NCBI GenBank assembly: GCA_902554355.1 | Contig: CACDOC010000011.1 | Location: 1 to 34,950 of the forward strand | DNA from: an uncultured SAR86 cluster bacterium | GTDB lineage: Bacteria; Pseudomonadota; Gammaproteobacteria; Magnimaribacterales; Magnimaribacteraceae | Length of the DNA: 34,950 bases | Direction of reading: 5' to 3' | Shown: positions 1 to 34,950 of the stretch, in pieces | How the letters are laid out: each line of letters opens with the position of its first letter | Numbering within the stretch: position 1 is the first letter of the stretch | The notes under the pieces: model-generated | The model's input: the letters and a program-made list of their open reading frames with translations, nothing else | The model's database searches: none | What the model was told of the DNA's origin: nothing | Position numbers and translations under genes: made by a program

Positions 1-441
1 AAAAATATCTATGCTATAGCTTGCGGGATAGCTGATGGCCTTAGTTCTGGTGAGAATACAGTTGGGATGATAATGACAAGAGGTTTAGGTGAAATGAGTA
101 GACTGGCAGTGGAGTTAGGAGCCAATCCTCAAACATTTTTAGGATTATCTGGAGTGGGTGACTTAATTACAACCTGTGCATCCCCATTAAGTAGAAATCA
201 TAAATTTGGTAAATATATTGGCGAAGGACTTACTGTAGAAAGTGCTAAAAAGAAAATAGGTCAAACGGTAGAAGGTCTAAAGACTCTAAAAGTAGTAAAG
301 ACTTTATCTGATGAAAGAAATATTAATATGCCAATAGTAGATTCTCTATATAAAATCATCTATAAAGGAGGGAATCTGAATGGTTCTATTCAAAATATTT
401 TGGGTGAGGACTTAATTAAAGATGTAGAATTTTCTAAATAG
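1..441 (+). CDS. gpsA: Glycerol-3-phosphate dehydrogenase [NAD(P)+], C-terminal part (5' end outside window)
   Basis: The reading frame is open from base 1, so only about 146 C-terminal residues are present. GpsA reduces dihydroxyacetone phosphate to sn-glycerol-3-phosphate in the cytoplasm, supplying the phospholipid backbone. The visible part reads KNIYAIACGIADG, then TRGLGEMSRL, GLSGVGDLITTC and SRNHKFG. These are typical of the all-alpha substrate-binding domain, including the Lys of the K-N-x-x-A-I-A-x-G motif and the GDL-T-C segment. The C-terminal 'P-I-V-D-x-L-Y' element is also present. The protein ends at a normal position for the family, so the gene is truncated only by the window edge. 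The next gene starts 4 bases after the stop, so the two are probably co-transcribed. Confidence 0.95.
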   Translation, partial: KNIYAIACGIADGLSSGENTVGMIMTRGLGEMSRLAVELGANPQTFLGLSGVGDLITTCASPLSRNHKFGKYIGEGLTVESAKKKIGQTVEGLKTLKVVKTLSDERNINMPIVDSLYKIIYKGGNLNGSIQNILGEDLIKDVEFSK

Positions 442-445
442 TATT

Positions 446-787
446 ATGACAAAAGACGATAATGACAAAATAACTGATGCAGTTTCAGAAGAGTTTATTG
501 ATAGCGAAGAATGGAAAGAAAATCTGCTTAAACAGGGAAAGTGGTTGAGATTATTATGGATGATTGGGTTCTCATTCATTTATTACCTTTCGATGACTGT
601 TTTATGGATTATTGTTTTAATTCAATTTTTATTCGTTCTTCTTACAGATAAAAGGAGTTCGAACGTTACAAAAGTTTCTAGAGGTTTTAGAAATTACATG
701 GTTCAAATTTTAGATTACATCAATTATCACTCTAGCGAGAAACCATTCCCGTTTAGTGACTTTCCTGGTTCAGAGGAGGATAAATAG
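446..787 (+). CDS. DUF4389 family small inner-membrane protein
   Basis: This 113-residue protein has an acidic N-terminus and then a hydrophobic stretch (about residues 32-62) that looks like two closely spaced membrane segments. The tail ends in KPFPFSDFP. The arrangement 'R-L-L-W ... LIQFLFVLLT ... F-x-x-Y-x-x-Q-I-x-x-Y' followed by E/K-PFPF-x-x-P is the recognisable pattern of DUF4389 proteins of gammaproteobacteria. Their biochemical role is not established. It starts 4 bases after gpsA and is followed 10 bases later by an SDR gene, so it lies in a continuous plus-strand unit. The family call comes from motif recognition only, and no function is claimed. Confidence 0.75.
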   Translation: MTKDDNDKITDAVSEEFIDSEEWKENLLKQGKWLRLLWMIGFSFIYYLSMTVLWIIVLIQFLFVLLTDKRSSNVTKVSRGFRNYMVQILDYINYHSSEKPFPFSDFPGSEEDK

Positions 788-797
788 GAAAGAATTC

Positions 798-1736
798 ATG
801 AAAGATTTCAAAAATAAGATAGCTGTTGTAACCGGAGGTGGCACAGGGATGGGAAGAGAGCTTGTCCTTCAGCTGGCTGAAGAAGGATGTAACGTTGCAA
901 TGTGCGATGTTATATCTGAAAACATGGAAGAAACTTTCAAACTAGTTACCGAACAATCACCAGATGTATTGGTTACAAAGCATATTTGTGATGTAGCTAA
1001 TGAAGAACAGGTATTGAAATTTAAGGATGAAGTTTTATCAGAGCATAAAACTGAAACAATAAATCTTCTCTTTAACAATGCCGGAATAGGGGGAGGGGCA
1101 AGTTTTGTCACCGGTTCCAGAGAAGAATGGGAAAAGTGTTTTGCTGTTTGCTGGTATGGTGTCTACTATTGTTCTCGAGCATTTATCCCTCATATTGTAT
1201 CGAGTGAAGAAGGTCACGTGATCAATACAAGTAGTGTTAATGGATTTTGGGCTAGTCTTGGAGGAACACCCCACACTTCCTACTCAGCTGCTAAATTTGC
1301 TGTAAAAGGCTTTAGTGAATCCTTAATAGATGATTTTCGTTTGAATGCACCTCATGTAGGAGTTTCCGTAGTGATGCCGGGACATATAGGTACTTCTATA
1401 GCTATTAATACAGGAAAAATATTAGGTGGAGAAAGAACCGAAGAGGATTGGGAAATGGTTAAACAAAATATGATAAAGCTTGGAGCTCCAGTTCATAATC
1501 AATCTATAGAGCAAATTAAACAGATGGTACAAGAAAGAACTGATTCTTTTGCCGAGACGGCTCCCACTTCTTCCTCTGAAGCCGCAAAAGTAATCTTGGA
1601 CGGAGTTAAAGAAAATAAGTGGAGAATTTTAATTGGTGATGACGCGAAAGCGATTGATGAAATGGTAAGAAGAGATCCTGAAGAAGCATATAATATTATG
1701 TTCCATGGAGAAAAAAGAGAGGACCTAAATGATTAA
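798..1736 (+). CDS. Short-chain dehydrogenase/reductase (SDR), first of a tandem pair
   Basis: A classical NAD(P)-dependent SDR of 312 residues. The Rossmann nucleotide-binding motif TGGGTGMG lies at residues 12-19, NNAG at 93-96, catalytic Ser at 145/146 and the Y-x3-K pair at Tyr162/Lys166. A GTG 42 bases upstream (756) is in frame, but the ATG at 798 puts the Rossmann motif at the usual distance from the N-terminus and has a purine-rich AGGAAAG ahead of it, so 798 is preferred. The extended C-terminus (about 60 residues beyond a minimal SDR) is shared with the next gene. The substrate cannot be read from sequence. Its closeness to the 4-hydroxyacyl-CoA-type operon makes a keto/hydroxy-acid (LvaD-like) role possible but unproven. 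Stop and next start overlap, which indicates translational coupling. Confidence 0.9.
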   Translation: MKDFKNKIAVVTGGGTGMGRELVLQLAEEGCNVAMCDVISENMEETFKLVTEQSPDVLVTKHICDVANEEQVLKFKDEVLSEHKTETINLLFNNAGIGGGASFVTGSREEWEKCFAVCWYGVYYCSRAFIPHIVSSEEGHVINTSSVNGFWASLGGTPHTSYSAAKFAVKGFSESLIDDFRLNAPHVGVSVVMPGHIGTSIAINTGKILGGERTEEDWEMVKQNMIKLGAPVHNQSIEQIKQMVQERTDSFAETAPTSSSEAAKVILDGVKENKWRILIGDDAKAIDEMVRRDPEEAYNIMFHGEKREDLND

Positions 1737-2643
1737 AAGTTTTAGAGACAAGGTGGCAGTAATTACAGGGGCCGGTTCTGGTATGGGACGTTACTTGGCA
1801 GTTTTATTAGCAAAAGATGGAGCTGATGTGGTTGTTTGTGATGTTAACCAAGAAACTTTAAACGAGACTGTGGAAATGTTAAGGCAATACAACGTATCTG
1901 TTTCTTCTCATGTTTTGGATGTAGCTGATAAGGAAGCTATCGAAGCTCTTCCTGAAAAGGTTGTCGAACAGCATGGCAAAGTTGATTTAGTTTTTAATAA
2001 TGCAGGCGTAACTACTGGGTCTCATTTTAAAGACATGGATGAAGAAAATTGGGATTGGGTCATGGGTATAAATTTTGAAGGTGTAGTCAATAGCACCAGA
2101 GCATTCATACCTCATATGATTGATAGACCTGAAGCAGCTATAGTAAATACTTCTTCTATTTTTGGGATGGTCGCTGTTCCAGGACAAACTGTTTACCACG
2201 CCACTAAATTTGCTGTAAGAGGATTCACTGAAAGTCTTGCTATGGAAATGTCTCAATCTAATCCTAATTTACAAATTCATTGTGTACATCCCGGTCATAT
2301 AGGCACCAACATTGCTGCCGATGCAAGAATGGATGAAGAGGAATTTAACAAACAACTAGAAGAACGAGAAAAACTTCCTAGTATATTTACGCGCAACGCT
2401 CCAAAAAGTTTAGAAGAAATGGGCGATCAATTCAGAGAGGGAGGTATGCACCCCAGCAGAGCTGCAAGTATTATTTTAAATGGGGTAAGAAAGAATAAGA
2501 GCAGGATATTTATTGGTTTGGATGCAAAGTTATTGGACCTTTCGCAACGCTTATTTCCTAAGCATTATCATAAAACATGGCCATTATTTATGCCTTTAAT
2601 GATGATGTTTAGAGACAAAAAGCCTCTCAAATCACTTGATTAA
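1729..2643 (+). CDS. Short-chain dehydrogenase/reductase (SDR), second of a tandem pair
   Basis: A 304-residue SDR with TGAGSGMG at residues 13-20, NNAG at 90-93, Ser142/143, and Tyr156/Lys160 in Y-x3-K. It shares with its upstream neighbour the segments 'RAFIPH', 'KFAV(K/R)GF(T/S)ESL' and 'PGHIGT', plus a long C-terminal extension ending in a similar 'R-I-x-I-G-x-D-A-K' block. The two therefore look like a tandem duplication that has diverged. The start overlaps the previous gene by 8 bases. The stop overlaps the convergent DUF6285 gene by 12 bases, leaving no room for a terminator. Substrate unknown. A 3- or 4-hydroxyacyl(-CoA) dehydrogenase role is an inference from context only. Confidence 0.9.
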   Translation: MIKSFRDKVAVITGAGSGMGRYLAVLLAKDGADVVVCDVNQETLNETVEMLRQYNVSVSSHVLDVADKEAIEALPEKVVEQHGKVDLVFNNAGVTTGSHFKDMDEENWDWVMGINFEGVVNSTRAFIPHMIDRPEAAIVNTSSIFGMVAVPGQTVYHATKFAVRGFTESLAMEMSQSNPNLQIHCVHPGHIGTNIAADARMDEEEFNKQLEEREKLPSIFTRNAPKSLEEMGDQFREGGMHPSRAASIILNGVRKNKSRIFIGLDAKLLDLSQRLFPKHYHKTWPLFMPLMMMFRDKKPLKSLD

Positions 2644-2994
2644 TTTCTTATACGTTGAATAGTTAGGGTTATCTACAGCTATTTTATTTTTGGAAAGAAG
2701 TACCAATAGATCTTTCAATGCCTCATCTGACAAATCTAAGTCCTCATTTTTAATCAAGTTCGAAAGTTCTTTGGTTGTTAGATCATCTGATTTAATGATA
2801 GCTGACATAGCTTTAATAACTTCTTCAGACAGCTGCTCCCCTTGATCAATCTCCCTTTGCACCATACCAAGTACATTGTTCGTAATTCTTAATTTAAAAG
2901 CTAAATGCGGTGGTAATTCATCTTTAATTTTAGTATCTAAGAAATCCATCACGGCTTTTATCAGTTCACTACTGGTTGGTCTATCAAAAATCAT
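2632..2994 (-). CDS. DUF6285 protein, LvaB-like partner of the APH-type acyl-CoA kinase
   Basis: A 120-residue, mainly helical soluble protein with no signal peptide. The N-terminal 'DRPTSSELIKAVMDFL' and the central 'PPHLAFKLRITNNVL...REI' match what I recognise as DUF6285. Such proteins are typically encoded next to an APH-fold kinase and an acyl-CoA dehydrogenase. In Pseudomonas putida a similarly small protein, LvaB, is needed with the kinase LvaA for phosphorylation of 4-hydroxyvaleryl-CoA. I infer the same partner role here. It is the last gene of a minus-strand operon. Its ATG overlaps the kinase stop by one base (TAATG), and a strong AGGAGGTG ribosome-binding site lies inside the kinase's last codons, so the two are tightly coupled. 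The family call is by eye, and equivalence to LvaB is an inference. Confidence 0.7.
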   Translation of the reverse strand: MIFDRPTSSELIKAVMDFLDTKIKDELPPHLAFKLRITNNVLGMVQREIDQGEQLSEEVIKAMSAIIKSDDLTTKELSNLIKNEDLDLSDEALKDLLVLLSKNKIAVDNPNYSTYKKLIK

Positions 2995-3977
2995 TATTCA
3001 CCTCCTAAAAATAATAAATCGACAATATCTATTTCAGTTTCAGAGACCCTTCTGCCAATAGCCGCCTTTTCTATGGAATTGATCGTTCCATTTAAATGCG
3101 CGTAAGCTTGAATGAGGCAGATTACTCCCCATCTGAATGTTCCAAATACTTGCCAACACTTAACCATTTCTTTATCGACCTTTAACTTGCTTATCGAATT
3201 GTATCCTTCAAGTAAATCTTCTATTTCTCCAAAACCTCCTACGACTTTATCGTTTTTACCGAATCGCCAAGAGTTACCACAGACCCAACCTAAATCTTGA
3301 AGAGGGTTCCCTATATGGGCCAACTCCCAGTCTATAATTGATTGAAGTCCCTCTGCATTAACGATTATGTTTCCTAACCTAAAATCTCCATGCACTAGGC
3401 TTTCTTGAAAATTACCAAAGTCTTGCTCTTTTAGCCAAAGATAAGCGTATTCAAAAACAGGGGAGGGTTGCTCAAAAGATTGATAGGTTGAGTAGAGGTC
3501 CTCAAGCTGATCTTCAGCTGGTTTTTTAGGTAGGAAAGAAAAATTATTAATATCAACATTGTGAATTTTGGCAATGGCTTCTCCGCATTGGTAAGCCAGT
3601 ATCGGAAGCGCCTTTTTATATTCTTTATCTCTTAGTATTTTTCTAGCAATGGACTCTCCCTCAACAAAATGCATTATGTAAGAGTCTCCTAGCTCTTCAT
3701 CATTCTTAGAGACTGCCAATATTATTGGCACGGGTGCACCTACCTTAATTACTTCCTTTTGAATTCTAGCTTCATCTGCAGTTTTTATCGCAAGGGGCCC
3801 TTCTATACCTGAACCCCTTCTAAGAATCATCTTTGCAGATTGTTTAGCGTTAGAAACTTCAAATTTCCAGATCTCTTTAGAAGCTCCTCCCGTAAGAGGC
3901 TCAAGATTAGAAACTTTTCCTTCTATACCTACTTCAAGTAGTTTTTTAGAAAGTGCTGATGCTAATTCTTCTTGCAT
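2994..3977 (-). CDS. APH-fold phosphotransferase, ACAD10/11 kinase-type (LvaA-like 4-hydroxyacyl-CoA kinase candidate)
   Basis: A 327-residue protein of the aminoglycoside-phosphotransferase (APH/choline kinase) fold. The N-lobe contains a Gly-rich 'TGGASKE' at residues 29-35 and the probable ATP-lysine region near 'KMILRR'. The catalytic loop HGDFRLGN at 196-203 supplies His196, Asp198 and Asn203. The metal-binding IDWELA contains Asp216. 'IGNPLQDLGW' follows. This is the type fused to the dehydrogenase in mammalian ACAD10/11 and called LvaA in P. putida, where it phosphorylates the C4 hydroxyl of 4-hydroxyacyl-CoA. Antibiotic resistance is unlikely, because it is wedged between an ACAD10/11-type dehydrogenase and a DUF6285 gene with one-base TAATG overlaps on both sides. 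The exact substrate is inferred. Confidence 0.88.
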   Translation of the reverse strand: MQEELASALSKKLLEVGIEGKVSNLEPLTGGASKEIWKFEVSNAKQSAKMILRRGSGIEGPLAIKTADEARIQKEVIKVGAPVPIILAVSKNDEELGDSYIMHFVEGESIARKILRDKEYKKALPILAYQCGEAIAKIHNVDINNFSFLPKKPAEDQLEDLYSTYQSFEQPSPVFEYAYLWLKEQDFGNFQESLVHGDFRLGNIIVNAEGLQSIIDWELAHIGNPLQDLGWVCGNSWRFGKNDKVVGGFGEIEDLLEGYNSISKLKVDKEMVKCWQVFGTFRWGVICLIQAYAHLNGTINSIEKAAIGRRVSETEIDIVDLLFLGGE

Positions 3978-5188
3978 TAATTAGATTCTAAGCTGGCATC
4001 TCTTTCACCAAAATCCCATCCGGCACCATTATTTTGATAGTTCTTTAAAATTCTTCTCGCAACGGATTGAACGTGAACTTCATCGGGACCGTCATAAATC
4101 CTAGCTTCCCTAGCATGTCTATACATTAAGCTAAGAGGAGTGTCATCAGTAAGGCCTTTAGCACCATGAACTTGTATAGCTCTATCTATTACGTTATGAA
4201 CCATTTTCGCACCCACAACTTTAATCATTCCTATTTCAATTCTTGCGTCATCTCCTTGATCTATTCTTTTTGCAGCATCTAGAGTAAGTTGTCTGCTAGC
4301 TTGAATTTCACAAGCACTATCAAATACAAACTTTTGTAACAATTGCTTATCAGCTAGTGAGCTCCCAAACGCTTCTCTTTCATGCATTCTTAAGCACATA
4401 AGGTCAAAAGCTCTTTGCGCTTGACCTAACCATCTCATGCAATGAAAGATTCTTCCTGGACCTAATCTTCTTTGAGCTATAAGAAATCCTTGACCCCTTG
4501 GGCCCAATAGATTTTCTTCAGGTACTCTTACGTTATCATATTCAACTTCATAATGACCTCCATGGCCACCATGGATTCCTAACACAGGAGTATCCCTTAC
4601 GATCTTATAACCTGGATTGTCAGTCGGAACAATTATCATACTAAAAGCTCCGTGACTAGGAACGTCCAATTCTGTTCTACACATCACAGTTGTGTAAGTT
4701 GCTCCAGCCGCTCCAGAAGTGAACCATTTTCTTCCATTAATCACCCATTCATCACCTTCTAAAACGCCTGTGGTTTGAAGCTGAGTTGGATCTGAACTAG
4801 AAATATCTGGTTCGGTCATTCCAAAACTTGGAAAGATTTCGCCAGCTACAAGAGGTTCTAAGTATTCATCACGCCATCTTTTTGAAGCGAACTCTCTTAA
4901 CATGATTGAATCTTGTAAAGAGTGTGTACCTAAAGCAACCATAGCACTTGATGACCTTCCTATTACTTCATTTATGTAGACATATTCCATAAAAGGCATG
5001 CCTTGACCTCCAATATCTTCAGGGTGTCCTAGGGCCCAGAGGTTATTATCTTTGGCCTTTTGCATTAACTCTTGCATTTTCTTAGCAGAATCATCATCCC
5101 TTTTATGGAGGACCTCTTCAGCAGGATAGACCTCATTCTCTACAAATTCTTTAACTTCTTTTCTTACATTTTTCCAATCTCTCTTCAT
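3977..5188 (-). CDS. Acyl-CoA dehydrogenase, ACAD10/11-type (LvaC-like)
   Basis: A full-length (403 aa) FAD-dependent acyl-CoA dehydrogenase. The N-terminal helical domain covers about 1-120. The FAD/substrate beta-domain carries 'GMTEPDISSSDPT' and 'INGRKWFTSGA', and the C-terminal helical domain 'IQVHGAKGLTDDTPL'. At the position where ordinary family members have the catalytic Glu (Y-E-G-T), this protein reads YDGPDEVH with Asp366, the signature I associate with ACAD10/ACAD11 and LvaC-type enzymes. In those, the enzyme removes the C4 phosphate from 4-phosphoacyl-CoA to give an enoyl-CoA. The start has GGGGGAAAG six bases upstream. It lies 11 bases after the ketoacyl synthase, and its stop overlaps the kinase start. 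Family confidence is high. The 4-phosphoacyl-CoA reaction is inferred from the motif and neighbours. Confidence 0.93.
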   Translation of the reverse strand: MKRDWKNVRKEVKEFVENEVYPAEEVLHKRDDDSAKKMQELMQKAKDNNLWALGHPEDIGGQGMPFMEYVYINEVIGRSSSAMVALGTHSLQDSIMLREFASKRWRDEYLEPLVAGEIFPSFGMTEPDISSSDPTQLQTTGVLEGDEWVINGRKWFTSGAAGATYTTVMCRTELDVPSHGAFSMIIVPTDNPGYKIVRDTPVLGIHGGHGGHYEVEYDNVRVPEENLLGPRGQGFLIAQRRLGPGRIFHCMRWLGQAQRAFDLMCLRMHEREAFGSSLADKQLLQKFVFDSACEIQASRQLTLDAAKRIDQGDDARIEIGMIKVVGAKMVHNVIDRAIQVHGAKGLTDDTPLSLMYRHAREARIYDGPDEVHVQSVARRILKNYQNNGAGWDFGERDASLESN

Positions 5189-5199
5189 CTTTCCCCCAA

Positions 5200-6936
5200 C
5201 TAAAATTTAATTTGTTTTTTAAACCCTTTTAACTTCATACCTTTTCTAGAAATTTGTATATCCTTTTCTCCATTTAAAACATTTTCATTAAATTTGTACG
5301 TGACTTTATAGTTTCCCTTTAAAGATGACTCATTATACTTAATAGAATTTTTACGAGTTTTTTCTAGTGCTTTTAAATACTTATCATATTTACTTTTAGT
5401 AACTAAACTTTGTATTCTCATTCGAGTTTCCTCCGGAGAAAGGATAAATGCAGAAGCATTGTTCCCACCAAAACCTTTTGCGTTTAAGAAACAGCCTTTG
5501 TAAAAATCCTTTTCTTCAGCTTTATTTTCTAGAAGAATGTCTAAGTCTTTTGAATAAACATCTTCTGCTAAAGCATCGGTAGAATGTATGCCTGGTATTA
5601 CTCCGTTGTTCCAAGTTCCAAGTGAAGCTATAAGTTGATCTCCTGAAGCTGGAGCCATACTATGACCGAGGTAGCTTTTTATAGCAGAAACCGGCCATTT
5701 TTTTATTCCAAAAGTTTGGGCTATCTCATTTAGGATATGTGACTCAGTAGTTCTATTTGCTGGAGTTCCAGTTCCATGAGCATGCACAAAAGTGTTTTGT
5801 CTTAAAGCTTTAATGCCTATCTCTTTTTCAGCATCAGCTGCACACTTTGCCATGGTTATGTAATTACCTACACCTGGTCCGCTTATAGAACTCTTATGTC
5901 CGTCTGAATGAGAGTGCACTGAAGGAACCGAACCATAAATATCTGCACCTAGCTCAATTGCAAGATTAGCTTCCATTAAAATTACAAATTGTGAAGATTC
6001 TCCTAGCACCATACCTGCATTATTACCGAAAGGACGGCAAGCTCGAGTTTGCATTGGGCCTGCATCAATTGATTCTCCATTTGAAGCTTGCATCTCAAGC
6101 ATTCTTTTATCATCAGATAAAGCAGACATTGCAAAGAAGCCATCAATTATTTCAGGTGTTATAGGGGCTTCCGCTGCTCCCACAATTGAAACTTTAGAAC
6201 TTCCTGATTCTATAGCTTCTTTTCCCATTTGTAAGTTATAAAGGAAAGTCGCACAAGCCCCGACACTATGACCAGTTCTTCCTACATTACCTAGAACATA
6301 CGCATTAATGAAATCGGCAGACATTTCTACTAAACCTAAAGCTAGATTCTTTGAACTAGCTCTTGAACCTTTGATTCTAGATTGCATAAGACCTCCAAAA
6401 CCAAAATTATCCAATTGGCCTATTGCTGCTCCACTGAATACTGAAACTTCGTCTGGATTAACTTTTTCTTGAACTTCTTCCCATTTAAATCCAAGCTGAC
6501 CAATAGCATCGCTCATACCGAATACCGTCATTTGTAAGGCCTTAGGATGTTGCCTAGCGGGATAGAAATTTGAAGGATCAAAGCCTTTTGGTAATTGCCC
6601 TGCCGCACTGGCTTTTATTTGCTCTAGAATTATTCCATCTGGATCATAGACTTCTTTTTCAATTTTTCTTATGAAACAGTCTTTTCTTATTGAAGTAACA
6701 TTTTCTAGTAAATATTCTTTTAGATTAATAGAGTCTCCTGAAACAGTTTCCCATCCTGTACCCACCATTTCTATTTTTCCTTGTAAAACTGCAAGATCTT
6801 GAAGAACTTCTAATTGTTCTTTCTCATTAAGGGACTCAAACACAAGGTTTTTATATCCTAAGAATCCTGAAGATCTTCCAGATGAATTTATGCCTCCAAA
6901 TCCAGATATTATTGCTAAAGGTTTATTTCTAGTCAT
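5200..6936 (-). CDS. fabY: Beta-ketoacyl-ACP synthase, FabY-like
   Basis: A large ketoacyl synthase (578 aa from the chosen start) with a complete Cys-His-His thiolase-fold site: 'GHSVGACATF' (Cys228), 'VHAHGTGTPANRTTE' (His387) and 'SAIKSYLGHSMA' (Lys420, His425). The N-terminal 'ISGFGGINSSGRSS' and the roughly 200 residues before the active-site Cys resemble FabY, the long Pseudomonas enzyme that condenses acetyl-CoA with malonyl-ACP to start fatty acid synthesis, rather than the about 410-aa FabB/FabF. An in-frame ATG at 6975 would add 13 residues. The ATG at 6936 starts just before the conserved GFGG segment and leaves 79 bases for a divergent promoter, so it is preferred, although neither has a clear Shine-Dalgarno. 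It leads the ACAD-kinase-DUF6285 operon, so it could instead serve a specialised condensation. Confidence 0.85.
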   Translation of the reverse strand: MTRNKPLAIISGFGGINSSGRSSGFLGYKNLVFESLNEKEQLEVLQDLAVLQGKIEMVGTGWETVSGDSINLKEYLLENVTSIRKDCFIRKIEKEVYDPDGIILEQIKASAAGQLPKGFDPSNFYPARQHPKALQMTVFGMSDAIGQLGFKWEEVQEKVNPDEVSVFSGAAIGQLDNFGFGGLMQSRIKGSRASSKNLALGLVEMSADFINAYVLGNVGRTGHSVGACATFLYNLQMGKEAIESGSSKVSIVGAAEAPITPEIIDGFFAMSALSDDKRMLEMQASNGESIDAGPMQTRACRPFGNNAGMVLGESSQFVILMEANLAIELGADIYGSVPSVHSHSDGHKSSISGPGVGNYITMAKCAADAEKEIGIKALRQNTFVHAHGTGTPANRTTESHILNEIAQTFGIKKWPVSAIKSYLGHSMAPASGDQLIASLGTWNNGVIPGIHSTDALAEDVYSKDLDILLENKAEEKDFYKGCFLNAKGFGGNNASAFILSPEETRMRIQSLVTKSKYDKYLKALEKTRKNSIKYNESSLKGNYKVTYKFNENVLNGEKDIQISRKGMKLKGFKKQIKF

Positions 6937-7015
6937 AAATAAAAAACTTTTACTTAGATGCCTATTGTATGGCAATATTTATTAAAGAATATCAATTTAT
7001 AACAAGGGAGAAGTT

Positions 7016-8554
7016 ATGCACCCAGGTATCAACGGAGAAAAGTTTCCAGACAAGCCGGCATTGATAATGCATGGAAGTGGAAAAGTCGTCACTCATGGCG
7101 ATTTAAATGATTTATCTAATCAAGGAGCACAGCTTTTTAGATCTTTAGGTTTAGTTCCTGGAGATTCAATTGCTATCATGCTAGAGAATCACTTTTTATT
7201 CTTTCCTATAGTTTTTGCGGCTTGGAGAAGTGGACTTAGATACACTGCAATTAGCTGGAGACTTCAGCCAGATGAAGTGGAATACATTGTTAGAGATTGT
7301 GAAGCAAAAGTGTTTATAACTTCTAAATTTTTAGAAGAAACAGCTTTAAATTTGGATTCTTTGCTTGCAGATGTTCACAAATTCATGCTTGATGGCTCAA
7401 CTGATAATTATCTTTCATATGAAGACTCTATAGCTAAGCAACCCGTAGAGCCTATTTCTGATGAATGTGTGGGAGGTCCAATGCTTTATTCATCTGGAAC
7501 AACGGGCAGGCCGAAGGGCGTTAGTCGAGAGTTAAGCTTGGAACCTTTGCCTTATTCGAAAGACGATGGTGATCCAAATTTATCTAGAGTGTTACTTCTT
7601 TATGGAGCAAATGAAGACAGTATCTATCTTTCTCCCGCGCCAATGTATCATTCTGCACCTTTGAATTTCTGTACGGCATTTCTTGCAGAAGGAGCAACTT
7701 GTGTCATTTTAGAAAAATTTGATGCTGAAAGTGCTTTGCAAGCGATAGAAGATCACAAGGTAACCCATTCGCAATGGGTTCCCACAATGTTTGTAAGATT
7801 TCTAAAATTTGACTCTTCTTTGAGAACTCAATTTGACTTATCCAGTCATCAAGTAGCTATTCATGCAGCCGCTCCTTGTCCTGTAGAAGTAAAAGAGCAG
7901 ATGATTAATTGGTGGGGTCCTATAATTTATGAATATTATGCAGGAACTGAATTCAATGGCATGACATTTATTACTTCTGAAGAATGGTTAGGCCATAAGG
8001 GCTCTGTTGGAAAATCTTTGTTTGGAGAGCTAGTAATACTAGATGAAGACGGTGAAGAATTACCTCCAGGCGAGACTGGTGGAGTTTATTTTGGTGGAGA
8101 AACTGCGACTACCTTCAAATACCATAATGACGAAGAAAAAACTAAAGATGCCATGACAGCACAAGGCTTTAGTACTTTGGGTGATGTCGGATATCTTGAT
8201 GAAGAAGGTTACTTATATTTAACAGATCGTAAATCTTTCATGATAATTTCTGGTGGGGTAAATATTTACCCTAAAGAGACAGAAGATGCCTTGGTAATGC
8301 ACCCAAAGGTAGCGGATGTTGCAGTTTTTGGAGTTCCTAATGCTGAAATGGGTGAAGAAGTTAAAGCAGTGGTTCAACCAGAGGATATGTCTGAGGCTGG
8401 TCCAGATTTAGAAGCTGAACTAATGGCATACTGCAAGGAAAAAATTTCACACATCAAATGCCCTAAATCCATAGATTTTGAAAAGGAGTTACCGAGACAC
8501 CCTACAGGTAAGCTTTATAAACGTCTTCTAAAGGATAAATATTGGCCTAAATGA
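7016..8554 (+). CDS. AMP-forming acyl-CoA synthetase (fatty/organic acid CoA ligase; LvaE-like candidate)
   Basis: A 512-residue ANL-superfamily ligase that adenylates a carboxylic acid and transfers it to CoA. The phosphate-binding loop YSSGTTGRPKG is at residues 158-168. The 'YEYYAGTE' A5 motif, 'LGDVGYLDEEGYLYLTDR' hinge region, 'IISGGVNIYPKETE' A8 motif and C-terminal adenylation lysine Lys499 in 'HPTGKLYKR' are all present. GGGAGAAGTT precedes the ATG. It is divergent from the synthase-ACAD-kinase operon, with under 80 bases between the first codons, and overlaps the next gene by ATGA. The location suggests it activates the acid that the neighbouring pathway degrades, as LvaE does for levulinate. 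The chain length or type of acid cannot be told from sequence. Confidence 0.93.
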   Translation: MHPGINGEKFPDKPALIMHGSGKVVTHGDLNDLSNQGAQLFRSLGLVPGDSIAIMLENHFLFFPIVFAAWRSGLRYTAISWRLQPDEVEYIVRDCEAKVFITSKFLEETALNLDSLLADVHKFMLDGSTDNYLSYEDSIAKQPVEPISDECVGGPMLYSSGTTGRPKGVSRELSLEPLPYSKDDGDPNLSRVLLLYGANEDSIYLSPAPMYHSAPLNFCTAFLAEGATCVILEKFDAESALQAIEDHKVTHSQWVPTMFVRFLKFDSSLRTQFDLSSHQVAIHAAAPCPVEVKEQMINWWGPIIYEYYAGTEFNGMTFITSEEWLGHKGSVGKSLFGELVILDEDGEELPPGETGGVYFGGETATTFKYHNDEEKTKDAMTAQGFSTLGDVGYLDEEGYLYLTDRKSFMIISGGVNIYPKETEDALVMHPKVADVAVFGVPNAEMGEEVKAVVQPEDMSEAGPDLEAELMAYCKEKISHIKCPKSIDFEKELPRHPTGKLYKRLLKDKYWPK

Positions 8555-9210
8555 TGACTAAAACCTTTCTTGTTGTAGGCTCAACGGGTCTAGTCGGAGA
8601 GATGGTTGTAAAGCACCTAGCCCTGGAAGGAAATAAAGTAAAAGCGCTATCTAGAAATAGCTTAAGTTCTTCTGACCCTTTGGTTGAGAATATTAAGGTT
8701 GATTTTGATAGGTTAGATTTGTACCAAGAGCATTTTAAACAGGTAGATGGAGTTTATATATGCCTTGGAACAACGATTTCAAAAGCTGGATCTGAGGAAG
8801 CCTTTGAAGAAGTAGACATAGATTATTGTCTAGAGACAGCCAAACAAGCTCTGAATGCTGGAGTAAAAAATCTTTCATTGATCACTTCAGTAGGGGCAGA
8901 TTCTAGTTCTTCTAATTTCTATTTAAGAACGAAGGGAATTGTTGAAAATAAAATCTCTCAATTGGGCTTTTCTTCTCTCTCTATACATAGACCAGGCCTT
9001 TTAATTGGTCCTAGAAAAGAAATGAGATTAGCTGAATTCCTAGGGCAAAAAATATATCCACTGATTAATCTTTTCTTATTAGGAAATTTATCCAAATTCA
9101 AGTGTATAAAAGCTGAAGTTTTAGCTCGGGCAATGATTAAGTATTCTGGCTTAGAACAGGGTACTCATTATTATTTCTATAATGATTTTATTGAGAAGGG
9201 AAGTGATTAG
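8551..9210 (+). CDS. Atypical SDR / NAD(P)-binding protein, HTATIP2(TIP30)-like
   Basis: A 219-residue NAD(P)-binding Rossmann protein. The N-terminal GSTGLVGEMV glycine loop (residues 8-17), a central 'LITSVGADSSSSNFYLRTKG' with the Y-x3-K pair in YLRTK, and 'SIHRPGLLIGPR' form the pattern of atypical SDRs related to human TIP30/HTATIP2 and bacterial 'NAD-dependent epimerase/dehydratase-like' proteins. The substrate is unknown. Translation is coupled to the CoA ligase through an ATGATGA overlap; the start could be the ATG at 8551 or the adjacent one at 8554. Its TAG stop interlocks with the TAA of the convergent monooxygenase gene. Confidence 0.85.
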   Translation: MMTKTFLVVGSTGLVGEMVVKHLALEGNKVKALSRNSLSSSDPLVENIKVDFDRLDLYQEHFKQVDGVYICLGTTISKAGSEEAFEEVDIDYCLETAKQALNAGVKNLSLITSVGADSSSSNFYLRTKGIVENKISQLGFSSLSIHRPGLLIGPRKEMRLAEFLGQKIYPLINLFLLGNLSKFKCIKAEVLARAMIKYSGLEQGTHYYFYNDFIEKGSD

Positions 9211-10667
9211 CCTGCTTTTTTAAACTTTAAATCTGAATCTTCTATACTCTTAAACCTAACTTGAAAAAGGTCTTTAAGATAATTTTGAGTATTTATCCAA
9301 GGGTCTTTGGATCCTTGTTTAGGTAGCATGTGAGCTACCCTTTGAATGTAACCAGAGGTTAAGTCGAGGAAATCACCATCTGCAGCTACATCTTCTCCAG
9401 CCTCAGGACAAAAATAGTCCATGCCTTTCTTATCTAATAGATTAATTAATTTACAGGCATATTCACTCGTAAGATCTGCTCCTAAAGTCCAAGAAGCAGT
9501 GGTGTACCCAAATGTTGCGATTAGATTTGGTACATCACTAAACATCATCGTTTTGTATTGAATCTTTTCAGATATATCTAAAGTTTGGTTATCTATTTTT
9601 ATATCGATTCCATTTAAGAGTCTCATGTTAAGGCCTGTCGCGGTAATAATAATGTCAGCTTTTAGCTCTTCTCCAGAATCGAGTTTAATTCCTTCAGAAG
9701 TGAATTCATCTATGGTATCTGTAACTACTGAAGCTTTTCCAGAATTAATCGCTTCGAAAATATCTCCATTCGGTACCAGGCATAGACGTTGATCCCAGGG
9801 CATGTATTTCGGAGTAAAGTGTTTGTCTATATCGTAATCTTCCCCTAAATGCTCTCTAACTCCATCAATAAGCATTTCTTTATACTTAAGAGGCTTTTTC
9901 TTGATTTGAGAAACAAAAAATCTTCCTAAGAGAATATTTTTCCACCTAACTAGAAAATATCCCAATTTATCCGAAGTGTATTTTTTAAGGAATTCATCTA
10001 TCCACATTCTATCCGGAGGAGCCATGTAATAAGTAGGAGACCTTTGCAACATAGTGATGTGCGACACTTTCTCAGCCATAGACGGGATGATAGTTACAGC
10101 TGTGGCACCACTTCCTATAACTACTACTTTTTTATCTGAATATTCTAAATCTTCAGGCCATTTTTGAGGATGGATAATTTGCCCTTGGAAGTTATCTTGA
10201 CCCTTAAATTCAGGAGTATAACCTTCATCATAATTGTAATAACCTCCACATAAGTAAAGGATGTTGCAATTCATTAATTCTATAGATTTATTTGATTGGT
10301 CTTCTACCTCCAAGGTCCACAAAGCTTCGCTAGTATTCCAAGCGGCTGAAACAACTTTCTTTTGAAATTGAATTTTTTCTTTAAGGTTATTTTCTTCTAC
10401 CGCTTCTTTAAGATACTTAATTATTGAAGGACCATCAGCAATAGTCTTAGGGTCGGTCCAGGGTTTAAATCTAAAACCCATAGTGTGCATATCAGAGTCA
10501 GATCTTATACCAGGGTACTTGAATAAATCCCATGTTCCACCAATATTCTCTCTCCCTTCAAGTATGGTGAATGTTTTTTGAGGACATGTTTTTTGAAGAT
10601 TATAAGCAGCACCAATTCCTGAAATACCTGCTCCTACTACAACAATATCTTTATGATTTATCTCCAT
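9207..10667 (-). CDS. Flavin monooxygenase, Baeyer-Villiger type (EthA-like)
   Basis: A 486-residue class B flavoprotein monooxygenase. The FAD Rossmann motif GAGISG is at residues 12-17 and a 'GGTWDLFKYPGIRSDSDM' active-site segment follows. The Baeyer-Villiger fingerprint F-x-G-x3-H-x3-W-P is complete at residues 160-171 (F160, G162, H166, W170, P171). The second, NADPH-binding motif GSGATA is at 185-190. Such enzymes insert oxygen next to a ketone to give an ester or lactone, or oxygenate sulfides. The length and the 'FRFKPWTDPKTIADG' region resemble EthA/EtaA-type members. The gene follows folD by 28 bases on the same strand and may be co-transcribed. The natural substrate is unknown. A ketone from lipid or hydrocarbon breakdown would fit the surrounding acyl-CoA genes. 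Confidence 0.9.
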   Translation of the reverse strand: MEINHKDIVVVGAGISGIGAAYNLQKTCPQKTFTILEGRENIGGTWDLFKYPGIRSDSDMHTMGFRFKPWTDPKTIADGPSIIKYLKEAVEENNLKEKIQFQKKVVSAAWNTSEALWTLEVEDQSNKSIELMNCNILYLCGGYYNYDEGYTPEFKGQDNFQGQIIHPQKWPEDLEYSDKKVVVIGSGATAVTIIPSMAEKVSHITMLQRSPTYYMAPPDRMWIDEFLKKYTSDKLGYFLVRWKNILLGRFFVSQIKKKPLKYKEMLIDGVREHLGEDYDIDKHFTPKYMPWDQRLCLVPNGDIFEAINSGKASVVTDTIDEFTSEGIKLDSGEELKADIIITATGLNMRLLNGIDIKIDNQTLDISEKIQYKTMMFSDVPNLIATFGYTTASWTLGADLTSEYACKLINLLDKKGMDYFCPEAGEDVAADGDFLDLTSGYIQRVAHMLPKQGSKDPWINTQNYLKDLFQVRFKSIEDSDLKFKKAG

Positions 10668-10695
10668 ATTTTTTTATTTTTGAATGATTCTAGCA

Positions 10696-11529
10696 TTAAG
10701 AATTCTCGCACGCTTCAACGGTTTGCAAAATTAATGTGTTTATTGTCATAGGGCCGACTCCGCCTGGCACAGGCGTGTAAGCCAAACTCCTATCCATAAC
10801 TTGATCCAAATCAATATCGCCACATTTTTCAGGGTGGTAGCCAGCATCAATTACAACGGCATTATCTTTTATCCAATTGCCTTGAATAAATTTAGGTATA
10901 CCTACAGCGCCTACCACTATATCTGCACAAGAAATTTCATCTTTTAGATCTTTTGTTCTGGAGTGGCAGATAGTAACAGTAGCATTCTCATTTAATAACA
11001 TCATCGCCATAGGTTTTCCTAGAATAGGACTTCTACCAACTACAACTGCATGCTTACCTTCTATTTCAATTTTGTAATGGTTAAGTAATCTCATTATGCC
11101 TTGTGGCGTGCAAGATCCGAAAGCTTCTTCACCCATGGTCATTCGGCCAAACCCTAGAGAGGTGACACCATCCACATCTTTTTTGGCATCTATAGCATCA
11201 AAGCACAATCTTTCATCAATTTGTTCGGGAACTGGGTGTTGAAGAAGGATCCCATGCACTTCTTGATTAGCGTTTAACTTGTCAACCTCATTTAATAGAT
11301 CTTCTGTAGAAGTGGAAGAAGGAAGCTCTACTTTTATTGATTTCATGCCTATTCTTTCGCAGGCATTTCCTTTCATTTTGACATAAGTCGCCGAGGCGGG
11401 ATCATCACCAACTAATATAGTAGCCAATATAGGTACAAACCCTTTTTTTTTCTTTAGAGCTTTGACTCTTTTTTTCAGCTGCTCTTCAGTTTCAAGAGCT
11501 ACTTTACTTCCGTCCAATAGAATACTCAT
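10696..11529 (-). CDS. folD: Bifunctional methylenetetrahydrofolate dehydrogenase / methenyltetrahydrofolate cyclohydrolase
   Basis: FolD (277 aa, normal length about 285) interconverts 5,10-methylene-, 5,10-methenyl- and 10-formyl-tetrahydrofolate in the cytoplasm. Visible hallmarks are '[13 protein letters not shown]' with the Tyr49/Lys53 catalytic pair, 'LLQHPVP', 'KDVDG' with Asp120, the NADP-binding '[13 protein letters not shown]' and C-terminal '[10 protein letters not shown]'. The substrate-loop wording LQHPVP...FDAI...DVDGVT differs from the QLPLP...DVDG(F/L) form of E. coli and recalls versions I associate with actinobacteria and some other phyla. It stands divergent to the TonB-dependent receptor at 11692 and 28 bases ahead of the monooxygenase gene. 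Confidence 0.96.
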
Positions 11530-11691
11530 AGGTTTATTTTCTCATGCACTCAATTAATAAGAAAACTATTTTAGATAAAAAAAATAGAACTAAAAAAATA
11601 GTGGCAATTAGTTTAATTTACCTTATTATCTATACAAGATATTTGCTTAAAGCAATTAGATTAATAATTTTAATTATAAATGGGGAAAATT

Positions 11692-14511
11692 ATGAAAATT
11701 AAGTTACTTGCCTATCTGGCAACTTTTTCTTTTCTTTTCTTTAATACTTCGTTCGTTTTTTCAGCTGATGATGATGAAGAGGCAGATGAAGTTATTGTTA
11801 CAGGTTCTTACATTTCAAGATCCAACCAAAACCAATCTGTTCCAGTAGATGTTATTAGTTCCGATGAATTAGGTGATCAAGGAAATCCTAGTATTACGGA
11901 TTTAATTTTGAATCTTCCTTCAATGTCCGGTTCTCATAACCAGCAAGATCAGTTTCAAGGTAGCGGAGTGGCAACTGGAATGAAGAATATCAACATAAGA
12001 GGCATGGGTTCAGACAGAGGACTCGTACTTCTTAATGGAAAGAGAATAGCAGCTGCAGGAGTTAGATCTTCTAAGTCCGCTGTTTATCCTGTTGATGTTG
12101 GAAACTTTCCAATGATAGCTATGGACAGGTTAGAACTTTTAAAAAATGGTGGTGCTGTTACTTACGGTTCAGACGCTGTTACTGGAGTTCTTAATTTCAT
12201 AACTAGGAAGGGCTTTGATGGATTCGAAATTTCTGTTAACCACTCTGACTACGACGGAAGTGATGACGGAGATCAGAATTTAGGCATGATTTGGGGTACA
12301 GCTAATGGAAGCAATTCTTTGATGATGGCCTTTGAATATGATAAGCGTGGCAGGTTGCCTGTTTGGAAAAGAAGCTTTGCTGACTATAGCTCACCTGCTG
12401 GATGGCCATTAGGTATATCTTCTTTTGGTAACCCTGGTGCTTATGGAACTGCTAAAGGTTGGCCTGGTACTTTGTATGGCGGTTTAACGCCAGATCCAAT
12501 GTGTGGATATTCCTCAGAATACACCAGTTCTTTTGCATTAAGTCTTGGTCGTTGCGGTTATAACTACACGCCTTTCTTTAATTTAATTGATGAGCAAGAA
12601 AGACTTAAATTTTTCACTCAATTTGAATTCCAAGTTGACAGTGATACAACAGTTTATGGAGACTTTCTTTTTTCAAAGTTAGAAGGTTGGTACAACACCT
12701 CTCCAAGTTTCCCTCATACAAATCCTGGTTCTTCAAATTATTGTACAAACACTGATGGAGTATTGAGTTGTACTTCAGCAGTTCCTTACTTTAATTTCGT
12801 ACCTCTTTATAATCCTGGCGCGGTAGACTTCTTGGCTGGCTTATCTCAAGCTAAAAGAGACGAATTCACAGCGGCAGGAGGAATTCAGTGGTGGGGAAGA
12901 ACTCTTGCGGTTGCTGGGCCTTCTCAAAGCGGAAAGCGTTTTCATGAGACTGCGCGTTTTGTGATGGGAGTAGTTAGAAATCTTGGCAATAGTGAAATGG
13001 ACGCTTCAGTTTCATACACAAATCATACCGTTGATGGCTTTACCTTTGATCCGTTAGCATTAAGAGTCCAAGACTCTTTAGCAGGATTAGCAGGTCATGG
13101 ATGCCCAAGGGTAGGAGATGATCCTTGGTCTTCTCTTAATGATTCACTCAGAGGGAATAACACTCTAGGTTGTTATTATTACAATCCATTTGGTTCGGCA
13201 ATTAATGCCACACCTGGAAGTCCTCTGTACAATGATCCTTCGGTTAAGAAGTATTATGATGGTTTAAGTTCAGGAATCACTCAAGTTGAGCAACTAGTTT
13301 CAGAAGTTATCTTTACTGGACAGTCTGATACTGAATTAGCTGGTGGAAATATTTCTTGGGCCGTAGGTGCACAATACAGATGGTGGGATAGCAAGTATGA
13401 CCCAACCGGAGACAACAGAGTAGATGGCCCTCAAAGATCTCCTTTTGTTTTCCTAGGTGTTTCTACAAATAGTTATCTTGAAACAAGAGTACATTCATTC
13501 TTTGGTGAATTGAGCTTACTAATTTCTGATTCGACTGATGTCGAGCTGGGAATAAGACACGAAGATTACGGTGCTGATACTGTAACTAAACCTAAGTTGG
13601 CAATTATTTCAGAATTGAGTGATACAACTACTTTTAGAGCTTCATACGAGCAAACATTTAGAGTTCCTGTGATGCCTACTCAAGAAACAACATCTCTAGA
13701 ACTTTATGCTCCAGCTGGTGAATATATTCAAATTAAAACACCAATTCCTACTGCTCTAGGTCCTGAAGAATCAACCAACATAGGTGTAGGATTCATATTT
13801 AGACCTGTGGATGGAATGACAGTCAATTTAGATTATTATTCATTAGCCTTAGAAGGTCCATTTAACAGAGAAGCTGCTACTTGTGCTTGCTCAGTTAAAA
13901 TGACAGCGGACGGAACTGTATACGATCCAGCTACTGACACTCCACAAGCTATTACCAGCATAATTGCTGAGTTAATTAATGGAGATGATGTGGATACTGC
14001 TGGAATAGATCTAGAGGTTAATTACTCTTATGTAAGTGATGCTGGGATCTGGTCCGTAGGCGGAAACATGAATCATATTTTAGAGTATGACGTTTCTGGT
14101 ACTGCAGACGGAAGTTCTTACGATGCAGCAGGACTTTATAACTTAAGATCTACAGTTCTTCCTATCGAAGTAAGATCTATGCCTGATCTTAAGATGAATG
14201 CATACGTTGGACTTTTAACCAATGGAGGATATAACGCTAGATTATATCTAAGGTTTATTGATGAGGTTAAAATTCCTTCTACATTCGATTCTATTTCATC
14301 TTTCCCAAATATGGATTCAATAGATGATCACATGACTTACGACTTTCACGTTAGTAAGTCTGTAATGGATGACAGTTTAGATGTAACTTTTTCAGTTATT
14401 AATTTAACTGATGAAGATCCTCCTTTAGCTCCTCATGAGTTAGCTTATGATGCTTATACTCATAACCCTTTAGGAAGGATTTTAAAGGTTGGATTTAAAT
14501 ACAATCTATAG
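11692..14511 (+). CDS. TonB-dependent outer-membrane receptor
   Basis: A 939-residue outer-membrane receptor. Signal peptide residues 1-25 (cleavage after F-S-A) are followed by a very acidic DDDEEADE linker and a TonB-box-like EVIVTG at 33-38. The plug domain shows 'NINIRGMGSDRGLVLLNGKR', 'VDVGNFPMIAMDRLELLKNG' and 'YGSDAVTGVLNFITR'. The rest is beta-barrel, with 'RASYEQTFRVPVMP' and a C-terminal 'LGRILKVGFKYNL'. The ATG at 11680 is in frame but encodes GGGGAAAA, which is the ribosome-binding site for the ATG at 11692, so 11692 is the start. Such receptors take up substrates too large for porins with energy from TonB-ExbBD. The substrate cannot be assigned: no siderophore, vitamin B12 or glycan genes flank it. 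A rho-independent terminator follows. Confidence 0.95.
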   Translation: MKIKLLAYLATFSFLFFNTSFVFSADDDEEADEVIVTGSYISRSNQNQSVPVDVISSDELGDQGNPSITDLILNLPSMSGSHNQQDQFQGSGVATGMKNINIRGMGSDRGLVLLNGKRIAAAGVRSSKSAVYPVDVGNFPMIAMDRLELLKNGGAVTYGSDAVTGVLNFITRKGFDGFEISVNHSDYDGSDDGDQNLGMIWGTANGSNSLMMAFEYDKRGRLPVWKRSFADYSSPAGWPLGISSFGNPGAYGTAKGWPGTLYGGLTPDPMCGYSSEYTSSFALSLGRCGYNYTPFFNLIDEQERLKFFTQFEFQVDSDTTVYGDFLFSKLEGWYNTSPSFPHTNPGSSNYCTNTDGVLSCTSAVPYFNFVPLYNPGAVDFLAGLSQAKRDEFTAAGGIQWWGRTLAVAGPSQSGKRFHETARFVMGVVRNLGNSEMDASVSYTNHTVDGFTFDPLALRVQDSLAGLAGHGCPRVGDDPWSSLNDSLRGNNTLGCYYYNPFGSAINATPGSPLYNDPSVKKYYDGLSSGITQVEQLVSEVIFTGQSDTELAGGNISWAVGAQYRWWDSKYDPTGDNRVDGPQRSPFVFLGVSTNSYLETRVHSFFGELSLLISDSTDVELGIRHEDYGADTVTKPKLAIISELSDTTTFRASYEQTFRVPVMPTQETTSLELYAPAGEYIQIKTPIPTALGPEESTNIGVGFIFRPVDGMTVNLDYYSLALEGPFNREAATCACSVKMTADGTVYDPATDTPQAITSIIAELINGDDVDTAGIDLEVNYSYVSDAGIWSVGGNMNHILEYDVSGTADGSSYDAAGLYNLRSTVLPIEVRSMPDLKMNAYVGLLTNGGYNARLYLRFIDEVKIPSTFDSISSFPNMDSIDDHMTYDFHVSKSVMDDSLDVTFSVINLTDEDPPLAPHELAYDAYTHNPLGRILKVGFKYNL

Positions 14512-14524
14512 ACCTAAAGAGAAT

Positions 14525-14555
14525 AAAAAAAACCCTGTTAACGCAGGGTTTTTTT
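14525..14555 (+). terminator. Rho-independent terminator of the first TonB-dependent receptor
   Basis: AACCCTG (14531-14537) pairs with CAGGGTT (14544-14550) around the loop TTAACG. The stem is extended by an A-run on the left that pairs with the T-run on the right. It starts 13 bases after the receptor stop codon. Confidence 0.93.
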
Positions 14556-14583
14556 ACATCTAAATAATATAAAAATGTATAAT
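14553..14583 (+). promoter_or_regulatory. Candidate sigma-70 promoter of tRNA-Pro
   Basis: A perfect TATAAT lies at 14578-14583, ten bases before the tRNA 5' end. TTTACA at 14553-14558 can serve as the -35 with a long 19-base spacer. The -35 sits inside the T-tract of the preceding terminator, so the two signals are packed end to end. Confidence 0.5.
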
Positions 14584-14592
14584 TCGGGATTT

Positions 14593-14669
14593 CGGGGCAT
14601 AGCGCAGCCTGGTAGCGCACCTGCTTTGGGAGCAGGTGGTCGCAGGTTCAAATCCTGCTGCCCCGACCA
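14593..14669 (+). tRNA. tRNA-Pro (anticodon TGG)
   Basis: A full cloverleaf can be drawn. Acceptor CGGGGCA (14593-14599) pairs with TGCCCCG (14659-14665), followed by A and an encoded CCA. The anticodon stem CCTGC/GCAGG encloses loop TTTGGGA, giving anticodon TGG, which reads CCA and other Pro codons. The T-arm contains GGTTCAAATCC. A dadA-like gene begins 12 bases after the CCA. Confidence 0.97.
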
Positions 14670-14681
14670 ATTAAAATTAAA

Positions 14682-15950
14682 ATGGATAAAGATCAGATTA
14701 TAATTATTGGTGGAGGTATCATTGGTTTAGCTACCGCTAACGCACTCCTCGATAGAGGGGAAAAGGTCTTAGTCTTGGAGAAAAACTCTGACACAGCGAC
14801 AGCAGCTAGCTTCGCTAATGCTGGAATGTTAACTCCTTCTCAATCAACTCCATGGAATTCTCCTTCAGATATTTTTTACATTCTTTCAGGAATTGGTAAA
14901 AAAGACTCTCCTATGTCTTTAAGTCCTCGAGCAATTCCTTCTTACTTTTCTTGGGGTCTTAGATTTATCCTCAATTCAACACCTTCAAGGTTTGAAAGAA
15001 TCTCTAAAAGCATTTTTTCTTTGGCAAAATATAGTAAGGATTTAACAGAAAAGATAAGAAAGTCGGAAGAATTTTGTTATGAGGAATCAACGGAAGGAAC
15101 CCTAAAACTATTTAGAAATACGGAAAGACTTCAAAAAGCTATAGACTTATCAAATCGAATTTATGGTGAATCTAATTCCATAGAAGTGCTTAATCAAAAA
15201 CAAACCGTAGAACTCGAACCATCCTTGAATAAAGTTAGAAAAGGCCTTGTGGGAGCTATCCATTACAAAGATGATGAAATTGGTGATGCGTATAAGTTCT
15301 GTAAGTCTCTTGAAGAAAGTATAAGAAATAAAGGAGGCAGAATATTAGTAAATACCAATATCAAGAGAATTTTACTTAATAAGCGCAAAGTGAATAGTGT
15401 TGTAACTGATAGGGCAGTGCTTAGAGCAAAAAGAGTGATAGTTTGTGCAGGAAGTTGGTCTCCAATTTTATTAAAGGAATTAGGTATAAAAATACCTGTA
15501 AAGCCCGTTAAAGGATATTCTTTGACTTATAACACTGCCGGGCTGGAAAATACTCCAAACCTATCCGTTATTGATGAAAGTATCCATATTGCTATAACGC
15601 CTTACAAAAATAGAATAAGGGTTGCTGGAACTGCCGAATTTGTAGGTTTTAATGATGAAGTTCATCCTAAAAGGATTACTTATTTAAACTCAAAACTAAA
15701 TGAAGTCTATCCATCTTTATTTTCGAAAGTACAAGGAGATGAAGATACACAAGTATGGTTTGGCTTTAGGCCTATGAGTGCGGATGGGTTACCTTTTATT
15801 GGAGAAACTAAAATTGAGGGATTGTATCTTAATACTGGTCACGGTCATCTTGGATGGACCTTGGCTATGGGCTCAGCAAATTTATTAGCTGACCAAATGA
15901 CTAATGCAGAAACAGAAATAGATTCTAAGCCTTATCTTGCCAATAGATAA
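14682..15950 (+). CDS. dadA: D-amino-acid dehydrogenase-like FAD oxidoreductase (DadA family)
   Basis: A 422-residue DAO-fold flavoprotein. An N-terminal FAD motif GGGIIG lies at residues 9-14, followed by the ribose-binding Glu in 'VLVLEKN' and 'ASFANAGMLTPSQSTPW'. The mid-protein 'KPVKGYSLT' and C-terminal 'FRPMSADGLPFIGE' and 'NTGHGHLGWTLAMGSA' are the signatures of DadA, which oxidises D-amino acids to 2-oxoacids and passes electrons to the respiratory chain. Length matches E. coli DadA (432 aa). There is no alanine racemase neighbour, so D-Ala specificity is not shown; other D-amino acids or secondary amines are possible. It lies between tRNA-Pro and tRNA-Arg without a visible Shine-Dalgarno and may be read from the tRNA promoter. 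Confidence 0.85.
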   Translation: MDKDQIIIIGGGIIGLATANALLDRGEKVLVLEKNSDTATAASFANAGMLTPSQSTPWNSPSDIFYILSGIGKKDSPMSLSPRAIPSYFSWGLRFILNSTPSRFERISKSIFSLAKYSKDLTEKIRKSEEFCYEESTEGTLKLFRNTERLQKAIDLSNRIYGESNSIEVLNQKQTVELEPSLNKVRKGLVGAIHYKDDEIGDAYKFCKSLEESIRNKGGRILVNTNIKRILLNKRKVNSVVTDRAVLRAKRVIVCAGSWSPILLKELGIKIPVKPVKGYSLTYNTAGLENTPNLSVIDESIHIAITPYKNRIRVAGTAEFVGFNDEVHPKRITYLNSKLNEVYPSLFSKVQGDEDTQVWFGFRPMSADGLPFIGETKIEGLYLNTGHGHLGWTLAMGSANLLADQMTNAETEIDSKPYLANR

Positions 15951-15955
15951 AATAG

Positions 15956-15985
15956 TTTAATTAGACTCTTGGCTTCATATATAAT
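15956..15985 (+). promoter_or_regulatory. Candidate promoter of tRNA-Arg
   Basis: TATAAT at 15980-15985 is ten bases before the tRNA 5' end. The best -35 is a weak TTTAAT at 15956-15961, spaced 18 bases. It begins just after the dadA stop codon. Confidence 0.4.
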
Positions 15986-15994
15986 TCCTTGCTT

Positions 15995-16072
15995 CTCCTC
16001 GTAGCTCAGTTGGATTAGAGCAACTGCCTTCTAAGCAGTGGGTCGCAGGTTCGAGTCCTGCCGAGGAGGCCA
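15995..16072 (+). tRNA. tRNA-Arg (anticodon TCT)
   Basis: Acceptor CTCCTCG (15995-16001) pairs with CGAGGAG (16062-16068), then G and an encoded CCA. Stem ACTGC/GCAGT encloses loop CTTCTAA, giving anticodon TCT, which reads AGA/AGG, the dominant Arg codons of this AT-rich genome. The D-arm TAGCTCAGTTGGATTAGAG and T-arm GGTTCGAGTCC are canonical. Confidence 0.97.
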
Positions 16073-16097
16073 TTTTTTAAAATAGAAAGGAAATAAT

Positions 16098-16934
16098 ATG
16101 TATAAAAATTTAAAATTTATATTTTTTAGCCTAGCCCTTGCAGCCCTTGCTATAGGCTGTTCTGATGAAAACAAAGACAATGATTTAGGGGCAAATGAAT
16201 ATAGCCCTCGTTTTAACGAATTCATGGCTTGTGAGAAAGGTTCAGAATATTCTTCTGAGAATTTATCTATGATGATATCTGATTGGAGAGCATTCCAACT
16301 GTCTGAAGAGATGATGGGCGCATTTTTTCATGACCCTATTAATGAAGAAAATACCTTTGGACCCACAGCATGGTGGGAACTTGAATGGTCATCAAAAGAA
16401 GCTGCAGAAACTGCTTGGGAGCAATGGTCTAATAATGAAGAGGCCTTAGAGTGGTCAGATAAGTATTCTGATGTACTTGTTTGTAATCAGGAAGGTAGGA
16501 ACTCTTGGGACTTAATCTATCCTATTTCGGTTGATTTCTTTGGGAAACCAAATGATTCAGGTTACTTCTACAGTCAATACTGGTCTTGTAATTATAAGAA
16601 TGATGCTAATAGAGAAGATATGGAAAACTTTATTCCGACTCACAAAGCATTTATAGAGGGATCTGATCTAGATGGTACTGGTTATCATTATGGAGTGTAT
16701 TTTGATAGAAGATCTGAAGATGCTTCTCATTCTAATGTAGAAACTTCTCATTTATGGGCAGAATGGGCAAGGAGTGCTGAATCTATGGATGTCCAGAACA
16801 GAAATTTTGCTGACAATGGACAAAGCACTTTCGAAATCTTTAATCAGATAGGTGCTTGTCCTGAAAATCCTGATATTTATGATTCTTGGGTTTTGTATTT
16901 AAAAGACAAACCTAAGCTTGTTCCTTCGTTTTAG
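16098..16934 (+). CDS. Secreted lipoprotein with two tandem repeats, function unknown
   Basis: I do not recognise the family. The 278-residue protein has a clear lipoprotein signal: a hydrophobic N-terminus ending in LAIG-C21, followed by an acidic, Asn/Asp-rich linker. The start is supported by AGAAAGGAA nine bases upstream. The mature part appears to be an internal duplication. Unit 1 (about 42-142) runs from Cys45, through a helix and 'WWELEWSSKEAAETAWEQW', to Cys129 and W-D-L-I-Y. Unit 2 (about 160-268) runs from Cys164, through 'YHYGVYF' and 'SHLWAEWARSAESM', to Cys254 and W-V-L-Y. The Cys pairs are spaced 84 and 90 residues apart and could form one disulfide per unit in the periplasm. 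Trp and acidic residues are unusually common. It lies between tRNA-Arg and the acylphosphatase gene. Confidence 0.8.
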   Translation: MYKNLKFIFFSLALAALAIGCSDENKDNDLGANEYSPRFNEFMACEKGSEYSSENLSMMISDWRAFQLSEEMMGAFFHDPINEENTFGPTAWWELEWSSKEAAETAWEQWSNNEEALEWSDKYSDVLVCNQEGRNSWDLIYPISVDFFGKPNDSGYFYSQYWSCNYKNDANREDMENFIPTHKAFIEGSDLDGTGYHYGVYFDRRSEDASHSNVETSHLWAEWARSAESMDVQNRNFADNGQSTFEIFNQIGACPENPDIYDSWVLYLKDKPKLVPSF

Positions 16935-16971
16935 TAATTACGGAAGTTATATAGGGAATATTTGAAATTTA

Positions 16972-17000
16972 TTGCATTTATAATCAAAGAATAATATATT
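16972..17000 (+). promoter_or_regulatory. Candidate sigma-70 promoter upstream of the acylphosphatase gene
   Basis: TTGCAT (16972-16977) and TATATT (16995-17000) are separated by exactly 17 bases in the 124-base gap after the lipoprotein gene. The region is very AT-rich, so a chance match is possible. Confidence 0.35.
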
Positions 17001-17058
17001 TTTGAAAGATAAAGTTTTATTTTAAATATCTATTTTCAATGATTTCCCTTTTTTCTAA

Positions 17059-17328
17059 ATGATCGCCGTTCATATTTCAGTATATGGTGAAGTTCAAGGA
17101 ACAGGTTTTAGGACCTGGTCGAAAGAACAAGCAGATAAATTTAGTCTATCTGGCTGGACCAGAAAAGCTTCGGACGGCTCTATTGAAATATTTTCGCAAG
17201 GAGAGGAAGAAAAAATTAATGATTTTGTATCAATATGTTGGGATGGACCCAATATGGCATTCATTGATGAAGTCTTAGTTAAAGATACAAATACAGATGA
17301 TTCCATCTCTGTTTTTGAAATTTTATAA
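17059..17328 (+). CDS. acyP: Acylphosphatase-family protein with altered active site
   Basis: An 89-residue protein with the acylphosphatase fold signature GEVQGTGFR (residues 10-18). This includes the phosphate-cradle Arg18 and is followed by 'SGWTRKASDGSIEIF'. In active members the second signature reads G-[FYW]-x-[RK]-N-x3-G, where Asn holds the nucleophilic water. Here the equivalent residue is Lys36. Acylphosphatases hydrolyse carboxyl-phosphate bonds in small metabolites such as acetyl-phosphate or 1,3-bisphosphoglycerate. Loss of the Asn suggests low activity or a different role. Length is normal (about 90 aa), so the change is a substitution and not a broken gene. A possible promoter lies about 60 bases upstream, and tRNA-His follows. 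Confidence 0.82.
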   Translation: MIAVHISVYGEVQGTGFRTWSKEQADKFSLSGWTRKASDGSIEIFSQGEEEKINDFVSICWDGPNMAFIDEVLVKDTNTDDSISVFEIL

Positions 17329-17354
17329 AATAATCCGCTCCTATTTTTTTTAAA

Positions 17355-17363
17355 TGCTAAACT
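17355..17363 (+). promoter_or_regulatory. Candidate extended -10 promoter of tRNA-His
   Basis: TG-C-TAAACT is an extended -10 element eleven bases before the tRNA. No convincing -35 is visible. It could also drive tig, which starts 11 bases after the tRNA. Confidence 0.33.
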
Positions 17364-17374
17364 ACAAATTTTTT

Positions 17375-17451
17375 GGTGGGCGTAGCTCAGTTGGTAGAGC
17401 CCTGGATTGTGATTCCAGTGGTCGTGGGTTCGAGCCCCATCGCCCACCCCA
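17375..17451 (+). tRNA. tRNA-His (anticodon GTG)
   Basis: Acceptor GTGGGCG (17376-17382) pairs with CGCCCAC (17441-17447). The extra 5' G at 17375 faces C73 at 17448, the histidine-specific G-1:C73 identity pair, and CCA is encoded. Stem CTGGA/TCCAG encloses loop TTGTGAT with anticodon GTG. tig begins 11 bases downstream. Confidence 0.97.
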
Positions 17452-17462
17452 AGGGATAAATT

Positions 17463-18773
17463 ATGAAATTTTCATTTAATAGAAAAGCTGAAATTAATCA
17501 AAGTCTAGATATAGTTGTGCCAAACAAAGAGGTGGAGAAGCTTGTTGCCGAGAAGCTAAAGACTGCTCAAAAAGATTCAAAACTTAAAGGCTTTAGAAAA
17601 GGTAAAGCACCATTAGATGTTGTTACTAATATATATGGTCCTGAAATTAGACAAGAGGTTATATTTGATTTAGCTACTAAATCTTTTCACAAACAGGCAG
17701 AAGAACAAGACTTAAAAATAGTTAGTAGGCCAAATTTAGTTCCTGAAAAAATAGAAGTAGGTAAGGATGTTAAATTTAAAGCTACTTTTGAAGTTTATCC
17801 AGAAATTTCAGTTGGAAGCTTAAGTCGTTTATCCTACACAAAGCCTAATTGCACAATAACTGATGAAGATCTAGATAAAACCGTTTTAAACCTTCAAAAA
17901 AGGATGAGTAAGTGGGAACCTTCTGATCAACCTTCTGCAGAAGGAGATCAGGTAATAATAAATTTTGTCGGTAGGATTGAAGGCGAAGAGTTTGAAGGAG
18001 GTTCTGCAAATGACTTCCCAATAGAGTTAGGTTCAAAATCTATGATAGATGGTTTCGAGGATGGGTTAATAGGTCTAAATAAAGATGAAGAAAAAGTCTT
18101 AGAACTTAAATTTCCTGACGATTACGGAAAACCAGAATTGGCTTCGAAATCAGTCTCTTTTGAAGTAAAAGTTATAGAAATTTCAAAAGCGGTACTACCT
18201 GATCTGGATGAAGAGTTCTTTAAAGGAACCGGTATAGAAGCAAAAGACACTGAAGACTACAAGAAACAAGTACTGGTTAAGCTTGAAGAAGATTTAGATA
18301 ATGTTTTAAAAGGGAAGGTGAGACAAAACCTTTATGATTCTTTAGTTGAAGCAAATGAATTCGATGTACCAAAGGCCATGATAGATTCAGAGATTTCTAA
18401 TATGAAATTAGATACAGCCAGAAGAATGGGCATGGACCTCAAAGATATGAAAGATGACCTTTTCCCCAATGAAATGTTTGAAGAAGAAGCATTAAAGAGG
18501 GTCAAGGTAGGTATGCTCTTAAATAAGATTATTGAAGACAATGAATTTAAACCAGACCCAGATAAGGTAAAAGAAATAATTGAAGAAAGAGCAAAAAATT
18601 ACAAAGAACCACAACAAGTTATTAATTATTTCTACTCTGATGAAGAGCAACTTAAAAACATAGAATCTATCTCTTTAGAAGAGCAGGTAGTAGACCTACT
18701 TAAGTCTTCTGCTAAATCTAAAGAAGAAGAATTAACATATGAAGAATGTATATCAGGAAACTACCAGGGTTGA
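17463..18773 (+). CDS. tig: Trigger factor, ribosome-associated chaperone and peptidyl-prolyl isomerase
   Basis: A 436-residue trigger factor (E. coli 432) that binds ribosomal protein L23 at the exit tunnel and shields nascent chains. The N-terminal ribosome-binding domain has the signature GFRKGKAP at residues 43-50, identical in position to E. coli. The FKBP-like PPIase domain (about 150-245) contains 'GDQVIINFVGRIEGEEFEGG' and 'MIDGFEDGLIGL'. The rest is the helical, acidic C-terminal substrate cradle. AAGGGA precedes the ATG. It follows tRNA-His by 11 bases and precedes clpP by 52 bases, the usual gammaproteobacterial tig-clpP-clpX-lon order. It ends in TGA, which shows TGA is a normal stop in this genome. 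Confidence 0.97.
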   Translation: MKFSFNRKAEINQSLDIVVPNKEVEKLVAEKLKTAQKDSKLKGFRKGKAPLDVVTNIYGPEIRQEVIFDLATKSFHKQAEEQDLKIVSRPNLVPEKIEVGKDVKFKATFEVYPEISVGSLSRLSYTKPNCTITDEDLDKTVLNLQKRMSKWEPSDQPSAEGDQVIINFVGRIEGEEFEGGSANDFPIELGSKSMIDGFEDGLIGLNKDEEKVLELKFPDDYGKPELASKSVSFEVKVIEISKAVLPDLDEEFFKGTGIEAKDTEDYKKQVLVKLEEDLDNVLKGKVRQNLYDSLVEANEFDVPKAMIDSEISNMKLDTARRMGMDLKDMKDDLFPNEMFEEEALKRVKVGMLLNKIIEDNEFKPDPDKVKEIIEERAKNYKEPQQVINYFYSDEEQLKNIESISLEEQVVDLLKSSAKSKEEELTYEECISGNYQG

Positions 18774-18825
18774 AATCTGTCTATATAAACCCCATAACTT
18801 AATGTAAAGTAGAATAAAAAAAAAT

Positions 18826-19446
18826 ATGCCTGAAAAACAAAACGCACAAATTACAAATCAACTAGTTCCGATGGTCGTAGAGCAAACACCTAGAGGTGAG
18901 AGGGCTTACGATATCTACTCAAGATTACTTAAGGAAAGAGTTATTTTTCTAACGGGACCCATAGAAGATTATGGCGCTAATCTGGTAGTTGCACAAATGC
19001 TTTTCTTGGAAGCAGAAAATCCTGATAAAGATATACACCTCTATATTAATTCTCCAGGCGGTTCAGTAACTTCAGGCATGTCAATTTACGACACCATGCA
19101 ATTTATAAAGCCTGATGTTAGCACCTTATGCATAGGCCAAGCGGCTAGCATGGGGGCAGTATTATTAGCAGGTGGTGCAAAGGGCAAAAGGCAAGCTTTA
19201 CCTAATTCAAGAGTTATGATCCATCAGGTGCTTGGAGGATTTCAAGGTCAAGCAAGCGATATAGAAATTCACACAAAAGAAATTCTCTCAATAAAAGCAA
19301 AGCTGAATGAAATCTTAGCAAAGCATTCGGGTCAGAAAGTTGATAAAGTGGCTAAAGATAGCGATAGAGATAATTTTATGTCGCCTGATGAAGCTGTTAA
19401 ATATGGATTAATAGATAACGTAGTTGACAGTAGATTAAAGGAATAA
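18826..19446 (+). CDS. clpP: ATP-dependent Clp protease proteolytic subunit
   Basis: A 206-residue ClpP (E. coli 207), the barrel-forming serine peptidase that degrades proteins delivered by ClpX or ClpA. The catalytic triad is intact: Ser108 in '[15 protein letters not shown]', His133 in '[11 protein letters not shown]' and Asp182 in 'DSDRDNF'. The '[20 protein letters not shown]' oxyanion/handle region is canonical. The short N-terminal extension before 'LVPMVVEQT' resembles the self-processed propeptide. No Shine-Dalgarno is visible, only an A-run before the ATG. clpX follows after 12 bases. Confidence 0.98.
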
Positions 19447-19458
19447 TTAGGAGTTCTT

Positions 19459-20733
19459 ATGTCTGATAAAGATAATAATAAAGAAGAAGATAAACTGCTT
19501 TACTGTTCTTTTTGTGGCAAAAACCAAAATGAGGTAAGAAAATTAATTGCTGGTCCCTCGGTTTACATATGTAATGAATGTATTGATCTTTGCAATGACA
19601 TAATCAAAGAAGAAATAAGTGAGGCTACTGAATCTGAAGAAGAAGGTTTTCCAGTGCCAATTGAGATCAAAGCTTCTTTAGATGAATATGTTATAGGCCA
19701 AGAAGATGCTAAGAAGAATCTATCGGTAGCCGTTTACAACCATTACAAAAGACTTAAAGGAGACAAAAAGCTTAATTCTGATGATGAGGTAGAACTAACT
19801 AAAAGCAATATCCTTCTATTGGGGCCGACAGGATGTGGCAAGACTCTATTAGCTCAAACTCTAGCTAAAATTTTAGATGTACCGTTCACTATTGCTGATG
19901 CCACGACTTTAACTGAAGCAGGATACGTAGGTGAGGATGTAGAAAATATAATTCAAAAGCTCCTTCAGAACTGTGACTATGATGTTGAAAAGGCACAACT
20001 AGGCATAGTTTATATCGATGAAATAGATAAAATTGCAAGAAAGTCTGATAATCCTTCAATAACTAGGGACGTTTCTGGAGAGGGTGTTCAACAGGCTTTG
20101 TTAAAGCTTATAGAAGGTACGGTTGCTTCCGTTCCGCCGCAAGGAGGCAGGAAGCATCCCCAACAAGAATTCTTACAAGTTGATACTTCTAATATCCTCT
20201 TTATATGTGGTGGAGCCTTTTCTGGCTTAGAATCAATTATCCAACAAAGGTGTGAAGAGACTGGTATAGGTTTCGGTGCTACTGTGGCTTCGATTCAATC
20301 AGAGCAAAATGCCGATAAGCTAATTAGCCAAGTTAGGCCTGAAGATTTAATTAAATTTGGATTAATACCAGAATTTGTAGGTAGGTTACCAATAACTACA
20401 ACTCTAAATCAACTTGATGAAGATGCCTTAATTAAGATTCTAACTGAGCCCAAAAATGCTTTAAGCAAACAATTCAATAAACTTTTTGAAATGGAAAATG
20501 TGGAACTGGATATTAGAGAAGAAGCTTTAATGGAAATAGCAAAAAAAGCCATTCAAAGAAAAACAGGTGCTAGAGGTCTAAGATCAATTATTGAAAATAT
20601 CTTGATGGAGACTATGTATAAAGTTCCCTCTGAAGATTCATTAAATAAAGTCGTAATTGATGCTTCTGTAGTTAATGGAGATTCAGAACCGCTATTGGTA
20701 TATGAGAAATCTTCTAAGAGTAAAACAGGTTAA
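19459..20733 (+). CDS. clpX: ATP-dependent Clp protease ATP-binding subunit ClpX
   Basis: A 424-residue ClpX unfoldase (E. coli 424), the AAA+ ring that recognises tagged proteins and feeds them into ClpP. The zinc-binding domain has four Cys (16, 19, 38, 41). Walker A GPTGCGKT is at residues 122-129, Walker B appears as 'IVYIDEIDK', and the pore loop as '[10 protein letters not shown]' with the aromatic Tyr. The 'IGFGA' ClpP-contacting loop and sensor-2 '[10 protein letters not shown]' are present. A TAGGAG ribosome-binding site is well spaced. It is co-transcribed with clpP. lon starts 51 bases later, after a short AT-rich inverted repeat. Confidence 0.98.
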
Positions 20734-20748
20734 ACCTTGTTTTTTAGA

Positions 20749-20766
20749 CTAATATCCCAATATTAG
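20749..20766. repeat. Short AT-rich inverted repeat between clpX and lon
   Basis: CTAATAT and ATATTAG flank a CCCA loop, a perfect 7-base-pair stem. No T-tract follows, so it is not a typical terminator. It may be a weak attenuator, an RNA-stability element or an operator-like site for lon. Confidence 0.4.
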
Positions 20767-20784
20767 CTTTAAAGAGAGTTAATT

Positions 20785-23181
20785 ATGAGTGATATTAAAG
20801 ATAAAAGGATACCCTTACTCCCTTTGAGGGACGTAGTTATATTCCCGTCAGTAGTAACCCCATTATTTGTAGGAAGAGATAAGTCAATTGCTGCATTACA
20901 AGCTGCGATGGCAGGGGAAAAACAGATAATGCTTGTTGCTCAGAAAAGTGCTCAAGAGGATGACCCTAAACTAAAAGATTTATATTCAATAGGGACTCTT
21001 TCTACCATCCTTCAACTTATAAAATTACCTGATGGAACTTTAAAAGTTTTGGTTGAAGGCAATAAAAGAGCTTCTATAGATTCTTTAACTGCCGATGAAG
21101 GTTATGATTCAGTAAACTTTAAGGGTTTAGATGAAGAAATTGAAACTGAGGAGATAAAGCATTATCTATTAACTTTAAAGAAACAATTCCAGGAATATGT
21201 GAAGTTGACTAAAAAAGCAACTCCCGAGGTATTGAACACAATAAATGCTATAGACACTGTTTCGAGGCTTACAGACACTTTGGTGGGTCATTTATCTATA
21301 GATATTAGTCTAAAGCAAGAAATCCTTGAGACTCAATCTTTATCTGACAGGGCAAATAAGATTTTAGAGCATCTTAATTCTCAATTGGACTTATCTAAGG
21401 TGGAAAAAAAGATTCGAGGTAGAGTCAAAAATCAGATGGAGAAAAGTCAGAAAGAATATTATTTAAATGAGCAGATGAAAGCTCTTAAGAAGGAGCTTGG
21501 GGAGATGGATGAAGCAGAAGAAGCGGATGCTTTGGAAGCTAAAATCTTAGAAGCAGGCATGACCAAGGAAGCTCAAGATAAGGCCCTGAGTGAGCTTCAG
21601 AAATATAAAATGATGTCACCAATGTCAGCAGAGGCCTCTGTGGTAAGAGGATATATCGATTGGATGTTGAATATACCCTGGAAGAAGAAAAGTAAAATAA
21701 GGACAGATTTAAAGAAAGCTAGTGCTGTTTTAGAAGAAGATCATTATGGATTAGAGGAAGTTAAAGAAAGAATATTGGAATATCTAGCAGTACAGAAAAG
21801 GGTTAAAAAATTAAAAGGACCAGTTCTTTGCTTGGTAGGACCTCCTGGAGTTGGTAAGACTTCTCTTGGTGAATCAATTGCTAGAGCAACTAATAGAAAA
21901 TTTGTAAGGATGTCTTTAGGAGGTGTTAGAGATGAAGCTGAGATAAGAGGACATAGAAGAACTTATATTGGTTCAATGCCTGGAAGAATACTACAAAAGT
22001 TATCGAAATCTGAAGTAAGAAACCCTCTGTTCTTATTAGATGAAATAGACAAAATGGGTATGGATTTTAGAGGGGACCCTGCTTCAGCTTTACTGGAAGT
22101 ATTAGACCCAGAGCAAAACCATACCTTTAATGACCATTACTTGGAAGTTGATTACGATCTATCAGATATCATGTTTGTTTGCACTGCAAACAGCATGAAC
22201 ATACCTTCTGCTTTATTAGATAGGATGGAAATAATTAGGCTTCCTGGCTATACAGAAGATGAAAAGGTTAATATCGCAAGTAAATACTTAATTGAAAAAC
22301 AGAAAAAAAATAATGGTTTAAAAGAAAAAGAATTGACCATTACAAATAACTCTATAAAAGATCTTATAAGATATTTTACAAGAGAAGCCGGAGTTAGATC
22401 TCTTGAAAGAGAAATTGCAAAAATTTGCCGTAAAGTGGTTAAAAAGAATGCTGATCTAAAGAAAACGAAAAATATTTCAGTTAAGCCTAATGATCTAGAA
22501 GATTATTGTGGTGTAAGGAAATTTGAATTTGGAGAAGCAGAAGAAAAAGACAGAATAGGGCAAGTTACTGGTTTAGCATGGACTCAGGTGGGAGGGGAAC
22601 TTTTAACTATTGAAGCTTCAAGTTTTGCTGGAAAAGGAAAGATTATAAAAACAGGCTCTTTAGGAGATGTCATGCAGGAATCTATTCAAGCAGCCTTATC
22701 AGTTGTTAGATCTAGATCAGAAACATTAGGAATAGACCCTAAATTTTACGAAGATCAAGATATTCATATTCACGTTCCGGAGGGAGCTACTCCTAAAGAC
22801 GGACCTAGTGCAGGTGCTGCAATGTGTACAGCTGTAACTTCAGTTCTATCTCAAATTCCGGTTAGATCTGATGTTGCGATGACTGGAGAAATAACTCTAA
22901 GAGGTGAAGTTCTAAAGATTGGTGGATTAAAAGAAAAACTTTTAGCTGCTAGAAGAGGTGGCATAAGAGTCGTTCTTATACCTGAAGGAAATATAAGAGA
23001 TTTAAAAGAAATTCCGGATAACATTAAATCTGAATTAGATATAAAACCTGTTAGGTGGATTGATGAAGTTTTAGACATAGTCCTGACTAGACAGCCTATT
23101 CCCTGGGAGAAGGACGAAGAGAGTCAAAAGTTACCTTCAAAAAAATCTAAACAAAAAAAGGGTCAAATAAAAGCCCATTAA
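20785..23181 (+). CDS. lon: ATP-dependent protease Lon
   Basis: A 798-residue Lon (E. coli 784), a homohexameric AAA+ serine protease that removes misfolded and regulatory proteins. It begins with the substrate-binding LAN domain ('PLLPLRDVVIFPSVVTPLFVGR'), followed by the helical linker. The AAA+ module has Walker A GPPGVGKT at residues 352-359 and Walker B 'PLFLLDEIDKMG'. The protease domain carries the catalytic Ser675 in 'PKDGPSAGAAM' and Lys718 in 'GGLKEKLLAARRGG', the same 43-residue spacing as E. coli Ser679/Lys722. The tail is Lys-rich. AAAGAGAG precedes the ATG. hupB follows, with its own promoter. Confidence 0.98.
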   Translation: MSDIKDKRIPLLPLRDVVIFPSVVTPLFVGRDKSIAALQAAMAGEKQIMLVAQKSAQEDDPKLKDLYSIGTLSTILQLIKLPDGTLKVLVEGNKRASIDSLTADEGYDSVNFKGLDEEIETEEIKHYLLTLKKQFQEYVKLTKKATPEVLNTINAIDTVSRLTDTLVGHLSIDISLKQEILETQSLSDRANKILEHLNSQLDLSKVEKKIRGRVKNQMEKSQKEYYLNEQMKALKKELGEMDEAEEADALEAKILEAGMTKEAQDKALSELQKYKMMSPMSAEASVVRGYIDWMLNIPWKKKSKIRTDLKKASAVLEEDHYGLEEVKERILEYLAVQKRVKKLKGPVLCLVGPPGVGKTSLGESIARATNRKFVRMSLGGVRDEAEIRGHRRTYIGSMPGRILQKLSKSEVRNPLFLLDEIDKMGMDFRGDPASALLEVLDPEQNHTFNDHYLEVDYDLSDIMFVCTANSMNIPSALLDRMEIIRLPGYTEDEKVNIASKYLIEKQKKNNGLKEKELTITNNSIKDLIRYFTREAGVRSLEREIAKICRKVVKKNADLKKTKNISVKPNDLEDYCGVRKFEFGEAEEKDRIGQVTGLAWTQVGGELLTIEASSFAGKGKIIKTGSLGDVMQESIQAALSVVRSRSETLGIDPKFYEDQDIHIHVPEGATPKDGPSAGAAMCTAVTSVLSQIPVRSDVAMTGEITLRGEVLKIGGLKEKLLAARRGGIRVVLIPEGNIRDLKEIPDNIKSELDIKPVRWIDEVLDIVLTRQPIPWEKDEESQKLPSKKSKQKKGQIKAH

Positions 23182-23197
23182 ATTGTTTTAAATTCTC

Positions 23198-23226
23198 TTG
23201 ACAACCCTTATACATAGGGTTTTAAT
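23198..23226 (+). promoter_or_regulatory. Sigma-70 promoter of hupB with a palindrome in the spacer
   Basis: A perfect -35 TTGACA (23198-23203) and a near-consensus -10 TTTAAT (23221-23226) are exactly 17 bases apart, about 57 bases before the hupB start. AACCCT (23203-23208) and AGGGTT (23216-23221) form an inverted repeat that fills the spacer. It could bind a dimeric regulator or act as a weak hairpin for readthrough from lon. Confidence 0.65.
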
Positions 23227-23282
23227 CATTATGACCAACTTGTAAAAGATAGGTTGGCATAACAAGACTCTAGGAGATTAAT

Positions 23283-23552
23283 GTGAATAAAGCCCAATTA
23301 ACTGACGCTGTAGCAGCAGCAACCGATTCATCAAAAGCAGAAGCAGGAAGAGCAGTAGAAGCTACTCTAAGCGCTATAGGAAGTGCCTTAGCAGGAGGAG
23401 ATAGTGTATCTCTTGTAGGCTTTGGAACTTTCAATGTAAGGCATCGTGCTGCTAGAATGGGAAGAAACCCTCAAACGGGTGCTTCTATTCAAATAGCTGC
23501 TTCTAAGTCAGTAGGATTTAAAGCGGGTAAAGCTCTAAAAGAGAGTTTATAA
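23283..23552 (+). CDS. hupB: DNA-binding protein HU (beta-type)
   Basis: An 89-residue HU/IHF-family protein, a dimeric nucleoid protein that bends and compacts DNA. The dimer core contains 'VSLVGFGTFNVRHRAAR' with GFGTF at 46-50. The DNA-embracing arm contains 'GRNPQTG' (60-66) with the intercalating Pro63, and the tail reads 'GFKAGKALKESL'. Translation must start at GTG 23283, because the overlapping ATG at 23281 is followed directly by TGA. CTAGGAGATTAAT supplies the ribosome-binding site. Position after lon and before ppiD is the standard gammaproteobacterial arrangement of hupB. It is flanked by its own promoter and terminator, so it is likely a strong independent transcript. Confidence 0.97.
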   Translation: MNKAQLTDAVAAATDSSKAEAGRAVEATLSAIGSALAGGDSVSLVGFGTFNVRHRAARMGRNPQTGASIQIAASKSVGFKAGKALKESL

Positions 23553-23570
23553 GCTTTATAGATAATTTTA

Positions 23571-23597
23571 AGCGCGCCTCATGGCGCGCTTTTTTTT
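23571..23597 (+). terminator. Rho-independent terminator of hupB
   Basis: A GC-rich 8-base-pair stem AGCGCGCC/GGCGCGCT with loop TCAT is followed by seven to eight T residues. It starts 18 bases after the hupB stop. Confidence 0.96.
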
Positions 23598-23613
23598 AGT
23601 TTAGGATTTTAAT

Positions 23614-25488
23614 ATGGCTGGAATGCAAACTATTCGAGAAGGATTAACTGGAAACATAACTAAGTTAATAGTTGTTGCTATTGTTATCACTTTCGTAGGT
23701 TCGATAGGCTGGGCTGGTTTCTTTTCGCAAGGCAATGCAAACATTATTGCAAAAATAGGGTCAAAACAGATTACTAATGTAGACCTGGGTTTTGAAGCTT
23801 CTTCCCAGCAGTTCCTGCTTAATCAGAGGTTTCCTAATCAAAAAATTGAAGAAGAAGTCCTACTTGAAATATCCATTGAATCTTTAATTAGAAAGTTCGG
23901 TGTATTGAATTTTATTGAGGATAATGACTTATATTTACCAGATAGTTACGTTCTTCAAGAATTAGCTAAGAATGAACAGTTCCAGGAGAACGGCAGATTC
24001 AACAGACAAATTTTCGATTCTTATGCAAGAAGCAATGGTTTTATACCTCAAGACTATTTGAACAGGATCAAGCAAGATCTAACTTTAGAGTTTTGGAGAC
24101 AAACTCTTTCAAAATCATCTTTCTTATCTGAAGAAGAGGTTAAGCGATCGCTTGTTTTAGCTGAACAAGAAAGAGACATTTCTTTTATTAGGATCCCTCT
24201 CAATGACTTCTTTAAAGATGTTGAAGTTTCCGACGACTTACTTTTAGATTTTTACAATAACAACATAAGCGAATACTTTACAGAAAGGAAAGCTCGTGTG
24301 AATTACATAACTTTATCTGCCAAAAGCCTGGAGGGGTCTATTGAAATTAATGAATCTGATATAGAAACAGAGTACCAAATCTATATAGATGAATTTGATC
24401 AAACTGAAAGAAAATCAGTTTCTCATATAATGGTTAATATAGATTCTGAAAGAGCTAAAGAAGAAGCTATTGAAATATTAGAAAATACTAAAAACAGGCT
24501 GTCTAAAGGAGAGGACTTTAATGCTTTAGTTCTAGAAATATCGGACGATGAAGGTACAAAGGATTCTGGGGGTAGTTTGGGAGTAACTGACGGAACGCTT
24601 TTGCCTGCTGAGTTTGAAGAAGCTTTATTAAGCATGGCTGAAGGCGAAGTTTATGGGCCCATTGAGCTCAATAGCAGTGTCCATTTAATTAAGTTAACTG
24701 AAAGAGAAATTCCTAAACCTAAATCCTTAGAAAGTATGCAAGATCAAATTAGAGAAAATCTAATGAGTGAAGCTGCTCTAGATACTTACGGTGAATTATT
24801 AGATAGATCTTCAGATTTGGTTTATTCAATGGGATCGCTAGAAGCTATTTCAAAGGAGCTGTCAATTAACATAACTGATTCAGGCCTCTTTTCTATAAGT
24901 CAAGCTAGCGATGAACTAAATACCCCTTCTATTTTAGATATAATCTTTGATACAAATTTAGATAATAATTTAATAGAGTTAGTTGAGATTACAGATCAGT
25001 CCGCGGTGTTAATAGAAAGAACAGACTTTCAAGATGAAAAGGTCATTGAACTTAATTCTATAAAAGAAAAAGTTACCGAAGATTATAAAGTGATGAATTC
25101 CAAAAATTCTGCAAATAATTTTGTAAATAGCACTTTGTCTGATTTAAATGCAGGAAAGGAATTTAGAAACATTGCAGAGACAATTAACTCTGAACTTGAA
25201 AGTTACAAGGGTTTAAAAAGGGATTCTTCTCTCCTAACTTCTGAAGCTATAGTTAATATTTTTAATCTTCCTAGATCTCAGGCCGGTAATTCCTATGGCT
25301 CTTCAGTCTTAAAAAATGGAGATTACTTAATCTATAGATTGGACTCTGTAAAAAATAATGAAACGGAAATAGATCCTGAGATCCGAAAAGGGTTTGTTGA
25401 CTACCTCAATGAAGAAAAATTGTTATCTGAATACAGTGAGCTTTTATTTACTGTTCAAGAGAATTCAGAAGTAACAAGAACTAATTAA
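23614..25488 (+). CDS. ppiD: Membrane-anchored periplasmic chaperone PpiD (SurA-N/parvulin)
   Basis: A 624-residue protein (E. coli PpiD 623). A short cytoplasmic N-terminus is followed by one transmembrane anchor (about residues 18-37). The large periplasmic part begins with a SurA-N-like region ('[17 protein letters not shown]'). One parvulin-type PpiC domain lies at about 266-360, with 'SVSHIMVNI', '[14 protein letters not shown]', 'DSGGSLG' and '[17 protein letters not shown]'. A second, degenerate chaperone region follows. PpiD sits at the SecYEG translocon and helps newly exported outer-membrane proteins, which fits a cell with large TonB receptors. AGGA precedes the start. Its stop interlocks with that of convergent fabI. 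Confidence 0.95.
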
Positions 25489-26282
25489 TTTTCAGCTTCT
25501 TCTATAGAACCCATTGCCGTTATATTAAATCCGCCATCTACGTATAGTATTTCGCCGCTAATTCCACTGGCCATATCTGAAGTTAGGAATGTAGCTGCAT
25601 CTCCAACTTCCTTTGTTGTTATATTTCTTCCTAAAGGTGCTCGGCTAGCATTATAAGATAGCATTTTTCTAAAGTTTTTTACTCCAGAAGCAGCGAGAGT
25701 TTTAACTGGACCTGCAGATATGGCATTTACTCTGTGTCCATTTTTTCCAGCTGAAACAGCCAGGTATCTAACGCTTGCTTCAAGACTTGCTTTTGCCAAA
25801 CCCATTACATTGTAATTAGGTAAAGTCATTTTAGACCCTAAGTAAGATAAGGTTAGTAGGGAGCCATTTCTACCTGACATCATTTCCTTTGCACCTTTCG
25901 CTAAAGCAATGAAGCTATAACTACTTATGTCATGGGCAATATTGAATCCTTCTCTTGAAGTCACATCAAGAAAATCTCCATCCAATTCCTCCCTGGGAGC
26001 AAAACCAACGGCATGTATAACTGCATCTAGTCCATCCCACTTTTTAGAAAGCTCTTTAAAAGTATTCTTAATTTGACTATCGTCAGAAACATCACAGGGC
26101 AAAAAAGTGTCTACACCCCAATCAGAACCTAACTTTTCAACATTTCCTTGTAGTCTTTCATTTTGATAAGTAAGTGCAATATTTGCGCCATTCTCAGCCA
26201 TAGATTCTGCAATCCCTGAAGCTATAGAGTGCTTGTTTGCAACCCCTACAATTAGTACATTTTTCCCTTTTAGTAGTTCCAT
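25485..26282 (-). CDS. fabI: Enoyl-[acyl-carrier-protein] reductase [NADH]
   Basis: A 265-residue FabI (E. coli 262) that performs the last reduction of each fatty-acid elongation cycle. It has the FabI-specific nucleotide motif '[15 protein letters not shown]' instead of the usual SDR TGxxxGxG. The catalytic Y-x6-K pattern is Tyr157/Lys164, with Tyr147 before it. The '[11 protein letters not shown]' loop contains Gly93, whose mutation gives triclosan resistance in E. coli. '[13 protein letters not shown]' is the substrate-loop segment. All key residues are present. It stands alone, convergent with ppiD (TTAA shared at the stops) and divergent from the second TonB receptor. Confidence 0.97.
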
Positions 26283-26369
26283 GATGGCATTTTAAGCTTT
26301 TTATTCAAAAACTCATATATAAAATCAATCTTTACCTTTAAATATAAGGCTAAAAAAGCATTTAATTTG

Positions 26370-26398
26370 TTGCAATATAGTGAAATATTGACTAATCT
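26370..26398 (+). promoter_or_regulatory. Candidate promoter of the second TonB-dependent receptor
   Basis: TTGCAA (26370-26375) and TAATCT (26393-26398) are 17 bases apart, in the 169-base divergent region between fabI and the receptor, about 54 bases before the receptor start. Confidence 0.4.
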
Positions 26399-26451
26399 AG
26401 CATCAACATTGGTCCATAGTGGGCCTGATTAACTCTATTTGGGGAAAAAAT

Positions 26452-29430
26452 ATGATAAATTTTTCTAAATCTACAATGGCATTTGCCGTTGTTGCGCTTT
26501 TGTCATTTGGATCAAACCCAGTTCTTTTTGCTGAAGACGACGAAGAGTCGGCTGAAGTAGAAGAAGTTGTGGTAACTGGTTCAAGGATTAAAAGAGCATC
26601 AAATTATGACTCTACGGGTCCTATTGAAGTTTTTACAGCTCAACAGGTAATAGATCAAGGTAAGAATAACATTGGTGACTTCTTGCTTGAACTTCCTTCA
26701 GCTAACTTGGCTTCAAACCAAAGAACCGTAAATAATGGAAACAGTGGTACAACTGAGTTTAACCTTAGAGGAGCAGGTTCTGAAAGACTGCTTACTCTAA
26801 TTAATGGTAGACGTGTTGCTCCATCTGGTACCGGAACAGGAAGTGCTGTTGACTTACAGATTTTCCCTCTATCACTTATTGATTCAGTGGAAGTTCTTAA
26901 AGACGGCGCATCAGCTGTTTATGGATCAGACGCTGTTTCTGGTGTATTGAATATTAAATTAAGATCTTTCGAAGGTTTTGAGCTTAACGTAATGGAAGGT
27001 GCTTCTGATTTGGGAGATGCTAAATCTGATATGATTTCAGCAGCTTTTGGTACTTCAGGAGAGCGTTCAAGCATGGTAGCTACTATATCTATGTCTAAAA
27101 ACGATGATCTAGACATGTGGGATAGAGACTTTTCTTTCTGTCCTAGATTAGAGCCTGATTACATGCTTTATTTCCAAGCTTACGTTCCTGGACATGGTGA
27201 CTTTGGAGACAACCTAGGTAAAGGATCTTGCGGAGCTTCAACTTTTATACCTAAAGGTAGATTTTATACTACTGCTGGTTCCAAAACTGTTTGGGACGGT
27301 GTAGGACCTACAGGTGGAAGAGTTTCTGCTTTCAATTGGTGGCAATACTCCGGTAACGAGCCTGGAGATCCTGAAAATAATGCTGGAATGTACAACTACA
27401 GTGAGTGGATGCAATTACTAGGTGGAAGAGAGAACTATCAAGCTTGGTCTGCTGGTACTTATGAATTGGACAGCGGCATTGTTCTTGATTTTGAAATCGG
27501 TGCTTCACACAGAAAATCTAGTCTAATGATGGCGCCAGTACCAATGGGTAATGGAGCTCAGTTCACATATGGACTAACAATTCCTGCGGACAATCCTTTT
27601 ATGCCTGCAGAAATAGCAGCAGTTGCACCAGCTAGTGGTCTTCCTTACAGAAAAAGAATGTTAGATGTAGGACCAAGATTATTTAGTCAAGAAGCAAATA
27701 CGTTTAGGTATGTATTCGGAGCTTCTGGATCTTTAGATATGCTAGGTGGAGCTGACTGGGAAGCGTATCACACCTATCAAGAATACACTTCAACTCAGTT
27801 AACAGAGAACTACATTAATATGTTGAACGTTCAAAATGCATTTGAAACTGAGCTAGGAGCAGGAGTTGATATCAATGGTGTTCAATATCGTTGTAAAGAC
27901 CCTGTAGCTCGTAGACTTGGTTGTGTTCCTCTAAATATGTTTGGACCTAACAGTATTACTCAAGCTGCCGCTGATTATATTCGTTTTAATCAATTGAACA
28001 GACAAGGTACTATCTATAAAGGCTATGCTGCTAACATTTCAAACATTAAATTGTTTGACCTGCCAGCAGGTGAAGTTCTAGCTGCTGTAGGTATTGATAA
28101 GTCTGACCTAGAAGGTAGTGAAAAAGTGGATGCTTTAACAGCAGCAGGTGGATCTTCTGGTAACCCAAGAAAATCTACTATAGGAAGCTACGATAACCAA
28201 GATATCTATGCTGAGATTTCAGTGCCTCTAATTGCTGATGTAATTGGATTCCAAGAATTAAACTTAGACTATGCTTATCGTAACTCTTCTTACAGTGACT
28301 TCGATAGTGAAGGTGTAGAAAGAACTGCTATTAAATGGAAGCCGATGAATGATTTGACTGTAAGAGCAACATTCTCAACTTCTTACAAAGCACCAACAAT
28401 ATCTGACTTGTACTTCGGTGGTGGGGGTGGATTCCCTACGTACGTTGACCCTTGTGAACAAAATGTTCAGTCAACATACTCAGCCGAACAACAAGCTACA
28501 GCTGCAGTACAATGTGCTGCGGATGGTCTTGACACTTCTACATGGGCTACTTCAAATAATCAGATATTAAGCCTTTCTGTTGGTAACCCTAACCTTACTC
28601 CAGAAGAAGGTGAAAACACCACTATTGGTGTGGTTTGGGAACCTACTAACATAAGCTTCTTAGAAGATATAGGTTTCTCAATGGCTGTAGATACTTTTGA
28701 GTTAGAAATTGCTAACGCTGTAGCGACTTCAGGAACTCAAGGTACTCTAAACAGATGTTACCTATGGGGCATTGCTTCTGACTGTTCTAGGATTAACAGA
28801 TCTTACGGTGGAGACATCAACTCTGTAGAAGTTTCTAATATCAACACCTCATCTGCAGATGTTTTCAAAGGTGTAGACTTCTCTATAAATATGACTTTTG
28901 ATGAATTACCAAGAATTGGTGGTGCTTTCGAAGTTGATATCATAGGAACTCACTTTAAAGAAAACGTAACTGTTGATGCTTCTGGTGTTAGTGATAACTA
29001 CGTAGGTAAGTGTTACAGTTTCGGTGAATCTTGCTTTAACCAAGACAGAGTTAATTTCTCTTTCAGATGGTATAAGAACGATTGGCGTGTAAACCTAACA
29101 ACAAGATACTTAAGTGGAATCGATATGGATTCTAGTGCGAGAGATTACTTCGGTGGATCGACTTTATATGGTCAACCACTTACTGCTGATTTAAAACAGC
29201 AAATCGAAGACATTCACTCGATTGATGACGTAACTTATTCCTACTTAACAATAGCTTATAACGCAACTGACCACATGAATGTGTCTTTGTCTATAAGCAA
29301 CTTGTTTGATAAAGAACCTCCATACTTCAAAGACTTCTTTGGTTTCGTTGACCCACAAATCAACACTCCTCAGAATACTTATGACGTAGTGGGAAGGTAC
29401 TACACATTAGGATTTAAGCTTACTTACTAA
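26452..29430 (+). CDS. TonB-dependent outer-membrane receptor
   Basis: A 992-residue receptor. Signal peptide residues 1-27 (ending V-L-F-A) are followed by an acidic linker and a TonB-box-like EEVVVTG at 37-43. The plug carries 'FNLRGAGSERLLTLINGRRVAPSG', 'FPLSLIDSVEVLKDGASAVYGSDAVSGVLNI' and 'LRSFEGFEL'. The long barrel includes 'RATFSTSYKAPTISDLY' and ends in 'RYYTLGFKLTY', with the C-terminal aromatic expected for BAM insertion. An in-frame GTG at 26419 would run through GGGGAAAAAAT, the evident ribosome-binding site of the ATG at 26452, so the later start is chosen. The type resembles the large 'RLLTLINGRR' receptors that are abundant in marine gammaproteobacteria. Substrate unknown. A strong terminator follows. 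Confidence 0.95.
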   Translation: MINFSKSTMAFAVVALLSFGSNPVLFAEDDEESAEVEEVVVTGSRIKRASNYDSTGPIEVFTAQQVIDQGKNNIGDFLLELPSANLASNQRTVNNGNSGTTEFNLRGAGSERLLTLINGRRVAPSGTGTGSAVDLQIFPLSLIDSVEVLKDGASAVYGSDAVSGVLNIKLRSFEGFELNVMEGASDLGDAKSDMISAAFGTSGERSSMVATISMSKNDDLDMWDRDFSFCPRLEPDYMLYFQAYVPGHGDFGDNLGKGSCGASTFIPKGRFYTTAGSKTVWDGVGPTGGRVSAFNWWQYSGNEPGDPENNAGMYNYSEWMQLLGGRENYQAWSAGTYELDSGIVLDFEIGASHRKSSLMMAPVPMGNGAQFTYGLTIPADNPFMPAEIAAVAPASGLPYRKRMLDVGPRLFSQEANTFRYVFGASGSLDMLGGADWEAYHTYQEYTSTQLTENYINMLNVQNAFETELGAGVDINGVQYRCKDPVARRLGCVPLNMFGPNSITQAAADYIRFNQLNRQGTIYKGYAANISNIKLFDLPAGEVLAAVGIDKSDLEGSEKVDALTAAGGSSGNPRKSTIGSYDNQDIYAEISVPLIADVIGFQELNLDYAYRNSSYSDFDSEGVERTAIKWKPMNDLTVRATFSTSYKAPTISDLYFGGGGGFPTYVDPCEQNVQSTYSAEQQATAAVQCAADGLDTSTWATSNNQILSLSVGNPNLTPEEGENTTIGVVWEPTNISFLEDIGFSMAVDTFELEIANAVATSGTQGTLNRCYLWGIASDCSRINRSYGGDINSVEVSNINTSSADVFKGVDFSINMTFDELPRIGGAFEVDIIGTHFKENVTVDASGVSDNYVGKCYSFGESCFNQDRVNFSFRWYKNDWRVNLTTRYLSGIDMDSSARDYFGGSTLYGQPLTADLKQQIEDIHSIDDVTYSYLTIAYNATDHMNVSLSISNLFDKEPPYFKDFFGFVDPQINTPQNTYDVVGRYYTLGFKLTY

Positions 29431-29446
29431 GCTTAAAGAGTTAAAT

Positions 29447-29474
29447 AAAAAGGGTTGCAATAGCAACCCTTTTT
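29447..29474 (+). terminator. Rho-independent terminator of the second TonB-dependent receptor
   Basis: AGGGTTGC (29451-29458) pairs with GCAACCCT (29463-29470) around AATA. An A-run precedes the stem and a T-run follows it. It begins 17 bases after the receptor stop and ends 3 bases before the next ATG. Confidence 0.95.
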
Positions 29475-29477
29475 ATT

Positions 29478-29988
29478 ATGATCCCTTTAATTATGAGATA
29501 CCTTTTAGTAATACTTCTTCTAGTTTCTCCTTTTATAACAGCCAACGAAAAGGAAGCAGGTGAATGTGTAGACATTAAAGACCCTGTATTAAGACTTTCC
29601 TGTTACGACTCTTTATTTAAAAGTGAACCAATTGAAGAACCTAAATTGAATACGCCTCAGAAAAAAAAAAGAAGTAATTGCTACGAATAAAGAAAAAGAT
29701 AAAGAAATTAAGAAAGAAAGAGAAAGAAGGTTTGGTCTTCCTAAAAGAGAGGAAAAAAAAGAAGAAAAGATCGAAATAAAGGATAAAATTTCTAAAGTAA
29801 CCCAACTAACCAGCTTAAGACTAGATATTACTTTGGATAACGATCAAAAGTGGAGAAGCGTAGAAAAAATAAGACAAATAAGATTAAAACCGGGTCAAGA
29901 GGTTACTATCTCAGAAGGATTTATAAGTGGCTATGTTTTGAAAGTAGTCGGTAAAAAAATATCAATTAGAGTCAGGAGGATTAAATAA
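29478..29988 (+). pseudogene. Small exported protein with 'RLxCYD' motif, split by a frameshift in an A10 run
   Basis: The first segment (29478-29690, 70 aa) has a signal peptide ending near 'ITA-NE', then 'ECVDIKDPVLRLSCYDSLF'. This Cys...RL-x-CYD pattern is seen in exported proteobacterial proteins of unclear function. It stops soon after ten consecutive A bases (29661-29670). Removing one A joins it to a frame open to 29988 that encodes a charged linker and a beta-rich tail: 'LRLDITLDNDQKWRSVE', 'LKPGQEVTI' and 'ISIRVRRIK'. That tail is the ending normally found in such proteins, so the intact product would be about 170 residues. The downstream part has no start of its own. It may be a real mutation, an assembly error, or a gene rescued by slippage on the A-run. 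Its last codons contain the AGGAGG site of the next gene. The in-frame ATG at 29493 is an alternative start. Confidence 0.75.
29661..29670 (+). other. A10 homopolymer at the frameshift point
   Basis: Ten consecutive A bases. The upstream frame and the downstream coding frame differ by exactly one base here, so nine A would restore a continuous gene. Confidence 0.85.
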
Positions 29989-29990
29989 AA

Positions 29991-32000
29991 ATGAAGAATA
30001 TTATAGTTATTTCTACAGTTATCTTATTGTCAACTTTCTTAAGTGCACAGGAAATCAATCAGAACGTAAAGAATTTTTCACAGCTTCCGGATGTTTATAG
30101 CATTAAGGTTTCACCAAACGGCAAGATGATTGGTGTTCTTAGAGAAATCGATCAAGAAAGAATGGTGTCAATCATAGAGCTTGAGTCGAAGAAAATGTTG
30201 CATACGCACAGATTTATAAGGAAGTATCAGATTCAAAGTTTCGAATGGCTTAGTGATGAAAGGTTGCTGTTTTCTAGATCGGCTAAGTTTTCTGGTGAAA
30301 ATAGGAGTTTTTCTTCAGGAGAATTGTATGCAACAAATATAGATGGTAAAAAATCAATCATGCTTACAGGACCACAGGCCAAGAAATCTAGTGACACAAC
30401 AAAGGATGATCCAAGACAAAGGGCATTTATGATTGATGAATTAGAAGATGATCCAGATCATATATTGATTCAGTTTTTTACATCTGATCTATTCTTCAAA
30501 CTCTATAAATTAAATACAAATAATGGCGAAATGGAAAGATATGCAACGCCGCCAGTTAGACAACCACAGTATGTTTTTGATGTAAAAGGTAATTTAATGG
30601 CCGTTGCTGGTATAGACCCTAAAACCTATGATGTAGAGATTTATATTTACAATAAGAACCTTCCCGTCGAATATTTTTCTAGATCTGCATGTTCTGGGCA
30701 GAGTGTTGATTGCGTGGAAGCTGTAGTAAAAAAGACATCTAAAATAAAAAATGAGGACTGGACCTTTTGGAAATCTGTTGCTTGGGATGAGGAACTGAGA
30801 GTAATTTCTTATGACGAAGAGAGCAATAGTTTAATAACTGTAGAGAATGGTGAACAAGATTTATCTGCCATTTTCAAAACTAATTTAAAAACTGGTGACA
30901 GAAGATTAGTTTATAAGCACGATACAGTAGATATAGGAGAAGTTCTGGTAGATGAAGAGGGAGCCGTTTTCGGTACAACCTTGATGGATGGTTACCTAAG
31001 CTGGGTTTTTTTTAAAGGAGAGAATAAAGAAAAAGATAGAATAAAAGAAATTGGTGCTAAATTCCCTGGAAGCAACATAAGTATACTTTCAATAAGCGAT
31101 AAAGAGGATAAGTTTACGTTTACTGTCTCTTCAGATGTCAACCCGGGTATACATTTCTTATTTGATCTAAATTCAGCAGAACTAACACCTCTTGGTAAAT
31201 TTTGGGGAAGTATAGATGAATCAAAATTATCCTACATGGAACCAATATCTTTTAATGCTCAAGACGGCACGACTATTCATGGTTATTTAACTAAAAGTGC
31301 AAAAGGCAATTCTAAAAATTCTCCAACTATAGTTCATCCTCATGGAGGACCTGAAGCTAGAGATCGTTGGGGGTTTAGTCCTAGAGTACAAATGCTCTCT
31401 TCTGAAGGCTTTAATGTTTTGCAAATAAACTTTAGAGGATCGTCTGGATATGGAAAGTCACATCAAAGATTCATTTATGGTAATTGGGATGGAGTCTTGA
31501 ATGATATATTTGATGGAATGGTTTATTTAGATGAACAGGGTTTAATTGACATAAATAGAGCTTGTATTTATGGCGGAAGTTATGGAGGCTATGCTGCTAC
31601 ACAAGCACCCATCATGAGACCCGATCTCTTCAAATGCGCTGTTAGTGATGTCGGCGTGTATGATGTTGGAGGTTTATTTGAAGAAGGCGATATGCAGCGC
31701 GCAAGAGGCGGAAAGGAAATGTTGAAGATAAGGGTAGGGGATGATGAAGAAAGACATATAGAAATGTCCCCACATTACAATGCTGAAAAACTTACTGTGC
31801 CTTTTTTTATGCTCCATGGTGAAAATGATATAAGAGCTCCTTATGTGCATGCAGTAGCTTTTTCAAAGAAACTAAATCGATTAGGTATAAAGCATAAAGC
31901 TACTTTTGTAGAGAACGAAGGTCATGGATATTTTGATGAAGATGTTAGGTATGAGACCAATATGGAGCTTCTTGATTTCTTTAATGAACATCTTAATTAG
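29991..32000 (+). CDS. Secreted prolyl-oligopeptidase-family (S9) peptidase
   Basis: A 669-residue serine peptidase of the S9 (prolyl oligopeptidase / acylaminoacyl peptidase) type. An N-terminal signal peptide (about 1-19, ending L-S-A) sends it to the periplasm. Residues from about 25 to 400 form a WD/beta-propeller-like region beginning 'LPDVYSIKVSPNGKMIGVLR'. The C-terminal alpha/beta-hydrolase domain has 'HPHGGPEARDRWGF', nucleophile Ser530 in YGGSYGGYA, Asp613 in 'HGENDIRAP' and His645 in 'NEGHGYFD', so the triad is complete. AGGAGG lies 11 bases upstream. Five bases separate it from an oligopeptide-binding lipoprotein gene, suggesting that peptides are trimmed outside the inner membrane and then imported. 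Confidence 0.93.
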   Translation: MKNIIVISTVILLSTFLSAQEINQNVKNFSQLPDVYSIKVSPNGKMIGVLREIDQERMVSIIELESKKMLHTHRFIRKYQIQSFEWLSDERLLFSRSAKFSGENRSFSSGELYATNIDGKKSIMLTGPQAKKSSDTTKDDPRQRAFMIDELEDDPDHILIQFFTSDLFFKLYKLNTNNGEMERYATPPVRQPQYVFDVKGNLMAVAGIDPKTYDVEIYIYNKNLPVEYFSRSACSGQSVDCVEAVVKKTSKIKNEDWTFWKSVAWDEELRVISYDEESNSLITVENGEQDLSAIFKTNLKTGDRRLVYKHDTVDIGEVLVDEEGAVFGTTLMDGYLSWVFFKGENKEKDRIKEIGAKFPGSNISILSISDKEDKFTFTVSSDVNPGIHFLFDLNSAELTPLGKFWGSIDESKLSYMEPISFNAQDGTTIHGYLTKSAKGNSKNSPTIVHPHGGPEARDRWGFSPRVQMLSSEGFNVLQINFRGSSGYGKSHQRFIYGNWDGVLNDIFDGMVYLDEQGLIDINRACIYGGSYGGYAATQAPIMRPDLFKCAVSDVGVYDVGGLFEEGDMQRARGGKEMLKIRVGDDEERHIEMSPHYNAEKLTVPFFMLHGENDIRAPYVHAVAFSKKLNRLGIKHKATFVENEGHGYFDEDVRYETNMELLDFFNEHLN

Positions 32001-32005
32001 GCCTT

Positions 32006-33607
32006 ATGAAGTATAAATTTCTTTTTATTTTATTCTCTGTATTCCTAGTAGGAAGTTGTGGAGAAAACGTTCCTCCTGTTGAGTCTTCTTATGAGACTAA
32101 GATTCTTTATTTGGGGAATGGAACAGAACCAAAAGACTTAGATCCGCATACTGTAACTGGCGTTCCTGAAAGCAAGATACTAATGGCTTTAATTGAAGGT
32201 CTTGTAATTAGGCACCCGGACGGCTTGGAACCACTTCCAGGAGTAGCTAAAAGCTGGGACATCTCTTCTGATGGAAAAGAGTATGTTTTTTATTTAAGGG
32301 ATGCTGTTTGGTCTAATGGAGATCCAGTTACTGCTAATGATTTTGTGTATTCCTGGAACAGGATGCTTATGCCTTCATTGGGTTCACAATACCCTGATAT
32401 GCTTTATGACGTAGTTAATGCTGAAAATTTTAATAAAGGACTAATAGATGATTTTAGTTTAGTTGGGGTTAAAGCTATTGATGCTAAGACTTTAAAAGTG
32501 AATTTAAGAAATCCTGCACCCTATTTTGTTGAGCTTTTAGCTCACTACACTACTAGACCTGTGCATAAACCCACTATAGAAAAGTTTGGTGAGATGGACT
32601 CAATGGGGAATCAATGGACTAGGCCAGGTAATTTTGTTGGCAACGGCCCCTTTACTCTTGAAGATTGGAAATTAAATCAGGTTATAAGGGTTAAGAAAAG
32701 CCCAACTTATTGGGATGCTGATAGAGTTAAATTAAATGAGATACATTTCCTTCCGATTGACAATCCTACAAGGGAAGATTTTATGTTCAGATCAGGAAGA
32801 ATTCATGTGACAAGTACTGTTCCAACAGAAAAGATAGAAGTGTATCGAGAACAATACCCTGACCAAATAACTATTACGCCTTATTACGGCACATATTATT
32901 ATAGGATCAATATAAATAAGAAGCCTTTAGATAATAAATTGGTGAGGCAAGCGCTTTCACTTTCCATGGATAGAGAAAAGATAACAGATAAGGTAGCCAA
33001 AGGTGGTCAAATACCAGCTTTTTCATTTACACCTCCTGATCCTAATTCTTACTTTCCACCTACAGCCCTAGAATATAACCCTGAAGCAGCAAAAACTTTA
33101 TTGGAGAAGGCATGATATACTCCTGAAAACCTTCCAGCCATAGAGCTCTTGTATAACACGAGTGAGGGTCACCAGAAGATAGCAGAAGCGATGCAACAGA
33201 TGTGGAAGGAGAATTTGGGTATAAATATTGTATTAACTAACACTGACTGGAAAGTTTATCTATCGAGACAAAATACTGGTGACTATGAAATAGCTCGTGC
33301 AGGTTGGATTGGTGACTATCAAGACCCTAAATCCTTTTTAGATATGATGGTTACTGGAAGGGGTAATAATCAAACAGGTTGGTCTAATGAAGAATACGAT
33401 AATTTATTAATAAAGGCTGCAAACTCTACCTCTCAAAGTGAAAGATTCATGCATATGTACGAAGCTGAAAAGATTCTAATGGACGAGCTCCCAATTATCC
33501 CCATATATACCTATACAAGGATATTTATGAAACATGAAAGTGTTAAAGGCTGGAATCCTAATTTATTAGACTCTCATGCCTATCAATATATTTCCATCGA
33601 AGAATAA
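32006..33607 (+). pseudogene. oppA: Oligopeptide ABC transporter substrate-binding lipoprotein (OppA/DppA family), interrupted by an in-frame TGA
   Basis: A family-5 extracellular solute-binding protein. The lipoprotein signal ends in LVGS-C18, followed by 'LYLGNGTEPKDLDPH', 'IEGLVIRHPDGLEPLPGVAKSW' and 'VTANDFVYSWNRML', and later 'PLDNKLVRQALSLSMDREKI'. The first part (32006-33112, 369 aa) ends at TGA 33113-33115. The same frame then continues without shift to 33607 with 'YTPENLPAIELLYNTSEGHQKIAEAMQQ' (broken here as YTPENLP / AIELLYNTSEG / HQKIAEAMQQ) and 'DWKVYLSRQNTGDYEIARAGW', the normal family ending. E. coli OppA reads E-A-G-Y-T at this point, so the TGA replaces a Gly codon, explicable by one G-to-T change. 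Without it the protein would have 533 residues (OppA 543). It could be a nonsense mutation, a base-call error, or readthrough. Confidence 0.85.
33113..33115 (+). other. In-frame TGA at a Gly position of oppA
   Basis: TGA occupies codon 370, in the context GCA-TGA-TAT. Homologous reading frame continues on both sides with no shift, and GGA (Gly) is the expected codon. Confidence 0.85.
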
Positions 33608-33616
33608 GACGCTTTT

Positions 33617-34534
33617 ATGCTTAACTTGATATTAAGAAGAATAGGTATAGCTATACCTGTTCTCCTAACTGTTATTACATTAACCTTTTTAATGGTTCAC
33701 TCTGCTCCTGGAGGACCTTTTGATGAGGAGAAAGCAGTATCTGCTGAAGTTTTAGCCAAACTTAATGAACGTTATAACTTAGACCAGCCTCTTTCAGTGC
33801 AATATTTTGATTATCTCTCAGGAGTATTAGTAGGAGATTTTGGACCATCATTTAGATATCCAGGAAGATCTGTAACTGAGTTAATTTCTATTGGTTTACC
33901 AATTACTTTTGAACTTGCGCTTTATTCAATTATCTTTGCGTTATGTGTAGGCGTTTTCGCTGGAGTATTGGGCGCCCTTAGGCCTAATACAGCTCTAGAT
34001 TACATTCCTATGAGTACTGCAATGATAGGTATCTGTGTTCCTTCTATTATTTTAGGACCCACTTTAATTCTTGTTTTTGGTATATGGCTTGAGTTAGTCC
34101 CAGTATCGGGGTGGGGTTATATGCCAGGAGACAAAATACTACCAACAATTACCTTAGGAACTGCTTACGCTGCCTATTGTGCTCGATTGACAAGGGGCGG
34201 CATGCTGGAGATCTTAAATCAAGATTTTATTAGAACTGCAAGGGCAAAAGGTTTATCAGAAACGAGAGTGGTAGTTGTCCATGCTCTTCGAGGAGGTCTT
34301 ACGCCTGTAATTGCATTCTTAGGACCTGCCATGGCTGGCTTGTTAGCCGGTTCTTTTGTAGTTGAAACCATATTTGGTATTCCCGGCTTAGGTAGATTTT
34401 ATGTTGAGGCTGCTTTTAACAGGGATTACACAATGATTCTTGGTTCTTCTATATTCTTTTCATTCTTAATAGTTTCCTTCAATTTACTTTCTGATCTTGT
34501 AGCCGCAGCCCTTAATCCTAAATTGAGAGATTAG
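33617..34534 (+). CDS. oppB: Oligopeptide ABC transporter permease (OppB/DppB family)
   Basis: A 305-residue inner-membrane permease (E. coli OppB 306). It starts with the family's 'ILRRIGIAIPVLLTVITLTFLMVH' first membrane helix and the 'APGGPFDEEK' periplasmic segment. 'LNERYNLDQPLSVQYFDYLSG' comes next. About six membrane helices can be drawn. The cytoplasmic EAA loop 'EILNQDFIRTARAKGLSETRV' couples to the ATPase subunits, and 'ETIFGIPGLGRFYVEAAFNRDY' is the conserved C-terminal part. It pairs with OppC to form the channel. It lies 9 bases after the interrupted oppA and is intact, so the transporter may still be under selection. Confidence 0.96.
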   Translation: MLNLILRRIGIAIPVLLTVITLTFLMVHSAPGGPFDEEKAVSAEVLAKLNERYNLDQPLSVQYFDYLSGVLVGDFGPSFRYPGRSVTELISIGLPITFELALYSIIFALCVGVFAGVLGALRPNTALDYIPMSTAMIGICVPSIILGPTLILVFGIWLELVPVSGWGYMPGDKILPTITLGTAYAAYCARLTRGGMLEILNQDFIRTARAKGLSETRVVVVHALRGGLTPVIAFLGPAMAGLLAGSFVVETIFGIPGLGRFYVEAAFNRDYTMILGSSIFFSFLIVSFNLLSDLVAAALNPKLRD

Positions 34535-34535
34535 A

Positions 34536-34950
34536 ATGAGGAACAGTTTGTGGAGAGATGCATCTTTGTTTGGTTCTATCTACATTTTATTAATAATTGT
34601 CTTGGCTCTAATCACGCCATTAATAGCACCCTATGATTATGCTTATCAAAATCTTGATTTGGGCCCTTCTGCGCCTTCGACTATACATTTGCTTGGAACA
34701 GATACCTTACGCCGTGATTTATTAACAAGAATGATGTATGGAAGTAGAGTTTCTTTAATGGTTGGTTTTTTAGCTACCGCAGTTGCTTTAACCATTGGAG
34801 TTTTATGGGGAACCATTGCAGGCTTTTCAGGAGGAAAAGTTGATACGATTATGATGAGAATAGTAGATGTCCTTTACGGCATACCTTTCATAATCTTTGT
34901 AATTCTTCTAATGGTCATTTTTGGTAGAAATTTAATTTTATTGTTTATGG
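34536..34950 (+). CDS. oppC: Oligopeptide ABC transporter permease (OppC/DppC family), N-terminal part (cut by window end)
   Basis: This open frame starts one base after the oppB stop and runs off the window with 138 codons. The protein has a short cytoplasmic N-terminus, a first membrane helix ('IYILLIIVLALITPLIAPYDY'), then 'HLLGTDTLRRDLLTRMMYGSRVSLMVG', the OppC-family segment that usually reads G-T-D-x-x-G-R-D. Here the Gly is Arg (codon CGC). Further helices follow ('ATAVALTIGVLWGTIAGFSGG') up to 'IPFIIFVILLMVIFG'. With oppB it would form the peptide channel. The ATPase genes oppD/oppF are expected beyond the window. Confidence 0.93.
   Translation, partial: MRNSLWRDASLFGSIYILLIIVLALITPLIAPYDYAYQNLDLGPSAPSTIHLLGTDTLRRDLLTRMMYGSRVSLMVGFLATAVALTIGVLWGTIAGFSGGKVDTIMMRIVDVLYGIPFIIFVILLMVIFGRNLILLFM

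What the first reader, a model, noticed from the sequence alone, without database searches (positions are those of the whole stretch)
32006..33607. oppA interrupted by TGA at a conserved glycine, with both halves otherwise intact
The frame continues without shift through TGA 33113-33115, and homologues have Gly (E-A-G-Y-T). One base change (GGA to TGA) explains it. The rest of the gene and oppB show no decay, so it is very recent, an error, or read through. Without the C-terminal third, the protein could not form a full binding cleft.
Basis: seen in the sequence. Interest (0 to 1): 0.5.

Follow-up and report, generated by a model that had tools for sequence, protein, structure and literature searches.

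The report
Peptide-import gene with stray stop
In one marine SAR86-type genome, the gene for the peptide-catching part of a nutrient importer is cut short by a single stop codon that no examined relative carries; it is most likely a very young loss or a sequence error, so an ordinary thing.

Summary
An in-frame TGA (33113-33115) splits one oppA-type frame (32006-33607); both halves match the same family model in register. The 23 other family genomes with a match (of 34 searched) show no stop in the matched stretch. The four congeners that reach this codon have glycine there. TGA normally ends genes here (3 of 27). Constraint is the same on both sides of the stop (dN/dS 0.032 and 0.032), so the stop is far younger than the split from the nearest relative, or is an error. 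Read-through has no positive support: no tRNA-Sec or SelB over cut-off and no TCA-anticodon tRNA in the 384 kb scanned. These are two of three mid-gene lesions among 194 compared genes. Best reading: a very recent nonsense change disabling the only SBP_bac_5 protein found in this roughly half-complete assembly. A consensus error cannot be excluded without reads. Low interest.

The parts
32006..33115 (+). 5' part of the oppA-type gene, 369 aa then TGA; lipoprotein-like N-terminus (Cys18, by eye)
   Evidence: PF00496 7.5e-75
33113..33115 (+). in-frame TGA at a conserved glycine codon
33116..33607 (+). 3' part of the oppA-type gene, 163 open codons then TAA
   Evidence: PF00496 9.2e-17; NF011684 1.3e-34; dN/dS 0.032 against G004
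33617..34534 (+). oppB-type permease, intact
   Evidence: PF00528 8e-35; NF007008 3.4e-97; dN/dS 0.010
34536..34950 (+). open frame running off the contig end, by position oppC (not searched)
   Evidence: sequence, read by eye; contig C11 is 34950 bases long
29991..32000 (+). S9-family peptidase, intact, directly upstream of oppA
   Evidence: PF00326 6e-42; dN/dS 0.084
29478..29988 (+). small predicted secreted gene, frameshifted near a run of ten A (29661-29670); open in G003, G004 and G005
   Evidence: weak VasI-like match of the G004 copy, below cut-off

Best explanation
A very recent nonsense change in a SAR86-type oppA. Shown: one in-frame TGA stands where relatives have a glycine codon, all relatives whose copy reaches this place are intact, and the sequence after the stop carries no sign of relaxed constraint. 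Inferred: the change is real DNA of the sequenced cell or population (a young or rare loss-of-function allele). Translation would stop after 369 codons and leave a periplasmic protein without its last 31%. The downstream piece has no signal sequence of its own, so the peptide-binding subunit would not work and the permease would have no captor, since no other SBP_bac_5 protein is found in this assembly.
For: Single frame with one stop. 23 of 23 other matched family genomes have no stop in the matched stretch; 20 of those 23 matches reach query residue 444 or beyond, the other three end before the site. Glycine codon in 4 of 4 congeners that reach it. dN/dS 0.032 before and 0.032 after the stop. 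By codon, 2 replacement and 19 silent differences after it against 10 and 83 before it; only 1 replacement after it is assigned to the window's lineage. The published error rate of single-cell assemblies, 5e-6 per base (PMC4053759, section read), would give about 0.28 nonsense errors in 1.17 Mb and 0.0004 in this gene, if G000 is such an assembly, which is not known. One SBP_bac_5 place in G000.
Against: No reads, no second genome of the same species, no population data. The second lesion, an indel in the only A/T run of ten or more in the 384 kb sample, lies 3.45 kb away, and both lie in the last 5.3 kb of the contig, where assemblies are often weakest (general knowledge). Two of the three mid-gene lesions in 194 compared genes fall here; clustering this tight has a chance of about 6% under random placement.
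Confidence: 0.58

Rival explanations
1. Consensus error: an amplification, sequencing or assembly error near the end of the contig, the gene being intact in the cell.
For: Both lesions lie within 5.3 kb of the contig end and the neighbouring one is a homopolymer indel, a classic error type. Every relative that reaches the site is intact and selection looks unbroken.
Against: If errors were frequent here, replacement changes should be in excess; only 17 nonsynonymous changes separate the window's oppA from G004 (14 before, 3 after the stop). Benchmarked error rates of single-cell assemblies are low, though that figure counts SNPs, not indels, and G000's type is unknown.
Confidence: 0.35
2. Read-through or recoding: the UGA is translated often enough to keep the protein whole.
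For: Open and constrained frame after the stop; only SBP_bac_5 gene found in the assembly.
Against: No relative carries the stop. TGA ends 3 of 27 window genes. Best tRNA-Sec match 44.9 bits against a cut-off of 47, and no SelB match over cut-off, in 6 of 6 genus genomes. No TCA-anticodon tRNA among those found in 384 kb of G000, which is only a third of the assembly. The conserved residue is glycine, not cysteine. Equal constraint is also expected if the stop is simply young.
Confidence: 0.05
3. Stable split gene: two pieces made separately that assemble into one working protein.
For: Both halves are constrained.
Against: The downstream ORF's first start is TTG 33149, 11 codons into the 3' part, with no signal sequence (by eye), while the 5' part carries the lipoprotein-like signal; no relative has a split.
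Confidence: 0.02

Closest known systems
OppA / SBP_bac_5 (PF00496) peptide-binding proteins, e.g. PDB 2z23
   Same: Near whole-length match of the read-through protein (2z23: residues 21-515, E 2.2e-118) and linkage to oppB.
   Different: Interrupted by TGA; its best NCBIfam score, 295.6 bits for the 5' part, is under the curated cut-off of 947.
   Same: 98% identical protein and same neighbours along 8.3 kb at 93% DNA identity.
   Different: No stop, and the upstream small gene is open.
Homopolymer frameshifts of Blochmannia (PMC3017870, passages read)
   Same: The neighbouring gene's frameshift is at a long A run in an otherwise little changed A+T-rich gene, a setting where transcriptional slippage may restore the frame.
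   Different: Concerns the neighbour, not oppA; no transcript evidence here.

Membership tests
OppA-type substrate-binding protein (SBP_bac_5) | Match to PF00496 over its cut-off | tested here: met
   252.8 and 61.6 bits for the two parts, cut-off 32.4
OppA-type substrate-binding protein (SBP_bac_5) | One uninterrupted reading frame | tested here: not met
   TGA at codon 370
OppA-type substrate-binding protein (SBP_bac_5) | Gene next to its permease genes | tested here: met
   oppB-type permease at 33617-34534
OppA-type substrate-binding protein (SBP_bac_5) | Binds peptides | not testable with these tools
   needs expression and binding assay
Recent pseudogene (nonsense allele) | Lesion absent from relatives | tested here: met
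Recent pseudogene (nonsense allele) | Lesion present in the cell's DNA | not testable with these tools
   no reads held
Selenoprotein / UGA recoding | Sec tRNA and SelB present | tested here: not met
   none over cut-off in 6 of 6 genomes; G000 is about 51% complete, its congeners 66-82%

The most novel reading that the evidence does not exclude
The cell tolerates both lesions because its decoding is loose: the UGA is read through and the ten-A frameshift is mended by transcriptional slippage, so that two neighbouring genes are kept at reduced output.
Probability: 0.03. Interest if true: 0.5.

Novelty: new member of a known kind. Interest (0 to 1): 0.1.

Why it matters
If real, it is a snapshot of a streamlined ocean bacterium losing its only detected peptide-binding protein, useful as a marker of strain-level loss of peptide uptake. 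If an error, it matters only as a caution for gene calling. Neither would surprise a specialist.

Tried and rejected
Alternative code (TGA = Gly): rejected because TGA ends 3 of 27 window genes, the relatives use a glycine codon at the site, and oppA is the only compared gene with a mid-gene in-frame stop in the 384 kb sample. Selenocysteine: rejected. Gradual decay of the 3' part: rejected by dN/dS and lineage counts. A generally error-ridden assembly: not supported; of 194 G004 genes matched in the G000 sample, 3 show mid-gene lesions (oppA; the 29478-29988 gene; a C-terminal frame change in a 790-residue gene on C6), and of 188 in the other direction 2 do. From those counts I dropped rows whose stop lies within about 20 residues of a start or 4 of an end: 6 rows in the first direction and 6 in the second, plus the start stops of one gene that is still counted for its frame change. 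An earlier, less filtered pass gave 104 and 101 matched ORFs, among them apparently antisense ORFs. No match in the phage collection. Paper searches for a SAR86 pseudogene, premature stop or oligopeptide transporter listed nothing on this gene; only listings were seen, apart from passages of PMC4053759 (its section 10 in full), PMC3017870 and PMC11582366.

Full report
What is there. The frame 32006-33607 encodes an OppA-type solute-binding protein and carries one internal stop, TGA at 33113-33115. The two parts match PF00496 and the OppA model in consecutive, non-overlapping ranges, so there is no shift or large loss of sequence. Downstream are an intact oppB-type permease and a frame running off the contig end; upstream is an intact S9 peptidase. 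The window is the whole contig C11 of an assembly of 1,172,876 bases in 61 contigs, estimated 51% complete. Its nearest named relatives carry titles of SAR86 cluster bacteria.

Relatives. In the genus, 6 of 6 genomes including G000 hold the gene; the other five have no stop in the matched stretch. Four of them reach the site and have a glycine codon (GGA in three, GGG in one); G001's copy is cut short by its contig before it. In the family, 24 of 35 genomes match at E 1e-80 or better and only G000 has a stop; of the other 23, three matches (G001, G023, G030) end before the site. The 11 misses were not examined further.

Age. Against G004, dN/dS is 0.032 for the 369 codons before the stop and 0.032 for the 163 after it, with oppB at 0.010 and the S9 gene at 0.084. 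By codon, replacement to silent differences are 10 to 83 before and 2 to 19 after; with the other congeners as outgroups one replacement after the stop falls on the window's lineage. Had the 3' part been free of selection since the split, dozens of replacements would be expected (inference from a dS of 0.237 and 395 nonsynonymous sites). The stop is therefore very young, or not real, or bypassed.

A second lesion. The gene between the TonB receptor and the S9 peptidase (29478-29988), open in G003, G004 and G005, changes frame in the window near a run of ten A at 29661-29670. flags a TAA in the G003 match; the translation shows that it precedes a later start, and the rest is open. This is the only A or T run of ten or more in 384 kb. 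In that sample 194 G004 genes have a counterpart at 75% identity or more, and 3 have a mid-gene lesion in G000; in the other direction it is 2 of 188 (rows near gene ends dropped, see Tried and rejected). Two of the three lie within 3.5 kb at the end of this contig; three random places give such closeness about 6% of the time. This weakly favours either a local quality problem or local relaxation of selection on this gene group, and does not decide between them.

Read-through. TGA is a normal terminator here (3 of 27 window genes). No tRNA-Sec or SelB reaches its cut-off in 6 of 6 genomes; the sub-threshold tRNA-Sec hits are probably ordinary tRNAs, since one of them (C3:4302) is called tRNA-Ser by ARAGORN. 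No tRNA with anticodon TCA appears among those found in 384 kb, but the assembly is incomplete and only a third of it was scanned for that.

Real or error. A published benchmark gives 5e-6 wrong bases per base for single-cell assemblies (PMC4053759). Applied here, about 6 errors and 0.28 nonsense errors per 1.17 Mb would be expected, so one such error would not be remarkable, yet a real young null allele is at least as plausible (judgement). Whether G000 is a single-cell or a metagenome assembly is unknown to me. I put 0.58 on a real recent nonsense change, 0.35 on an error and 0.05 on read-through.

Consequence if real. The truncated product lacks the last 164 of 533 residues. Solved OppA-type proteins align with this stretch (2z23 to query residue 515), and in that fold it is part of the folded body (general knowledge), so the truncated protein would hardly bind peptides. 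Only one SBP_bac_5 place is found in G000 and one in each congener, so there is no spare in the parts assembled.

Noticed in passing
29478-29988: Small predicted secreted gene with a frameshift near a ten-A run, open in three congeners; the G004 copy has a weak, sub-cut-off match to VasI. Slippage rescue is possible but untested.
   Followed up: partly
29991-34534: Silent divergence from G004 varies sharply along the contig (dS 0.105 in the S9 gene, 0.512 and 0.237 in the two parts of oppA, 0.534 in oppB), suggesting a recombination mosaic.
   Followed up: no
L102, about 1498-1722 (G000 C6): A 790-residue G004 gene continues in another frame for its last 75 residues in G000.
   Followed up: no
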